This document shows, piece after piece, positions 1-64,000 of a DNA stretch of 64,000 bases. Source of the stretch: Jannaschia sp. S6380 (GTDB lineage: Bacteria > Pseudomonadota > Alphaproteobacteria > Rhodobacterales > Rhodobacteraceae); NCBI RefSeq assembly GCF_023015695.1, contig NZ_JALKAS010000002.1, positions 310,001 to 374,000 on the forward strand. The letters are read 5' to 3'. Both the position numbers and the translations under genes were made by a program. How positions within the stretch are numbered: the first letter of the stretch is position 1; every line of letters starts with the position of its first letter. The notes beneath the pieces are model-generated. The model made no database searches and was not told where the DNA came from. It saw only the letters and a list, made by a program, of their open reading frames with translations.

Positions 1-43
1 CTGACCTAGGTTCGCGCTGTGCACGTTTCCTAGGAGAGCAACA

Positions 44-319
44 ATGACGAAATTCATCGCTTCCGCCGCCGCCGCGCTCGTCGCGCTGGCTCCGGTCGTC
101 GCTTCGGCCGATTCGTCGGTCCGCACGCTGAACACCACCAAGTCGTCCGGCAACCTCGAAGCCGTCGGTTCCGACACCATCGTGGTCAACGAAGCCCCGG
201 TCCTGGCCGGTGGTGGTCTCAGCACCGCCGCCGCCGTCGGCCTGGCCGCCGCCGGCCTGCTGATCGTTGCCGCCATCGCGGATGGCAGCGACGGCTCGTC
301 CAGCACGACGACCGACTGA
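44..319 (+). CDS. small exported hypothetical protein
   Basis: This 91-residue protein has an N-terminal signal-peptide-like stretch (MTKF, then an Ala/Val-rich hydrophobic run ending near VASA, residues 19-22). A polar middle follows, then a second hydrophobic segment at about residues 58-79, and a Ser/Thr/Asp tail. It is probably exported or inner-membrane associated. An AGGAG ribosome binding site lies just upstream, and a strong terminator follows, so it may be transcribed alone. I recognise no family. The codon choice is strongly biased to GCC/GTC, which would fit good expression, but that is inference. Confidence 0.7.
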   Translation: MTKFIASAAAALVALAPVVASADSSVRTLNTTKSSGNLEAVGSDTIVVNEAPVLAGGGLSTAAAVGLAAAGLLIVAAIADGSDGSSSTTTD

Positions 320-341
320 TCCTTTCGACTTATCGAAAGTG

Positions 342-373
342 AAGGGGCGGGCCTGACGGTCCGCCCCTTTCTC
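342..373 (+). terminator. rho-independent terminator after the small exported protein
   Basis: A 9 bp perfect stem (342-350 with 361-369, AAGGGGCGG/CCGCCCCTT) can be extended inward by three pairs and is followed by a short T run. It lies 22 bases after the stop codon of the first gene and before the convergent dxs end. Confidence 0.8.
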
Positions 374-399
374 GTCTCCGATGGCCCCGGGGTCCCGGA

Positions 400-2313
400 T
401 CAGGCGCGCTTGCCGATCTGGCCCAGGTCCAGGACCGTCAGGACCTTCGCCTCGATATCGGCGGCGGTCAGTCCGGCCTCGATGTACATCTCGGCGGGGC
501 CGGCCTGATCGATGAACGCGTCCGGCAGCACCATCGACCGGAACCGCAGCCCCTCGTCGAACAGGCCCGCCTCGGCCAGAAGTTGCGCGACATGGCTGCC
601 GAAGCCGCCGACCGCGCCCTCCTCGATCGTGATCAGGGCCTCGTGGTCGCGGGCCAGCCGCAGGATCAGGTCGCGGTCCAGCGGCTTCGCAAACCGCGCA
701 TCCGCCACGGTCGGGCGAATGCCACGCGCCATCAGACGCTCGCGCGCGGCCTCCACCTCGGGCAGGCGGGCGCCGAAGGACAGGATCGCGACACGCTCGC
801 CCTCGTGGACCATGCGGCCACGGCCGATCTCCAGCGGGGTCCCGCGCTCGGGCATATCGACGCCCACGCCTTCGCCGCGGGGAAAACGGAAGGCGATGGG
901 GCCCGCATCGTGCGTTGCGGCGGTAGCCACCATGTGCCGCAGCTCCGCCTCGTCGGCGGCGGCCATGACGGTGAAGTTGGGCAGGTTGGAGAGATAGGCG
1001 ATATCGAAGCTGCCGGCATGCGTGGCGCCGTCGGCCCCGACCAGCCCGGCCCGGTCGATGGCAAAGCGCACAGGCAGGTTCTGCAACGCCACGTCGTGCA
1101 CCACCTGGTCGTAGCCGCGCTGCAGGAAGGTCGAATAGATCGCCGCGAAGGGCCGCATCCCCGCCGCGGCGAGGCCCGCGCAGAAGGTCACGCCGTGCTG
1201 TTCGGCGATGCCCACGTCGAAGCATCGCGCCGGAAAGCGTTCGGCGAACAGGTTCAGGCCGGTTCCGTCGGGCATGGCCGCGGTGATGGCGACGATGCGG
1301 TCGTCCTCCGCCGCCTCCCGGATCAGGCTTTCGGCGAAGACCTTGGTATAGCTGGGCGCGTTCGAGGGCGCCTTGGTCTGCTCGCCCGTGGCCACGTCGA
1401 ATTTCGATGTCGCGTGACCGCCGTCGCGTGCGCTTTCGGCGGGGCGGAAACCCTTGCCCTTCTTGGTGATCGCATGGATCAGGATCGGCCCGGTCGCACG
1501 CGCCTTGACCGTGCGCAGCACGCCCAGCAGGCTTTCCATATCATGGCCGTTGATCGGGCCGACATAGCTGAAGCCCAGCTCCTCGAAGAGCGTGCCGCCG
1601 ACGGTCATGCCCTTGAGCATCTCCTTGGCGCGGCGGGCGCCTTCCTGGAACGGCGGTGGAAGGAATCCGACGGCCCCCTTGGCGGCGGCCTTGAGGTCCT
1701 GGAACGGCGCACCGGCGTAAAGGCGCGACAGGTAGGACGACATCGCGCCCACCGGTGGGGCGATCGACATGTCGTTGTCGTTCAAAACGACGATCAGGCG
1801 CTTCTGCAGGTGCCCCGCGTGGTTCAGCGCCTCGTAGGCCATTCCGCCGGTCAGCGCACCGTCGCCGATCACCGCGATTGCGTCGCCCACCTCGGGCGCG
1901 CCCAGCTCGCGCGCCATCGCGAAGCCCAGCGCGGCGGAGATGGAGGTGGAGCTGTGCGCCGCGCCAAACGGATCGTAAGGCGACTCGGTCCGCTTGGTGA
2001 ACCCCGACAGCCCGTCCTTCTGGCGCAAGGTGTCCATGCGCCGGCGGCGGCCGGTCAGGATCTTGTGGGGGTAGCATTGGTGGCTGACGTCCCAGATCAG
2101 CTTGTCGCGCGGCGTGTCGAAGACGGCATGCAAGGCCACCGTCAGTTCGACCACGCCCAGCCCCGCACCCAGATGCCCGCCCGTCCGGCTGACGGCGTGG
2201 ATCGTCTCGGCGCGCAGTTCGTCGGCCAGCTTGCGCAGGTCGCCGTCCGACAGCGGCGCCAGGTCGGAGGATCCGGCGATGCCGTCCAGCAGCGGGGTTT
2301 TCGGTGCGACCAT
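400..2313 (-). CDS. dxs: 1-deoxy-D-xylulose-5-phosphate synthase
   Basis: Dxs condenses pyruvate and glyceraldehyde 3-phosphate to 1-deoxyxylulose 5-phosphate with thiamine diphosphate, the first step of the MEP isoprenoid pathway. The 637-residue length is normal for the family. Visible motifs are the SRTGGHLG region with its conserved His, [10 protein letters not shown], the thiamine-binding GDGALTGG...NDNDMSI stretch (about residues 150-183), and the transketolase-type pyrimidine half ([10 protein letters not shown]). The ATG at 2313 has GAGG upstream and is preferred over an in-frame GTG at 2331 that would overlap ispA. It is the last gene of a run with ispA and xseB, so one transcript probably feeds prenyl diphosphate synthesis for carotenoids, quinones and possibly bacteriochlorophyll. 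Confidence 0.95.
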
Positions 2314-2320
2314 GGAAGCC

Positions 2321-3190
2321 TCAATTGTCACGGTTCACGACATAACGTGCGACCCGGACAAGGCTATCAGCACGGTCGCCGAAGGGCAAAAGGCTGGCCT
2401 GCGCGGCCCCGACCAGTTCCGTGGCCCGTGCGCGGGCGCCTTCGACCCCCAGATGGGACACGAAGGTGGCCTTGCCGGCCCGCGCGTCCTTGCGCGCGGC
2501 CTTGCCCATTCGGGCCGGGTCGCCCTCGACATCCAGCAGATCGTCGGCGATCTGGAAGGCGAGGCCCAGTCGCGCGGCGTATTCGGTCAGGGGTTCGGGA
2601 TCGGCCCCCCCGAGGATCGCGCCCGCGCGGCAGGGCCATTCCAGGAGGCGACCGGTCTTGAGCCGTTGCAGCGCCGTGATCCGGTCCAGCGACAGCGGGG
2701 CATCGGCCGTTTCGGCGGCGATGTCGCGGGCCTGCCCCGCCACCATGCCCGCCCCGCCCGCCGCCCGTGCGAGCGTCAGGACGAGATCGGCGCGCACGCT
2801 TCCGTCGGGATGCGTCGCCGGATCGGCCAGGACCTCGAACGCGAATGTCTGCAGCGCGTCGCCGGCCAGGATCGCTGTCGCCTCGTCCCAGCGGCGGTGC
2901 ACCGTGGGTTGGCCCCGGCGCAGGTCGTCATCGTCCATGCAGGGCAGGTCGTCATGGATCAGGGAGTAGGCGTGCAGGGCCTCGATCGCCACGGCGGCCC
3001 GGAGGGCACAGTCGCGCGGCACGTCGAAGAGCGCGGCGCATTCCAGCGCCAGGAACGCGCGGAGCCGCTTGCCGCCCTGCGTGGCGTAGCGCATCGCCTC
3101 GCCCACGGGGCCCTCGAACGGGCCCAGCAGCGCGTCCAGCGCCGCGCCGGTTTCCTGCTGCGCGCGGCACAGGCGTTCGTCGAATGTCAC
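2321..3190 (-). CDS. ispA: polyprenyl synthetase (geranyl/farnesyl diphosphate synthase)
   Basis: This enzyme joins isopentenyl diphosphate to allylic diphosphates to make geranyl or farnesyl diphosphate. The 289-residue protein carries the first Asp-rich motif ([10 protein letters not shown], residues 80-89, with the RRG that follows) and the second one (FQIADDLLD) expected of trans-prenyltransferases. The GTG start at 3190 overlaps the xseB stop codon as GTGA, which indicates translational coupling. It lies between xseB and dxs, a common alphaproteobacterial order. The exact chain length of the product cannot be read with certainty. Confidence 0.93.
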
Positions 3191-3423
3191 GGGTCGGCGG
3201 GCCGCGTTCCGACCGGGCGGCCATCGGCGTCGAGGGTAATCTGCTCGACCTTCTCCTCGGCTTCCTTCAGCTTGGTCTCGCAGCGCGCCTTGAGCGCGGC
3301 GCCACGCTCGTAGAGGCGGATAGACTCCTCCAGCGGGACGTCGCCACGGTCGAGCTGGTTCACCACCTTCTCCAGCTCGGCGATCGCCTGCTCGAAACTC
3401 ATCGTCTCGATCTCGTCAGCCAT
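3187..3423 (-). CDS. xseB: exodeoxyribonuclease VII small subunit
   Basis: XseB is the small subunit of exonuclease VII, which degrades single-stranded DNA. The 78-residue protein shows the family pattern: MSFEQAIAELEKVVNQLDRGDVPLEESIRLYERGAALKARCE. I chose the ATG at 3423 because the longer open frame upstream has no family similarity. The start overlaps the end of the deacetylase gene by 8 bases and the stop overlaps the ispA start, so the three genes look co-translated. The large subunit gene xseA is not in this window. Confidence 0.93.
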   Translation of the reverse strand: MADEIETMSFEQAIAELEKVVNQLDRGDVPLEESIRLYERGAALKARCETKLKEAEEKVEQITLDADGRPVGTRPADP

Positions 3424-4342
3424 TTTCCCGCCTCCGCAGAACGTCCACATGGGCCCCGGCCGCATCGGCCAGCGCGTCGAGGTCATAGCCCCCCTCGAGG
3501 CACGACACCAGCCGTCCGCCCGCATGCGCGTGGGCCAGATCGCAGAGCCGTTCGGTCACCCAGACGAAATCCTCCGTCGTCCAGGTCAACTGCGCCAGCG
3601 GATCGTCGGCATGGGCGTCGAACCCCGCCGAGACGAGGACGAGATCGGGCGCGAAGGCGTTGAGCCTTGGCAGGATGTCATCCTGCATCCGGGCCCGGAA
3701 GACGCGGCCGTCGGAGTTCGGGGGCAGGGGGACGTTCATGACGTTGTCATGCGCGCCTGTTTCACCCGCGGCGCCGGTGCCGGGCCAGAGCGGCGACTGG
3801 TGGGTGGAGACGAACAGGCTGCGCGGCTCGTCCCAGAGAAGGTCCTGCGTGCCGTTGCCGTGATGGACGTCGAAGTCGACGACCGCGACGCGGCCCAGTC
3901 CGTGATGGTCGAGCGCGTGTTTCGCCGCGATTGCGACCGTTCCGAACAGGCAGAACCCCATCGGCGTCTCGGTCTCGGCATGGTGCCCGGGGGGGCGCAT
4001 GGCGACGAAGGCGTTCCGCGCGTCGCCTTCGACGACGGCATCCACGGCCCGCAAGGCCGCGCCGGCGGCCAGGCGCGCGGCGCGCAGGCTGCCGGGGGAA
4101 AGGCTCGTATCGGCGTCGAGCTGGGCCCAGCCCTCGGCCGGCTGGGCCGCGGCCAACGCGTCCAGGTAGCGTTGCGGATGGCACCGCAGAAGGGCGGCGT
4201 CGGGCGCCTCCTGGGGCGACTCGCGGGTCAGGTCCATGCCGTCCAGCGCGGCGCGCACGGCCTCCAGGCGGGCGACCTGTTCGGGGTGCCCGGGCGGATT
4301 CTCGTGCCGGTCGGCATCGGGATGGGTCAGCAAGAGCGTCAT
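3416..4342 (-). CDS. histone deacetylase family protein (acetoin utilization-type deacetylase)
   Basis: This is a zinc-dependent amidohydrolase of the HDAC/AcuC/APAH superfamily, 308 residues. The active-site series is complete: RPPGHHAE, DFDVHHGNGTQ with the Asp/His zinc ligands, FVSTHQSPLWPGTG, and SAGFDAHADDPL. The substrate is unknown; acetylpolyamines and acetyl-lysines are the usual candidates. The gene lies between petR and xseB on the same strand, with a 9 base gap to petR. Confidence 0.9.
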   Translation of the reverse strand: MTLLLTHPDADRHENPPGHPEQVARLEAVRAALDGMDLTRESPQEAPDAALLRCHPQRYLDALAAAQPAEGWAQLDADTSLSPGSLRAARLAAGAALRAVDAVVEGDARNAFVAMRPPGHHAETETPMGFCLFGTVAIAAKHALDHHGLGRVAVVDFDVHHGNGTQDLLWDEPRSLFVSTHQSPLWPGTGAAGETGAHDNVMNVPLPPNSDGRVFRARMQDDILPRLNAFAPDLVLVSAGFDAHADDPLAQLTWTTEDFVWVTERLCDLAHAHAGGRLVSCLEGGYDLDALADAAGAHVDVLRRRENG

Positions 4343-4351
4343 CGGGATCCG

Positions 4352-5062
4352 TCAATCGGGGGCGAGCATGTAGCCCTCGCCCCGCACGGTCTGCAGATAG
4401 CGGGGCTGTTTCGGGTCCTGCTCCAGCTTGCGGCGCAGGCGGGTGATCTGGACGTCGACCGCGCGTTCGCCCGAGACCTCGCCGTCGCGGCCCAGTCGTT
4501 CGACCAGCGTGCCGCGCGTGACCGGCTCATGCGGCGTGGCGGCCAGGACGCGCATCAAAGTCGTCTCGGTCACGGTCAGGCGGACGGGGTCTTCGCCCTT
4601 GAGGAGTTCGCCCCGGTCGAGGTCGTAGCGCACATGGCCCAGATGCAGGATCTTGGGCATCGCCCCGCCCCCCTGCGGCGCCCGTCGCAGGATGGCTTTG
4701 AGGCGCAGCAGCAGTTCCTTGGGTTCGAACGGCTTGGGCAGATAGTCGTCGGCCCCCGCTTCCAGCCCGGTGATCCGGTCGGAAGTGTCGCCCTTCGCCG
4801 TCAGCAGCAGGATCGGCGTGTCGCGCGTCTCGCGGATTTCGGCGCAGAGGATGAAGCCATTGTCGCCGGGCATCATCACGTCGAGGATCATCATGTCGAA
4901 GTCGAGCCCCGCCAGAAGGCGCCGAGCATGGTCGGCATCGCGTGCCGCAGTGGTCAGATAGCCGTTCCGGGTCAGGAACTTCTGCAGCAATCCCCGGATC
5001 CGCTCGTCGTCGTCCACCAGGAGGACATGGGCCTGGTGGCTCGGCGGGCCTTCGTCGGACAT
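4352..5062 (-). CDS. petR: OmpR/PhoB-type response regulator, PetR
   Basis: This 236-residue protein has a receiver domain (acidic pocket D17-D19, phosphoacceptor D61 in LDVMMPG, conserved Lys in LPKPFEPKEL) and a C-terminal winged-helix DNA-binding domain (VTETTLMRVL, VDVQITRLRRKLE). It follows the MarR-type gene by 3 bases. This pair, next to ilvE and the deacetylase-xseB-ispA-dxs block, matches the petR/petP arrangement of Rhodobacter. There PetR is linked to expression of the cytochrome bc1 region. No histidine kinase is adjacent. Confidence 0.88.
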   Translation of the reverse strand: MSDEGPPSHQAHVLLVDDDERIRGLLQKFLTRNGYLTTAARDADHARRLLAGLDFDMMILDVMMPGDNGFILCAEIRETRDTPILLLTAKGDTSDRITGLEAGADDYLPKPFEPKELLLRLKAILRRAPQGGGAMPKILHLGHVRYDLDRGELLKGEDPVRLTVTETTLMRVLAATPHEPVTRGTLVERLGRDGEVSGERAVDVQITRLRRKLEQDPKQPRYLQTVRGEGYMLAPD

Positions 5063-5065
5063 CGG

Positions 5066-5554
5066 CTACCCTTCCTTCACGGCCGCGAAATGCCGCCTAA
5101 GTTCGGGGTCCATCATATGTTCAAGGACTTCGCGGAATCCAGCGACCGCGACCGGACCCGCCGCGCGGAAGGCCGCCCGCATCCGCGCGCGTTGCGCGTC
5201 CGACAGTTCCTGCTCCAGCGCGGCGCCGCGGGGCGTGAGGTACAGATGGCGTTCGCGCCGGTCGCGCGTGCCGACGCGGCTCTCGACCAGCCCGTCCTCG
5301 ACCAGGGTGCGCAGGACGCGGTTCAGCGATTGCTTGGTGACGCCCAGTATGGCCAGCAGGTTGTTGACCGTCGTGCCGGGCGTGCGCTGGATGAAATGGA
5401 TGGCGCGGTGATGGGCACGGCCGTAGTCGTAATCGGCCAGGATGCGGTCGGGATCGGCGGTGAAGCCGCGATAGGCGAAGAACATGGCCTCGATGGCGCG
5501 GCGCAGCTGTTCGTCGGTCAGGAACAGAAGGTTCTCGCTGTGATCCTGGGCCAT
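5066..5554 (-). CDS. petP: MarR-family transcriptional regulator, PetP
   Basis: This is a 162-residue winged-helix regulator. The DNA-binding region runs from about residue 50 to 100 (TTVNNLLAILGVTKQSLNRVLRTL, then the wing with RVGTRDRRERHLYLTPRG). I chose the ATG at 5554 because GGGAGGA sits just upstream and the extension in the long open frame has no similarity. It is divergent from ilvE across a gap of about 135 bases that must hold both promoters. Pairing with petR supports the PetP name. Confidence 0.87.
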   Translation of the reverse strand: MAQDHSENLLFLTDEQLRRAIEAMFFAYRGFTADPDRILADYDYGRAHHRAIHFIQRTPGTTVNNLLAILGVTKQSLNRVLRTLVEDGLVESRVGTRDRRERHLYLTPRGAALEQELSDAQRARMRAAFRAAGPVAVAGFREVLEHMMDPELRRHFAAVKEG

Positions 5555-5689
5555 GGCCGGTCCTCCCAAGGATGAAACTACGTCAGCCTTGTTGACATTC
5601 CAAGACCGCATTGTTACCCACGGGCAGATTTTGCGCAACATTATGTCCGAAACGGGCATAGCAGCGACATGAATGAAGCGGAGGGTATG

Positions 5690-6559
5690 ATGGCGGGTTC
5701 CTATGCCGATGTCGAAGGCCGGATCTGGATGGATGGCAAGCTGATCGACTGGAAGGATGCGAATGTCCATCTGCTGACGCATGCCATGCACTACGCCAGC
5801 GCCGTGTTCGAGGGCGAGCGCGCCTATGGCGGCAAGATTTTCGAGAGCCGCAAGCATTCGGAGCGCCTGATCTATTCCGGCCGGCAACTGGACATGGAAA
5901 TCCCCTGGACGGTCGACGAGATCGAGGCCGCGAAATACGAGACGATGAACGCCAACGGTCTGGACGATGCCTATATCCGTGTGCTGGCTTGGCGCGGCGT
6001 GGGCGAGGACATGGGCGTCTCGTCCGCGCGCAATCCGGTGCGGATGGCGGTCGCGACCTGGGCCTGGGGCAATTACTACGGCGACGCCAAAATGCGCGGC
6101 GCCAAGCTCGACATCGCCAAGTGGAAGCGGCCCAGCCCGGAGACGGCACCGAGCCATGCGAAGGCTGCCGGGCTTTACATGATCTGCACGATGTCCAAGC
6201 ACGCGGCCGAAGCGAAGGGCTGTTCGGATGCGATGATGTTCGACTATCGCGGCTACGTGGCCGAGGCGACGGGGGCCAACATCTTCTTCGTCAAGGATGG
6301 CGAGGTGCACACCCCCGACCCCGATTGCTTCCTGAACGGAATCACCCGGCAGACCGTCCTGCGGATGCTGGAGGAGCGGCAGATCAAGGTGCACCAGCGC
6401 CATATCATGCCCGAGGAGCTGGAAGGGTTCGAGCAATGCTGGCTGACCGGCACGGCGGCCGAAGTGACGCCCGTGGGCCAGATCGGCGACTACAATTTCG
6501 AGGTGGGCGCGATGACGCGCGACATTTCCGACAGTTACGAGAAGCTCGTGCGGGCCTGA
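5690..6559 (+). CDS. ilvE: branched-chain amino acid aminotransferase
   Basis: This is a fold type IV PLP enzyme that moves amino groups between branched-chain amino acids and 2-oxoglutarate. Motifs include VFEGERAYGG, the SHAKAAG segment expected to hold the PLP lysine, EATGANIFFV and NGITRQTVL. The start at 5690 (MAGSYADVEG) has GGAGGG 4 bases upstream; an earlier ATG at 5669 lacks a good ribosome binding site. Length is 289 residues, normal for the family. A strong hairpin follows the stop codon. Confidence 0.93.
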   Translation: MAGSYADVEGRIWMDGKLIDWKDANVHLLTHAMHYASAVFEGERAYGGKIFESRKHSERLIYSGRQLDMEIPWTVDEIEAAKYETMNANGLDDAYIRVLAWRGVGEDMGVSSARNPVRMAVATWAWGNYYGDAKMRGAKLDIAKWKRPSPETAPSHAKAAGLYMICTMSKHAAEAKGCSDAMMFDYRGYVAEATGANIFFVKDGEVHTPDPDCFLNGITRQTVLRMLEERQIKVHQRHIMPEELEGFEQCWLTGTAAEVTPVGQIGDYNFEVGAMTRDISDSYEKLVRA

Positions 6560-6862
6560 TGCGGAAACGGCCCCGTCAGGGGACGGGGCCGATCCAGTCG
6601 GGGACGGCGGGGGGGACACCGGCCCGGTAGTGCGCTCCGACGGCGCGTTGGGTGGGGGCAATGATACGCCGCCGGAGTGCCGAGCTTTCGCTCCTACAAG
6701 GACAGTCTTGGCAATCCCGTCGGACATTTTCGGGGTCTGGAAACGGTTCCCGTCGGATCATTTCGTGGCAGCATTGGGGCAGTGGCTGAATTTCATACAT
6801 GCCATGCGGCCTCTTGCGCGCCGCGCTTGAACTGGCGGGCGCGTCGCGCCACGTTGGGGCGG
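6560..6862. other. 303 bp intergenic region with a hairpin and a direct repeat
   Basis: The stretch between ilvE and the DUF2794 gene starts with a terminator-like hairpin (6568-6591). It also holds two near-copies of CCCGTCGGAcATTTcG at 6716-6731 and 6749-6765. A 74-codon minus-strand open frame (6576-6800) has no recognisable features and I do not call it. The DUF2794 promoter should lie in the right half. Confidence 0.5.
6568..6591 (+). terminator. hairpin after ilvE
   Basis: A perfect 10 bp stem (6568-6577 with 6582-6591, CGGCCCCGTC/GACGGGGCCG) with an AGGG loop begins 9 bases after the ilvE stop codon. There is no T run, so it may act with Rho or as an mRNA 3' stabiliser. Confidence 0.6.
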
Positions 6863-7192
6863 ATGAACGCGCCCACGCCTTTCCCCCATGCCGAAACGGT
6901 CAGCTTCCATCGCACCGAACTGTCGGTGATCCTGTCGCTCTACGGGCGGATGGTCGCCGCCGGGGAATGGCGTGATTACGGAATTTCGGCGCTTCGCGAC
7001 GTGGCGGTCTTCTCGGTCTTTCGACGGACCGCCGAACAGCCGATGTATCGGATCGAGAAGCGACCCAAGATGGCGGCGAAACAGGGCGCCTATACCGTGA
7101 TCGGAATGGATGGGCGGATCCTGCGGCGCGGCCATGACCTGCGCACGGTCCTGCGCGTGCTGGAACGCAAGCTGATCCGTCCCGTCGACTGA
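6863..7192 (+). CDS. DUF2794 family protein
   Basis: This 109-residue protein matches the conserved alphaproteobacterial DUF2794 pattern: FHRTELSVILSLYGRMVAAGEWRDYGI, then FSVFRRTAEQPMYRIEKRP and YTVIGMDGRILRRGHDL. Its function is not known. The ATG at 6863 is preceded by a G-rich ribosome binding site (GGGGCGG) and gives the normal family length. It is convergent with the NlpC/P60 gene, with a 7 base gap. Confidence 0.85.
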   Translation: MNAPTPFPHAETVSFHRTELSVILSLYGRMVAAGEWRDYGISALRDVAVFSVFRRTAEQPMYRIEKRPKMAAKQGAYTVIGMDGRILRRGHDLRTVLRVLERKLIRPVD

Positions 7193-7199
7193 TGGGTCG

Positions 7200-8051
7200 T
7201 CAGCCCGGCAGCTCCGGCCGCCGGCGCGTGACGATGTCCCCCCGTCCCGTCGGATCGCCCTCCTGGATGCGTGCCCGTGCCTCGGCCAGCGGCTCATAGG
7301 CGACGGCCATGTGGTGCGCGTTCGCGTGCAAGAGAGTTTCGGCGTCGGACATGATCCCGACATGGCCATCCCAGAAGATCAGGTCGCCCCGCTGCAACGG
7401 CGCGTCCGCATGCAACTCGCGCCCCACGCCCCGCTGCTGGTCGCTGTCGCGCGGGCAGTCGAGGCCGCAGGCGATCAGCGCCTGCTGGACCAGGCCCGAG
7501 CAGTCCACGCCCCAGCGCGACGATCCCCCCCAGAGATACGGCGTGCCGAGAAACATGTCGGCCACGCCGACCGGATCGCTGAACCGGGCGCGCAGCGGCT
7601 GAAGATGCCCCGAGGGGACGAAATGCCCGGTCGAGACCTTTTTGAAATCGCCCAGGTCCGACGTGACGCGGACATGGCTGCCGAAGAAGATCGCCACTTC
7701 GGGCGGGGCCTTCAGACGCGCGCGCGGATAGAGATGCGTGGCCGGCGCGGCAATCCAGTGCGTCGCCGCCTCCTGCCGCGTCAACGCGCCCGAGATGACA
7801 TAGCCGCAATAGCCGTCGCGGAGGGATTGGCCGAAGGCGAAGCCGTCGCGTTCGTCGATGACGCGAAACGCCTCGCCGAACAGCAGCTGGCTGGCCCGGT
7901 CGCCCCGCGGCGCGTCGCTGAGGTTGACGAGCGGTTGCTGGACCGTGCGGATCGTGCCCTTGACGTAGCGCGTCGCCTCGACCACGCCGCGCAACTCATG
8001 CGCGGCGGCATGGCCGTTCGCCGGGGTCATGCGCGAATCGAAGCCGGTCAT
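7200..8051 (-). CDS. NlpC/P60 family peptidoglycan hydrolase with SH3-like domains
   Basis: This is a 283-residue cysteine peptidase (C40) likely to cut peptide stems of peptidoglycan. The N-terminal half contains bacterial SH3-like segments (PLVNLSDAPRGDRASQLLFGE). The catalytic domain holds GTPYLWGGSSRWGVDCSGLVQQAL with the nucleophilic Cys, and the His is in WDGHVGIM. No signal peptide is evident. The ATG start overlaps the aminopeptidase stop as ATGA, so the two are probably translated together; both would act on peptides or cell-wall fragments. Confidence 0.9.
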   Translation of the reverse strand: MTGFDSRMTPANGHAAAHELRGVVEATRYVKGTIRTVQQPLVNLSDAPRGDRASQLLFGEAFRVIDERDGFAFGQSLRDGYCGYVISGALTRQEAATHWIAAPATHLYPRARLKAPPEVAIFFGSHVRVTSDLGDFKKVSTGHFVPSGHLQPLRARFSDPVGVADMFLGTPYLWGGSSRWGVDCSGLVQQALIACGLDCPRDSDQQRGVGRELHADAPLQRGDLIFWDGHVGIMSDAETLLHANAHHMAVAYEPLAEARARIQEGDPTGRGDIVTRRRPELPG

Positions 8052-9445
8052 GACGCCAGCACGCCCGGCAGGGCGTCGAAGATCGCGCGTGCCCCCATGC
8101 CGACGCCGCCCTTGGGCCGCGCGGGCGCGGGTTTGGGGTTCCAGCCGTAGATGTCGAAATGCGCGAAGCGCGGCGTCCGGCGCACGAAACGATCAATAAA
8201 CAATGCCGCGGTGATGCTGCCGGCGAAGGCCCCGGCGGGGGCGTTGTCCAGATCGGCGATGCCCGGTTCGATCATCGGCTCGTAGGGTCGGTGGAGTGGC
8301 ATCCGCCAGAGCGGATCGCGCACGCGGTGCCCAGCATGGGCCAGCGCCATCGCGAGCGCGTCGTCATCGGTGTAGTAGGGCGAGATGTCGGGCCCCAGCG
8401 CCACCCGCGCCGCACCCGTCAGCGTGGCCATGCAGATCATCAGATCGGGCGGCGTCTCGTCGGCCAGGGCGAGGGCGTCGGCCAGCACCAGCCGCCCCTC
8501 GGCGTCGGTGTTGTTGATCTCGACGGTCAGGCCGTTGCGCGCCGTCAGGATGTCGCCGGGGCGGAAGGCGTTGCCCGCGACGGCGTTCTCGACCGCGGGG
8601 ACGAGGATGCGCAGGCGCAGCTCCGTCCCGGTCGCCATGATCATGGACGCGAGGCCGAGGACGGTCGCGGCACCGCCCATGTCCTTCTTCATGATCCCCA
8701 TCGAGGCACCCGGTTTCAGGTTCAGCCCCCCGGTGTCGAAGCAGACGCCCTTGCCGACCAGCGTCAGCGCCGGTCCGGTTTCGCCCCAGGTCACGTCGAT
8801 CAGGCGCGGGGCCCGGGCTGCGGCGCGCCCCACCGCGTGGATCATCGGCAGATTGGCGGCCAGCAGGTCGTCGCCGGCGGTGACCGAAACCGTGGCGCCG
8901 TGGCGTTCGGCCAGGTGACGCGCGGCGGCCTCCAGTTCGTCGGGACCCATGTCTTCGGCTGGGGTGTTGATCAGGTCGCGGGTCAGGAATTCGCCCGCCG
9001 CGATCGCCTCGATCCGGGCGGCGTCGATGCCGCGTGGCGGGCGCAGGCGGGCCGCGTCCCGTGCCCGGCCGGCATAGCGCGTGAAGCGGTAGGAGGACAG
9101 GAGCCAGCCGAGTGCCGCCTCCTCCAGCTGGTTCGCGGTCAGATCGCCGTCCAGCGCATAAGTGCCCGACCCCAATGCGGCGGCCGCGCGCCCGATGACG
9201 AAGCGCAGCCGCTGGCGGTCCTTCGCATCGCCCCATCCGACCAGGACCCGCGCCACCGACATGTCGGGGGCCGGCAGGCGCAGGATCTCGCCCGGTCCGG
9301 CGCGGAACCCGCTGGCCGCGACCCAGTCCCGCACCGGTGCGTCCTGTCCCGCCAGCCAATCCTCCAGCGCGGATTTCGACACGATACGAAGCGGGATGGC
9401 CCGGGTGTCGGGGGCGGCGAATCCGGGCGGGTCTTGCAAATACAT
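8048..9445 (-). CDS. M17 leucyl aminopeptidase family protein
   Basis: This 465-residue enzyme removes N-terminal residues from peptides with two metal ions. The M17 signature NTDAEGRLVLADAL is intact, as are the metal-site segments VGKGVCFDTGGLNLK and KKDMGGAA. The ATG at 9445 has GAGGA upstream and is preferred over a TTG at 9463. It is upstream of, and overlaps, the NlpC/P60 gene; the pair may handle cell-wall peptides. Confidence 0.9.
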   Translation of the reverse strand: MYLQDPPGFAAPDTRAIPLRIVSKSALEDWLAGQDAPVRDWVAASGFRAGPGEILRLPAPDMSVARVLVGWGDAKDRQRLRFVIGRAAAALGSGTYALDGDLTANQLEEAALGWLLSSYRFTRYAGRARDAARLRPPRGIDAARIEAIAAGEFLTRDLINTPAEDMGPDELEAAARHLAERHGATVSVTAGDDLLAANLPMIHAVGRAAARAPRLIDVTWGETGPALTLVGKGVCFDTGGLNLKPGASMGIMKKDMGGAATVLGLASMIMATGTELRLRILVPAVENAVAGNAFRPGDILTARNGLTVEINNTDAEGRLVLADALALADETPPDLMICMATLTGAARVALGPDISPYYTDDDALAMALAHAGHRVRDPLWRMPLHRPYEPMIEPGIADLDNAPAGAFAGSITAALFIDRFVRRTPRFAHFDIYGWNPKPAPARPKGGVGMGARAIFDALPGVLAS

Positions 9446-9522
9446 CGGTCCTCGGCGGCGCAATCGGCGGCGCCGGCCACTCTAGCGGCGATGCCCCCCG
9501 CCGCAAGGTCTGCCGAGGCGCG

Positions 9523-9912
9523 TCAGGCGGCGCCGTCCGGTCGGCGTGACGGGCCTGACGCCCAGGCCCGCGGCGCCCGCGGGTCGCCCAGGCGCATCAG
9601 TCGCGCGTGACAGGCCGGGAGTGCCCGCGCGTCATGGGCGGCGAGGCAGTCCATGACGGACGCGGCGGCGCGGTGCATCGTCTCCATCCCGATCGTATCG
9701 GTCAGTTCGACGATTCGGCGGCAACTGCGCGACAGCCCCCGACGGTCGTCGCATTGGTGGCGCGCGGTGCGGATCAACATCTCGATCTCGGTCAGGACCT
9801 CCGTCAGGAAGGCCTCGGCGCCCTCGGCCCGCTCGTCGCAGATCCGGGCCAGCTTTCGCTGGTCGAACGTCATCGCCTCGATGGGGCGCAGGGCGGGGAT
9901 CGCGGTCGTCAT
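9523..9912 (-). CDS. conserved hypothetical protein, helical
   Basis: This 129-residue protein starts at an ATG preceded by AAGGAAA. It looks mostly helical (DQRKLARICDERAEGAEAFLTEVLTEIEMLIRTA) and ends in a basic, Pro-rich tail. I recognise no domain and no signal peptide. It is divergent from the carbonic anhydrase gene, sharing about 150 bases of upstream DNA, so the two could be co-regulated, but nothing proves it. Confidence 0.6.
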   Translation of the reverse strand: MTTAIPALRPIEAMTFDQRKLARICDERAEGAEAFLTEVLTEIEMLIRTARHQCDDRRGLSRSCRRIVELTDTIGMETMHRAAASVMDCLAAHDARALPACHARLMRLGDPRAPRAWASGPSRRPDGAA

Positions 9913-10064
9913 TTCGTTTCCTTGTCGGCAGGCACTCGATTTGGCGCCAACCTTTCGGCGAACCGGGGCGAAACCGTGACGCCGAACCGGCATCGAAGGC
10001 GAGAAATCCCTCGAATTTCGATCAAGCTTGGGGGTAGATGCCAGTCACCAGACCGGAGATCCCG

Positions 10065-10718
10065 ATGACGAGACCTGCAAGGCCCCTGCCCGGATCGCTC
10101 GTGCAGCGATATCATGGCTGGAAGGCGACGACCTTCGCCGAGAACGCCGCCTGGTATCGCCGTCTGGCGCAGGAGGGTCAGCGCCCCCGCGCCATGGTCA
10201 TCAGCTGCTGCGACAGCCGCGTGCATGTCACCTCGATCTTCGGGGCGGAACAGGGCGAGTTCTTCATCCACCGCAATATCGCCAACCTGGTGCCGCCTTA
10301 TGAGCCCGACGGCCTGCGCCACGGCACCTCGGCGGCCATCGAATACGCGGTGACCGAACTGAAGGTGGCGCAGATCATGGTGCTGGGCCATTCCCAATGC
10401 GGCGGTGTCAGGGGCTGCGATGCGATGTGCTCGGGCAACGCCCCCGAGCTCGAGGCGCCGGACAGTTTCGTCGGCCGCTGGATGGACCTGCTTCGCCCCG
10501 CCTGGGAAGACCTGAAGGACATCACCGACCCGGACGCGCGGACCCTCGCCCTGGAGCAGCGCGCGGTCCTGACGTCGCTCGACAACCTGATGACGTTCCC
10601 CTTCGTGGCCGAGGCGGTGAAGGCCGACGACCTGGCGCTGCACGGCATGTGGAACGACATCACCACCGGCGCGCTGGAGGTCTACGACGCCGAGCTGGAC
10701 CGCTTCGTCGCGGTCTGA
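10065..10718 (+). CDS. beta-class carbonic anhydrase
   Basis: It interconverts CO2 and bicarbonate. The zinc ligands of the beta class are visible: Cys and Asp in SCCDSRV, and His and Cys in GHSQCGGV. Length from the ATG at 10065 is 217 residues. That start has GGAGATC upstream and gives the MTRPARPLP N-terminus; an ATG at 10038 preceded by GGGGG is the alternative. The next genes encode an SbtA-type transporter and an SbtB-like protein, so this enzyme probably balances imported bicarbonate with CO2 in the cytoplasm. Confidence 0.93.
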   Translation: MTRPARPLPGSLVQRYHGWKATTFAENAAWYRRLAQEGQRPRAMVISCCDSRVHVTSIFGAEQGEFFIHRNIANLVPPYEPDGLRHGTSAAIEYAVTELKVAQIMVLGHSQCGGVRGCDAMCSGNAPELEAPDSFVGRWMDLLRPAWEDLKDITDPDARTLALEQRAVLTSLDNLMTFPFVAEAVKADDLALHGMWNDITTGALEVYDAELDRFVAV

Positions 10719-10739
10719 CCTTGCGGAAGGCGTCGGCAT

Positions 10740-10769
10740 CCGTTAATTGAACGACCGTTCATTTAACGG
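10740..10769. promoter_or_regulatory. 30 bp near-perfect palindrome, candidate operator of the bicarbonate transporter gene
   Basis: Between the carbonic anhydrase stop and the transporter ATG, 30 bases read almost the same on both strands. The outer arms are CCGTTAA and TTAACGG, the inner arms TGAACG and CGTTCA, and only two symmetric pairs mismatch. The inner TGAACG-n2-CGTTCA resembles operators of TetR/AcrR-type dimers. It lies 10 bases before the transporter start at 10780, where a bound repressor would block transcription. No TetR gene is in the window, so the regulator is unknown. Confidence 0.65.
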
Positions 10770-10779
10770 ATGGGCCGAC

Positions 10780-11757
10780 ATGACCGAACTGCTCGACCTG
10801 GCCTTGGCCAACCTGCTCTCACCGATCATCCTCAGCTTCGCGCTGGGTCTGTTCGCGGCGCTCGCCCGGTCGGACCTGTCGATCCCCGAGGCGGTCGCCA
10901 AGGGGATGTCGATCTACCTGCTGTTCGCGATCGGCTTCAAGGGCGGCGTCGCGGTGGACGCGGCCGGCCTGGGGCCGACGTTGATCGGCGCGCTGCTGGC
11001 CGGCGTGGTGCTGTCCTTCGCGCTGCCGTTCATCGCCTTCGCCTTGCTGCGCGCGATGACCGGGCTCAGTCGCCTCGACGCGGCGGCGGTCGCGGCGCAT
11101 TACGGCTCCATCTCGATCGTGACCTTCGTGGCGGGCACCAGCGTCCTCGACAGCGCGGGCATCGCCTCGGATGGCTGGATGGTTGCGGTGGCCGCCGCGA
11201 TGGAGGCACCGGCGATCCTCTCGGCGCTGTGGCTCGTGGCCCGGTCCGGCGAGGGGCGCACGGTCGATGCGGACCTCTGGCGCGAAATCCTCCTCAACGG
11301 GTCGATTGTCCTGCTGCTGGGCAGTTTCGCCATCGGTTGGATCACCGGGGCCGAGGGCCTGGCCCGGATCGAGAGCTTCATCGTCTCGCCGTTCCAGGGC
11401 GTGCTGTGCCTGTTCCTGCTGGACATGGGGCTGGTCGCGGGGCGGGGCCTGCGTGGCGCGGGCGGTCTGATCCGGCCGGGCCTGCTGGCCTTCGGCATCA
11501 TCATGCCGCTGATCGGGTCGGCGGCGGGCGCGGTGGCCGGTCTTCTGCTGGGTCTGGGCACGGGCAGCGTGATGCTCTTCATGGTGCTGGGGGCCTCGGC
11601 CAGCTACATCGCGGTGCCGGCGGCGATGCGCGTGGCGCTGCCGCAGGCGAACCCGTCGATCTATCTGACGCTATCGCTGGGGGTTACCTTCCCCTTCAAC
11701 CTGACCCTGGGCCTGCCGATCTATCTGGCCGTGTCCCGCATGATCACCGGAGGCTGA
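10780..11757 (+). CDS. sodium-dependent bicarbonate transporter, SbtA family
   Basis: This is a 325-residue integral membrane protein with about ten hydrophobic segments arranged in two halves. It fits the Sbt_1 (DUF897) family whose characterised member SbtA imports bicarbonate with sodium. Family-like stretches are LFAIGFKGGVAV, AAHYGSISIVTF, LFLLDMGLVAG and GASASYIAVPAAMR. The ATG at 10780 is chosen because the earlier in-frame TTG (10747) lies inside the palindrome. The gene sits between a carbonic anhydrase and an SbtB-like gene, which strongly supports the substrate, although transport itself is inference. Confidence 0.85.
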   Translation: MTELLDLALANLLSPIILSFALGLFAALARSDLSIPEAVAKGMSIYLLFAIGFKGGVAVDAAGLGPTLIGALLAGVVLSFALPFIAFALLRAMTGLSRLDAAAVAAHYGSISIVTFVAGTSVLDSAGIASDGWMVAVAAAMEAPAILSALWLVARSGEGRTVDADLWREILLNGSIVLLLGSFAIGWITGAEGLARIESFIVSPFQGVLCLFLLDMGLVAGRGLRGAGGLIRPGLLAFGIIMPLIGSAAGAVAGLLLGLGTGSVMLFMVLGASASYIAVPAAMRVALPQANPSIYLTLSLGVTFPFNLTLGLPIYLAVSRMITGG

Positions 11758-11758
11758 G

Positions 11759-12070
11759 ATGCAGACCCACCCCGCCAAGCGCGTCGAGATCATCATCGAG
11801 GAGATGATGGAGCGGCGCCTGACCGAGGCCCTGCATGGCGCCGACGTGACCGGCTTCACGATCCTGCCCGTCAAGGGTGGGTCCGGCCGGTCGGGCAGGT
11901 GGAGCCGCGCCGGTCAGGTCAGTCGGGCCGGCGGAATGGTGGCCGTCGTCTGCATCGTGCGGCCCGAGCGGCTGGACGAACTCCTCGATGCCGCCTTCAC
12001 GGTGGTCGAGCAGCATATCGGCGTCGTCTGCGTCACCGATTGCGGGGTCCTGCGGGCCGAACGCTTTTGA
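11759..12070 (+). CDS. SbtB-like PII-family regulatory protein
   Basis: This 103-residue protein follows the transporter by 1 base and has GGAGG upstream. Its ferredoxin-like PII pattern is recognisable: KRVEIIIEEMMERRLTEAL, the GGSGRSGRW loop region, VAVVCIVRPERLDELLDAAF and IGVVCVTDCGV. In cyanobacteria SbtB binds adenine nucleotides and gates SbtA. Here the C-terminus is short, with C91 and C95 but without the CGPxGC hexapeptide of the cyanobacterial redox loop. It probably controls the neighbouring transporter. Confidence 0.8.
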   Translation: MQTHPAKRVEIIIEEMMERRLTEALHGADVTGFTILPVKGGSGRSGRWSRAGQVSRAGGMVAVVCIVRPERLDELLDAAFTVVEQHIGVVCVTDCGVLRAERF

Positions 12071-12115
12071 GGCGCGCGTACGCTGCCCTTGGCGGCGACG
12101 CCGGGCGCGGCGGCA

Positions 12116-13720
12116 TCAGGGCTGCCAGTTCAGCGTCTCCCCCTCGGGCCATTCGATCCGCACGCCAAGCCGGATTTCGGCCTCGTCGCGGGCCGGGACG
12201 TTCAGGTTCCACTGCGCCACGCCGCGCCGCTCCTCCACATCGCGCAGATCGGGCGCGGGATCTGCCGCGATGGTGACGTCCAGGTCCTCTTCCTCGGAAT
12301 AGGGCAGGGCGAACCGCGTCTCGACCGTCTCTACCTCGGAGGACAGGTTGCGCACCCGCAGCACCATGTCCTGCGCGCGCGTGCCCGACGTGAAGATGAG
12401 CCCCCGATCCCCGGTCTCGTTGTCCAGAAGCCGGAATTCCAGCTGCAGATGCTCCTGCGGGCCGAAGGCGATCTCGACCTCGTCGCCGGCAGGAAGCGGC
12501 GGCAGGAACCCCTCGCCGATCTTGGCGTCGTCGCGGAAAAGCGCCATCGGGCCGGCGAGCATAGGCTCGGCCGTATCGTTGGTCAGCTCCGCCATGAGGA
12601 ACGCCGTGCGGTCGGTCCGGGGCGCGGCCCGGTTGAAGACGCGGGCCTCGAAGGTCAGCGTGTCGAGCGCCAGCGTGACCCGACCGCCATCCATCGGAAT
12701 ATCGACCGGGACCGGGAAATCGTAGGTCACGACCGGCCCGTCGGCGTCGACCTGGCCGCGGATCGGCTCCGCCGCGGCGGGGGCCATCCGCATCTCGACT
12801 ATGTCCGCGGCCGCCATCTCCCGCGTCGCGATCGGCGCATCGGGCCGCGTCGTCACCAAGTCGGGCGCGACCGGGCGCGGCGCGACCTGCGCGAACGGGT
12901 CGGCCGTCGACAGCCGCAGTACGACGTCCTGCAGCGGCAGGCCTGTGGACTGGAACAGCTGGACCTTGCGGTCGAGCGTGACCTGCCCGCTCTCCTCGGA
13001 AAGGCGCGCATCGTAGAGGGGCGTCCATCCGGCCTGCGGCGAGAAATCCTGCAGCGTCAGATCCACCGATCCCGGCGCGTCCAGCCGCACGGCCACGGCC
13101 AACAACGTCACCGGCCCAAGATCGGCGCCGGTCGCGTCGAAGTCCCGCTTCGCCTGGGCGCGGTCCTGCGCTGCGTCCTCGGCTTCGCGTTCGGCGGCGC
13201 GAAGGGCGGCGCGGGCCTCCGACAGGTCCTGCTGGGCGCGGCGTACGCCGTCGCCCAAGGCTGTGGCCGTTGCCGCGATCGCGGCCGCGTCGAACCCGGC
13301 GAGTTCCTGGCCCGAGATGGATCGCAGGAATGCGAGGCGTGCGCCGGCCGCCTCGTGCGCGGCTGCGGCGGCGAGCCGGGCATCCTCGGCCCGCGCCTCC
13401 GCCTCGCGCGCGGCCTGCCAGGCGTCGTAGGCGGTCTGCTGCGCGGGGGTGAACAGGTCGCGCCCGTCGATCAGGCCGCCGACCAGCGTCTCCTGCGCCC
13501 CGAGCGCCGCGCCCGCGACCTCGATCCGGGGCGGGCCGTCCGCACCGGGCAGCACCGGGACGAGCACGCGATGCGACCCCGCCGGCAGGTCCACCGAACC
13601 CCGCCGCGTGATCGTCGCGCCGGAGGCATAGATCACCGCCTCGGCCGGCGGGGCCACGAGGCGCACGTCCTCGGCCAGGGCGAGGCCCGGCAGGCAGGTG
13701 AGTAGGATCGCGTATCGCAT
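12116..13720 (-). CDS. exported DUF4139 domain protein (mucoidy inhibitor MuiA-like)
   Basis: This 534-residue protein begins with a signal peptide (MRYAILLTCLPGLALA). It has an N-terminal beta domain (VIYASGATITRRGSVDLPAGSH), an Ala/Glu/Arg-rich coiled coil at about residues 90-190, and a long C-terminal beta-rich DUF4139 region (DLTLQDFSPQAGWTPLYDARL through NLNVPARDEAEIRLGVRIEWP). The family includes MuiA-like proteins of unclear biochemical role at the cell surface. The ATG lies 6 bases after the asd terminator stem, leaving no room for a ribosome binding site (see findings). Confidence 0.85.
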   Translation of the reverse strand: MRYAILLTCLPGLALAEDVRLVAPPAEAVIYASGATITRRGSVDLPAGSHRVLVPVLPGADGPPRIEVAGAALGAQETLVGGLIDGRDLFTPAQQTAYDAWQAAREAEARAEDARLAAAAAHEAAGARLAFLRSISGQELAGFDAAAIAATATALGDGVRRAQQDLSEARAALRAAEREAEDAAQDRAQAKRDFDATGADLGPVTLLAVAVRLDAPGSVDLTLQDFSPQAGWTPLYDARLSEESGQVTLDRKVQLFQSTGLPLQDVVLRLSTADPFAQVAPRPVAPDLVTTRPDAPIATREMAAADIVEMRMAPAAAEPIRGQVDADGPVVTYDFPVPVDIPMDGGRVTLALDTLTFEARVFNRAAPRTDRTAFLMAELTNDTAEPMLAGPMALFRDDAKIGEGFLPPLPAGDEVEIAFGPQEHLQLEFRLLDNETGDRGLIFTSGTRAQDMVLRVRNLSSEVETVETRFALPYSEEEDLDVTIAADPAPDLRDVEERRGVAQWNLNVPARDEAEIRLGVRIEWPEGETLNWQP

Positions 13721-13722
13721 GG

Positions 13723-13754
13723 AAAAGGCCCCCGAACGGATATGTCCGGGGGCC
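13723..13754 (-). terminator. rho-independent terminator of asd
   Basis: On the minus strand a GGCCCCCG/CGGGGGCC stem (13727-13734 with 13747-13754) is followed directly by TTTTCC. It lies 42 bases after the asd stop codon and abuts the start codon of the DUF4139 gene. Confidence 0.8.
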
Positions 13755-13796
13755 ATCTTGTCGTGCCGGCAGGGCGGTGTCAGCCCGTATCCGATA

Positions 13797-14819
13797 TCAA
13801 CCCTTCTTCAGCACGCGCGCGCCCAGCGTCTCGGCGATCTGCACGGCGTTCAGCGCGGCGCCCTTTCGCAGGTTGTCGCTGACGACCCAGAGGTTGAGGC
13901 CGTTGTCGATGGTGCTGTCCTGACGGATCCGGCTGATGAAAGTGGCGAAGTCGCCCACGCATTCGACCGGCGTGACGTAGCCCCCATCCTCGCGCTTGTC
14001 GACGACCAGGACGCCGGGCGCGGTGCGCAGGATGTCGCGGGCCTCATCCTCGTCCAGGAAATCCTCGAACTCGATGTTCACGGCCTCGGAATGGCCGACG
14101 AAGACAGGCACACGGACGCAGGTCGCGGTGACCTTGATTTTCGGGTCCACGATCTTCTTGGTTTCGGCGACCATCTTCCACTCTTCCTTGGTGGAGCCGT
14201 CTTCCATGAAGCTGTCGATATGCGGGATCACGTTGAAGGCGATCTGCTTGGTATAGACGTCGGGCGCGACCTCGGACGTGGGGTTGTAGACCGCCTTGGT
14301 CTGGTCCCACAGCTCGTCCATGCCACCCTTTCCGGAGCCGCTGACCGATTGGTAGGTGCTGACCACGACCCGCTTGATCCGCGCCCGGTCGTGCAGCGGC
14401 TTGAGCGCCACGACCATCTGCGCGGTCGAGCAGTTGGGGTTCGCGATGATGTTCTTCTTGGCGTAGCCCTCGACCGCCTCGGGGTTCACCTCGGGGACGA
14501 CCAGCGGCACGTCCGGGTCGTAGCGATAGAGCGACGAGTTATCGATCACGACGCACCCGGCCTTGGCCGCCACGGGGGCGTATTTCTTCGTCGCGTCCGA
14601 GCCGATTGCGAAGAACGCGATGTCCCAGCCGGTGAAATCGAATTGCTCCAGGTCCTTCGTCTTCAGGGTCTTGTCGCCGAAGCTGACCTCGGTCCCGAGC
14701 GAGCGGCGCGAGGCGAGCGCCGTGATCTCGTCGACGGGGAACTGGCGCTCGGCCAGGATGTTCAGCATTTCGCGGCCCACGTTCCCCGTGGCGCCGCAGA
14801 CGACGACCTTGTAACCCAT
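13797..14819 (-). CDS. asd: aspartate-semialdehyde dehydrogenase
   Basis: Asd reduces aspartyl phosphate to aspartate semialdehyde with NADPH, the branch point to lysine/diaminopimelate, threonine and methionine. The 340-residue protein has the Rossmann motif GATGNVGREM (residues 9-18) and the catalytic Cys in NPNCSTAQ (C130). A good GGAGG lies before the ATG, and a terminator follows, so it appears monocistronic. dapD and dapE, which use this pathway, lie about 14-16 kb away. Confidence 0.95.
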   Translation of the reverse strand: MGYKVVVCGATGNVGREMLNILAERQFPVDEITALASRRSLGTEVSFGDKTLKTKDLEQFDFTGWDIAFFAIGSDATKKYAPVAAKAGCVVIDNSSLYRYDPDVPLVVPEVNPEAVEGYAKKNIIANPNCSTAQMVVALKPLHDRARIKRVVVSTYQSVSGSGKGGMDELWDQTKAVYNPTSEVAPDVYTKQIAFNVIPHIDSFMEDGSTKEEWKMVAETKKIVDPKIKVTATCVRVPVFVGHSEAVNIEFEDFLDEDEARDILRTAPGVLVVDKREDGGYVTPVECVGDFATFISRIRQDSTIDNGLNLWVVSDNLRKGAALNAVQIAETLGARVLKKG

Positions 14820-14874
14820 GATGACCTCCGTAGGGACGCGCGGGACCTAGCCGCCGTCGCCGTCCGCGTAAAGG

Positions 14875-15516
14875 TCAACCCTGCGCGAGCGCTTCGACCA
14901 GCTTATTCTTGGTCATGTCGGAACGCCCCTGCAGGTCCCGATCCCGCGCCCTCTCCATCAAGTCGTCCTTCGTCATCACGGCGAGCGACGCGGCCGCGCC
15001 CTTGCCGCGCCCGTTCTCGTCCGTCGCCGCGTCGATGGCGTCCAGAAGCTCCGCCTTCGTCATCGTGCTGCGGCCGTCGATCCCGAGGTCGCGGGCACGC
15101 TCCTCCAGCATGTCCTTCGTGGGGCCGTCCGCACGGATTGCGGCGACCTTGTCGCGCACGTCCTCGGGCTGATCCACGAATTGTTCGTCGCCGTCCCGCT
15201 TGGCTCTTGTCGAGCGGGCGTATTCATCCTCGGTCAGCAGCATGCGGACGCGCCGCGGCAGGTAGCGTTCGCCCGTCTCGCCGGATTCGTCGCCGGACCT
15301 GGTGCCCCAATCGGCCTCGGTCCAGTCGTGCAGGTGGGTGTCCTCCTGCGACGGGCCATCCTCGTCATAGCCGCCGCCGCGCCGCTTGTATTCCTGCACC
15401 GCCATCTGCGCCTTGCGCGCGGACCACTGGCCCGGGTCGCCGCCCTTGTCGCCGGCGGTGATCTCCTCCTTCACCTTCTCCCACAGGTCGGGATCGGTTC
15501 GCTTCGCATCTGGCAT
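14875..15516 (-). CDS. protein with repeated HeH/SAP-like motifs
   Basis: This 213-residue acidic and basic protein starts at an ATG with AAGGAGG upstream. The N-terminal part (DLWEKVKEEITAGDKGG, WSARKAQMAVQEYKRRGGGY) resembles small domains often fused to nucleic-acid-binding or plasmid-stability proteins. The C-terminal half carries repeats with TK-x2-L-x2-(A/R) cores (PTKDMLEERARDLGI, STMTKAELLDAID, VMTKDDLMERARDRDL, SDMTKNKLVEALA), typical of HeH/SAP or Rho N-terminal-like helix-extended-loop-helix folds. Binding of nucleic acid is likely but not shown. Confidence 0.7.
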   Translation of the reverse strand: MPDAKRTDPDLWEKVKEEITAGDKGGDPGQWSARKAQMAVQEYKRRGGGYDEDGPSQEDTHLHDWTEADWGTRSGDESGETGERYLPRRVRMLLTEDEYARSTRAKRDGDEQFVDQPEDVRDKVAAIRADGPTKDMLEERARDLGIDGRSTMTKAELLDAIDAATDENGRGKGAAASLAVMTKDDLMERARDRDLQGRSDMTKNKLVEALAQG

Positions 15517-15559
15517 GTCGGCCTCCTTCCCAGGGGAAACCGTTCGGGTGGCGATCGGT

Positions 15560-16720
15560 TCAGTCGGTCTTGTCGGGCGCGAAGGCATAGATCGCGCAGC
15601 CCGCCAGCAGCGCCAGCGCGAAGACGCCGAAAAGCGTCTGATAGCCGGCGACGCCGCCCCCCGCGCGTTCGAACAGCGGGCCGGTCGCGAACTGCATCAG
15701 TCCGACGCCGCCGATCGACATCAGGTTCAGAAGCGTCACCCCCCGGCCGATCAGATGCGGCGGGAAGAACGCGCGCCCATGCGCGATCCCCACCGCGTAG
15801 CTGGAGCCGAGCGCCCCGATCGCCGCGAAAAGGAGCGTCGCGGCCAGAAGCCCGGGCACCGGCATCCACCAGAGCGTCGCGCAGGCCGCCGCCCCCAGAA
15901 GGTTGCCCATGAGCACGACCCATTTCCGCGTGCCCAGGACCCGGTCGAGCGGGCCGTAGACGAAATTGCCGACGATCATCGCCAGCGCCATCAGCAGGGT
16001 GACCGTGCCGACATGCGCCACGCCGTGGAATTCTGCGATATAGGGCCCGGCCCAAAGCCCGCGCAGGCCGGCCGCGGGCGCGTAGTTGACCAGCATCATC
16101 GGCCCGATGAACCAGATCGCCGGGATGCGCAGGATGTCGAGGAGCGAGCCGCGCCCGTCGCCGCCCAAGGCCTCGGGGTCGCGGATCAGGATCCAGCAGC
16201 CGGCCGCCGTCGCCACCGTGATCGCCGACAACGCCCACATCGCGCCGCGCCAGCCGATCGCGTCGGCCGCCCAGCCCAGCGGGACCGAGGCCGCGATGTT
16301 GCCGATGGACCCGACGCCGACCAGCACGGCGGCCAGCGTGGCGAAAACGGCGGGGCGATAGACCCGCGCGAAGATGTAATAGCTGGCCATCAGGACGGGC
16401 GCGCAACCCGCGCCGATCAAGGCCATCGCGACCTCGATCTGCCAGCCGGCCTGCGCCACTGCGAAAAGCGCGGCCCCGCCGCCGCCCGCAAGGCCCAGAA
16501 GCGCCGAGGCCGTTCGCCGCGGCCCGACCCGGTCGAGCGCCCAGCCGATGGGCAACTGCATCGCCGCGAAGGTCAGGAACCAGATGCCCGACGCGCGGCT
16601 GAGCTCGGCGGGCGTCACGCCCAGCTCGGCCTGCAGGTCCGGCGCCAGCACGGCGAGGAACGCGCGATAGAACTGGCTGAGCACGTAGCCCAGCGTGAGG
16701 ATGGCGATGCCGATTTTCAT
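15560..16720 (-). CDS. MFS transporter
   Basis: This is a 386-residue permease with 12 apparent membrane segments. The loop after TM2 carries the MFS signature region (GWALDRVGPRRTAS), and a matching basic motif follows TM8 (GPLDRVLGTRKWVV). I chose the start MKIGIAILTLGYVLSQFYRAF at 16720; the open frame before it is not hydrophobic. The substrate is unknown. It follows a small membrane protein gene by 4 bases and may form an operon with it. Confidence 0.85.
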   Translation of the reverse strand: MKIGIAILTLGYVLSQFYRAFLAVLAPDLQAELGVTPAELSRASGIWFLTFAAMQLPIGWALDRVGPRRTASALLGLAGGGGAALFAVAQAGWQIEVAMALIGAGCAPVLMASYYIFARVYRPAVFATLAAVLVGVGSIGNIAASVPLGWAADAIGWRGAMWALSAITVATAAGCWILIRDPEALGGDGRGSLLDILRIPAIWFIGPMMLVNYAPAAGLRGLWAGPYIAEFHGVAHVGTVTLLMALAMIVGNFVYGPLDRVLGTRKWVVLMGNLLGAAACATLWWMPVPGLLAATLLFAAIGALGSSYAVGIAHGRAFFPPHLIGRGVTLLNLMSIGGVGLMQFATGPLFERAGGGVAGYQTLFGVFALALLAGCAIYAFAPDKTD

Positions 16721-16724
16721 GAAC

Positions 16725-17114
16725 CTACCCCGTTTGCCGGCCACGTCGCATGACGGCCGACCCGGCGGCAAGCGCGATCATCGCCCAGCCGAGCACCCCC
16801 TTGCCGTGATCGGACAGGTTGGCATCGCCCGTGAAGGTCAGAAGCCGCAGCAGGGTGCCCGGACCGGGCGGGCGCCCGACGACGATCTGCCAGGGCAACC
16901 CGTCGATGATGGCCACGTAGTAGAGATAGTAGACCTGCGGCGAGAGCCAGACGAACGCCCCGAACAGCGCCAGCGCCCACAGGACGCGATGCAGGCGTAG
17001 GGCGGCCAGGCCCATCAGGCAGGCCAGCCCGAGCGACAGGACGGCCAGCCCCACCTGTCCCGATGCGGTCAAGGTGAAGAAGCTGTCGTCCGCATATCCC
17101 GGGATGTAATCCAT
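16725..17114 (-). CDS. small membrane protein of unknown function
   Basis: This 129-residue protein has about three to four hydrophobic segments (GQVGLAVLSLGLACLMGLAAL, VLWALALFGAFVWLSPQVYYLYYVAII, GVLGWAMIALAAGSAV). The start MDYIPGY at 17114 gives a short periplasmic N-terminus. It is immediately upstream of the MFS gene and divergent from the glycosyltransferase. I recognise no family. Confidence 0.6.
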   Translation of the reverse strand: MDYIPGYADDSFFTLTASGQVGLAVLSLGLACLMGLAALRLHRVLWALALFGAFVWLSPQVYYLYYVAIIDGLPWQIVVGRPPGPGTLLRLLTFTGDANLSDHGKGVLGWAMIALAAGSAVMRRGRQTG

Positions 17115-17178
17115 CGGCGCATCTTGCCCGCACGCGCGTGCCCGGGCTAGCTGGCACGGGCCATCGAGGGGTCGTCGC

Positions 17179-18249
17179 ATGACCGAGATCGTCGTCACCA
17201 ACATGAACCCGCGCTATACCGGCGTGTCGTCGACGGCGGCGCGGCTGATCCCGGTCCAGGCGCGCGACTACGAAGTGGCGCTCGCGGGCCATGCCCTGCC
17301 GGGATGCCCGCTGCCCGTCACCCTGGCTGAGGCGCGCCGCCTGACGCGGGTACCGCCGCCGGGCCGGCCCTTCGCGATCTGGCACGTGCGCCGCAACAAC
17401 GAGATGCGCGCGGCGCTCTGGGCACGGGACGTGCTACGCCTGCCAATCCGGATCGTGTTCACGACCGCCGGGACGCATCGGCACTCGGCCTTTCCCCGCT
17501 GGCTGATGCGGCGGATGGATGCGCTGATCGCGACGATCCCGGCAGCGGCCGAAGGCAAGCCGCATGTCCGCGCCGTCGTGCCCCACGGGGTGGATTGCAC
17601 CGTCTGGCATCCGGCCGCGGACCGCGCCGCCGCCTGGGCCGCGACCGGGTTTCCGGGGCGCCGCGGGGTGGCGGCCGTGGGGCGGGTGCGGATGTCGAAG
17701 GGAACGGATCGCTTCGTCGAGACGATGCTGCGGGTGCTGCCGAAACATCCCGACGTGACCGCGCTCGTGCTGGGTCTGGCGCGGCCGAAGGACGAGGCCT
17801 GGCTGGACTCGTTGAAGGCGAAGGCGCATGCGGCGGGGTTGGCGGACCGCCTCCTGTTCCCGGGCGAGGTCGGACCGGACGCGATGCCCGCCCTGATCCG
17901 GGCGTGTTCGTTGACGGTGCCGCTGCCGCGATACGAGCCCTATGGCGTCACGCCGCTTGAGGGGATGGCCTCGGGCGTGCCGTTCGTGGGATCGCCGACC
18001 GGGGATTTCCGCACGTTCTCCGAAGGCGGTGCCGGGATCGTGGTCGAGGAGGCGAACCTGGTCGCGGACGCGGCGGCGGCCGTCGACGCGCTGTTGTCGG
18101 ATGCCGCGCGGCTGGAGGCGATGTCGGTGGCGGCACGCGCGAAAGCGGTGGCGGTGCATTCGATCGAGGCGGAGGCGGCGGGGATCGCCGGCGTCTACGA
18201 GGCGCTCTGGTCGGAGGGCCGGAGCGCGCGGGACTTCAGCGCGTCGTAG
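17179..18249 (+). CDS. family 4 (GT-B fold) glycosyltransferase
   Basis: This 356-residue protein shows the C-terminal GT4 donor-binding pattern: VGRVRMSKGTDRFVE, LLFPGEVGPDAMPALI, and the E-x7-E motif in YEPYGVTPLEGMASGVP. The N-terminal acceptor domain is short and ends near VVPHGVD. It probably transfers a sugar from a nucleotide sugar to an envelope glycan or lipid, but the acceptor is unknown. Its last 55 bases overlap the end of the sulfotransferase-like gene on the other strand. Confidence 0.85.
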   Translation: MTEIVVTNMNPRYTGVSSTAARLIPVQARDYEVALAGHALPGCPLPVTLAEARRLTRVPPPGRPFAIWHVRRNNEMRAALWARDVLRLPIRIVFTTAGTHRHSAFPRWLMRRMDALIATIPAAAEGKPHVRAVVPHGVDCTVWHPAADRAAAWAATGFPGRRGVAAVGRVRMSKGTDRFVETMLRVLPKHPDVTALVLGLARPKDEAWLDSLKAKAHAAGLADRLLFPGEVGPDAMPALIRACSLTVPLPRYEPYGVTPLEGMASGVPFVGSPTGDFRTFSEGGAGIVVEEANLVADAAAAVDALLSDAARLEAMSVAARAKAVAVHSIEAEAAGIAGVYEALWSEGRSARDFSAS

Positions 18250-18902
18250 AAGGGCAGCGCGGCGGCCAGCAGGTCGTCGCGATCGACCTGCGGCAAGGGG
18301 CCTTCGGGGCCGGCGAAGCCCGTGGATCTGTGGACCGCGCCGTACCAATGCGCGGCCCAGACCCCGTCGGAGGCATGACCGCCCGCGGGCCATTCCAGCA
18401 TCGCGTTCGACCAGTCCAGTCCAATTTCGGCGCAGAGTTTTCCGAGCATTCCCCGTGGGTTATTTCGGATGTCGGCGGTATCGAGGACGACGCCGCCGAA
18501 GCGGTCATAGAGCGTGGCCTGCGCGGCGAAGCCGATATCGGCCTCGGTCGCCGTTTCGCGCTTGGCGCCGTAGCTGGCGATGACCCGGGCAGGATGGCGG
18601 ATAAGATGCAGGTGCACCGCGCCCTCGGCCCAACCGAGCGGGAAGGACGGCAGCATGTGATGGGCCATCTGCTTTTGGTAGAGATGGGGGTTTCCCCCGC
18701 GCCGGCATCCGTCCGCGACCGCGGCGGGATCGGTCGGCTGGCTGGCCAGGACGGCGTCGCGCATCGGATGGTCGAGGCCGGTGGCGGCCAGGTAGGCGGC
18801 GTAGAACGGTTCGTCCATGACTTCGAAATCCGGACGGTTGCCGAAGGAGTACATCATCGCGGTGGACAGGTTGCGAGGGCCGGACCAGGCGATGATGCGC
18901 AT
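18195..18902 (-). CDS. sulfotransferase-like P-loop protein
   Basis: This 235-residue protein opens with WSGPRNLSTAMMYSFGNR, which resembles the 5'-phosphosulfate loop of PAPS sulfotransferases. It continues with the MDEPFYAAYL and HLIRHPARVIASY elements that match the 3'-phosphate-binding region of that fold. The acceptor is unknown. It is transcribed in the same direction as the zinc alcohol dehydrogenase and the class IV aminotransferase behind it, and the three may share a pathway. Tail-to-tail overlap with the glycosyltransferase is 55 bases. Confidence 0.7.
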   Translation of the reverse strand: MRIIAWSGPRNLSTAMMYSFGNRPDFEVMDEPFYAAYLAATGLDHPMRDAVLASQPTDPAAVADGCRRGGNPHLYQKQMAHHMLPSFPLGWAEGAVHLHLIRHPARVIASYGAKRETATEADIGFAAQATLYDRFGGVVLDTADIRNNPRGMLGKLCAEIGLDWSNAMLEWPAGGHASDGVWAAHWYGAVHRSTGFAGPEGPLPQVDRDDLLAAALPFYDALKSRALRPSDQSAS

Positions 18903-18978
18903 GTCGAATTCCGTAGATGTAAGCCGGATAATGCACGTCTGACGCCACCGGGCGCAGGGTCAAGGAAGATTTTCGGGA

Positions 18979-19015
18979 CGATTGGCCAAATCGCCCCGAG
19001 CATCCCGTATCGGGG
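18979..19015. repeat. tandem inverted repeats between the dehydrogenase and sulfotransferase-like genes
   Basis: The 211 base gap holds a near-palindrome CGATTGGCCAAATCG (18979-18993) followed at once by a CCCCGA/TCGGGG inverted repeat (18994-18999 with 19010-19015). They could be an operator plus a weak terminator. I see no coding sequence in this gap. Confidence 0.35.
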
Positions 19016-19113
19016 ACAGACCGCGGACCACATCCGCCATGCGGCTGCGGGTGGATGTGCCATGGGTCCTGGGCATGCTCCCGTACCCGGCGGCGCGACG
19101 CGCGCGCCCGCGC

Positions 19114-20109
19114 TTAGTCGGCCACGGCTTGGATCTTGAGGCTGCCGCGGGGCGGCCCGCCCGAGAGGATCGGGTGCATCTCCGCCAGCGGCAACCGGTG
19201 CGACACGATCCGGTCGAGCGGTTCCCCGCAGGCGTCGATCGCCCGCAGCGCATCGGGGATGTTGTGGTTGAGCGAATGGGTCCCGGCCAGCGTCAACTGA
19301 CGGCGGAAGACCTCGAATGGAGAGATCTCGATCCGGCCTTCGACCGGGCAGATGCCGAAATAGAGCGCCCCGCCGCCATCGGCCACGTAATCGGTCAGCC
19401 CGGCCGCCACCGCCGGCACGCCGGTCGCGTCGATGGCCAGGTCGGCGGCGCGCCGATGGGCGGTCAATTCGCCCGCATCGGCGGCAAGGGCCGCGAAGCC
19501 GAAGCCGCGGGCCAGCTCCACGCGGGCTTCGTCGGTATCGACGAAGGTGATGTCGGCCGTCCCGCGCATATGCATCGCCAAGGCCATCAGCAGACCCATC
19601 GGCCCGGCCCCGAAGATCAGCGCCCGCTCGACCTTGGCGTCATGGACGGCACCCAGCGCGTTCAAGACGCATCCCATCGGCTCGGCCAGCGCGGCGCGTC
19701 CGAAGGGAAGGTCGCCGATCGGGTGCAGCGCACCGGCCCGCAGGATGCAGAACTCGGCGAAACCGCCGTCGCGGGTCACGCCATACGCGCCAAGCGTTTC
19801 GCAGAGATGCGCGTGGCCGCGGCGGCAGGCGCGGCACCGGCCGCATTCGATGTTCGGGTCGACGACGACCCGGTCGCCCTCGGTCAGCCCGTCGACGCCG
19901 GGGCCGACCTGGGTAACGATGCCGGCGAATTCGTGTCCCGGGGTCACGGGAAAGGCACCGGTTCCGTAATTGGCCTTCAGCACCTCGAAATCGGTATGGC
20001 AAAGCCCGCTGGCCATCACGCGGATCACGGCCTCGCCGTCGCCCGCAACGCGCCGGTCGCGGGGGCCGAACGCGACGCGTCCACGTTCGGGGAAGGTGAT
20101 CGCCTGCAT
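19114..20109 (-). CDS. zinc-dependent alcohol (polyol) dehydrogenase
   Basis: This is a 331-residue medium-chain dehydrogenase. The catalytic zinc ligands are in GLCHTDFE and PGHEFAG. The structural zinc Cys set is in CGRCRACRRGHAHLC, and the NAD(P)-binding loop is GAGPMGLL. GAGAGGAAA precedes the ATG at 20109. The acidic VDTDEARVELA after the Rossmann glycine motif suggests NAD rather than NADP. The substrate is not deducible; sugar alcohols and threonine-type substrates are both possible. Confidence 0.85.
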   Translation of the reverse strand: MQAITFPERGRVAFGPRDRRVAGDGEAVIRVMASGLCHTDFEVLKANYGTGAFPVTPGHEFAGIVTQVGPGVDGLTEGDRVVVDPNIECGRCRACRRGHAHLCETLGAYGVTRDGGFAEFCILRAGALHPIGDLPFGRAALAEPMGCVLNALGAVHDAKVERALIFGAGPMGLLMALAMHMRGTADITFVDTDEARVELARGFGFAALAADAGELTAHRRAADLAIDATGVPAVAAGLTDYVADGGGALYFGICPVEGRIEISPFEVFRRQLTLAGTHSLNHNIPDALRAIDACGEPLDRIVSHRLPLAEMHPILSGGPPRGSLKIQAVAD

Positions 20110-20451
20110 GCGGTGTTTCCTCTCCGCCGGTCCGTCCGCTTTCGGTGTAGGACATCGTGCGGGGCCGTGCCACCGTGCGCCGGGCATCGAGGATCGGGGC
20201 GATGAGGGCCGAACTCGCGAAACATCTGGCCGATCTCGACCGTATCGCACCCCCGGACCTGTCGGAGGCGAGGGCCCGCTTCGGCAAGGGCCCGACGTAT
20301 CTGGAGGCGCTGGTCGCGCTTTGCCGCTGTCCGGGCGCGCGCGGCAGTCGCAGCAGCGTGCGGCGCGGGGCGGGCGGGGCGACTGACCGGGTCCCGGCTT
20401 TGATTGCCGGCACCGCATGCGCTATCCTCGTGGCAAGGGGAAGGAGATCGG
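20110..20451. other. 342 bp stretch without a convincing intact gene
   Basis: Between the dehydrogenase start and the small plus-strand gene I see the divergent promoters and a possible gene remnant at 20202-20340, described separately. No RNA gene or mobile element is recognisable. Confidence 0.4.
20202..20340 (+). pseudogene. possible truncated remnant of a helical (HEAT-like) protein gene
   Basis: From an ATG at 20202, preceded by GGGG, the translation reads plausibly as protein (MRAELAKHLADLDRIAPPDL, then ARARFGKGPTYLEALVAL). It turns into a low-complexity Arg/Gly/Ser sequence after about 46 codons and runs into the next gene out of frame. This looks like an N-terminal fragment of a frameshifted or deleted gene. 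The family resemblance is from memory and weak. Confidence 0.2.
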
Positions 20452-20691
20452 ATGACCGTGCCAAGGCTGAAACGTGTGAAGGTCTCCTCCGAGCAGGAGC
20501 TCCGGACCTGGCTGGCGAAGAACGCCGACGGGACGCAAAGCGTGATGGTGGTGACCTGCGACCGGAACTCCCGCGACAAGTTCGTCGGCAGCGACCAGGT
20601 GCGCGCGGCGGCCGCGGCGCATGGCTGGGCCGCCGGACGGAGCTATACCCTGCGCGGAAATCTTGTTGGACATGTCGTCAGCCACGGCTGA
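20452..20691 (+). CDS. small conserved hypothetical protein
   Basis: This 79-residue protein has a strong ribosome binding site (AAGGAG, 8 bases upstream of the ATG). The sequence has an orderly alpha/beta pattern: VKVSSEQELRTWLAKNADG, SVMVVTCDRNSRDKFVGSDQV, AAAAHGWAAGRSYTLRGNLVGHVV. It is cytoplasmic, with no known domain that I can name. It is convergent with the class IV aminotransferase gene, 13 bases apart. Confidence 0.7.
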   Translation: MTVPRLKRVKVSSEQELRTWLAKNADGTQSVMVVTCDRNSRDKFVGSDQVRAAAAAHGWAAGRSYTLRGNLVGHVVSHG

Positions 20692-20704
20692 ATGCCGCGC
20701 CGGA

Positions 20705-21601
20705 TCAACCCGCGACCAGTTCGCGATAGAGCGCGCGTAGCCGCGCCGTCGTCGGGCCCGGTTCGCCGGTGCCGATGACCCGGCCGTCGATCATGCCCAC
20801 CGGGGTCTGGGCGCCGAATGTGCCGGTCAGGAACGCCTCGTCGGCGGAATAGGCATCGACGAGGGAGAAATTCCGCTCGAAGACCGGAATGCCGTTCGCC
20901 TGGCAGAGGTCGATGACCTTCTGCCGCGTGATGCCGTTCATGCAGTAGTCGCCGGTGGAGGTCCAAACCTCGCCCCGTCGGACGATGAAGAAATTGCAGG
21001 CGTTGGTCGTATTCACGAAGCCGTGGATGTCGAGCATCAGCGCCTCGTCCGCGCCGGCCTTTTCGGCAGCGATGCAGGCGAGGATGCAGTTGAGCTTGGA
21101 ATGCGAGTTGAGCTTCGGATCCTGCGTCATCGGCAGGCCGCGCAGATGCGGTACCGTGGCGAGCGTCACGGGGCGTGGGATGCGGGGGCGCGAATGTTCC
21201 ATGATGATGACCATGGTCGGGCCCTGGGTGGATAGGCGCGGATGCTGGAACGGCAGGCGCTTGACCCCGCGCGTGACCATCAGGCGGGCATGGGCGTCGG
21301 TGGTCATGCCGTTGGCGGCGCGCGTCTCCTCCAGCGCGGCGAGGACCTGGTCGGGGGTCATGCCGAGCTGCAGGTCGATGGCCTTGGCCGCCTCAAACAG
21401 ACGGGCCATGTGTTCGTCCGCGAAGGTCCAGCGCCCGTCATAGAGGCGCAGCCCCTCCCACACGCCGTCGCCCAGCATGAAGCCGCTGTCATACACGGAG
21501 ACGGTCGCCTCGGCCCGGGGCGTCAGCTTGCCGTTCACCCAGATTAGGATGTCGGCATTGCGGGCGTCTTCCTCGGCCTCGTGGGTGCTGATCTTGTCCA
21601 T
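20705..21601 (-). CDS. class IV aminotransferase (BCAT/D-amino acid aminotransferase-like)
   Basis: This 298-residue fold type IV PLP enzyme shows YDSGFMLGDGVWEGLRLYDG, the PLP lysine segment LNSHSKLNCI, NTTNACNFFIV, NGITRQKVIDL and LTGTFGAQTPV. It is distinct from ilvE at 5690 and closer to the D-amino acid aminotransferase/BCAT-like group. The substrate is unknown. It lies upstream of the dehydrogenase and sulfotransferase-like genes on the same strand, which hints at a shared amino-alcohol or amino-acid pathway. Confidence 0.88.
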   Translation of the reverse strand: MDKISTHEAEEDARNADILIWVNGKLTPRAEATVSVYDSGFMLGDGVWEGLRLYDGRWTFADEHMARLFEAAKAIDLQLGMTPDQVLAALEETRAANGMTTDAHARLMVTRGVKRLPFQHPRLSTQGPTMVIIMEHSRPRIPRPVTLATVPHLRGLPMTQDPKLNSHSKLNCILACIAAEKAGADEALMLDIHGFVNTTNACNFFIVRRGEVWTSTGDYCMNGITRQKVIDLCQANGIPVFERNFSLVDAYSADEAFLTGTFGAQTPVGMIDGRVIGTGEPGPTTARLRALYRELVAG

Positions 21602-21679
21602 GGCGGATTGGTGCCGTCACGGGGCCGTGATTTGCAAGGGGCAAGACCCGCGCGCAGGATCGGGTGGATGGAGGGTGCG

Positions 21680-21811
21680 ATGGACAGACGACACGATATC
21701 CGGCTGGCCCTGCTGGCGCTGGCGATCCTCGTGGGGCTGGGGCTGCAGGCGGCGGACGGCCACGCGGTGGCGACCTGCGACACCTGCGCCGCGGTCGTCG
21801 ACGGCGCCTAG
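21680..21811 (+). CDS. possible 43-residue exported small protein
   Basis: An ATG at 21680 (or 21668) follows GGAGGGTGCG. The product has a basic N-terminus, one hydrophobic segment (LALLALAILVGLGLQAADGHA) and a C-terminal CDTC pair. Its TAG stop shares the four bases CTAG with the stop codon of the convergent yggT gene, an arrangement seen at three other convergent pairs here. That supports it being a real gene. No homologue is recognised. Confidence 0.45.
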   Translation: MDRRHDIRLALLALAILVGLGLQAADGHAVATCDTCAAVVDGA

Positions 21812-22098
21812 AACATCAGAGAGGCGCGCGCGTCGGCCAGTATCATCTGCAGGATGATGATGCCAAGGATGAAGACCAGCGGCGCCAGGTCCAGCGCGCC
21901 GGTGGCCGGCAGGATCGACCGGATGCGGGCATAGGCCGGCTCCAGTATCCGGTTCAGCCCGTCCCAGAGCTGCGCCACGATCGGCTGATGCAGGTTCAGA
22001 ACGCCGAAGTTGATCAGCCACGACATGATGATATGCGCGATGGCGAAGAACCACGCGACATTGAGCAGCAGCAGGGCGATATCGATCAGCGTGGTCAT
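21808..22098 (-). CDS. YggT family membrane protein
   Basis: This 96-residue protein has two transmembrane segments (IDIALLLLNVAWFFAIAHIIMSWLI and LAPLVFILGIIILQMIL) separated by the conserved YggT loop (LNRILEPAYARIRSILP). Family members are linked to cell division or osmotic stress in some bacteria. The ATG at 22098 with AAGG upstream is chosen over a longer frame. Confidence 0.88.
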   Translation of the reverse strand: MTTLIDIALLLLNVAWFFAIAHIIMSWLINFGVLNLHQPIVAQLWDGLNRILEPAYARIRSILPATGALDLAPLVFILGIIILQMILADARASLMF

Positions 22099-22207
22099 GG
22101 GCGGCCTTCGGATTGTGCTGTTTCCCATCTAGGGCGGGGGTGGCACGGCCGCAAGCTGACGCCGTGTCCGCCTTGACGCGCGCGGCCCGCCGGGTCAGGC
22201 GCGGCGC

Positions 22208-22786
22208 ATGTATCCGTTTTTCCGCCTGGGCTGGCAGATGTTCCGCGCGCGGCGCCTGCCGCCGATCTCGCCGCTGGACACGCACGTGTCGCATCACCTG
22301 TGCCTGCCCTGGGACCTGGACGGTTTCGGCGAGCTGAACAACGGACGCGTCCTGACGCTCTACGATCTGGGTCGGTTCACGTCGGGCGTGCGCATCGGGC
22401 TCCTGGCGGCGTTGCGACGGCGGCGCTGGGGTCTGGCCGTGGCGGGGGCCAGCATCCGCTATCGCAGGCGGATCACGGCGATGCAGAGGATCGAGATGCG
22501 GACCCGGATCGCGGGTTGGGATGCGCGGTTCTTCTATGTGTTGCAGTCGATGTGGGTCGACGGCGCCTGCTGTTCGCAGGCCCTGCTGCGAACGGCCGTC
22601 GTCGCGCGGGGCCGCGCCGTGCCCGCCGCCGACGTCGTGGACGAGATCGGCTGGACGGGTGATGCGCCGGACCTGCCCGACTGGGTTGCCGCCTGGATCG
22701 CGGCCGAGGGGACGCGGCCCTGGCCGCCCGTTGACCTGGACGCAGGGGCCACGCTGCCCGAAGGGCACATCCCGCCCGCACCCTGA
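22208..22786 (+). CDS. hotdog-fold acyl-CoA thioesterase-like protein
   Basis: This 192-residue protein resembles 4-hydroxybenzoyl-CoA thioesterase-type enzymes. It has the N-terminal DLDGFGELNNGRVLTLYDLGRF segment where the catalytic Asp/Glu and Asn lie, then strands ASIRYRRRITAMQRIEMRTRIAGWDARFFYVLQSMW. It would hydrolyse an acyl-CoA of unknown chain. The C-terminal extension after residue 140 is not typical of the core fold. Confidence 0.75.
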   Translation: MYPFFRLGWQMFRARRLPPISPLDTHVSHHLCLPWDLDGFGELNNGRVLTLYDLGRFTSGVRIGLLAALRRRRWGLAVAGASIRYRRRITAMQRIEMRTRIAGWDARFFYVLQSMWVDGACCSQALLRTAVVARGRAVPAADVVDEIGWTGDAPDLPDWVAAWIAAEGTRPWPPVDLDAGATLPEGHIPPAP

Positions 22787-22864
22787 CGCACGATCGCCAC
22801 CGCGCGGTTGCACAGGTCGGGTTTCGCCCCCAAGGTCCGCCGTGGGACAGGGGGGAGGACGGGC

Positions 22865-24199
22865 ATGACCGACATCGCGCTTGGGCGCCGGGTGCGTGGC
22901 TGGATGATGTTCGACTTCGCGTCGCAGCCCTACAACACGCTGCTGCTGACGTTCATCTTCGGCCCCTATTTCGCCAGCGCGGTGATGGAGGACCCCGTCG
23001 CCGCGCAATCGGCCTGGGGCTTCGCGATCGGCTTCGCGGGACTGGCCATCGCGCTGCTGGCGCCGGTGCTGGGCGCGCTGGCGGATGCATCGGGGCGGCA
23101 TCTGGGGTGGATCTGGCTGTTCTCGGGTCTTTATGTCCTGGGCTCGGGCGCGCTGTGGTTCGCCGTGCCGGGCGCGGAGGTGGTCTGGCCCGTGCTGCTG
23201 GTCTTCTGCCTCGGCCTGATCGGGATGGAGTTCGCGACGATCTTCACCAACGCAATGCTGCCGGGCCTGGGCGCGCGCGACGACCTGGGGCGCATTTCCG
23301 GCTCGGGCTGGGCGCTGGGTTATGTCGGCGGGGTGATCGCGTTGATCCTGATGCTGACCCTGTTTGCCGAGAATGCGGACGGCGTGACGTTGATCGGCAT
23401 CGCCCCGATCCTCGGGCTGGATCCGGACATGCGCGAGGGAACGCGTTTCGTGGGCCCGTTCACGGCGCTCTGGTTCGTGGTCTTCATGGTTCCGTTCTTC
23501 CTTTGGGTCCGCCCCGTGGCGCGACCGGTCGGTGTGGCGCTGCCGCTGGGACCGGCGCTGCGCGGGCTCTGGGGCACGGTCCGGGCGCTGCCGGCGCGGC
23601 GCAGCTTCGCAAGCTATCTGGGCGCGTCGATGCTGTACCGCGACGGGTTGAACGGCCTCTACACCTTCGGGGGGATCTACACCGCCGGGGTGCTGGGCTG
23701 GTCGGTGGTCGATATCGGCGTCTTCGGCATCCTGGCGGCGGTGACGGGCGCGATCTTCGCCTGGATCGGGGGGCGCGCCGACACCGCAAGGGGGCCAAAG
23801 CCGGTCATCACGTTCTGCATCGTCACATTGCTGGTGGTGACGGTGCTGGTGGTCACGGTCACGCGCGACACCGTGTTTCTGGTGCCGGTCGGACCGAATT
23901 CGGCGCTGCCCGACATCGCGTTCTACGTGATGGGCGCGATCATCGGCGCGGCGGGCGGGGCGCTGCAGGCGTCGAGCCGGACGATGCTGGTGCGCCAGGC
24001 CGATCCGGCGCGGATGACCGAAGGCTTCGGCCTCTACGCGCTGGCGGGCAAGGCCACGGCCTTCCTGGCGCCGTTCCTGATCGGGGCCGTCACGCTGGCG
24101 AGCGGATCGCAGCAGGTGGGGATCCTGCCGGTCGCGGGCCTCTTCACCCTCGGGCTGATCCTGCTAGTCTGGGTTGAACCGGAAGGGGAACCTGCATGA
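22865..24199 (+). CDS. UMF1 (Atg22-like) MFS transporter
   Basis: This 444-residue permease has about 12 membrane segments and the family opening [25 protein letters not shown]. It also has [15 protein letters not shown] and [15 protein letters not shown], which mark the Atg22/UMF1 branch. Substrates of bacterial members are not established; amino acid efflux is known for yeast Atg22. The ATG at 22865 gives a normal N-terminus. The stop overlaps the mepA start as ATGA, so the two are translationally coupled. Confidence 0.85.
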
Positions 24200-25044
24200 T
24201 CCGACTGATTTTCCTGTGCGCCGCGTTGCTGGCGGCACCCGCCCAGGCCCAGCTCGCCAAGGAGTTGTTCGGGGCGCAGCGCGCCGGATCCGCCCAGCGG
24301 GCGGAACCCTTCGGCAGCTATTCGCGCGGCTGCGCGGCGGGGCTGGTGCAACTGGCCGAGACCGGGCCCAGCTGGCAGGCCATGCGCCTGTCGCGCAACC
24401 GCAACTGGGGTCATCCCGAACTGATCGACCTGGTCCAGGACCTGGGCCGCCACATGGACCGGATCGGCTGGGGCGGGATCTATGTCGGCGACATGAGCCA
24501 GCCGCGCGGCGGGCCGATGACGTCCGGCCATCGCAGCCACCAGATCGGGCTGGACGCGGATGTCTGGCTGTACCCGGCGACCGACATGACCCTTTCGGTA
24601 CGCCAGCGCGAGAACCTGTCCGCCGTATCGATGCGCCGGGCCGAGGGCGCTTTCGTCAACGACAACTGGTCGCGCGGACAGCACGAACTGGTCAAGAAGG
24701 CCGCGCAGGACCCGCGCACGGCGCGGATCTTCATCTTTCCGGGCGCCAAGGTGCGGATGTGCGAGGACGAGACGGGCGACCGGTCCTGGCTGCGCAAGGT
24801 CCGGCCCTGGTGGGGGCACCATTATCACATTCATATCCGCATTTCCTGCCCGCGCGGCGCGCGCGCCTGCATCAACCAGGACCCGCCGCCGCCAGGCGAC
24901 GGCTGCGCCGAGGCGCGGCAATGGGTGAACAACATCCTGAACCCGCCGCCGCCCGATCCGAATGCCCCCGCCCCCGCCCCGCGCCGGGAGTTGCGGATGG
25001 CGGATCTGCCGCAGCAATGCGCCGCGGTCCTCTCCTCGCGCTGA
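24196..25044 (+). CDS. mepA: penicillin-insensitive murein endopeptidase
   Basis: MepA is a periplasmic LAS-type metallopeptidase that cleaves peptide cross-links in peptidoglycan. The 282-residue protein has a signal peptide ([18 protein letters not shown]). Zinc-site segments are [15 protein letters not shown] and [12 protein letters not shown] Pro-rich linker near residue 255 precedes a Cys-containing end. It overlaps the UMF1 gene by 4 bases and the next gene by 28. Confidence 0.92.
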
Positions 25045-25868
25045 CCCTGCTGGCGGCGCCGGTTTCCGCGGCCGAGTTCCTGGGCAATCACGTCTGGGAG
25101 CCGGGATTCGCGGGTGCCGGCGGCTATTCGGCGCTGTGGCTGGCGCCGGACGGGGCCGACATGGTGGTGCTGTCCGACCGGGGCGGGTGGGTCCGCGGCC
25201 GGCTGGCCCGCGATGCGGACGGCGTGGTGCGCGAAGTGGAGGTGGAGGAGCGCGGGCATCTGCTGCGCTCGACCGGCGAGGCGCTGGAAGGGCGCGAGAG
25301 CGATGCCGAGGCGATCGCGCGCGTCGGTGGTGACTTCTTCGTGGCGTTCGAGGGCACGCATCGCGTGATGCGCCATGACGGGATCGGCGCCGTGCCCGAT
25401 CGCATGGCCCTGCCGGACGGGTTCGCCGGGCTGCAGGGCAATTCCGGGTTGGAGGCCCTGGCCGCGGATGCGGGCGGCGCGCTCTATGCCATTCCCGAAA
25501 GGTCCGGGGAACTGGACCGGCCGTTTCCGGTCTATCGCTACATGAATGGCGAATGGACCGTGCCGTTCGGACTGCGCCGCGACGGTCGGTTCCTGGTCGC
25601 CGGGGCCGATATCGGGCCGGATGGACGGCTGTATTTGTTGGAGCGGGACTTCCTGCTGCTGGGGTTTCGCAGCCGCGTCCGCAGCTTCGACCTGCAAGGC
25701 GGCGACGAACGGCTGGAGTTCGAGAGCGCCGTGGGCCGGCACGACAACCTGGAGGGGATCGCCGTCTGGCGCGATGGGGAGGGGCGGCTTCGCGCGACGA
25801 TGGTATCCGACGACAATCAGCGCCCGCTGGTCCAGCGGACGGAATTCGTCGACTACCTGCTTGATTGA
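25017..25868 (+). CDS. exported esterase-like phytase family protein
   Basis: This 283-residue protein has a signal peptide ([19 protein letters not shown]) and a beta-propeller-like body: [66 protein letters not shown]. These fit the 'esterase-like activity of phytase' domain (PF13449), described from general knowledge. The ATG at 25017 lies inside mepA, giving a 28 base overlap. The substrate is unknown. Confidence 0.8.
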
Positions 25869-25916
25869 CGCCCCGGCGGAGGGGGCGCCGCCCCCGCGCT
25901 TCGCGCCCCCCGAGGT

Positions 25917-26070
25917 ATTTCCGGCAAGATGAAGGGGGCGTTAACCCCCTGTTTACCTCCGGTCCCGCAACATGGTTCTGCGGCACAGGCTGAGGAGCCG
26001 ATGGCCGCGCAAGGTGAGACCCTCGTCTTTCCGGGGCAGGATGTGACCCTCGTCTCATCTTGCCCCAAAT
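25917..26070. repeat. inverted pair of 15 bp repeats in a convergent gap
   Basis: ATTTCCGGCAAGATG (25917-25931) recurs as its reverse complement with two changes (26056-26070). Between them an 11 bp direct repeat, GACCCTCGTCT, occurs at 26018 and 26045. The context (GAGGTATTT then GGCAAGATGA) resembles short intergenic repeats common near 3' ends in Rhodobacteraceae, an impression from memory. Confidence 0.5.
25933..25954 (+). terminator. candidate terminator after the phytase-like gene
   Basis: An AGGGGG/CCCCCT stem (25933-25938 with 25945-25950) is followed by GTTTACC. It lies between two convergent genes, in a gap rich in further inverted repeats. Confidence 0.5.
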
Positions 26071-26111
26071 GCTGCCGGGGAATGCACGGGCGCGGGCAGC
26101 GCCCCTTTCCC

Positions 26112-26972
26112 TCAAGCCTCCACGCGGTCGGGCAGATGTTCGCGCCGGGTGCGCGGCAGGGGCCAATCGTCCATCAGGGCCAGGGCGTCCTCCGCCGTCT
26201 CGACGAAGCGGAACAGCTCCAGGTCGTCGGCACCGATGGTGCCCGCCTCCTGCAACGCGTCCCAGTTCAAGATGCCGCGCCAGAACGCCTCGCCGAACAA
26301 CAGGAACGGCACGCGTTCCATGCGTCCGGTCTGGATCAGGGTCAGCGCCTCGAACAGCTCGTCCAGCGTGCCGAAGCCGCCGGGGAAGACGCAGATCGCG
26401 CTGGCCCGCATCAGAAAGTGCATCTTGCGGATCGCGAAATAGTGGAAGTTGAACGACAGCTCCGGCGTGACGTATCCGTTCGGCGCCTGTTCGTGCGGCA
26501 GCACGATGTTGAGGCCGACGCTGCGGCCGCCCGCATCCAGGGCGCCGCGATTGCCGGCCTCCATCACGCCGGGGCCGCCGCCGGTGACGATGACGTTCTC
26601 GCGCCCGCCGCTGTCGCGGATCGAGCGTTCGGTCACGAGCCGCGCGAAGCGGCGCGCCTCGTCGTACTGGGTCGCGAGGTCGCGCAGCGTATCGGTGCGG
26701 GCGCGGTCCGCGTTTTCGGGGCGGGGGATGCGGGCGCCCCCGAAAAGGACGACGGTCGACGTCACCTCCGCCTCATCCATCAGCAGGGCGGGCTTCATCA
26801 ATTCCAGTTGCAGACGGACGGGGCGCAGCTCGTCACGGCAAAGGAAATCCTCGTCGGTGAAGGCCAGGCGATAGGCGGGCGAACGGGTCTGCGCGGTGTC
26901 GGGCACCGTGCTGGCGGTCTGCCGGTCTTCGCGGGCTTCGCGCAGCGGGTGGTTCCGGGGATGGTCGGTCAT
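26112..26972 (-). CDS. LOG family (TIGR00730-type) Rossmann-fold protein
   Basis: This 286-residue protein has the LOG/lysine decarboxylase-like nucleotide-binding set: VTGGGPGVMEAGNRGA, the PGGFGTLDELFEALTLIQT motif and IRKMHFLMRASAICVFPGG. Many family members release the base from a nucleoside monophosphate, for example cytokinin-activating or 5'-nucleotidase PpnN-type activity. The N-terminal 50 residues are an extension beyond the core domain. The ATG at 26972 with AAGGA upstream is chosen. It is divergent from the threonine dehydratase-like gene. Confidence 0.85.
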   Translation of the reverse strand: MTDHPRNHPLREAREDRQTASTVPDTAQTRSPAYRLAFTDEDFLCRDELRPVRLQLELMKPALLMDEAEVTSTVVLFGGARIPRPENADRARTDTLRDLATQYDEARRFARLVTERSIRDSGGRENVIVTGGGPGVMEAGNRGALDAGGRSVGLNIVLPHEQAPNGYVTPELSFNFHYFAIRKMHFLMRASAICVFPGGFGTLDELFEALTLIQTGRMERVPFLLFGEAFWRGILNWDALQEAGTIGADDLELFRFVETAEDALALMDDWPLPRTRREHLPDRVEA

Positions 26973-27033
26973 CGGGTCGTCCTTGAATCCTTGGGTCGCG
27001 CTGGGTCTAACAGGCGCGGACGGGAGGTGCGAC

Positions 27034-27948
27034 ATGGATTGGACGGGGGAAATCGCGGCGGCGCGCGCACGGATCGCGGGGCATGCGCGGGTGACGCCGA
27101 TCGCACGGCTCAACCTCGGCGGCTTCGACGTCGAGGTGAAGCTGGAACAGATGCAGCACACCGGCAGCTTCAAGGCCCGCGGCGCGTTCAACACGCTTCT
27201 GTCGGTGGAGGTGCCGGCGGCGGGCGTGGTCGCCGCGTCTGGCGGGAACCACGGCGCGGCGGTGGCCTTCGCGGCGGCGCGACTGGGGTTTCCGGCCCAT
27301 GTCTTCGTGCCGGAGGTGGCAGGTGCCGCGAAGATCGCGCTGATCGAGCGGGCGGGCGCGACCTGTCATGTGGTGCCGGGTCTCTACGCCGATGCGTTGG
27401 AGCGGGCGCGGGCGCATGAGGCGGAGACCGGCGCGATGCAGGTTCATGCCTATGACGCCGTGCCGACGGTCGCCGGGCAGGGGACGTGCTTTGCCGAATG
27501 GGACGATCAGGGATTGCAGGCCGACACGATGCTGGTCGCCGTGGGTGGTGGCGGGTTGATCGCAGGCGCGCTGGCCTGGTGGGGCGGTCGGCGGCGTGTC
27601 GTCGCGGTCGAGCCGGAGCGATCCCGCGCGCTGCACGCCGCGCTGGAGGCGGGGGCGCCGGTCGATGTGGAGGTCGGTGGCGTCGCGGCCAACGCGCTGG
27701 GCGCGCGGCGGATCGGGTCGATCTGCTTCGACCTGGCGCGCGATATGGACAGCATGACGGTGCCGGACGATGCGATCACGCGGGCCCAGCGGATGCTGTG
27801 GCAGGAGGCGCGGATGCTGGTGGAGCCGGCGGGTGCCTGCGCCCTGGCGGCGCTGTTGTGCGGGGCCTACGTGCCGGATGCGGACGAACGCGTGGCGGTG
27901 CTGATCTGCGGCGCGAACCCGGCTCCGGATCCGTTGGCGGCGTTCTAG
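27034..27948 (+). CDS. threonine/serine dehydratase-like PLP enzyme
   Basis: This is a 304-residue fold type II PLP enzyme. The PLP lysine lies in HTGSFKARGAFN, the substrate loop is ASGGNHGAAVAF, and the phosphate-binding glycines are VGGGGLIAG. It lacks the C-terminal ACT regulatory domain of biosynthetic IlvA, so it is of the catabolic or racemase-like short type. GGGAGG precedes the ATG. Its TAG stop and the stop of the convergent DMT gene share CTAG. Confidence 0.85.
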   Translation: MDWTGEIAAARARIAGHARVTPIARLNLGGFDVEVKLEQMQHTGSFKARGAFNTLLSVEVPAAGVVAASGGNHGAAVAFAAARLGFPAHVFVPEVAGAAKIALIERAGATCHVVPGLYADALERARAHEAETGAMQVHAYDAVPTVAGQGTCFAEWDDQGLQADTMLVAVGGGGLIAGALAWWGGRRRVVAVEPERSRALHAALEAGAPVDVEVGGVAANALGARRIGSICFDLARDMDSMTVPDDAITRAQRMLWQEARMLVEPAGACALAALLCGAYVPDADERVAVLICGANPAPDPLAAF

Positions 27949-28391
27949 AGGCGCGACAGGATCAGCCCGCATGCGACGAGCGCCCCCGCGGCCAGGCGGG
28001 TCGGCGTGATCGCATGTGTGGGCAGGCCGAAGGGGCCGAACGCGTCGAGGATGAGCGCGATGACGATCTGGCCCAGGATCATGCCCGACACGGCCGTGAC
28101 GATGCCGAGGACCGGCACGGCCCAGAGGGTCGCCCAGACATAGAAGGCGCCCAGCAATCCACCCAGCAGAAGGCGGGCATCGACGGCGCGGGCCCGTTCG
28201 AGCATGGCCCCATGGCCGAGCGCGAAGGTCAGCGTCAGAAGGGCGGCGAACCCGACGCCGAACGAGATCGCCGCCGCCGCGACTGGACTGCCGAGACTCC
28301 GCCCGAGCGCTGCGTTCATGGGCGCCTGCAGGGCGGCGAGCCCGCCGGCGATGATGATGAGGGCGATGGGCAGGGCGACGGTGGAGGGCAT
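27945..28391 (-). CDS. DUF606/YdcZ-type small DMT transporter
   Basis: This 148-residue protein has about five hydrophobic segments (LPIALIIIAGGLAALQ, AAAISFGVGFAALLTLTFAL, LLLGGLLGAFYVWATLWAVP, VSGMILGQIVIALIL, LAAGALVACGLILS). Family members are half-size members of the drug/metabolite transporter superfamily and usually act as dimers. The ATG at 28391 is chosen because the upstream open frame is not hydrophobic. Confidence 0.82.
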   Translation of the reverse strand: MPSTVALPIALIIIAGGLAALQAPMNAALGRSLGSPVAAAAISFGVGFAALLTLTFALGHGAMLERARAVDARLLLGGLLGAFYVWATLWAVPVLGIVTAVSGMILGQIVIALILDAFGPFGLPTHAITPTRLAAGALVACGLILSRL

Positions 28392-28628
28392 GCGATGTTC
28401 CGTTCCAGGATCGGAAAACAGGCGGCCATGATCGCCGACGCCGCGAAATCGGGCAATTCCGGTAAACCCCACTTCGCGGCGCCCAATGACCGGCCCCCTG
28501 TCGGTCGTCGGTGCGAAGGGTTCCGCGGCCATCACGCGACCGGCGCTGCCCAGACGCGGTTGGGCGGGATTGCCCTGACTTGGGCGGGCCGATAAGCACA
28601 TCGCAATCAAAGCGCCCGGAGGCCCCGC

Positions 28629-29453
28629 ATGTCCAACGAACAGCTCGAATCCGCCATCGAGGCCGCCTGGGACACGCGCGACACTGTCTCGCCGCAGACC
28701 ACCGGCGAGGCGCGCGACGCCATCGAGGCGACGCTGGAGGCGCTGGATGGCGGCACCCTGCGGGTGGCCGAGAAGCGGGGCGACGACTGGCACGTCAATC
28801 AATGGGCCAAGAAGGCGGTGCTACTGGGGTTCCGTCTGAAGGACATGGAGCCGCAATCTGGCGCACCGCAGGGCGGCAGTTGGTGGGACAAGGTAGACAG
28901 CAAGTTCAACGGCTGGAACGCCGCCAAGTGGGAGAGCGCGGGTTTCCGCGCGGTGCCGAACTGCATCGTGCGCCGCTCGGCCTATATCGCGCCGGGCGTG
29001 GTGCTGATGCCGTCCTTCGTGAACCTGGGCGCCTATGTGGACGAGGGCACGATGGTCGACACCTGGGCCACGGTCGGGTCCTGCGCGCAGATCGGCAAGA
29101 ACGTGCACCTGTCGGGCGGCGTCGGCATCGGCGGCGTGCTGGAGCCGATGCAGGCGGGGCCGACGATCATCGAGGACAATTGCTTCATCGGCGCCCGGTC
29201 CGAGGTGGTCGAGGGCTGCATCGTGCGCGAAGGCAGCGTGCTGGGCATGGGCGTGTTCATCGGCAAGTCGACCAAGATCGTGGACCGCGAGACCGGGGAA
29301 TTCACCTATGGCGAGGTGCCGCCCTATTCCGTTGTGGTGGCCGGATCGATGCCGTCGAAGAACGGCGTGAACCTCTATTGTGCGGTGATCGTCAAGCGGG
29401 TGGACGAGAAGACGCGGTCGAAGACGGCGATCAATGAGTTGCTCCGGGCCTGA
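28629..29453 (+). CDS. dapD: 2,3,4,5-tetrahydropyridine-2,6-dicarboxylate N-succinyltransferase
   Basis: DapD succinylates tetrahydrodipicolinate in the lysine/diaminopimelate pathway. The 274-residue protein has the left-handed beta-helix hexapeptide run ([25 protein letters not shown] and following) and the conserved [23 protein letters not shown] precedes the ATG. dapE follows about 1.6 kb downstream on the same strand, after several small genes, so the succinylase branch is encoded here in one stretch. Confidence 0.95.
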
Positions 29454-29904
29454 GGGGGCCGACTGGACCGTCCGGCGCGACCGGGCCGTCGAAAGCCTGC
29501 GCCACGCGGTGCGCACGGCCCCCATCGAATTGCGGGATGCCATCGCCGACTACGACGGCCAGGCACTTCCCGGGGATACGCCGAAACATCGCGAGGCCCT
29601 CGAACGGTTGATCGAGGAACATGATTGCGTGCTCGGCCGGATGCCGGGAAATCAATGGTATCCGTCCGAACCGATCGAATTGGCGAGTTTCGGGGTCGAC
29701 GGTCAGGGGGCCACTCTGACGGCCTTCGCCTGCTGCTTTCTGCTGATCGACGATCTGGTGTGCAGCCGGATGGATTATATGGACTTTCGCCTGTCCAACA
29801 GCCCCGGCCGGGCCTTCTTCGATACCCCGCCCGACAGTTTCCGCATTCCGCTTCTGGACGGGATCGGTGTCTACGACGACATGCAGGACCCGACCTGGAC
29901 CTGA
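29434..29904 (+). CDS. conserved hypothetical protein
   Basis: This 156-residue protein overlaps the end of dapD by 20 bases. It is acidic and cytoplasmic in character, with no motif I can assign ([62 protein letters not shown]). Its placement suggests co-transcription with dapD. The start at 29434 lacks a clear ribosome binding site and may instead depend on coupling to dapD translation. Confidence 0.6.
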
Positions 29905-29965
29905 GCGGACGCGGGCAGATCGCGCGGGCATGGACCGTGTCGTTTATCGCAAAGGCAGCTCGACG

Positions 29966-30232
29966 TCAGTCCTTCGCCCGATCCTGCCGCCTCAGCGTAA
30001 GCGGATCCTGCGCCAATCGGGCATCTTCCAAGGTGTCCATCCGCTCGGCCGCCTTCCGCGTCCGGCCCAGCGATTTCCACATCGCGCGGCGCCAGGCGCG
30101 GCGGGCGGAGCCCGGCGACCATTGCAGCCGGGCGCCCGCCAACCATGCGCGCAGCGCGGGTGGCAGGGCGTCGTACTCGGCCATCAGGCGTCGGCGCTGG
30201 CGCGTGTCCGACAGGGCGTGGCGATCCGTCAT
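29966..30232 (-). CDS. small basic protein, DUF6525-like
   Basis: This 88-residue Arg-rich protein reads like a conserved Rhodobacteraceae hypothetical: LMAEYDALPPALRAWLAGARLQWSPGSARRAWRR. The ATG at 30232 follows GGGTGG. It is encoded opposite to its neighbours, between the dapD-linked gene and the GlsB-type gene. The family name is from memory. Confidence 0.6.
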   Translation of the reverse strand: MTDRHALSDTRQRRRLMAEYDALPPALRAWLAGARLQWSPGSARRAWRRAMWKSLGRTRKAAERMDTLEDARLAQDPLTLRRQDRAKD

Positions 30233-30338
30233 GCCACCCGAGATGGGGCCACGCGCAGGCGCTGTCAAACGCGATGCGGGAACCCGCCCCGACCGGACCG
30301 CGTTGAATCGGCGCACAATCACAGAGGGGACCCAACCC

Positions 30339-30584
30339 ATGGGCCTTGGCTTTTTCCTTTCCATCATCGTGGGCGGCCTTGCCGGCTGGATCGCGAGCAT
30401 GATCATGAAGGCCGATACCGGCCTGTTCCTGAACATCATCCTAGGGATCGTGGGTGCGCTCGTGCTCAACTTCATCCTCGGGCTTCTGGGCATCTACGCG
30501 GCGGAGTCGATCATACCGCAGTTGATCGTCGGAATCATCGGCGCCTGCATCCTCATCTTCGCCGTGCGCGCCATACGGAAATAG
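30339..30584 (+). CDS. GlsB/YeaQ/YmgE family membrane protein
   Basis: This 81-residue protein is almost all membrane, with three hydrophobic segments and the family glycine pattern (FFLSIIVGGLAGWIASMIMK, LFLNIILGIVGALVLNFILGLLG, LIVGIIGACILIFAVRAIR). GAGGGGA precedes the ATG. Members are linked to stress responses. A strong terminator follows. Confidence 0.88.
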   Translation: MGLGFFLSIIVGGLAGWIASMIMKADTGLFLNIILGIVGALVLNFILGLLGIYAAESIIPQLIVGIIGACILIFAVRAIRK

Positions 30585-30606
30585 TGCCGGCTGCCTGGCC
30601 CCCGAC

Positions 30607-30635
30607 CCGCCGCCCCTACTCGGGGCGGCGGTTTG
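30607..30635 (+). terminator. rho-independent terminator after the GlsB-type gene
   Basis: A perfect 10 bp stem CCGCCGCCCC/GGGGCGGCGG (30607-30616 with 30622-30631) and a 5 base loop are followed by TTTGCG. It begins 22 bases after the stop codon. Confidence 0.75.
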
Positions 30636-30685
30636 CGTTCCAGGGGCCGGTTGACATGGCCGGCAGCGCGACGGAGACCCCGGAG

Positions 30686-31024
30686 ATGACCGAGAAGAAG
30701 CCCAAGCGCCCGCATCACGTCTACACCCTCCTGGTGGAGGTCGGGCGCCGCAGCGGCGACGGCCTTCCCAAGGGCGCGTCGGGCGCGGCGCTGATGTGCT
30801 ATGCCAGCGGCGTCGACGAGGATGAGGCGGTGCGCGAAACCGTGGCCGTCCTCAAGACCGCCGACATGAACGTGCTGGAAGTGACGGGATACGGCTCGCT
30901 GGAGGAGCGCGAGGCGGAAGGCCACGACATCGAGGCCGACGAACGCGACCTGATGGCCCGCGCGCTGGCCGAGAATTCGGTCGTCGTGGCGCAGACCACC
31001 GTGTTCCGCGAGGACGAGGCGTGA
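30686..31024 (+). CDS. conserved hypothetical protein upstream of dapE
   Basis: This 112-residue protein ([62 protein letters not shown]) has an alpha/beta pattern reminiscent of small ferredoxin-like folds, though I cannot name a family. The ATG at 30686 has GGAG upstream; an ATG at 30656 would add ten residues. Its stop overlaps the dapE GTG start as GTGA, so the two are co-translated. Confidence 0.7.
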
Positions 31025-32160
31025 TCGACCCGGTCGACCTGACGGCGCGCCTGGTCCGCTGCCCGAGCGTGACGCCGGACGAAGGCGGGGCGATCACGCT
31101 GCTGGAGGACCTCCTGTCGGATGCGGGGTTCGTCTGCACCCGGGTGGACCGGGGCGGGATCGCGAACCTTTATGCGCGCTGGGGTGATAGGGGGCATCCG
31201 CGCACGTTCGGGTTCAACGGGCACACGGACGTGGTGCCGGTGGGCGATGCGGCGGCGTGGACGCATGATCCGTTCGGAGCGGTGATCGAGGATGGCTGGC
31301 TCTACGGGCGCGGGGCGACGGACATGAAGTCGGGCGTCGCAGCCTTCGCCGCCGCCGCCGTCGATTTCGTGGCCGGAACCCCGCCCGACGGCGCCGTGGT
31401 GCTGGCCATCACCGGCGACGAAGAGGGGGACGCGGCCGACGGGACGGTGGCGATCCTCGACTGGATGGAGGCGGAAGGGGAGCGGCTGGATGTCTGCCTT
31501 GTGGGGGAGCCCACCTGCCCCGAGCATATAGGCCAAATGATCAAGATCGGGCGGCGCGGGTCGCTGACCGCGTGGTTCACGTTCGAGGGGCGGCAGGGGC
31601 ATTCGGCCTATCCGCACTTGGCGCAGAACCCGCTGCCGGCGATGGCGGGGATGATGGCGCGGCTGGCGGATGAGGAACTGGACCGGGGGACCGAGCATTT
31701 CGACCCCTCGACTCTGGCGGTCGTCACGATGGATGTCGGCAACCCGGCCACCAACGTCATCCCGGCCGAAGGGCGGGCGACGGTCAACATCCGGTTCAAC
31801 GACCGCCACACCGGCGCGGGTCTTGTCGCCTGGTTGGAGGACGAAGTCGACCGCGTGGTGGGCGAGACCGGCATCCGCGTCCGCATGAACACGAAGATCT
31901 CGGGCGAGGCGTTCCTGACCCCTCCGGGACCGCTGTCGGAGTTGGTGTCGCGCGCGGTGCAGGTGGAGACGAACCGCGTGCCGGAATTGTCGACGACGGG
32001 GGGCACGTCGGATGCGCGCTTCGTCAAGGACCATTGCCCGGTGGTGGAGTTCGGCCTGGTCGGGCACCGGATGCATGCGGTCGACGAGCGCGTGCGCGTG
32101 GAGCAGATCGAGCAGTTGAAGGCGATCTACGGCCGGGTGCTGCGGGACTACTTCGCCTAG
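31021..32160 (+). CDS. dapE: succinyl-diaminopimelate desuccinylase
   Basis: DapE removes succinate from N-succinyl-diaminopimelate. The 379-residue M20 metallopeptidase has its metal ligands in [10 protein letters not shown] (H68), [15 protein letters not shown] and [13 protein letters not shown], and a dimerisation insert beginning near [24 protein letters not shown]. It starts with GTG inside the previous stop codon. The TAG stop shares CTAG with the convergent yaaA stop. Confidence 0.94.
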
Positions 32161-32927
32161 GCGGCTTGCGCGGCTCGGTCGGGGCGCAGGAAGACGGGAG
32201 CCTGGGGCGTGGAGCGGTCGGCCTGCCAGAGATAGCCACCGCTGTCGAAGGCGCGCAGGTCGGACGGGCCCTCGATGCGGTTTTCGATCACGTAGCGGGC
32301 CATGGCCCCACGGGCCTGCTTGGCGAAGAAGCTGACGATCTTCGGGCCGTCGGGCCGGTCTTCGAGGAAGGTCGGCGTGACGACGGGCAGGGTCAGCGCC
32401 TCTCGGTCGACGGCGCCGAAATATTCCTGGCTGGCGCAGTTCACGAGGCATGTGGCACCGTTGGCGGCCGCGTCCTCCTCCAGCGCCTTCGCGATCCGGT
32501 CGCCCCAGAACGCGTAGAGGTCACGACCGCGCCGCGTGGCGAGCTTGCTCCCCATCTCCAGCCGGTAGGGCTTCAGCGCATCGAGCGGTCGCAACAGGCC
32601 ATAGAGGCCCGACAGGATCCGCAGATGCCCCTGCGCATGCCGCAGCGCGTCCTCCGACAGTGTGGCGGCGTCGAGGCCGGTATAGGTGTCGCCCGCGAAG
32701 GCGAAGATCGCCGGCTTCTCGGGGGCGGCCTCCCAGTCGCGGAAGCGGTCGCGGTTCAGGCGGGCCAGCTTTTCGGAGATGTCCATCAACGCCTGCAGGT
32801 CGCGGATGCCCTTGCGCCGCGCGGTTCGGACGAGGCGCGCCGTATCGTCGGCGAAGCGCGGGGCGGTCGGCGGGACGTCGACGGGGTCGAAGTCGAGCGA
32901 TTTGGCGGGGGAGATGACGGTGAGCAT
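32157..32927 (-). CDS. yaaA: peroxide stress protein YaaA (DUF328)
   Basis: This 256-residue protein matches the YaaA family from its first residues ([14 protein letters not shown]) through [22 protein letters not shown] and [11 protein letters not shown]. coli YaaA lowers intracellular iron damage during peroxide stress and binds DNA. The ATG at 32927 is chosen over a GTG three codons earlier because it gives the conserved N-terminus. Confidence 0.92.
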
Positions 32928-32958
32928 GGGCGGCACTCTATGCGCTCCGCTCCGGCGC

Positions 32959-33364
32959 TCAACCCCGTTTCAGGTGGTAGGACAAGGCGGCCTGCACGAA
33001 ATGGCGCAAAGGCGCTTCGGGCAGGGGTCGGTCCGCGTCGAGCAGGACGGCACGATTGCCTTCGAAGCGAAACGTGTCCGGATGGGTCAGCCGGAAATTC
33101 GCAACGAGGGTGGTCCGGCAATGGACGAAGAGCGCTGGTTCGTCGCCCTTCGACTGCCCCAGGCCCACGGTCGTGCCGATGCGCGGCCGGGCGGGCAGAT
33201 AGGCCGGCTGGCCCCACTTCAACGTCTCGGTCAGCGGGCCGATGGCGGGCATGTCCGCCGCCGCGGTCAGGATGAGCGCCCGAAGATCGAGGAGCGTCGG
33301 TCGCGCCTGGTCGGGAAAGGTATCGAAGACTGCGGCCACTGCGGCGGGGTCGTCGGGGCGCAAG

Positions 33365-33372
<8 letters not shown>
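32959..33372 (-). CDS. DUF1801 domain protein
   Basis: This 137-residue protein has the YdhG-like DUF1801 pattern: LLDLRALILTAAADMPAIGPLTETLKWGQPAYL, then FVHCRTTLVANFRLTHPD. Its function is unknown; related proteins are small cytoplasmic domains, some linked to iron. The start at 33372 overlaps the end of recQ by 8 bases, so it is probably translated from the recQ mRNA. Confidence 0.8.
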
Positions 33373-35398
<2,026 letters not shown>

Positions 35399-35550
35399 CG
35401 GCAGGCTCACGAATTGGGTCCCGAGGGGAATCACATATGGGCAATCGATGGACAAGGGGCCTGTTTGCGAGGCGTTCGCAAGAATACCCTTGGCGTAGGG
35501 CAGAACTGGTGGTAGGTCACGAACCCTGACGCAAAATATGGGGACATGCC

Positions 35551-36567
35551 ATGTCCGTCCTTCGCACCGCACTCGCTACGTTTCTGCTGGCCACGCCCGT
35601 CGCCGCGCAGGAGGTCACGCTGCGCTTTCAGCACTTCGTGAACCCGGCTTCGGCGAACCCTGCGCATTTCATGCAGCCCTGGGCCGACGCGATCGAGGAG
35701 CAATCCGGCGGGCGGATCGCGGTCGAACTGTACCCGTTCATGCAGCTGGGCGGATCGGCGGCGAACATGTACGACCTGATCGCCGACGGCGCGGTCGATG
35801 GCGGCTGGGTCATCCCCGGCTATCAACCCGGTCGCTTCCCCGAGGCGGAGGCGCTGGAGCTGCCCTTCATGACGCCGAAATCGGCGGAGGCCGCGTCGAA
35901 GTCGGCCTGGGACTTCACGCAGACGCATCTGATGGACGATTTCGCGGATATCCACGTGATCGCCGCGCATATGCACGGGCCCGGTCTGGTGCACCTGAAG
36001 GGCGACGCGCCCGAGACGCTGGCCGACTTCCGGGGCCTGAACCTGCGTGGGCCGTCGCGTGCGGCGACGCTGCTGCTGCGCCGGCTCGGCGCGAACCCGG
36101 TGGGGATGCCTGTGCCGGCCTTCCCGGAGGCCTTGTCCAAGGGCGTGCTGGACGGCGGCGTCATTACCTGGGAGCAGGCGCCGTCGCTGAAGCTGGACGA
36201 GTTGACCGACAGCCACACGGATGTCGCAGGGGATGCGTCGCTCTACAATCTCTACTTCCTGTGGGCGATGAACCGCGACGTGTACGAGGGCCTGCCCGAT
36301 GATCTGCGGGCGGTGATCGACGCCAATTCGGGCGCCATGGCCTCGGCTTGGGCGGGGCGGGCGCATGACATCGGCGATGCCGAAGGACGGGCGGTCATGG
36401 TCGCGTCGGGCAACCAGATCGCCGAACTGTCGCCGGAGGTCACGGCCGACATCGCGGAACTGGGCGACGCGGTGACGCGCGACTGGATCGCGGAGATGGA
36501 TGCGAAGGGCTTCGACGGCGCGTCCCTGGTCGAGGACGCACGCGCCGCCGTCGCCGCGCACCGCTAG
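35551..36567 (+). CDS. TRAP transporter solute-binding protein (DctP-type)
   Basis: This 338-residue periplasmic protein has a signal peptide (MSVLRTALATFLLATPVAAQ) and the DctP fold. The fold is marked by FAD/DLRGLNLRGPSR-like and PVPAFPEALSKGVLDGGVITWE segments, where the conserved Arg that binds the substrate carboxylate lies. No dctQ or dctM membrane subunit is adjacent, so it is an orphan or serves a distant transporter. The ligand is unknown. Its stop shares CTAG with rsmD. Confidence 0.88.
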   Translation: MSVLRTALATFLLATPVAAQEVTLRFQHFVNPASANPAHFMQPWADAIEEQSGGRIAVELYPFMQLGGSAANMYDLIADGAVDGGWVIPGYQPGRFPEAEALELPFMTPKSAEAASKSAWDFTQTHLMDDFADIHVIAAHMHGPGLVHLKGDAPETLADFRGLNLRGPSRAATLLLRRLGANPVGMPVPAFPEALSKGVLDGGVITWEQAPSLKLDELTDSHTDVAGDASLYNLYFLWAMNRDVYEGLPDDLRAVIDANSGAMASAWAGRAHDIGDAEGRAVMVASGNQIAELSPEVTADIAELGDAVTRDWIAEMDAKGFDGASLVEDARAAVAAHR

Positions 36568-37106
36568 GTGCGGGCCAGCGTGACGATGGTGTCGCCGTAG
36601 CGGCGCTGATCGACCGGGGTCAGGCCGTCGAGCGTGGGCGGCGTCCCTTCCTCCCACACGATCAGGGCATCGGGCGCGAGCCAGCCTTCGGCACGAAGCG
36701 CGGCGATGGCCTTTTCGCCCAGGCCTTGGCCATAGGGCGGGTCGAGGAAGACGAGGTCATGCGGCGTGCCCGGCCCTGGCTTGCGTGCATCGCGGGCGAC
36801 GATGCGGGCGGACGCGTCCAGCAGGCGCATGTTTTCGCGCAGCAGGGTCAGCGCCTTGCGGCCCTGTTCGATGAAGGTGGCCTGCGACGCGCCCCGGCTC
36901 AGCGCCTCGAGGCCCAAAGCCCCGGTGCCGGCGAAGACGTCGAGGACGCGTGCGTTTCTCAGCACATCGCCATGGCGGCCATTCTCCAGCAGGTTGAAGA
37001 TCGACTCGCGCACCCGGTCCGTCGTCGGGCGCAGGTGGGTGGCGACGTCGCCCTTGCCGACCGTTGCGAGTCTGCGCCCCCGCCATGCGCCGCCGACGAT
37101 CCTCAT
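36564..37106 (-). CDS. rsmD: 16S rRNA (guanine(966)-N(2))-methyltransferase
   Basis: RsmD methylates G966 of 16S rRNA using S-adenosylmethionine. The 180-residue protein has the family N-terminus MRIVGGAWRGRRL, the SAM motif VLDVFAGTGALGLEALSRGA, and the catalytic DPPYG. The gene is 7 bases after the flavoprotein gene and convergent with the TRAP binding protein gene. Confidence 0.93.
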   Translation of the reverse strand: MRIVGGAWRGRRLATVGKGDVATHLRPTTDRVRESIFNLLENGRHGDVLRNARVLDVFAGTGALGLEALSRGASQATFIEQGRKALTLLRENMRLLDASARIVARDARKPGPGTPHDLVFLDPPYGQGLGEKAIAALRAEGWLAPDALIVWEEGTPPTLDGLTPVDQRRYGDTIVTLART

Positions 37107-37113
37107 GCGCGCC

Positions 37114-38322
37114 TCACATCAGTGACTTGATCGGCACGGCGCGGTCGGCCACCGCGTCGGGATCGGGGGAGCGGCCCGCCTCGATCAGGCGTTTGCCGAC
37201 CATGTAGGCGCGCGGGTCGTTCATCGCATCGACGGCCAGTAACCTGTCGCCGGCGAAATACCAATGCGAACGACCGCCTTCGATATCGGACCCGTCGCGC
37301 ACGATCACCCGGTCGAACCCGGTATTGAGTCCCGCGATCTGCAGCTTGACGTCGTATTGATCGGACCAGAACCAGGGCTTGGCGACGTAATCCTCGGCCG
37401 CGCCCAGCAGGTTCCGGGCGACCGTCTCGGCCTGGTGGATGGCGTGGGGCACCGATTCCAGGCGGACGCGCCCGCCGCGATGGGGGAAGGAGCAGCAATC
37501 ACCCGCAGCCCAGATGCCGTCCGCCGAAGTCCGGCCTTGCGCGTCGACCGCGATGCCGTCGGCCAGCGTCAGGCCCGCCGCCTCCGCTAGGGTCGTGCTC
37601 GGAACGATGCCGATGCCGGCCACGACGGCGTCCACCGACAGCTTGGTTCCGTCCGACAGCGTGGCGCCCGTGACGTGTCCGTCGCCGGTCAGCCGTTCGA
37701 GCGTCGCCGCTTCGCGGATGTCGACGCCCATCGCGCGGTGCTTGTCGGCGAACCACGTGGCGGTGTCCCGGCAGGACACGCGGCTGAGGAGGCGTGGGGC
37801 CGCTTCCAGCAAGGTGACGCGCATGCCTCTGTTGCGGGCGACGGCCGCCGCCTCCAGCCCGATATAGCCGCCGCCGACGACCAGCAGGTGCCCATCCTCA
37901 CGGATATGGGGGGCCAACGCGTCGATATCGGCCAGCGTGCGGACCGCGAACACCCCGTCCAGGTCGCCGCCGACCGCGCCGGGCAGGCGGCGCGGGGCCG
38001 AGCCGGTGGCGAGGACGAGAGCGTCCCACCCCTCCGTGCCGCCGGCATGGGTCAGGGTGCGCGCGTCCGGGTCGATCGCGTCGATGCGCGTGCCCAGATG
38101 CAACTCCACCCGGTTCTCCTCGTAGAAAGCGGCGGGCCGCAGGTGCAGGCGCTCGCGCGCCATCTCGCCCAGCAGATAGGCCTTGGACAGGGGCGGTCGC
38201 TGGTAGGGCAGTTCCGGCTCCTCACCCCAGAGCGTCAGGCGCCCGTCATACCCCTCCTTGCGCAGCGTCTCGACGACCGAGGCGCCGGCCTGGCCGGCAC
38301 CGATGACGGCGATATGATCCAT
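37114..38322 (-). CDS. FAD-dependent ferredoxin reductase-like oxidoreductase
   Basis: This 402-residue flavoprotein resembles putidaredoxin/rubredoxin reductases that pass electrons from NAD(P)H to a ferredoxin. The FAD motif (VIGAGQAGASVVETLR), the NAD(P) motif (VVGGGYIGLEAAAVARN) and the second FAD motif (DGIWAAGDCCSFP) are in the usual order, with a C-terminal domain (KPWFWSDQYDVKLQIAGL). AAGGTG precedes the ATG. No ferredoxin or P450 gene is adjacent. It is divergent from the peroxiredoxin gene. Confidence 0.88.
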   Translation of the reverse strand: MDHIAVIGAGQAGASVVETLRKEGYDGRLTLWGEEPELPYQRPPLSKAYLLGEMARERLHLRPAAFYEENRVELHLGTRIDAIDPDARTLTHAGGTEGWDALVLATGSAPRRLPGAVGGDLDGVFAVRTLADIDALAPHIREDGHLLVVGGGYIGLEAAAVARNRGMRVTLLEAAPRLLSRVSCRDTATWFADKHRAMGVDIREAATLERLTGDGHVTGATLSDGTKLSVDAVVAGIGIVPSTTLAEAAGLTLADGIAVDAQGRTSADGIWAAGDCCSFPHRGGRVRLESVPHAIHQAETVARNLLGAAEDYVAKPWFWSDQYDVKLQIAGLNTGFDRVIVRDGSDIEGGRSHWYFAGDRLLAVDAMNDPRAYMVGKRLIEAGRSPDPDAVADRAVPIKSLM

Positions 38323-38399
38323 GTTGCACCTTGCTGGTCGCAGCGTTGCCGGACAGCTATATCCCGATGCGTGAAACTTCAAACGCGAGGACCGCGACG

Positions 38400-38888
38400 A
38401 TGACCATTTCCGAAGGTGACAAGCTGCCCGATGCCGAGCTGATGCGGATCGGGGAGGACGGGCCCGAGACCGTCTCGCTGCGCGAGCTGACGAAGGGACA
38501 GACCGTCGCCCTGTTCGCCGTGCCGGGAGCCTATACCGGCGTGTGCACCACGGCCCATGTCCCCAGCTTCATCCGCACCAAGGACGAGTTCGCCGAGAAG
38601 GGCGTCGAGACGGTGATCTGCGTTTCGGTCAACGACCCGTTCGTGATGAGGGCGTGGTCCGAATCCACCGGGGCCGCGGCGGCGGATCTGCACATGCTGG
38701 CCGATCCGGACGGCGGGTTCACCCGCGCGATCGGCATGCAGTTCGACGCGCCGCCCGCGGGCCTGGTGGGGCGCTCCCGCCGCTATGCCATGCTGGTCGA
38801 CGACGGCGTCGTGCGGACCCTGCATGTCGAGGACAGCCCCGGCACGTGCGAGGCGTCGGCCGGAGAGGCGCTGCTGGCGAAGATCTGA
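38400..38888 (+). CDS. Prx5-type peroxiredoxin
   Basis: This 162-residue thiol peroxidase reduces hydrogen peroxide and organic peroxides. The peroxidatic Cys is in VPGAYTGVCTTAHVPSF (C49). A second Cys lies near the C-terminus in SPGTCEASA. GAGGACC precedes the ATG. The adjacent divergent flavoprotein could be its reductant, but this is only a suggestion from position. Confidence 0.92.
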   Translation: MTISEGDKLPDAELMRIGEDGPETVSLRELTKGQTVALFAVPGAYTGVCTTAHVPSFIRTKDEFAEKGVETVICVSVNDPFVMRAWSESTGAAAADLHMLADPDGGFTRAIGMQFDAPPAGLVGRSRRYAMLVDDGVVRTLHVEDSPGTCEASAGEALLAKI

Positions 38889-38892
38889 TCGC

Positions 38893-38929
38893 CCTGTCGA
38901 TCCGGCGCTAGCCCCGCCGGGTCGACAGG
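38893..38929. terminator. long convergent hairpin between the peroxiredoxin and Lrp genes
   Basis: A 15 bp stem with one G-T type mismatch (38893-38907 with 38915-38929) encloses a 7 base loop that contains the Lrp stop codon. It lies 4 bases after the peroxiredoxin stop and probably ends transcription from both sides. Confidence 0.65.
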
Positions 38930-39330
38930 TACAGGCTGGTTTCGCTGCGCGAGACACCGTCGATCAGGCGGATGCGGTTCAGCGTGGCGTCCAGCAGTTC
39001 CAGCGTGTCGGCGCCCAGTTCGGCGACCAGGTCCCAGCGGCCATGGGTGGAATGCACCGCCTCCACCTCGGGCATGGCGGTCAGCATCCGGGTCACGCGG
39101 GCGCTGCCCTTGCCCTCGATCTCGATCAGGACGATGCCGCGCACGGGCCGGTCGGCCAAGTCGCCCTTCAGAACGGCGCGATATCCCAGGATTTCGCCCG
39201 CCTCGGTCAGGCGGGCGATACGGGCGCGGATCGTGGCCCGCGTCACGCCCAGCCGGGCGGCCAGCGCCGACACGCTGGCGCGCCCGTCCGAAGACAGCGC
39301 GGCGAGCAGGATTCTGTCCAGATCGTCCAT
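38908..39330 (-). CDS. Lrp/AsnC family transcriptional regulator
   Basis: This 140-residue regulator has an N-terminal helix-turn-helix (DRILLAALSSDGRASVSALAARLGVTRATIRARIARL) and a C-terminal RAM ligand-binding domain (VLIEIEGKGSARVTRML, STHGRWDLVAELGADTLELLD). The ATG at 39330 has GGATG upstream; another ATG at 39339 is possible. It is divergent from arginase and ornithine cyclodeaminase, so it is likely an arginine- or ornithine-responsive regulator of them, by analogy with known Lrp-type catabolic regulators. Confidence 0.9.
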   Translation of the reverse strand: MDDLDRILLAALSSDGRASVSALAARLGVTRATIRARIARLTEAGEILGYRAVLKGDLADRPVRGIVLIEIEGKGSARVTRMLTAMPEVEAVHSTHGRWDLVAELGADTLELLDATLNRIRLIDGVSRSETSLYLSTRRG

Positions 39331-39353
39331 CGGGATCATCCAATTCGGTCGAT

Positions 39354-39372
39354 TGATCGCGCAGATCGATCA
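39354..39372. promoter_or_regulatory. candidate Lrp-type operator between the regulator and arginase genes
   Basis: TGATCG (39354-39359) and CGATCA (39367-39372) form an inverted repeat with 7 bases between them, midway in the 111 base divergent region. Position and symmetry suit a dimeric regulator, but the match to a known Lrp site is not tested. Confidence 0.45.
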
Positions 39373-39441
39373 CTTATCGGACTTCATGTCGCCGGTCCAT
39401 CGGGGTTGAGTGCCACCGACGCATTCAATGAAGGATGGATG

Positions 39442-40365
39442 ATGAAATCGATCACCCTCATCGGGGCCCCGGTCGAGACGGGCGCGTGGCGGCGCGGCTG
39501 CATGATGGGGCCCGACGCGCTGCGGACGGCCGGGCTGGGCCGGGCGTTGACGGAGCTGGGCCACGACGTGACCGACCGCGGCAACCTGGCCGCGCAGGCG
39601 ATGACCGTGCCGCAGGCCCGGAACCCCGCCATCCGCGACCTCGACCTGTGCGCGGGCTGGGTCGCGACGCTGCAGGCAACGGCCGATGACCTGGGCACCG
39701 AGACCGTGCCGATCTTCATGGGCGGCGACCACCTGATGGCGGCGGGCACGGTGCCCGCGATGGCCCGCCTGGCCGAGGCCGACGGGCGCCCCCTCTTCGT
39801 GCTGTGGCTGGACGCGCATTCGGACATCCACGACCTGGACAGCACCGAGAGCGGCAACCTGCACGGCACGCCCGTGGCCTATTTCACCGGCCTGTCGGAG
39901 TTTGCGCCGCATTTCCCCGACCCGGCGGCCAAGGTCGACCCCGCCAATATCTGCATGATCGGCCTGCGTTCGGTTGACCCCCACGAAAAGCGGGCGGTTG
40001 CCGCGTCGGATATCGACGTGACCGACATGCGCGCCATCGACGAGCACGGGATCGCCGCGCCGCTGCGCGCCTTCCTGGAACGGGTCGAAGCGGCGAACGG
40101 ACGGCTGCATGTCAGCTTCGACATCGATTTCCTGGACCCTTCCATCGCGCCCGCCGTGGGCACCACCGTGCCCGGCGGCGCGACCTTCCGCGAAGCGCAT
40201 CTGGTGATGGAGTGGCTGCACGATTCCGGCCTCGTCACCTCGCTCGACATCGCGGAGCTGAACCCCTTCATGGATGAACGCGGCCGGACGGCGACGTTGA
40301 TGGTGGACCTCGTGTCCAGCCTGTTCGGCAAGTCCGTCCTCGACCGCCCGACACGGAGCCAATGA
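39442..40365 (+). CDS. arginase
   Basis: It hydrolyses arginine to ornithine and urea with two manganese ions. The 307-residue protein has all ureohydrolase motifs: GGDHLMAAG, WLDAHSDIHDL with NLHGTPVAYF, and SFDIDFLDPSIAPAVGT. AAGGA precedes a pair of ATGs; I take 39442 for spacing, 39439 is equally open. Ornithine cyclodeaminase follows after 1 base, so the pair converts arginine to proline. Confidence 0.93.
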   Translation: MKSITLIGAPVETGAWRRGCMMGPDALRTAGLGRALTELGHDVTDRGNLAAQAMTVPQARNPAIRDLDLCAGWVATLQATADDLGTETVPIFMGGDHLMAAGTVPAMARLAEADGRPLFVLWLDAHSDIHDLDSTESGNLHGTPVAYFTGLSEFAPHFPDPAAKVDPANICMIGLRSVDPHEKRAVAASDIDVTDMRAIDEHGIAAPLRAFLERVEAANGRLHVSFDIDFLDPSIAPAVGTTVPGGATFREAHLVMEWLHDSGLVTSLDIAELNPFMDERGRTATLMVDLVSSLFGKSVLDRPTRSQ

Positions 40366-40366
40366 C

Positions 40367-41428
40367 ATGACCAAGCACGACCCCAACCCCTCGCGACTGG
40401 CGATGGTGCCGTTCATCTCGGTCGATCACATGATGCGGATCGTCAACGAGGCCGGTGTGGCACAGACCATCGCCGCCATCGCCGACCGGATCGAGGCCGA
40501 TTTCCTGCGCTGGGAGACCTTCGACAAGACCCCCCGCGTGCCCAGCCATTCCGAGGAGGGCGTGATCGAGCTGATGCCCACCTCGGACGGCGAGTTCTAC
40601 GGTTTCAAATACGTCAATGGGCACCCGGCGAACATGGCGCGGGGGTTCCAGACCGTGAACGCGTTCGGCGTGCTGGCGCGGGTCGACAACGGCTATCCGG
40701 TCATGTTCTCGGAAATGACGATCCTGACGGCGCTGCGCACTGCGGCGATGTCGATCGTGGCCGCGCGCCACCTGGCGCCGAAAGACGCGCGCGTCATGGC
40801 CGTGATCGGCAACGGCGCGCAATGCGAGTTCCAATCGTTGGGCTTCCACCACTGCCTGGGAATCGAGGAGGTGCGCCTGTGGGACATCGACCCGAAAGCG
40901 ACCGCCAAGGCCGTGCGCAACCTGGAAGGGACGGGCCTGACCGTGACGGCCTGTTCGTCTGCCGAGGAGGCGATCACCGGCGCGCAGATCGTGACCACCT
41001 GCACCGCCGACAAGAAGCAGGCGACCATCCTGACCGACAACATGGTGGGGGCCGGCGTGCACCTGAACGCGATCGGCGGCGACTCGCCCGGCAAGACGGA
41101 GTTGCACCGCGACATCCTGATGCGGTCGGACATCTTCGTGGAGTACCCGCCGCAGACCTGGATCGAGGGCGAGATCCAGCAATTGGCGCCCGAACACCCC
41201 ATCACGGAACTGTGGCGGGTGATCGCGGGCCAGGTGCCCGGGCGGACGTCGCGCGACCAGATCACGCTCTTCGATTCGGTGGGCTTCGCGACCGAGGATT
41301 TCAGCGCGCTGCGCCACATCCATGCCGAGGCCATGCGCACCGGCCACTATGTGGAACTGGACCTGCTGGCCGACCCGGACGATCCGCGCGACCTGTTCGG
41401 CATGGTGGCGCGCGCCGCCGGTCAATGA
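40367..41428 (+). CDS. ornithine cyclodeaminase
   Basis: It converts ornithine to proline and ammonia using NAD. The 353-residue protein has the OCD/mu-crystallin pattern: TFDKTPRVPSHSEEGVIELMPT, GFKYVNGHPANM, MAVIGNGAQCEFQSLGF (NAD site), and LNAIGGDSPGKTEL with the catalytic Asp. It is 1 base from the arginase stop and ends in a hairpin that overlaps its stop codon. Confidence 0.93.
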   Translation: MTKHDPNPSRLAMVPFISVDHMMRIVNEAGVAQTIAAIADRIEADFLRWETFDKTPRVPSHSEEGVIELMPTSDGEFYGFKYVNGHPANMARGFQTVNAFGVLARVDNGYPVMFSEMTILTALRTAAMSIVAARHLAPKDARVMAVIGNGAQCEFQSLGFHHCLGIEEVRLWDIDPKATAKAVRNLEGTGLTVTACSSAEEAITGAQIVTTCTADKKQATILTDNMVGAGVHLNAIGGDSPGKTELHRDILMRSDIFVEYPPQTWIEGEIQQLAPEHPITELWRVIAGQVPGRTSRDQITLFDSVGFATEDFSALRHIHAEAMRTGHYVELDLLADPDDPRDLFGMVARAAGQ

Positions 41429-41440
41429 CCGGGCGGCGCG
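41411..41440 (+). terminator. hairpin over the ornithine cyclodeaminase stop codon
   Basis: A 14 bp inverted repeat with one bulged G (41411-41424 with 41426-41440) folds across the TGA at 41426-41428, just before the convergent mscS end. It may terminate or protect the mRNA. There is no T run. Confidence 0.5.
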
Positions 41441-41446
41441 GGGGCG

Positions 41447-42295
41447 TCATCCCCCGTTGACGATGTGCAGGGTGCGGTTCGGGAACGGGATTTCGATCCC
41501 GGCCGCCTCCAGCGCGATCTTCACGTCGCGGTTCATATCCTTCCAGTATCCGAAGAAATCCGTGCGCGGCACCCAGGCGCGCACCAGGAAATCGACGCTG
41601 GAATCGTTCAGCCCGTCCACCAGGATTGTGGGCGGCGGATCGGCCACGAAACGCGGGTCCGACGTGATCGTGTCGCGGATCACCTGTTCGGCCAGGGCCA
41701 GGTCGGCGGAATAGGCCACGCCCCATTTCCATTCGGCCTGGCGCATGTCGTAGACCGAGAAATTGGTGATCGTGTTCCCCCAGACCTCCGAGTTCGGAAT
41801 GATGATCTGATAGTTTCCGATGCTCGCCAGTTCGGTGTAGTTCAGGTTGATCGACTTCACCGTCCCCATCTCGCCGTTGATGATGACGAAATCGCCCAGC
41901 TTGATCGGTCGGAAGAAGATCAGCATCACGCCCGCCGCCACGTTCGACAAGGTGCCCTGCAGCGCCAGGCCGATGGCCAGGCCCGCCGCACCGATCACCG
42001 CGACGAGCGATGTCGTCTCGATCCCGAAGGTGTTCAGGACGATCAGGAAGGACAGGCCGATGATGACGTAGCGGGCGATGTTGGCCAGGAAGTCGAACAG
42101 CGTGGCGTCGAGGCGCGCGTGCTGCTCGGACAGGCCCTTGATGCGCCGTGCGACCCATCCGGCGATCATGAAGCCCACGAACAGGACCAGCATCGCGGCC
42201 AGCAGGCTGCCCAGGATCGAGGCCAGGAATTCGAGGGACAGGAAATCGCCGATCGTGCGGCCGGCGTAGAGTTCGGTCGAAAGGAAGTCTTTCAT
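41447..42295 (-). CDS. small-conductance mechanosensitive channel, MscS family
   Basis: This 282-residue membrane protein has three N-terminal membrane segments, with the pore helix region VIGAAGLAIGLALQGTLSNVAAGVMLIF typical of TM3 in MscS. The cytoplasmic beta domain follows (FRPIKLGDFVIINGEMGTV, IIPNSEVWGNTITNFS). It opens under membrane tension to release solutes on osmotic downshock. It begins the minus-strand group that ends near MscS, downstream of phhB by 16 bases. Confidence 0.92.
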   Translation of the reverse strand: MKDFLSTELYAGRTIGDFLSLEFLASILGSLLAAMLVLFVGFMIAGWVARRIKGLSEQHARLDATLFDFLANIARYVIIGLSFLIVLNTFGIETTSLVAVIGAAGLAIGLALQGTLSNVAAGVMLIFFRPIKLGDFVIINGEMGTVKSINLNYTELASIGNYQIIIPNSEVWGNTITNFSVYDMRQAEWKWGVAYSADLALAEQVIRDTITSDPRFVADPPPTILVDGLNDSSVDFLVRAWVPRTDFFGYWKDMNRDVKIALEAAGIEIPFPNRTLHIVNGG

Positions 42296-42311
42296 GTCGG
42301 TGCGGTGTCTT

Positions 42312-42563
42312 TCAGATCAGGTCGTTGATGGCGCGGGCCAGGGAGAAGTCGCGTTCGGTCAGCCCGCCGGCATCATGCGTCGTAAGCGCAATCTCCACCC
42401 GGTTCCAGACGTTGCGCCAGTCGGGGTGATGGTCGGCCGCCTCGGAGAGCAGCGCCACGCGCGACATGAAGCCCCACGCCTGCGAGAAATCGTCGAAATG
42501 AAAGGTCCGGCGGATCGCGGTACCGTCGCGCGTCCAGCCGTCGGGGATATCGAGATCGTTCAT
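42312..42563 (-). CDS. phhB: 4a-hydroxytetrahydrobiopterin (pterin-4-alpha-carbinolamine) dehydratase
   Basis: This 83-residue enzyme recycles the pterin cofactor of aromatic amino acid hydroxylases. It has the family motif EAADHHPDW followed by [22 protein letters not shown]. Its ATG overlaps the stop codon of the FemAB-like gene by 4 bases. No phenylalanine hydroxylase gene lies nearby, so its physiological partner is unclear. Confidence 0.92.
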
Positions 42564-43747
42564 TGCTGTTCCTCCACCGGTTCGCGTCGAAAGGGACCGT
42601 AGGCGGTCAGGACCTCGATGTCGTGTTCCACGGCGCGCGCCTCGGCGGTCAGGAACTGCGACACCGCCGCGCGAAACCCCGGATCGGGGATGTGATGCAG
42701 GCTGTGGCAGGTCACCGGAAGGTAGCCGCGTGCCAGCTTGTGTTCGCCTTGGGCGCCGGCCTCCACCCGCGATTGGCCGCGGGCGATCGCGGCATCGATA
42801 GCTTGGTAGTAGCACAGCTCGAAATGCAGCATCGGATGATGTTCCACCGCGCCCCAATAGCGGCCGTACATCGTGTCGCGCCCGATGAAGTTCAGCGCCC
42901 CGGCGACGGGCGTGCCGTCGCGTTCGGCCAGGACCAGCAGCACGTCGTCGCGCATCGTCTCCTGCACGGCATCGAAGAACGCCCGCGTCAGATAGGGGCG
43001 GCCCCATTTCCGCGCGCCCGTGTCCTGATAGAAGTGCCAGAACGCATCCCAATGTTCGGGGCGGAGCGCGTCGCCGGTATAGGCAGCGATGGTGCCGCCG
43101 AACGCCTGGGCCACGGCCCGTTCGCGGCGGATCGTCTTGCGCTTGCGCGAACTGAGCGCGCCGAGAAAGGCGTCGAAATCGGCATAGCCGTCGTTGAACC
43201 AGTGATATTGCTGACTGGACCGCGCCATCAGGCCGAGGGCGGCACCGGCCGTCCGTTCCGCCTCGGTGCAGAAGGTGATGTGGAGCGAACTGAGATCGTT
43301 CTGTTCGGTCAATTGGGTCGCGGCCTGGACAAGGGCGCGGAAGCCGGTCTCCTCGAAGCCCGGGCGCAGCAGGAAGCGCCGCCCCGTCGCGGGCGTGAAG
43401 GGCACCGCGATCTGCAGCTTGGGATAATAGTCGCCGCCCGCGCGTTCCCAGGCATGGGCCCAGTTGTGGTCGAAGATGTACTCGCCCTGGCTGTGCCCCT
43501 TGGCGTACATCGGCGCGCAGGCGATGATCTTCCCTTCCGCCCGCGCGATCAGGTGTTGTAGCTGCCAGCCCGTTCCCTCCCCGACCGAGCCGCTGCGTTC
43601 CAGCGCCGAGAGGAAGCGGTGGGTGGTGAACGGATCGTTCGGGGGGCCGCCATCGGACGCCTCGGGGCAGGCGCAGGCGTCCCAATCACCGGGCGCCACG
43701 TCACCCAGGCCGGGCGTGACGCTGATCTCGATTTCGCGTTCGGTCAT
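42560..43747 (-). CDS. FemAB-like (DUF482/PF04339) GNAT-fold protein
   Basis: This 395-residue protein fits the PF04339 peptidogalycan biosynthesis/FemAB-like acyltransferase group: [96 protein letters not shown]. The acceptor is unknown. It is translated just before phhB with a 4 base overlap. Confidence 0.82.
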
Positions 43748-43772
43748 GGGCGACAGGTGGGGCCCCGTCGCC

Positions 43773-44522
43773 TCACGGCAAGTAGCCTTCGAAGGTCACG
43801 GCATCGGCCACGCGCCGGGCGCGCAACTCCTCGGCCCGGGACCGGACCGTCCAGCAGAGGATCGGCAGCCCCGTGGCCTTGATCTCGGCCACGCGCGGCA
43901 TGTCGAGGGCGGCGGCCTCGTGGCTAATGAAGGACGCGCCGAGACGGTCGATATCGGGGATCCGGGCCAGCCGGGCGCGGGTCTCTGCCGACAGGTCGGG
44001 CCAGTGTTCGGCCCGGAAGGCCGCGGTCACCAGGCCGCGGGGCAGATGCGGCGCATCGCGTTGAAAACAGGCGACGGCGTGCGGGTTGAAGGACATCACC
44101 GCGACGTCGCCGTCATATCGAGCCAGATCGGCGATCACCGCCGCCTCCAGCGGGCCGACATCGGGGCCCATCGCGCCATCGCGGTCCTTCACTTCGATCA
44201 GGAGCGGCACGCGGCCCGCAACCAGGTCCAGAACCTGCGACAACCGCGGTACGCCACCGTTCCCGCCCCGTAGGGCCGTTCCGCCCAATGCATCCGCATC
44301 CAGGCTGTCGACCAGCAGGTCGAGGCCCGTCAGTCGCCGCATGTGGTTGTCGTGGAACGCCATGGCGACGCCATCGGCGGAGGGCTGGACGTCCAGCTCG
44401 ATCGGGATCCCGAGGTCGAGCGCGGCCCGGAACGCATCCATCGAGTTCTCGGGCCGGCCCGGCCCGTGCAGGCCGCGATGGGCGATGTGACCGCCGGTCA
44501 GGAAGCTGGCGGGAAGGGTCAT
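43773..44522 (-). CDS. ugpQ: glycerophosphodiester phosphodiesterase
   Basis: This 249-residue enzyme splits glycerophosphodiesters into glycerol 3-phosphate and an alcohol. Its motifs are IAHRGLHGPGRPENSMDAF, IELDVQPSADGVAMAFHDNHMRRLT and VPLLIEVKDRDG, together giving the His and acidic metal-binding residues of the GDPD fold. The absence of a signal peptide suggests a cytoplasmic UgpQ-like enzyme. Its start overlaps the RidA stop as ATGA. Confidence 0.88.
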   Translation of the reverse strand: MTLPASFLTGGHIAHRGLHGPGRPENSMDAFRAALDLGIPIELDVQPSADGVAMAFHDNHMRRLTGLDLLVDSLDADALGGTALRGGNGGVPRLSQVLDLVAGRVPLLIEVKDRDGAMGPDVGPLEAAVIADLARYDGDVAVMSFNPHAVACFQRDAPHLPRGLVTAAFRAEHWPDLSAETRARLARIPDIDRLGASFISHEAAALDMPRVAEIKATGLPILCWTVRSRAEELRARRVADAVTFEGYLP

Positions 44523-44974
44523 CTTACCTGGAAGATGCCTTCGATCTCAACGGCGACGCCGAAGGGAAGCGTGGCCCCCACGGCGGACCGGCTGTGCCGA
44601 CCGGCCTCGCCCAGGGCCTCGACCAGAAAATCGGACGCGCCGTTGATGACGGCGGGCTGGTCGCCGAAATCCGGCGTGCAGTTGACGAAGCCCGTCAGCT
44701 TGACCACCCGGACCAGCCGGTCGATGTCGCCGTCGCAGGCCGCCTTGACCTGGGCCAGCAGGTTGATGGCGCATTGACGGGCCGCTGCGGCCCCGTCCTC
44801 GACCGACATCCCGTCACCCAGGCGCCCCTTGATCATCCCGTCCGGCCCGTTCGAGATCTGGCCCGAGACGAAAAGCATGTCGTCCATGCGGACCGCGGGC
44901 ACGTAATTCGCCGCCGGGGCCGGTGCGTCGGGCAGGGTCACGCCGAGACGGGAAAGGGTTTCCGAGAAAGACAT
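44519..44974 (-). CDS. RidA family protein
   Basis: This 151-residue protein belongs to the YjgF/YER057c/RidA superfamily, which removes reactive enamine/imine intermediates. Markers are FVSGQISNGPDG, GRLGDGMSVEDGAAAARQCAINLLAQ and GATLPFGVAVEIEGIFQ. The usual substrate-binding Arg of archetypal RidA is not visible in the C-terminal VNAP region, so this is probably a RidA-like subgroup member. GGAGG precedes the ATG. Confidence 0.85.
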   Translation of the reverse strand: MSFSETLSRLGVTLPDAPAPAANYVPAVRMDDMLFVSGQISNGPDGMIKGRLGDGMSVEDGAAAARQCAINLLAQVKAACDGDIDRLVRVVKLTGFVNCTPDFGDQPAVINGASDFLVEALGEAGRHSRSAVGATLPFGVAVEIEGIFQVR

Positions 44975-45059
44975 GAGGCCGGCCTCCGATTGGAACTCGG
45001 CCCTTGCTGGCATGCGGGCCGCGCGTTGCCAAGCGCCACGGGCCGGCCAGGCCTGCCCG

Positions 45060-46394
45060 TTACTCCCGGAAAGCGCGGTTGAAATAGTCGGCCAGGGGCT
45101 TGACCAGATAGGCCAGCGGCGTGCGGTCGTCGGTGCGCAGATACGCTTCGACCGGCATGCCGGGCAGCAGGATCTGGTCGTTCAGGCGGTCGAGCTCGCC
45201 CTCGTTCGGCAGCACCTCGGCCTGGTAGAAGGTCTGGCCCGTCGCCTCGTCGGTAAAGGCATCGGGCGAGACGCGGACGATCGAGCCGAACAGCTCGGGC
45301 GTGGTGCGCGCGTCGAAGGTGGGCAGGCGCAGCGTGACCGGCTGACCCGGGAAGACCTGGTCGATATGGATCGGATCGACGCGCGTCTGGATCACCAGGG
45401 GCCGGTCCTGCGGGACGATATAGGCCACCGGTTCGGCGGCACGGATGACCGACCGTTCGGCGAAGACCTGCAGGTCGTAGACCACGCCCGGAACCGGGGC
45501 CGTCACCTCCAGCCGAGACATCTGTTCGGTGATGGCGCGGTACTGCTCGGCCAGTTCCAGCTCGCGGAAGCGCAGGTCGCGCAGCTCCGAGATCGCCTCC
45601 TCCCGCGCGCGATTGCCGAGCTTGAGGACCTCCAGGTCGATTTCGGTCGCGCGGCCTTCCAACTCGGCCACGGTCGCCTCCAACTCGCCCACGCGCCCCA
45701 GCAGGCCCGCCTCCTCGCGCTGCAGCGACAGGACCCGCGGAGCCTGCGCCAGACCGCGATCCAGCAGGCTGCGCTGCGCGTCCAGCTCCTCGCGGATGAA
45801 TTGCAGCTGCAGCTCCAACGCCTCGGACTGCGCGGCGATGCCGTCCACCTGACTCGCGATCTGGTCCCTGCGGCGGCCCAGCTGTTCGACCTCGCGAGCG
45901 CGGGATGCGGCGCGCGCGGCGAACAGGTTGCGCTGACCCTCGATCATGTCGGCCACGTCGGGGTCGTCGGCGGCCTCCGTAAGGATTTCGGGAAAGGTGA
46001 TCGCCTCGGCCTCGTCCCGCTCGGCCACCAGGCGGGCGGAGCGGGCGGAGATCTCCTGCAACTGGCCACGCAGGATCTCGGCGTTCGAACGCAGCGGCGT
46101 CGGGTCGAGCCGGACCAGCGTGTCGCCGGCCTCGACCCGGTCGCCTTCGCGGACGAGGATCTCGGTCACGACGCCGCCGTCGGGGTGCTGGACGATCTGC
46201 CGGTTGCTGTCGACCGCGATCCGCCCGGGCGAGATGATCGCGCCCGAGATGTTGGCCAGGACCGACCACGACCCGAAGCCGCCGACCAGGATCACCAGCC
46301 CCAGAACCCCAATGACAAGGTGCCGCCGGGCCGACCAGCCGCCGGCGCCGGCGGCGGGTGGCGTGGCGACGGCCGGCGCGGGCAGGCGGGTCAT
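45060..46394 (-). CDS. HlyD/PrsE-type membrane fusion protein of a type I secretion system
   Basis: This 444-residue periplasmic adaptor has one N-terminal membrane segment ([22 protein letters not shown]), a lipoyl-like start ([34 protein letters not shown]), a long coiled coil at about residues 100-300, and a C-terminal beta domain ([32 protein letters not shown]). Its start overlaps the ABC ATPase stop by 4 bases. With that ATPase it would form the inner part of a one-step export channel; the outer-membrane TolC partner is elsewhere. Confidence 0.9.
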
Positions 46395-48136
46395 CGGACG
46401 CCCCCCGAACCGGCGGCGCGGGCGATCTCGGAATGGTTGGCCACCATCTTTTCCAGCACCTCCTCGCGCGGGCCGAAGGCCACGCGGTTGCCGTTCTCCA
46501 GCATCAGCAGCGTGTCGCATTCCTGGATCGCGGCGGGACGGTGTGCGATGATGATGATCGAGCGGCCTTCCTCCTTCATGGTGCGGATGGCGCTGTTGAG
46601 GGCCTGCGTCCCCTCGTTGTCGAGGTTGGAGTTCGGCTCGTCGAGGACGAGGATGGCAGGGTCGCCGAACATCGCGCGGGCAAGGCCGACGCGTTGGATC
46701 TGGCCGCCCGACAGGCGCCCGCCCACCGCCGAGACCGGCGTGTCGTACCCCATGGGCTGCTGCAGGATCATCTCATGCGCCGCGGCCTTCTTGGCCGCCT
46801 CGACGATGCGGGCGGGATCGGCGTCGTCCTGCAGGCGGGCGATGTTCTCGGCGATGGTGCCGTCGAACAGCGTCACGGTCTGCGGCAGGTATCCGATATA
46901 GCTGCCCAGGACGTCGGGATCGTACTGGTCGAGCGTCGCGCTATCGAGGCGGATGCGGCCGCCGGCGGGGGGCCAGGCGCCGGTCACGGCCTTCGCGAGC
47001 GAGGTCTTGCCCGCCCCCGACGCGCCGATCACGCCCATCGCCTGGCCGGGCCGCAGCACGAAGGACACCGCGCGCAGGCTGGCCTGCGTGGCGCCGGGCG
47101 GCACGATCGTCAGGTTTTCGCCAACCATCAGGGCCTGGGGGCGAGGCAATGGCGTGCGCTGCCCGTCTGGCGCCACCTGGTCCAGAAGGTCGATCACCGC
47201 CGTGCGGCCGCGCCGCGCCGCGTGGACCAGCTGCCATTGCCCGATCACCATCTCGATCGGGGCAAGCGCGCGGCCCATCAGGATCGAACCGGCGATCATC
47301 GCGCCCGCCGTCAACTCGTTCTGCAGCACCAGCCAGGCGCCAAGGCCCAGCATCGCCGATTGCAGGAACAGCCGCAGCGTCTTGGTCGTGACCGTGAAGA
47401 AGCCCGAGCGGTCCGAGAAGCCGATGGATTGCGTCAACGACGCGCCCCGCGCCTTCATCCAGCGGCGGAAGGCGGCGCCCCGCATGCCAAGGCTCTGGAC
47501 CAGCTCGGCCTCGGAGACGAGCTGCTGCGCCGTCAGTTCGGCCCGGGCGGTGGCGCTGTTGGCTTCGGTCATGGGCCCCGAGGTCATCCATTGGTTGATC
47601 GCGGCCAGGCAGATCAGGATAAGGCCGCCGCCGACGGCGAGCAGACCCAGGTAGGGATGGAAGATGAAGATCGCCGTCAGGAAGAGCGGCGTCCACGGAA
47701 TGTCGAAGAGCGCCAGGAAAACCGGCGAGGAGAGCAGGCGCTGCACCGCCTCGAGGTCGCGGAGCGGGTTGCGACCGCCCGCGCCGCCCGGCGTCGCGGC
47801 CGCGCGGCGCAGGTGCGCGGCGAAGACCCGCCCGTCGAGCGCCGACTGGAACCGGGCACCCACGCGCGCCATCACCCGGCCGCGGGCGTAGTCGAGGATG
47901 CCCATCATCAGAAACAGGAATGTCACCAGCACCGACAGCGCGATCAGCGTCTCCTCGGCGCGGGAACCCAGGACCCGGTCATAGACCTGCAGCATGTAGA
48001 TCGGCCCGGTCAGCATCAGCGCGTTCACGGCCATCGAGAACAGGAACGTCATCCAGAGCAGCCCGTTCGCCTGCTTGCGGACGGAGGCCACCTCTTCCGA
48101 ACCGGAGGGTCGATTGCTTGGGCGCGGGGATCTCAT
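46391..48136 (-). CDS. type I secretion ABC transporter (PrsD-like)
   Basis: This is a 581-residue ABC exporter half-transporter. The membrane domain spans about residues 25-310 with the [20 protein letters not shown] signature of protein exporters. The ATPase domain has Walker [10 protein letters not shown], signature [15 protein letters not shown], Walker [13 protein letters not shown] and the H-loop AHRP. There is no N-terminal C39 peptidase. It pairs with the HlyD-type adaptor. No RTX substrate gene is seen nearby. Confidence 0.92.
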
Positions 48137-48193
48137 CGCGTCTGGGTCGCCTTGCTGCTGTGGCCGTCCTGCTGGACTTATTTGGGCCGCGGG

Positions 48194-50347
48194 TCAATCG
48201 CGGCGGAAGATTCCGCCCAGGACGTCCATCAGGATGCGCTCGGCGATGTCCGGCTCCCGGTGCTGGCGCTGCCGCTGCTGCGGCTCGCGCGCGACCTGCG
48301 GTTGCGGATCGGGGCGCGGCGTGGCGGCCGGTTCGATCATCGGCAGCGGCGTGACCGGCGTGCCCTCGTGGACGCGGGTCATCGTCTCGCGCCAGATCTC
48401 GGCCGGCAGACCGCCGCCGGTCACGCCCTTCAGCGGCGTGTTGTCGTCGTAGCCCATCCAGACGCCCGCGACATAGTCGCCGGTGAAGCCCACGAACCAC
48501 GCGTCGCGCGCGGCCTGGGTCGTCCCGGTCTTGCCGGCGGCCGGGCGCCCGTCGGGCAGCTGCGCCCGGGTTCCCGTCCCCTCGGCGATGACGCGCGACA
48601 TCATGTAGACCAGTTGCCGGGCGGCGTCGTCGGTGATGACCCGTTCGCCCAAGCCGCTGTCATGGTCCAAGAGCGGCGTGTTCTCGCCCCGCAGGGTCAG
48701 CGAGGACAGGCCATAGGGCGTGACGCTCGTGCCGCCGTTCAGGATGCCGGCATAGGCGCCGGTCATCTCCAGCAGGGTGCTCTCGCTGACGCCCAGGGCC
48801 AGGGCCGGCCCTTCGGCCAGGTCGCTTTCGATGCCGAACTGCGTGGCGACGTTGCGGACGACGTCGCGTCCGACATTCTCGGACAGGCGGACGGTCGCCG
48901 CGTTGAGCGAGCGGGCCAGCGCCTCGGTCAGCGAAACTTCGCCGTAGAACTGGTTGGTGTAGTTGTCGGGCGAATAGGTGCCCGAACCGGGCACGTCGAT
49001 CGCCAGTTCGCTGTCCAGCACCGTCGAGTTGTAGCGCCAACCAAGGTCGAGCGCGGCGGCATAGACGAACGGCTTGAAGCTGGACCCGGTCTGCCGCACG
49101 GCCTGGATGGCGCGGTTGAACTGGCCGCCGCCGCGCGTGTCGCGGCCCCCGACCATGGCGCGCACGGCCCCGTCGGCGGACATGACCACGATCGCGGCCT
49201 GCGCCTCCGAGCCCGGGGAGACCTTGGTCTCGAACACATGGCGCAACGCGCGTTCGGCGGCCTTCTGGATGCTCTGGTCCAGCGTGGTGCGCACGATCAC
49301 GTCCTCGGTCGTCTCGCCGGTCAGGAAATCGGGGCCGTCCGACATCACCCAATCGGCAAAATAGCCGCCGGTGTCCTGGCGCGCGGCCGGCGACAGCGTG
49401 GCGGGGTTCTCCATCGCGCGGGTGAATTCCGCGCTGTTGAGCAGGCCCTGGTCGCGCATTAGCACCAGCACCGTCCTGGCGCGGTCCTGCGCGCGCTGCA
49501 GGTTGTTGGTGGGCGCATAGTAGGACGGCGCCGGCAGCAGGCCCGAAAGCATGGCCGCCTCGGTCGGCTCCAGCCGGGCGACGGACTTGCCGAAATACCG
49601 CTGCGACGCGGCGGCGAACCCGCGCGCGCCCGCGCCCAGATAGGCGCGGTTGAGGTAGATCGACAGGATTTCGTCCTTGGAGAACTTCGCCTCGAGCGCG
49701 AAGGCGTAGGGGATCTCCTTCAGCTTGCGCCAGACACTGCCGGCCCGGCAATCCGCCTCGAACTGCGCCTCGGTCATGCCGGAGGTCGGATCGTAGTCGT
49801 TGCCCAGGCACAGGAGTTTCGCCACCTGCTGCGTGATCGTCGACCCGCCCGAGCCCGAGAATGGCCCCCGGCCGGCCCGCAGGTTGGTGCGCATCGCCCC
49901 CGCGATCCCGCGCGGACTGATGCCCAGATGGCGGTAGAAGCGCTTGTCCTCGGACGCGATGACGGCGTTGGCCAGATGCGGCGAGACGCCCTCCATCGTG
50001 ATCAGCCCGCCGAAATTGTCGCCGCGCCACGCGAATGTCCGCCCCTCGCGGTCCTGCAGCGTGACCGACCCGCGGGCGCGCCCGTCGGCCAGCGTCGCCA
50101 TGTCGGGAATGCGGGTGTAGTTCCAGGCCGTGGCCACCGCCAGGATCAGCGCGACCACGACCGCGCCGCGCCAGGCCAACGCCCAGCCCAGTCGCAATGC
50201 GAACCGGAACGGCCACAGGATCCAGCCCAGCAAGCCGCGCCGCGGCGCCGCGCGCCGCGTGCGTTTCTTCGGCGCCGTGCGCTTGGCCGGGGCACGCGCC
50301 GTCCGCCGCTTGTCGGCCACCAGGCGCTTCTTCGTGGGTTTGGCCAT
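48194..50347 (-). CDS. class A penicillin-binding protein (PBP1A-like)
   Basis: This 717-residue bifunctional enzyme polymerises and cross-links peptidoglycan. It has a basic N-terminal tail, one membrane segment, the GT51 motifs ASEDKRFYRHLGISPRG and GGSTITQQVAKLLCLG, and the transpeptidase motifs with the catalytic Ser in TGSSFKPFVYAA and KTG in AAGKTGTTQAARDAWFVGF. GGGATGAG precedes the ATG at 50347; a GTG one codon earlier is possible. The C-terminus is a Gln/Arg-rich tail. Confidence 0.92.
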   Translation of the reverse strand: MAKPTKKRLVADKRRTARAPAKRTAPKKRTRRAAPRRGLLGWILWPFRFALRLGWALAWRGAVVVALILAVATAWNYTRIPDMATLADGRARGSVTLQDREGRTFAWRGDNFGGLITMEGVSPHLANAVIASEDKRFYRHLGISPRGIAGAMRTNLRAGRGPFSGSGGSTITQQVAKLLCLGNDYDPTSGMTEAQFEADCRAGSVWRKLKEIPYAFALEAKFSKDEILSIYLNRAYLGAGARGFAAASQRYFGKSVARLEPTEAAMLSGLLPAPSYYAPTNNLQRAQDRARTVLVLMRDQGLLNSAEFTRAMENPATLSPAARQDTGGYFADWVMSDGPDFLTGETTEDVIVRTTLDQSIQKAAERALRHVFETKVSPGSEAQAAIVVMSADGAVRAMVGGRDTRGGGQFNRAIQAVRQTGSSFKPFVYAAALDLGWRYNSTVLDSELAIDVPGSGTYSPDNYTNQFYGEVSLTEALARSLNAATVRLSENVGRDVVRNVATQFGIESDLAEGPALALGVSESTLLEMTGAYAGILNGGTSVTPYGLSSLTLRGENTPLLDHDSGLGERVITDDAARQLVYMMSRVIAEGTGTRAQLPDGRPAAGKTGTTQAARDAWFVGFTGDYVAGVWMGYDDNTPLKGVTGGGLPAEIWRETMTRVHEGTPVTPLPMIEPAATPRPDPQPQVAREPQQRQRQHREPDIAERILMDVLGGIFRRD

Positions 50348-50607
50348 CACTGCTCATCCCGTGGGGGGTGTTTTGCGCGTCAAGATAGGTGAGGCGCGGG
50401 GGAATGTGCACCCCATGGATCGATTGCTTTGCACATGCAGCATTCCGGCAGCGTCTAAAAATCGGGCATGTCGCCGCGATCGGAGGAAAATTGGGGCAAC
50501 CCGCGTCCGGACGGCAGCCGGAACCCGCCTATGCATTGCGCCCCGTGGGCCGCCTTCGTGATCTTCCCCCATCCGGTCCGCAGGGCCGCAGGAAGAAGGG
50601 GAATGAC

Positions 50608-50946
50608 GTGAAACTGATCATTGCAGCGATCAAGCCGTTCAAGCTGGAGGAGGTGCGCGAGGCGCTGACCAATCTCGGCGTGCGCGGCATGATGGTCACC
50701 GAGATCAAGGGCTTCGGCAGCCAGTCCGGCCATACCGAGATCTACCGCGGCGCCGAATACGCCGTGAATTTCGTCCCGAAGATCAAGCTGGAGATCGTCG
50801 TACCCGCCACGATGGCCGACCAGGTCGTCGAGACCATCGCCGCGACCGCCAAGACCGACAAGATCGGCGACGGCAAGATCTTCGTCCTGGACGTCGAGCA
50901 GGCCGTGCGCGTCCGCACCGGCGAGCTGAACGACGACGCGATCTGA
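50608..50946 (+). CDS. glnK: nitrogen regulatory protein PII (GlnK)
   Basis: This 112-residue PII protein senses ATP/ADP, 2-oxoglutarate and glutamine. The T-loop has the uridylylation tyrosine Y51 in YRGAEYAVNFVPK, and the C-terminal VRVRTGELNDDAI is complete. It begins with GTG (VKLIIAAIKPFKLEEV) after AAGGGG. It is followed 26 bases later by amtB, the classic pair in which PII blocks the ammonium channel at high nitrogen. The 260 bases upstream, shared with the PBP gene, should hold a nitrogen-regulated promoter, though I see no convincing site. Confidence 0.95.
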   Translation: MKLIIAAIKPFKLEEVREALTNLGVRGMMVTEIKGFGSQSGHTEIYRGAEYAVNFVPKIKLEIVVPATMADQVVETIAATAKTDKIGDGKIFVLDVEQAVRVRTGELNDDAI

Positions 50947-50972
50947 TCCACATCATCAGGGGAATTGACCAC

Positions 50973-52307
50973 ATGAAACTCCGCAACGCATGCCTGTCCG
51001 CCGCGGCCCTTTCGATCCTGCCCACCATGGCGCTGGCGCAGGACGTCGCCGTGCCCGAATTCGCGACCTATGCCGACACGGCCTATATCTTCAACACGCT
51101 GCTGTTCCTGGTGGGCGGCTTCCTCGTCTTCTGGATGGCCGCAGGGTTCGCCATGCTGGAAGCCGGGCTCGTCCGGTCGAAGAACGTGACGATGCAGCTC
51201 ACCAAGAACATCTCGCTCTTCTCGATCGCGGCGATCATGTACTGGCTGATCGGATACGGGATCATGTATCCCGGCGATGACTGGACCGTGGTCGGATACC
51301 TGGGCGCGCTTTTCGTGCCCGCCGTGCTGGAGCCCGTAGGCGCCGGGGCCGACATGGTCGACGTGACATATGCCTCCGTCGGATCGGACTTCTTCTTCCA
51401 GCTGATGTTCGTCGCCACCACCGCGTCGATCGTGTCGGGCACCTTGGCCGAGCGGATCAAGCTCTGGCCGTTCCTGGCCTTCATCGTCGTGCTGACCGGG
51501 CTGATCTACCCGATCGAGGCGTCGTGGCAGTGGGGCGGCGGCTGGCTGTCGGAAGCGGGCTTCTCGGACTTCGCGGGATCCACCCTCGTCCATGCCGCCG
51601 GTGGCTTCGCCGCATTGGCGGGTGCCATCGTCCTGGGGCCGCGTCTGGGCAAGTACGCCAAGGACGGGCGCGTGGTGCCGATGCCGGGTTCCAACCTCGC
51701 GCTCGCCACGCTGGGCACATTCATCCTGTGGCTGGGATGGTTCGGCTTCAACGGCGCGTCGCAGCTGGCCATGGGCACGATCGGGGACGTCACCGACATC
51801 AGCCGGATCTTCGCCAACACCAACATGGCCGCTGCCGCCGGTGCGGTCGCCGCGCTGTTGATGACGCAGATCATCTACAATAAGGTCGACCTGACGATGG
51901 TGCTGAACGGTGCGCTGGCGGGCCTGGTCTCGATCACGGCGGGGCCGCTCGACCCGACCCTGTTCGGCGCGCTCTGGATCGGGGCGGTCGGCGGCATCAT
52001 CGTGGTCTTCGCGGTGCCGATGCTGGACCGGATGAAGATCGACGACGTGGTCGGCGCGATCCCCGTCCACCTGATCGCCGGCTTCTGGGGCACGCTGGTG
52101 GTGCCGGTCTATACCGACGGCACGTCCTTCGGCACGCAGATCCTGGGCTTCGTCGCCATCGGCGCCTTCGTCTTCATCGCCAGCCTCGTGGTCTGGCTGA
52201 TCCTGAAGGCGCTGGGCGGCATCCGCGTGGACGAGGAGGCGGAGATCAACGGTCTCGACATGGCCGAGCTGGGGATGGAGGCCTACCCGGAATTCGCGCG
52301 CGGCTGA
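50973..52307 (+). CDS. amtB: ammonium transporter
   Basis: This 444-residue membrane protein has a cleavable signal peptide (MKLRNACLSAAALSILPTMALAQ) and 11 membrane helices. Ammonium transporter motifs include FWMAAGFAMLEAGLVRSKN, DFAGSTLVHAAGGFAALAG with the first pore His, and GWFGFNGAS. It moves ammonium into the cell under glnK control. A strong hairpin follows the stop. Confidence 0.94.
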   Translation: MKLRNACLSAAALSILPTMALAQDVAVPEFATYADTAYIFNTLLFLVGGFLVFWMAAGFAMLEAGLVRSKNVTMQLTKNISLFSIAAIMYWLIGYGIMYPGDDWTVVGYLGALFVPAVLEPVGAGADMVDVTYASVGSDFFFQLMFVATTASIVSGTLAERIKLWPFLAFIVVLTGLIYPIEASWQWGGGWLSEAGFSDFAGSTLVHAAGGFAALAGAIVLGPRLGKYAKDGRVVPMPGSNLALATLGTFILWLGWFGFNGASQLAMGTIGDVTDISRIFANTNMAAAAGAVAALLMTQIIYNKVDLTMVLNGALAGLVSITAGPLDPTLFGALWIGAVGGIIVVFAVPMLDRMKIDDVVGAIPVHLIAGFWGTLVVPVYTDGTSFGTQILGFVAIGAFVFIASLVVWLILKALGGIRVDEEAEINGLDMAELGMEAYPEFARG

Positions 52308-52336
52308 CGCGCGTTGCCGGATCTCACGCAATACGA

Positions 52337-52369
52337 ACCCCCGGGCGAGCGATTGCCCGGGGGTCTTCC
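52337..52369 (+). terminator. terminator after amtB
   Basis: A perfect 10 bp stem ACCCCCGGGC/GCCCGGGGGT (52337-52346 with 52355-52364) lies 29 bases after amtB and is followed by CTTCCT. It also sits downstream of the OmpA-like gene on the other strand and could serve both. Confidence 0.7.
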
Positions 52370-52411
52370 TGTTCGGTGGCGCACTACCTTGCGGCAGGCC
52401 GAGCGCACGGG

Positions 52412-53191
52412 CTACATCTCACCACAGATCAGGTCCGCCTCGCCCCGGCGAACTTCGTCGCGCAGGTCGTCCGGATTCTCCCAGAAATTGCCCGGCGTCC
52501 AACAAGCCTTGCCTTCGACCGCCGTGCCATGGCGATTGATGCAGATCGCCCGGGGCTCGTTGCACAGGCTCGGCCCCGCGGGCGCATCGGGCCGCTCTAT
52601 CGGGGCCATCGCGCGCAGGGCATAGATCGAAACCCGCCGGTTCACCGCCCGGTTGGCCCGCGCCGTGCCGCTGGACGAGTTCACCATGTTGTCCACCAGC
52701 GGACACGCATTACCCCGCCCGTCGAAGATCAGCGTGATGTCCGAGCCGAGCACTTCGCCGCAGAAGGCATCGTCATTGTCGATGTCCCCGCGCGCGACGG
52801 TGAACGACGTGAGCCCATGGGTTTCGAGCGTCGCGGTCAGCATCTCCGCCACCGTCTCGCCGCGGACCATGGCGCGCCGGTCGTATTCGTCCGCTCCGAT
52901 CCCGCGGAAGGAGGAGGCGTGTCCGATCAGTCGCAGGCACACGAGGGGATCGGCGTCATCCTGGCTGTCGGCAACGTGTCGGGCGATGTCGCCCAGCGCG
53001 TCGCGCTGCGCCGTCGTGGTGTCCGTCTGATGCGCCGGAAAGTCGTTGATCGTCCAGGCCGGGCGCCAGGGATCGCAGACCTGCGGATTGCATTCCGCGA
53101 TGTCGCAGGCGGCCGCGGCCGGGGAGGCGAGGGCGGCGCAGCCGAGCGTCAGCGCCAGCAACGCGGGGCGGAAGTCTGTCGCACTTTTCAT
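52412..53191 (-). CDS. exported Cys-rich protein with an OmpA-like domain
   Basis: This 259-residue protein has a signal peptide (MKSATDFRPALLALTLGCAALASPAAAA). It resembles a divergent OmpA C-terminal peptidoglycan-binding domain: GHASSFRGIGADEYDRRAMVRGETVAEML (about 90-118) and ANRAVNRRVSIY (179-190), which matches the NRRVEI-type end of that fold. It has ten Cys residues after the signal peptide, suggesting disulfides, and a Cys-containing tail. It follows the MACPF-like gene by 34 bases and is probably co-transcribed with it. Confidence 0.65.
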   Translation of the reverse strand: MKSATDFRPALLALTLGCAALASPAAAACDIAECNPQVCDPWRPAWTINDFPAHQTDTTTAQRDALGDIARHVADSQDDADPLVCLRLIGHASSFRGIGADEYDRRAMVRGETVAEMLTATLETHGLTSFTVARGDIDNDDAFCGEVLGSDITLIFDGRGNACPLVDNMVNSSSGTARANRAVNRRVSIYALRAMAPIERPDAPAGPSLCNEPRAICINRHGTAVEGKACWTPGNFWENPDDLRDEVRRGEADLICGEM

Positions 53192-53225
53192 GACGTCACC
53201 TCGTTGAAAAAGGGGGACCCGGCGG

Positions 53226-54386
53226 TCAGCCGATATTGACGAAATGCGCGAAATTGATCGCCTGGCCGGTTCCGGGGGCTTCGAACACGGGCGGACCGAT
53301 GGGGAAATCCCCCGGCGGGCGTGGCGGATTGGTCCGTATCTCCCGCCGGTCCGGAAAAACCAGGGATGGCGGCGCGATGTCCTGCGGCAGCACGCACATC
53401 GTCCGGTCCCGCGCGCAACTGTCGGCGGCCGCGGCCATCCGGTTGAGGTTCCGGTTGCACTTGTTCAGACCCTCGCGAAAGTTCTGGACGTTGAAGGGTT
53501 TGAAGGCGTTGCGGTTGCGCAGGACGAAATCAATTTCGTTGCGCAGTTCGACCTGGTTCATGAAGTCCTCGGCCAGTTCGTCGAGGAACACGCGCGCCAC
53601 CTGCTCCTGCACGAAGCTGACGTCGTCATTGGGCAGCGCCAACTGATCATAGGGCGCCATCTCGGCGGTGATCGGAACCGCCACGCCATTGCTCAGATCC
53701 TGCTCGAACAGGCTGATCTCTGTCATCAGCTGGTCGATGTTGAAGACCGGTCGGGGGGAACCGCCGACCGCCATGATGAACATCTCGATCCGGTCGGTGC
53801 TTGAGTCGAAGCTCTCGGAGAAGTCGTTGGACGAGTTGACGGAGCCGCCCAGGACATTGCCGATGCGCAGCGACACGTCGACGCCCAGTTCCTCCTGCTT
53901 CTCCTCGCTCTCCGACTCGATCCGCGCCACCGCATAGAACACGCCGCCCGATACGATCTGGCGGACGAAGTGACTGCCGAACCTCTGGTGGAATCGCTCG
54001 GATTTGGGCGGAACGAAGGCCAGCAGGTCATGCCCGTCCTGCGTCAGCCGCGCGTTGACTAGCCGCCGGGGCCGCCGCAGGACGGCGATGCGCAGAAGCA
54101 CGTTCGTGGATTTGCTCGACACCGCGACCCGTTCGCGGAAATCGACCTGCGCGCTGGCCCCGAAGCTCAGCGTCCGCACGCTCGCCCCGGCGGAAATCTC
54201 CATCGACTTCGCCAGATGGCTGGCGCTCGTCACCATGCCGAAATGGAAATCGGTGTTCAGGTTGCCGGTGCTGTCGTCGTCCACGCCGATGTCACCGATC
54301 ACGGCCGCCGACCGCAGGTCGGATGTCGCTTCGTTATAACCGATGCCCAGCATCGTGCCGACGGGGGCGTCTATCGAGAACGTCAT
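53226..54386 (-). CDS. probable MACPF/CDC-superfamily protein
   Basis: This 386-residue protein contains GSHFVRQIVSGG at residues 137-148, which fits the MACPF signature (aromatic)G[TS]H[FY]x6GG with Phe in the first place. Upstream is LGIGYNEATSDLR (13-25), as in the N-terminus of many MACPF proteins. Downstream is a Ser-rich stretch GGSVNSSNDFSESFDSSTD, then a GG and a segment ending VPITAEMAPYDQL, like the end of that domain. No signal peptide is visible, so export, if any, is by another route. The C-terminus is Pro-rich. Pore formation is not shown; immune-like, toxin and structural roles are all open. This assignment is by eye. Confidence 0.6.
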   Translation of the reverse strand: MTFSIDAPVGTMLGIGYNEATSDLRSAAVIGDIGVDDDSTGNLNTDFHFGMVTSASHLAKSMEISAGASVRTLSFGASAQVDFRERVAVSSKSTNVLLRIAVLRRPRRLVNARLTQDGHDLLAFVPPKSERFHQRFGSHFVRQIVSGGVFYAVARIESESEEKQEELGVDVSLRIGNVLGGSVNSSNDFSESFDSSTDRIEMFIMAVGGSPRPVFNIDQLMTEISLFEQDLSNGVAVPITAEMAPYDQLALPNDDVSFVQEQVARVFLDELAEDFMNQVELRNEIDFVLRNRNAFKPFNVQNFREGLNKCNRNLNRMAAAADSCARDRTMCVLPQDIAPPSLVFPDRREIRTNPPRPPGDFPIGPPVFEAPGTGQAINFAHFVNIG

Positions 54387-54512
54387 TTGATGAACCTCAG
54401 CTGATCGTGCCGGTGTTCAGGAATAGGGCACCACAGCGCGCATCCGGGCAAGTGAGGGAAACCGTGGTTGAATCGCGCCGCAACGGGCAATTCCGGTGGG
54501 CAAGTGTCGATC

Positions 54513-54546
54513 GAAAAACCCCCGGACGATCGAACGTCCGGGGGGG
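54513..54546 (-). terminator. rho-independent terminator of trxA
   Basis: A perfect 10 bp stem CCCCCGGACG/CGTCCGGGGG (54519-54528 with 54535-54544) is followed on the minus strand by TTTTTCG. It is 55 bases after the trxA stop and isolates it from the MACPF-like operon, whose promoter lies in the remaining 130 bases. Confidence 0.8.
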
Positions 54547-54600
54547 TATCTCATTGGAATTCAGAAGGTTCGTCGATGCCGGCAGTCCGGATATCGGGCG

Positions 54601-54921
54601 TCAGACGACGCCGTCGATCCAGTCCTTCAGCGCCGATTTCGGCGCGGCGCCGATCTTCTGGTCGACCGCCTGGCCGTCCTTGAACATGAACAGCGCCGGA
54701 ATGCCGCGGACACCCATCTGCGCGGGCGCGGCGGGGTTCTCGTCGACATTGACCTTCACGATCTTGATGCGTCCGTCATACTCCGCCGAAAGTTCTTCCA
54801 GCGCCGGGCCGATCTGCTTGCAGGGTCCGCACCATTCGGCCCAGAAATCGACGACGACGGGGATGTCGGACTGCTTGACGACCTCGTCGAAGGTGGCGTC
54901 GGTGGCGGCGATGGTGGCCAT
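54601..54921 (-). CDS. trxA: thioredoxin
   Basis: This 106-residue thioredoxin has the active site WCGPC at residues 30-34 and the cis-Pro region [12 protein letters not shown]. It reduces disulfides in cytoplasmic proteins and delivers electrons to reductases. AGGAGAG precedes the ATG. It lies 42 bases after the addA stop, at the end of the repair operon, and ends in its own terminator. Confidence 0.95.
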
Positions 54922-54963
54922 TGGAAACTCTCCTGCATGTTGCGACGGGCGCGGAGTCGGAAG

Positions 54964-57900
54964 CTAGGCAGGCGGCCCGGCCGGGTCAATGGCGGCCCAG
55001 GCCCCGGTCACCAGATCGTGCGGCAGATCCATCAGCAGGGGCGCCTTGGTCCACAGGATCGCCGTGCGGACGGTGCGGTCGGGCCAGATGGTTTCTGCGG
55101 CGCGGCGATAGGCGCCCATCTGCGCCAGGATGCCGGACGGCGTGCGGGCCGGGTCGTCGGGGATCGCGACGTTGGACTTGAAATCGACGATCGTGACCGT
55201 GTCGCCGTCCAAAAGGACGCGGTCGATCGTGCCGACGATGGCGGGCCGGACGCCTTCGGCGGGCAGGGCGAAGGGCAGCTCGGCCAGTGTGCCGGGGGCG
55301 AAGACATGCGCGAATTCGGGCGCCAGAAGCACGGATCGCGCCTCGGCCAGCAGGGCGGGGATCTCGGCCTCGTGTATTGCATCGGCGTATCGGCGCAGGA
55401 GGTCGGGGGCCGCGCGCGCCCAGTCCGTCGGATCGAGACCCGGCAAATGTTCCAGCAAGGCGTGGATCGCGGTTCCATGGCGCCGTGCCGCCTCGCCGTC
55501 CCGGTCGCCCTCGCCCGGTAGGGTCTTGGGGCCGGGCAGGGTCGACGGGGCCAGGCGCCGGGCCGCGCGGGCCGGCGGCGGGGCCGGACGCTCATGCCAG
55601 TCGAAGGCCGGCGGCGGCGCGACGGCGCCGGGTGCGACGCGGGCTCCGGGCGACCAGTTGCCCAATTCCAGGCGCAACCCCGTGCCACAGTCGAACTCAT
55701 GCGGACGTGCGCCGCAGGCCTGCATCCCGGCCTCGACCATGCCGTGCCAGCTGTCGCGCGGGTCCTCGCCGGTCGTGCCCGCCGCGCCGACGATCAACCA
55801 GTTCTCCGCCCGCGTCAGCCCAACATAGAGGAGACGGTCGCGTTCCTCCGCCTCGGCCTGCCGGGCCCGTTCGTCGGCGGCGTGAAGGGCAGGCGACCAG
55901 CCGGCCTTGGGCGCGGCCCAGACATGGGGACCGTCGGGCAGGCGGAACACGCCAGAAAGGGCGCGCGCGCGGCGCGTCATCGTCTCGGGCAGGATCACGA
56001 CGGGCGCCTCCAGTCCCTTGGCGCCATGCACCGTCATCACCCGGATCGACCCCTTTCCGCCCTGGCGCTTGACCTCGACATCGGCCGAGGCCAGCCAGCC
56101 CAGGAACCCCGTCAGGCTGGGGACCTCCAGCTGTTCGTAGGCCAGCGCCTGCGCCAGCAGCGCGTCGATCGCCTCCGCCGCCTCGGCGCCCAGCCGCGCC
56201 AGCAGCCGGCGACGACCGTCATGGACCACGAGGATCCGCTGCAACAACTCGTAGGGACGTTCGAAATCGGCATGGGCCAGCAGATCGGCAAGCATCGCCT
56301 GGGTGTCAGGGTCGCTCCCCCGCATGCGCAGCGCGTCCCAAAGCCGCCCCTCGCGCTTGTGCGCCAGCGCGAACAGGCCGGCCTCGTCGGTCGCGCCCAG
56401 CGGCGAGCGCAGAACCGTCGCCAGCGACAGGTCGTCGGCCGGCGTCGCCACCCAGGTCAGCGTGGCGATCAAATCGCGGACGGCCATGTCGTCGGACAGG
56501 CGCAGCCTGTCGGCGCCGGCCAGGTCCAGCCCGCGTGCCTTGCAGGCGCGGACGATGTGATGAAACAGGTCGCGCCGCCGCTGCAACAGGATCAGGATGT
56601 CGCCGGCCTCGACCGCGCGCCGGTCGGTGCCGCGCCCGACGGGGACCCGATCCGCAATCATCCGCTCGATCGCGGTGGCGATATGGCCGGCCAGGGCGAC
56701 ATTCGCGTCCTTCCGGCCCCGCCGGTCGACCGGATCGTACCATCGCCGGTCCTGCACGTCCTCCTTTTCGGTCTCGAGCGCGGGCCAGAGGTCGATACGG
56801 CCCGGCATCCTGTCCTGGAACGCGATGTGGCGCGGCGGCGGGCCCAGCCCGCTGTCGTCGACGAAAACGGCGTCGACCAGATCGAGGATCACCGGGGAGG
56901 AGCGGAACGAATGCCGCAACTCCCGCTCCGCCATCGGGGCGGGGCCGGGCGCGAACAACTCCGTCAGCCGGTCGCGCATGCGGTCGAAGGCGGCGAGGTC
57001 CGCGCCCTGGAATGCATAGATCGACTGCTTCCGGTCGCCCACGACGAAGGCGGTGCGGCGGATGTCGGGCCGCGCACCCGCGCCGGCCGCGAACTCGGCC
57101 AGCAGGCTGACGATCACCTGCCATTGGTCGGGCGCGGTGTCCTGCGCCTCGTCCACCAGAATGTGGTCGATCCCGCCGTCGAGCTTGAACAGCACCCATT
57201 GCGCGAGGCTCGAGCTCGACAGCAGGTGTCGCGTCCGCGCGATCTGGTCGTCGAAATCGAGCCACCCGCGCGCCCGCTTTCGGGTCTCGACCCGTTCGAC
57301 GAATTCGGGGGCGAAGGCATGCAGGACGAGGGTCTGCTCCAGCGTCTCGAAGGCACCGATCCGGGCGATGCCATCCTCGGCACGTGCAATCAACGCCTCG
57401 AACGTCTCGACCAGGGGGCCATGCGTCCCCTCCCGGACCGCCTTGGGCCAGTTGCCGGTCTTGCGGGGTGTGCCCGATGCCGTCAGGCACGCCTTGCACA
57501 TCGCGGCGAAGCGATCGGCCGGATGGGCCCCGCGCCCGGGCGCCAGCGTGGCGGCGGCCTGGGCCAGCGCCTTGCCCGGTGCCCCGGCCGCATCGTCCAG
57601 GAACGCGTCGATCAGCGCCGCGGCCTCGGGCCCGGCCACGTCCGCCAGAACGGCGGCCGGATCGGCGTCGCGAATGCCCAGTGCGGCGCGCAGTTCCGCC
57701 TCGTCCGGCGGCGGGGCGCCGTCGCGCATCCGGCCGACGGCGGACAGGAACGCGGCCGGTTCGGTGTCCGACAAGCGCGCGCCCACCGCATCCACCAGGC
57801 CGCGCGTCGCGGGGTCGTCGCCCATCTTGTCGAGAACCTCGGCATGCAGGCGTGCCGTGGCGGTCTCGTCCATCTCGGCGAAGGCGGGAGTCACGCCGGC

Positions 57901-58326
57901 CTCCAGCGGGAAGCGCCGCAGCAGCGAGGCGCAGAAGGCGTGGATCGTCTGGATCTTCAGGCCGCCCGGCGTCTCGATCGCGCGGGCGAAAAGGGTGCGC
58001 GCATGCCGCAGCCGGTCCGAGGGGATCGTTCCGCGCCCCGCCCCCAGGCGGGTGATCTGGTCGCGGAGTTCGTCGTCGGACAGCATCGCCCAATCGCCCA
58101 GCCTGGCGAAGAGCCGATTCTGCATCTCGCCCGCCGCGGCCTTGGTGTAGGTCAGGCACAGGATCCGCTCGGGCGGCGTTCCTTCGAGCAGGAGCCATGC
58201 GACGCGGTCGGTCAGCACCCGCGTCTTGCCCGACCCGGCATTCGCCGACAGCCAGACCGAGCCCGAGGGATCGGCGGCCGCGATCTGCGCCCGGGTCGCG
58301 GCGTCGGGGGTGAAATCGGTCGTCAT
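54964..58326 (-). CDS. addA: double-strand break repair helicase AddA
   Basis: AddA is the UvrD-type helicase-nuclease subunit of AddAB, which processes double-strand breaks for RecA loading. The 1120-residue protein has Walker A SANAGSGKTRVLTDR, DEAQDT, the QGADLAAFDRMRD region, VMTVHGAKGLEAPVVILPET, and a C-terminal RecB-type nuclease motif (VTIVDFKSN). Its ATG overlaps the addB stop by 4 bases. Confidence 0.94.
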   Translation of the reverse strand: MTTDFTPDAATRAQIAAADPSGSVWLSANAGSGKTRVLTDRVAWLLLEGTPPERILCLTYTKAAAGEMQNRLFARLGDWAMLSDDELRDQITRLGAGRGTIPSDRLRHARTLFARAIETPGGLKIQTIHAFCASLLRRFPLEAGVTPAFAEMDETATARLHAEVLDKMGDDPATRGLVDAVGARLSDTEPAAFLSAVGRMRDGAPPPDEAELRAALGIRDADPAAVLADVAGPEAAALIDAFLDDAAGAPGKALAQAAATLAPGRGAHPADRFAAMCKACLTASGTPRKTGNWPKAVREGTHGPLVETFEALIARAEDGIARIGAFETLEQTLVLHAFAPEFVERVETRKRARGWLDFDDQIARTRHLLSSSSLAQWVLFKLDGGIDHILVDEAQDTAPDQWQVIVSLLAEFAAGAGARPDIRRTAFVVGDRKQSIYAFQGADLAAFDRMRDRLTELFAPGPAPMAERELRHSFRSSPVILDLVDAVFVDDSGLGPPPRHIAFQDRMPGRIDLWPALETEKEDVQDRRWYDPVDRRGRKDANVALAGHIATAIERMIADRVPVGRGTDRRAVEAGDILILLQRRRDLFHHIVRACKARGLDLAGADRLRLSDDMAVRDLIATLTWVATPADDLSLATVLRSPLGATDEAGLFALAHKREGRLWDALRMRGSDPDTQAMLADLLAHADFERPYELLQRILVVHDGRRRLLARLGAEAAEAIDALLAQALAYEQLEVPSLTGFLGWLASADVEVKRQGGKGSIRVMTVHGAKGLEAPVVILPETMTRRARALSGVFRLPDGPHVWAAPKAGWSPALHAADERARQAEAEERDRLLYVGLTRAENWLIVGAAGTTGEDPRDSWHGMVEAGMQACGARPHEFDCGTGLRLELGNWSPGARVAPGAVAPPPAFDWHERPAPPPARAARRLAPSTLPGPKTLPGEGDRDGEAARRHGTAIHALLEHLPGLDPTDWARAAPDLLRRYADAIHEAEIPALLAEARSVLLAPEFAHVFAPGTLAELPFALPAEGVRPAIVGTIDRVLLDGDTVTIVDFKSNVAIPDDPARTPSGILAQMGAYRRAAETIWPDRTVRTAILWTKAPLLMDLPHDLVTGAWAAIDPAGPPA

Positions 58327-61268
58327 GACCGCGCCAGCGGAATGCGGATGGCGGGGATCGTGTCATCCCATTCCCCGAAGCGCGACAGCTGGTCGTAGTC
58401 GCTGGCATAGGCCAGAAGGTCCGGCGCGAGCCGTGCGACGAAAGGGGCCCCGTCGGCATAGTGCGCCATCAGTTCGATCAGGCCGGTGCGGGTGGCGTTG
58501 ATCAGGTCTGGGCCGAAATCCTTGGGCGCCATCTCGGCGTAGCGGTTGCCGACCTGCAGATAGGCCACTTCGCGCACCTCGCGGAAGGGCAGGTCGGGGA
58601 AGGCGCCTTCCACCACCATCATCGCTTCCAGCAGAAGCTGCTTGGCATAGTGCTTCTGCTGCGCCTCCGAGGGTGGTGGGCCGGACTTGTAGTCGTAGAT
58701 CGCGACCCCGTCGTCGCGCAGGTCCATCCTGTCGGCGCGGGCGGTCAGCGTGAACGGCGGTCGCGCGAAGGCAAGGCGGCCGGTCCCCTCGATTAGCAGC
58801 GGGGTGCCGCGGGCGCGCCGTGCCGCCTCCGCCACTAGGAAATCGGGGATGACGCGCCCGAACCGACCGAGCCAGAGGCGCCGCGCCCCGGGCCAGGGTG
58901 CCCCGTCCTCCAGCGCGCGCTCGAAGGCGGCGCGCAGGCGTTCGGCCGCATCGTTGGGCAGCGGGCCGGGGGTGGCGCGGGTGAACCGCTCCATGGCGTC
59001 GTGCACGGCCGATCCGCGCACCCGCCCGTCCGGTCCCTGGCGCAGCGGGGGCATCGCCCGCAGCCCGAGGATGTCGCGCGCATAGATCGCATAGGGGTCG
59101 CGGATCAGCGTCTCGACCCCGGTGACGGAAATGCGGTCCAGGGCGACACCGGCCGGGGGAACCGGTCCGGGCCGGACGGCCGCCCGGGTCGGATGGCGAT
59201 CATCGGGCATGTCGAGCCGGGCGGCAGTCGCAAGCCAGGCACGGCCGCGGTCGCGCATGTCGCGCAGGGCCGCTTGGCCGCGCGGACCTATCCCGCCCAG
59301 CAGTCCTTCGATCCGGTTGAGCCAGCGCGACGGGACGGTTTCTGCTTCGGTCCCGCGCAGGGACCGGCTGAGCCAGATTTCCGGCGCTGAGACGGCCTGC
59401 TGGAAGTCATGCGCCGACAGGCCGACCCGGCGTTCGGGCAGCCGCAGCCCGCAGGCGGCGCGCATGGCCCGATTGAGCCATGGATCGGGGGCGGGCTGAC
59501 CGGGCCAGACGTCGTCGTTCAGCCCGCCGAGGATCACCAGATCGGCATGCCGCGCCCGCGCCTCGATCGCGCCCCAGATCATGACGTCGGGATTGCTGGC
59601 ATGGGTGTCGCGAACCTCCTCGGAAGATAGCAGCCCCTGAAGGATACGCGCGAACTCGCGCGCATCCAGCGCCGCATCGCCGCGTTCGGGTGCGTTGGCG
59701 ATCAGGTCCCTCACGATCCGGTGCACGGCCCGGCCCGCGTCGCCATCCCAGAGCGGCCCCGGCACCGCCGTCCGGCCGCCTGCCAGATATTCCACGAGGT
59801 TCAGATGCCGGGTCGCATGTTCGGCCAGGGTGGCCGTCGGCGGGTCGGCGGCGAGCCGGTCCAGCAGACCGCAAAGCCATTCGGACCAGTCGTCCGGTGT
59901 CAGTGCGGTGCTCGGGTCGTCGACCCATGCCATGACCGCCTCGGCGGTCGGAAAGGGCAACGGCTCCCGGCGGAGCAACCCGACTTCGAGCGCGCGTGCG
60001 TGGGCGAGGTGGTCCGCCCGGTCGCCGCCCGAATGCGTCAGCGGATGTTCCAGAAGGATCGACAGCGCCTCCGCCTCCGGTCGCCTGCCGCGCATCTGCG
60101 CGACGTGCAGCATCAACCGGCCCGGCGCCGACTGGTTGAGCGGACGGCCGGCGGAATCGTCGGGCACGATTCCCCATCGGCCGAGCTGCGCGCCGACTTG
60201 GCGGGCAAGCGTCCGGTCGGGCGTGATGAGAGCGGACCTGACCCCGCGGTGAAGCGCGTCGCGCAGGCCGCAGGCGATTGCTGCGGCCTCGGCACCGGGC
60301 GAGGGCGCCTCCAGAAGGGTGATGGAGGCGCAGGCCTCCTCGAGGCCGTCCAGTGCGGGGCCTTCCTCGCGCCAGGCATCCGTCGCCGGGGCCGGGCGCA
60401 GCGCCAGCGAGACGAGCCGATTGCGGTCGGGCGCCACCGGCGGGGTGTCTTCCCAGCGCGGCACCTCGGCACGTGTAACACCGCGCGTGGCAAGCAGGGC
60501 GGCCAGGCGGAATTGCGGATGGTCCTGCCGCCCGGGCCCATCGCCGGCGACCAGATCCTGCCAGGCCGGTTCCGGCATGTCCGTGTCGAGACCCGGCAGC
60601 ACGACCGCCCCCTGGGGAAGATCGAGGACCGCTTCGATCAGGCGGCGTGTGGGGGCCCGGGACGCCGTGGAACCGGCGACGATCACGGGATCCGCGGGCG
60701 GTGTTTGGCCCCAGTGCGTCAGGAGCGTCTGCAGGGCCAGCGCGTTTTCACCGGCCGGTGTCAGGTCGCCTGCGCCGTCCAGCCAGTCGGTCGCGATCCG
60801 CAGGAACTGTCGGCTCTGCTCCCAATGCCGGGACAGGTCGCCCACGTCGATGCAGTCGAGCCCGTCGGAGGACAGTCCCTCCTCCTCCATCTCGGCCAGC
60901 AGGTCGGCCAGGCTTCCGGCCAGGTCGAAGGCGGCCGCGACCGGCGACAGATCCGGCGCCGCGCGAAGGAGTGTCGCCACCAGCCGCGTCAACCGCAGAC
61001 GCAGCGCGAGCGGGCCCACGGTCGCGCCTGGCGCGGCCCCGGGCGGCAGCAGCGAAGCAAGATCGGAGACGAGCCGGATCCGCGGCAGAAGCGTCGGTCC
61101 TCCGGCCATGAGCGCCGCCTCCACACGCCGTGCGAGACGCGTCGTGTTCACCAGAAGCGTGACGCGCGCCATCGCCTCGGGCGGATGATCCCGCAGGCGC
61201 GCGCGCAGGCCCGCGGCGAGGCTGTGGCTGAAATCGACGCCAAGGGGTTCGCCATAGAGGCCCCGCAT
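58323..61268 (-). CDS. addB: double-strand break repair protein AddB
   Basis: AddB is the second subunit of the alphaproteobacterial AddAB nuclease. The 981-residue protein has a degraded helicase-like N-terminus and a C-terminal PD-(D/E)xK nuclease region (VAIYDYKSGPPP) with the preceding Glu/Asp residues. The start at 61268 overlaps the murU stop as TGATG and gives MRGLYGEPLGVDF, where the alphaproteobacterial AddB family begins. A longer open frame upstream is not homologous-looking. Confidence 0.92.
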   Translation of the reverse strand: MRGLYGEPLGVDFSHSLAAGLRARLRDHPPEAMARVTLLVNTTRLARRVEAALMAGGPTLLPRIRLVSDLASLLPPGAAPGATVGPLALRLRLTRLVATLLRAAPDLSPVAAAFDLAGSLADLLAEMEEEGLSSDGLDCIDVGDLSRHWEQSRQFLRIATDWLDGAGDLTPAGENALALQTLLTHWGQTPPADPVIVAGSTASRAPTRRLIEAVLDLPQGAVVLPGLDTDMPEPAWQDLVAGDGPGRQDHPQFRLAALLATRGVTRAEVPRWEDTPPVAPDRNRLVSLALRPAPATDAWREEGPALDGLEEACASITLLEAPSPGAEAAAIACGLRDALHRGVRSALITPDRTLARQVGAQLGRWGIVPDDSAGRPLNQSAPGRLMLHVAQMRGRRPEAEALSILLEHPLTHSGGDRADHLAHARALEVGLLRREPLPFPTAEAVMAWVDDPSTALTPDDWSEWLCGLLDRLAADPPTATLAEHATRHLNLVEYLAGGRTAVPGPLWDGDAGRAVHRIVRDLIANAPERGDAALDAREFARILQGLLSSEEVRDTHASNPDVMIWGAIEARARHADLVILGGLNDDVWPGQPAPDPWLNRAMRAACGLRLPERRVGLSAHDFQQAVSAPEIWLSRSLRGTEAETVPSRWLNRIEGLLGGIGPRGQAALRDMRDRGRAWLATAARLDMPDDRHPTRAAVRPGPVPPAGVALDRISVTGVETLIRDPYAIYARDILGLRAMPPLRQGPDGRVRGSAVHDAMERFTRATPGPLPNDAAERLRAAFERALEDGAPWPGARRLWLGRFGRVIPDFLVAEAARRARGTPLLIEGTGRLAFARPPFTLTARADRMDLRDDGVAIYDYKSGPPPSEAQQKHYAKQLLLEAMMVVEGAFPDLPFREVREVAYLQVGNRYAEMAPKDFGPDLINATRTGLIELMAHYADGAPFVARLAPDLLAYASDYDQLSRFGEWDDTIPAIRIPLARS

Positions 61269-61939
61269 CAGGCGTATGCGGCCAGCATCGCCTCGGCCGG
61301 GGCGATGGCGCCGGGCGCGCCGACATCGGCCCAGCGACCCGGATGCTCGACACCGAAGAGCGTGCCCGCCGCCAGCATCGGCGTCCAGATGCGCCAGAGC
61401 GAGAAAACATCTTCGGTGATGCCCCCCAGAAGGTCGGTCTTGACGATGCCGGCGCCGGTATAGGTCATCCGGCACGCCCCCCGGCTGAGCCTGCCGTCCG
61501 GGCCGAGGGTGAAATCGTCGCCCGCCTTTCCGGTGACGCGGTGTTTCGGCACCATCAGCAGAAGCCCGTCCATCCGCGCGGGATCCCACGCGGCCGTGAG
61601 CGTGTCGCAAGCGCGCGGGCCCGTCCAGGCTGCATCGGCGTTCATCGTCAGGACCGGTCCGGCCCCCAGCGCCGGAAGGGCATTGCGAAGACCGCCGCCC
61701 GTTTCCAGCAGCGTCGGCGTCTCGCGCAGGATCGCCACGTCGCGACCGTGCAGATGCGCGATCAGCCGGTCCGCGAAGTGATGCGCGTTGACCGCGACGG
61801 GCGCGCAGGTCGCGACCTGGTCCAGCGCATGATCGATCAGGGGGCGGCCGGCCACGCGGACCATCGCCTTCGGTCGATCATCCGTCAGCGGACGCATCCG
61901 CGTGCCGCGACCGGCCGCGAAGACCATCGCCGACGTCAC
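61268..61939 (-). CDS. murU: nucleotidyltransferase, MurU-like
   Basis: This 223-residue protein has the sugar-nucleotidyltransferase motif VFAAGRGTRMRPLTDDRPKAMVRVAGRPL near its N-terminus and the DADAAW/ADV metal-binding features later. In Pseudomonas MurU makes UDP-N-acetylmuramate from MurNAc 1-phosphate. The GTG start at 61939 overlaps the amgK stop as GTGA, matching the known amgK-murU order for peptidoglycan recycling. Strictly, the substrate here is inferred from context. Confidence 0.87.
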   Translation of the reverse strand: MTSAMVFAAGRGTRMRPLTDDRPKAMVRVAGRPLIDHALDQVATCAPVAVNAHHFADRLIAHLHGRDVAILRETPTLLETGGGLRNALPALGAGPVLTMNADAAWTGPRACDTLTAAWDPARMDGLLLMVPKHRVTGKAGDDFTLGPDGRLSRGACRMTYTGAGIVKTDLLGGITEDVFSLWRIWTPMLAAGTLFGVEHPGRWADVGAPGAIAPAEAMLAAYA

Positions 61940-62958
61940 GCCGGCCCCGCGTGATCGCGACCGTCGCGCGTGCCCGCCCGCGATGCCGTATCGGCCAACC
62001 ACGCGGCATCCGGTGTCGGTAAGGCCCCGTCCAGCACGCGGCGCAGGGAGGCAAGCGCGGGATGCGCCAGTTCGCGTTGCAGCGTATCCCAGGTCGGCGG
62101 AATGAAACGCAGATAGGACGTCCGGCCGGAATGGAGGCAGAGCCGGGTGAAAACCCGGCCGATGATGCGCAGCGAGCGCTGGACCGAACAGATTGCGATC
62201 CGGGCCGCGACGCCCTCGGCCGCCGCCCCGGTGCGGTCGAGATAGGCACGGGTGGCCGCATCGACGGCTTCGGCCGAAACGTCCCGCCGCGGATCGTGGA
62301 TCAGCGAGGCGAGGTCGTATTCGCCAGGTCCGCGCATCGCGTCCTGGAAGTCGAGCAGCCCGATGCGGCCGGTTCCCCGCCGTTCGGGCAGCCAGAGAAG
62401 ATTCTCGGCGTGGTAGTCGCGGTGGACGAAGACCTGCGGCCCGGTCAGGTGGCGGGCGGCGATGTCGGCCATCGCGTCGCGGATCGCGTCGCGGCGGTCG
62501 CGTGCGTCGGGCGCGTACCAGTCGACAACGGTCGCCGCGAGTTCGGGCATGTCATCGATATAGGAGGGGCGGTCGGGCGGCGGCGCGTCCTGCAGCGCGG
62601 CCAGCGTTTCGGCGGCGGTGGCGTAGAGGTGTGGCTCGTCCTCGGGGAACGCGCGGGCATGACGCGCTAGCAGGTCGTCGCCCAGATCCTCCAGCAGCAG
62701 AAGGCCGGCCTCCGCGTCGGCGGCGAGGATCGCGGGGGCGGAAGCGCCGCGCGCCGTCAGCCAATCGGCCATTTCCAGAAACGGACGGACGTCCTCGCCC
62801 GTCTCGGGCGGGGCGTCCATCAGGATCGCGCGGCGGTCGCCCGTGTTGAGCCGTTCGTACCGCCGCAGCGACGCGTCGCCCGCGAGCGGGAGCCGGCAGG
62901 CCTCGGCCCAGCCGTTCGCGGCGAGGAACCCCGCGATCCGTCGTTCGCGCGCGTTCAT
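61936..62958 (-). CDS. amgK: anomeric sugar kinase, AmgK-like phosphotransferase
   Basis: This 340-residue protein has the aminoglycoside phosphotransferase-type kinase fold: ILMDAPPETGEDVRPFLEMADWL, VFVHRDYHAENLLWLP (catalytic loop with HRD) and IGLLDFQDAMRGPGEYDLASLI (metal Asp). AmgK phosphorylates MurNAc and GlcNAc at the anomeric carbon. It overlaps tsaE upstream and murU downstream by 4 bases each. Confidence 0.9.
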   Translation of the reverse strand: MNARERRIAGFLAANGWAEACRLPLAGDASLRRYERLNTGDRRAILMDAPPETGEDVRPFLEMADWLTARGASAPAILAADAEAGLLLLEDLGDDLLARHARAFPEDEPHLYATAAETLAALQDAPPPDRPSYIDDMPELAATVVDWYAPDARDRRDAIRDAMADIAARHLTGPQVFVHRDYHAENLLWLPERRGTGRIGLLDFQDAMRGPGEYDLASLIHDPRRDVSAEAVDAATRAYLDRTGAAAEGVAARIAICSVQRSLRIIGRVFTRLCLHSGRTSYLRFIPPTWDTLQRELAHPALASLRRVLDGALPTPDAAWLADTASRAGTRDGRDHAGPA

Positions 62959-63443
62959 GCGGCGGGATCCAGGGCCGCGGCGAACCGGGCGCGGATGCCG
63001 GCGGGCGCGCGGATCGACAGTAGCCGGGTCCCGTCGGGTAGCGGATCGAAGGCTAGCGTCACGGCCTGGCCGGGCGCGTCGGAGCCGAGCCGGTCGGGCC
63101 ATTCCACCAGGCACAGCGCATCCTGGAACGCCTCCTCCAAGCCGAGTTCCAGGACCTCGGCCGGGTCGGTCAGGCGATAGAGATCGGCATGCCAGGTCTG
63201 GAAGGGCCCCGTGTCGTAGGTTTGAACAAGTGTGAAGGTCGGCGACGGGACATCCTCGGGCGGAAGGCCCGTCGCGGCGCGGAGGGCGCCGATCAGGGCG
63301 CGTGCAAAGGCCGTCTTTCCCGCACCCACGGGTCCCTGCAGCAGGAGCGTGTCTCCCGCCCGGACCAGCGGCGCGAGGGCCCGCGCGAAGGCGTCGGTGG
63401 CGGCAGGATCGGGCAGCCGGATCGTCGGGTCGGGGGCGGTCAT
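62955..63443 (-). CDS. tsaE: tRNA threonylcarbamoyladenosine biosynthesis ATPase TsaE
   Basis: TsaE is the small ATPase needed with TsaBCD for t6A37 modification of tRNA. The 162-residue protein has Walker A QGPVGAGKTAFARALIG (about 36-52), VPSPTFTLVQTYDTG, and the HADLYRLTDPAEVLELGLEEAF helix with a Walker B-like end (LCLVEWPDRL). Its stop overlaps the amgK start. It is 44 bases after the PAS-domain gene. Confidence 0.93.
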   Translation of the reverse strand: MTAPDPTIRLPDPAATDAFARALAPLVRAGDTLLLQGPVGAGKTAFARALIGALRAATGLPPEDVPSPTFTLVQTYDTGPFQTWHADLYRLTDPAEVLELGLEEAFQDALCLVEWPDRLGSDAPGQAVTLAFDPLPDGTRLLSIRAPAGIRARFAAALDPAA

Positions 63444-63487
63444 GGCGCGCAGTTAGACGCCGCCGCCGGTGGGGTGCAAGGCCGCCG

Positions 63488-64000
63488 TCAGGCCGGCAGC
63501 ATCTGTCCCGTCCGCCTGTCGTCCTGCGGCATCGGCATCCGGTCGGCGCCCGGACCCCGGAACGCGACCGCAACGCGCCCGCCCGGCAGGGGATCGATCC
63601 GCATTTCGGTGCCCGCAAGGGCCGCGCCGTTCAGGACCTCAATCCATTCCGCGCGGTCAGGGCCGGGGTTGCGCACGAAATCGCGCAGCTCGCCCCAGGC
63701 CGGGCTGGGACCGGCCAGGGTCTTCCAAAATGCGATGCAGCCCTCGAGCGTGGCCGGCAAATCCGTATCCTCGTCCCCGTCCGGCAGCCACATCCGGCGC
63801 GCGCGGCCGTTCGAGAGCATCCGCGTCCCGTCGGCCCCAAAAACGACGATCGCGTCCTCGGATCGATCGATCACGTCGCGCATCATTTCGCGAATGTCGC
63901 GCTGGTTCCGCGATGCCACGATCTCGGCCGAGACGTCCTCGAACATCAGCGTGATGGCGCCGTCGTCCTGCGGGCGGCCGGTTACGCGGTACGTGGCGCC
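63488..64000 (-). CDS. PAS-domain protein, C-terminal part (runs off the window)
   Basis: The open frame is unbroken from 63488 to the last base, so only the C-terminal 170 residues are present. They include GRPQDDGAITLMFEDVSAEI at the edge and a PAS-like domain (RDVIDRSEDAIVVFGADGTRMLSNGRARRMW). The end is not kinase-like (GADRMPMPQDDRRTGQML). It is probably the end of a multi-PAS sensor or regulator. The internal ATG at 63946 is not taken as the start. Confidence 0.7.
   Translation of the reverse strand, partial: GATYRVTGRPQDDGAITLMFEDVSAEIVASRNQRDIREMMRDVIDRSEDAIVVFGADGTRMLSNGRARRMWLPDGDEDTDLPATLEGCIAFWKTLAGPSPAWGELRDFVRNPGPDRAEWIEVLNGAALAGTEMRIDPLPGGRVAVAFRGPGADRMPMPQDDRRTGQMLPA

Follow-up and report, generated by a model that had tools for sequence, protein, structure and literature searches.

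A divergent MACPF/SNTX-like protein predicted from Jannaschia sp. S6380, encoded beside an exported-looking, cysteine-rich partner

Bacteroidales secreted antimicrobial proteins (BSAPs) are bacterial MACPF surface lipoproteins with a PF01823 domain, and their specificity lies in a C-terminal domain (PMC12853789). According to the Bth-MACPF report, most members from Bacteroides have lipoprotein signals, whereas the other bacterial MACPFs lack them (PMC2954219); on that account, bacterial MACPF proteins without a lipoprotein signal are already known. In a related family, the CDCLs, two-gene operons and a motif made up of F/Y-F/Y-Xn-YGR and a glycine pair are described (PMC7527733); there the CDCLs and the short CDCL-S proteins appear as divergent, mostly bacterial CDC/MACPF members in many phyla. 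Pleurotolysin B is a MACPF protein that has an aegerolysin as its small, separate partner.

The locus described here consists of two genes on the minus strand of the window, by which we mean the whole 64-kb stretch of DNA analysed. The first (53226..54386) encodes a MACPF/SNTX-like protein of 386 residues, P0001, and the second, which starts 34 bases downstream (52412..53191), encodes an exported-looking protein of 259 residues with an OmpA pattern, P0002. A GAGG-type sequence closely precedes the start of each gene. There is no room for a signal peptide on P0001 because an in-frame stop lies 11 codons upstream of its ATG, whilst the N-terminus of P0002 is, as judged by eye, a signal-like region. 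Of the 11 cysteines of P0002, a single one belongs to the signal region, and the other ten follow it. The leaderless protein with an exported, cysteine-rich neighbour proposed in the initial annotation is therefore found as described.

Compared with the systems above, the branch to which P0001 belongs resembles the BSAPs in that its variable C-terminal modules parallel their specificity domain; P0001 itself differs in lacking a signal, in scoring below the PF01823 cut-off and in having no matched C-terminal module. It shares with the CDCLs and CDCL-S proteins a divergent, bacterial character and has the glycine pair, at residues 208–209, but not the YGR, and whereas both genes of a CDCL pair belong to the pore family, the partner here is a different, exported, cysteine-rich protein. 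The likeness to pleurotolysin B, which is among the weak matches of our 16-sequence profile, lies in the separate small partner, although P0002 has no aegerolysin match. Stonustoxin (4wvm), Perforin-like protein 1 (5oup) and Aeg-L (9uj0) are like P0001 in profile comparisons over most of the core, with a common N-terminal LG-x-GY stretch and common G...GG and GG landmarks; P0001 differs from them in being bacterial and distant and in having no further domain matched. The pair is a variant on this known background: its core is stonustoxin-like, there is no recognition module fused to that core, and its partner is of another type. Literature searches found no relevant paper on Aeg-L or 9UJ0, and no MACPF paper was among the matches listed for MACPF with phage defence or with alphaproteobacterial names. 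In 9uj0_A, which heads the PDB matches, a protease-site sequence that looks engineered directly follows the matched core.

Relationship of P0001 to the MACPF superfamily

The MACPF signature has the form (Y/F)-G-(T/S)-H-(F/Y)-x6-G-G. A pattern search located GSHFVRQIVSGG at residues 137–148 of P0001 (53943..53978, minus strand), in agreement with the initial annotation of a 386-residue reading frame bearing a MACPF-type motif, and the full signature is found as FGSHFVRQIVSGG at residues 136–148 in both P0001 and P0008, its homologue in Roseivivax lentus. The other 14 rows of the 16-sequence core alignment (A6) have both G137 and G147 and have not kept the G-S-H, and F132, G137, G147 and G208 are invariant in all 16. 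Loci L016, L023 and L024 are absent from A6, the local profile not having returned them.

The Pfam MACPF model (PF01823) gives P0001 16.8 bits, below its gathering cut-off of 21.5, which is a curation threshold and not a structural feature. P0001 went unreported in the whole-genome Pfam search, and three of the 16 rows of A6 match the model at E ≤ 1 (best E 0.0021). Searched on its own against the PDB, P0001 matches Aeg-L with an E value of 1.6e-5 and Perforin-like protein 1 with 8e-5. The 16-sequence profile gives 1.7e-11 for Aeg-L, 3.2e-8 for stonustoxin alpha and 4.7e-8 for Perforin-like protein 1; the 16 chains that it returns at E ≤ 10, six of them below 0.01, are Aeg-L and 15 chains that we assign by name to the MACPF/CDC/SNTX superfamily. 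With a longer profile the values are 3.7e-14 for Aeg-L, 3.1e-4 for Perforin-like protein 1 and only 0.065 for stonustoxin alpha, and the 19 chains returned comprise ten from the superfamily or Aeg-L, one 'Unknown protein' and eight that are unrelated; these eight, which match only positions 250–327 in the C-terminal region, count against the assignment.

A gene in one genome of the phylum draw (G707, locus L024) is matched in one and the same frame at E 5.6e-5 when searched with the family profile and at 66.5 bits when searched with Pfam MACPF. Not itself included in A6, it reaches 31.9 bits against the profile of that alignment. When the core profile was aligned by hhalign with the protein of this gene, a canonical bacterial MACPF, the E value was 3.1e-6; two unrelated proteins gave 0.98 and 0.67. 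A two-row alignment used instead gave 0.0063, showing that the link to the G707 protein depends on the family and not on P0001 alone. Counting against the link, two local six-sequence profiles give this protein only 7 and 8 bits, and it was not among the matches of one local six-sequence profile.

P0001 is thus related to the superfamily by profile, and the MACPF identity claimed for it survives on this evidence although the Pfam cut-off was missed. We file it as a putative member of a divergent, stonustoxin-like branch that would have the superfamily fold, and the PDB matches of both P0001 and the family profile show that GSHFVRQIVSGG is more than a chance motif.

The MACPF/CDC/SNTX fold combines a bent central sheet and two clusters of TMH helices. 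AF2 models from two-row alignments had a mean pLDDT of 32.1 for P0001 and 38.9 for P0002, too low for use. Averaged over the 16 rows of the family, two-residue periodicity peaks at residues 68 (p 0.0005) and 173 (p 0.0015), with a lesser peak at 161. With the window and R. lentus rows removed, the peak at residue 68 was reached in none of 2000 shifts of the remaining 14 rows and that at residue 173 had p 0.026. Helical periodicity likewise peaks, at residues 219, 57 and 134, and the beta-periodicity of P0001 alone was not above shuffles over all positions (p(max) 0.24 and 0.46). Judged by comparison with aligned MACPF proteins, the beta-periodic segments would fall within the two segments that form the transmembrane hairpins. 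A candidate TMH1, centred on the peak at residue 68, would span approximately residues 54–93 (54108..54227, minus strand), and a candidate TMH2, containing the peaks at 161 and 173, approximately residues 158–198 (53793..53915, minus strand), the boundaries of both being ones that we infer.

The partner protein and the pair in Roseivivax lentus

Domains of the OmpA family have a diaminopimelate-binding Asp after GH(T), followed by an Arg. P0002 resembles OmpA-C-like domains such as YfiB in having the I/V-G-H type of start (here I-G-H) and the N-R-R-V end, with Arg residues in the stretch after its GHASS sequence. It differs from them in its ten cysteines and in having Ala and Ser in place of the Asp, at what we take to be the position of the peptidoglycan-binding aspartate. 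Pfam gave no match worth naming for P0002, with neither OmpA (PF00691) nor an aegerolysin family at E ≤ 10, and no OmpA match for P0009 at E ≤ 1; a TssL OmpA-type model in NCBIfam matched P0002 weakly (E 0.1), and a profile search aligned YfiB to it at only E 6.4. Since the ends are of the OmpA type and the aspartate is missing, we call P0002 OmpA-patterned and not OmpA. Of the initial description of an OmpA-like peptidoglycan-binding protein, the pattern stands; the family assignment is not supported by Pfam, and the peptidoglycan binding and cell-wall anchoring proposed there are conjectural.

Relatives of P0002 are rare. The draw totals given here and below (295 genomes for the family, 385 for the class and 299 for the phylum) each include the window's own genome. 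Besides that genome, the family draw gave two matches, one of them judged spurious, and the phylum draw one, in the same genome (G294) as the remaining family match. The spurious match, an OmpA-like one in G138, was rejected, its ORF being antisense to other ORFs. The protein in G294 (L007, 1393–2823) is a fusion in which an Aspzincin M35 peptidase domain accompanies the OmpA-like part, and it scores 16.9 bits against PF00691, below the cut-off of 27.2; by eye it has no evident signal peptide.

The same two genes are found 13 bases apart in R. lentus, where a homologue of P0002 lies beside the MACPF-like gene. The encoded proteins are 77% identical to P0001 and 61% identical to P0002, with nine of the ten non-signal cysteines of P0002 aligned and the tenth one column off. 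A blastn comparison of 7 kb around the pair with the 7.9-kb R. lentus locus aligned only stretches within the two genes. The pair has been inherited together in these two genomes, and the two-gene unit proposed initially is upheld by a single further genome, in which the pair has unrelated flanks; it is therefore not confined to the genome in which it was first noticed. Nei–Gojobori dN/dS against R. lentus is 0.145/1.44 (~0.10) for the first gene and 0.348/1.43 (~0.24) for the second, ratios that are rough because dS is high, and both genes are under purifying selection. The faster change of P0002 would fit an immunity or recognition role without proving one. At 13 other MACPF-like loci a simple ORF caller found no P0002-like ORF, which is a weak negative since the caller missed the MACPF-like ORF itself at 4 of the 13.

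Chromosomal setting

The pair occupies the spacer between the convergent genes trxA and amtB (52308–54600), which measures 2,293 bases in the window genome. Across the genus this spacer is a variable slot, with ORFs that differ between species (L045–L055). trxA and the end of amtB lie near each other in 18 of 19 congeners, 64 to 4,092 bases apart and fewer than 420 bases apart in seven, and none of the 19 has a match to P0001. The GC content of the insert is 0.648, as against 0.691 for the window, and the third-position GC of both genes is 0.85, as against 0.88–0.92 for four neighbours. Judged by eye, the slot in other congeners holds amidinohydrolase-like proteins (L045 and L048), glutathione-transferase-like and STAS-like ORFs and, in L049, a large autotransporter-like protein rich in repeats.

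Two 28-base terminator-like hairpins, found by pattern match and 82% alike, flank the pair, one after trxA and upstream of the pair (54517–54544; pattern match at 54519..54544, minus strand) and the other after amtB and downstream of it (52336–52363; pattern match at 52337..52364, plus strand). Two such hairpins were found where 1.7 would be expected in the region, so they are not evidence on their own. We rejected the idea that they are a target duplication: by eye, four of the seven short congener spacers (L031, L032, L037 and L044) also have two, and we therefore read the hairpins as terminators native to the genes amtB and trxA.

Several routes of acquisition and delivery were considered. 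A phage origin was rejected, as phage records contained no match to P0001; a scan of viral contigs, which reaches close relatives only, had no match for P0001, P0003 or P0002. That plasmids carry the partner was rejected too, since the plasmid search gave no match for P0002 or P0009, and tRNA integration was rejected with no such site found in the window. Delivery by a T6SS was likewise rejected, there being no VipB match in the genome.

The bacterial branch and possible roles of the pair

Relatives of P0001 were found, besides the window's own genome, in 3 of 295 genomes of the family draw, 3 of 385 of the class draw and 7 of 299 of the phylum draw, together with four records in the plasmid search; a scan of named genomes, which reaches close relatives only, yielded one locus. 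The branch is rare and scattered over Alphaproteobacteria, other Pseudomonadota, and plasmids of Streptomyces and Deinococcus, and its distribution is that of an accessory gene.

Thirteen relatives, in sets of six and seven, were scanned whole against Pfam, and in four of them a C-terminal module scored above the cut-off: beta/gamma crystallin in Streptomyces, GON in Deinococcus and in L061, and jacalin in L063. L014 had a ricin-type match below the cut-off. Pfam matched no C-terminal module in P0001 or in the relatives from R. lentus and Indioceanicola, and P0001, P0008 and P0003 end in short tails containing proline. A C-x6-C pair in the C-terminal region of P0001 (C324 and C331; 53394..53417, minus strand) is complete in 6 of the 10 rows of alignment A7 and in all nine rows of A1. 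Three relatives from the family draw (L003, L004 and L005, of which L003 and L005 lay outside the whole-protein scan) are longer MACPF-like proteins that appear by eye to be lipidated or membrane-anchored, and their C-terminal regions are alike and contain Cys. Small genes start 1 base downstream of the MACPF-like gene in Indioceanicola (L009, 9154–9615) and 3 bases downstream of that in G738 (L061, 4443–5180); neither has a Pfam match, and their positions suggest further two-gene units. On a Streptomyces plasmid, a gene for an LGFP-repeat protein (L011, 7430–7948) immediately precedes the MACPF-like gene with the crystallin module.

Our leading reading, which we hold only tentatively, is that the pair is a horizontally acquired, two-gene antagonism cassette consisting of a released pore-former and an envelope partner that protects or anchors. 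The product of the first gene would be a soluble, MACPF/SNTX-like monomer, made in the cytoplasm, which would leave the cell by lysis, in vesicles or by another non-Sec route and oligomerise on a target membrane, where residues ~54–93 and ~158–198 would refold into the beta-hairpins of the pore. The cysteine-rich envelope protein from the second gene would, as our first choice, protect the producer, or else anchor or target the pore-former, which has no match to the recognition modules found at the C-terminus of some relatives. The weapon, lysis and immunity roles suggested initially are likewise conjectural. In favour of the cassette are the profile matches and the G707 link, the two beta-periodic segments, the retention of the pair in R. 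lentus with similarity confined to the two genes, the lack of P0001 in the congeners and its place in a variable slot, the dN/dS values, the modules of the four relatives and the lack of a VipB match. Against it count the low pLDDT of both models, the beta-periodicity of P0001 alone, the weaker results of the longer and the six-sequence profiles, the 13 other loci without a P0002-like ORF and the presence of the pair in only two known genomes; moreover, the inner membrane would separate the leaderless pore-former from its exported partner.

The absence of a matched module from P0001 and from its R. lentus and Indioceanicola relatives, set beside the crystallin, GON or jacalin modules of the four others, also suits a bicomponent toxin. 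Here P0002 would be the recognition subunit in place of the fused module and would bring the pore-former to the surface of a target, much as an aegerolysin serves pleurotolysin B; possible targets include eukaryotes such as protists or algae. The small genes directly downstream of the relatives in L009 and L061 and the stonustoxin chains among the profile matches point the same way. We nevertheless consider this unlikely: P0002 has no match among lectins, aegerolysins or other binding families, it alone of the two proteins has a signal region, and the small genes, which match nothing in Pfam, may be unrelated to the second gene.

A role outside pore formation is likewise unlikely in our view. 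P0001 would then use the superfamily fold in a structural or adhesive role, and P0002 would be an unrelated envelope protein co-inherited by chance, as might be argued from the single other genome with the pair and from the lack of a P0002-like ORF at all 13 other loci. Yet the two genes are common to R. lentus without flanking similarity, both have dN/dS below 1, and the beta-periodic segments persist across the family. Self-directed lysis, with the pore-former attacking the producer's own inner membrane from inside for phage defence or programmed release and P0002 as its periplasmic control protein, would suit a signal-less P0001 with an exported partner across that membrane, but is improbable given that PADLOC matched neither of the two proteins at E ≤ 0.1, that no defence gene was noticed by eye among the ORFs of 50000–57000, that some relatives look lipidated or membrane-anchored, and that the Cys pair would suit an oxidising location.

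Returning to the cassette, a broader form of it, speculative and rather unlikely, would make stonustoxin-like bacterial pore-formers mobile cassettes in which the recognition or immunity part either is a C-terminal fusion or has a gene of its own, the separate part in the window genome and in R. lentus being a new cysteine-rich, OmpA-patterned envelope protein dedicated to the pore-former. If the pair is a working unit, it would be a simple system in which to follow how a MACPF protein leaves the cell, what it targets and how the producer survives. The standard MACPF model may score this branch too low: in the phylum draws, two apparently identical sets of 299 genomes, the family profile matched eight genomes including the window's own and Pfam MACPF two, with G707 the only genome common to both, and the perforin-like branch may therefore be under-counted in bacteria.
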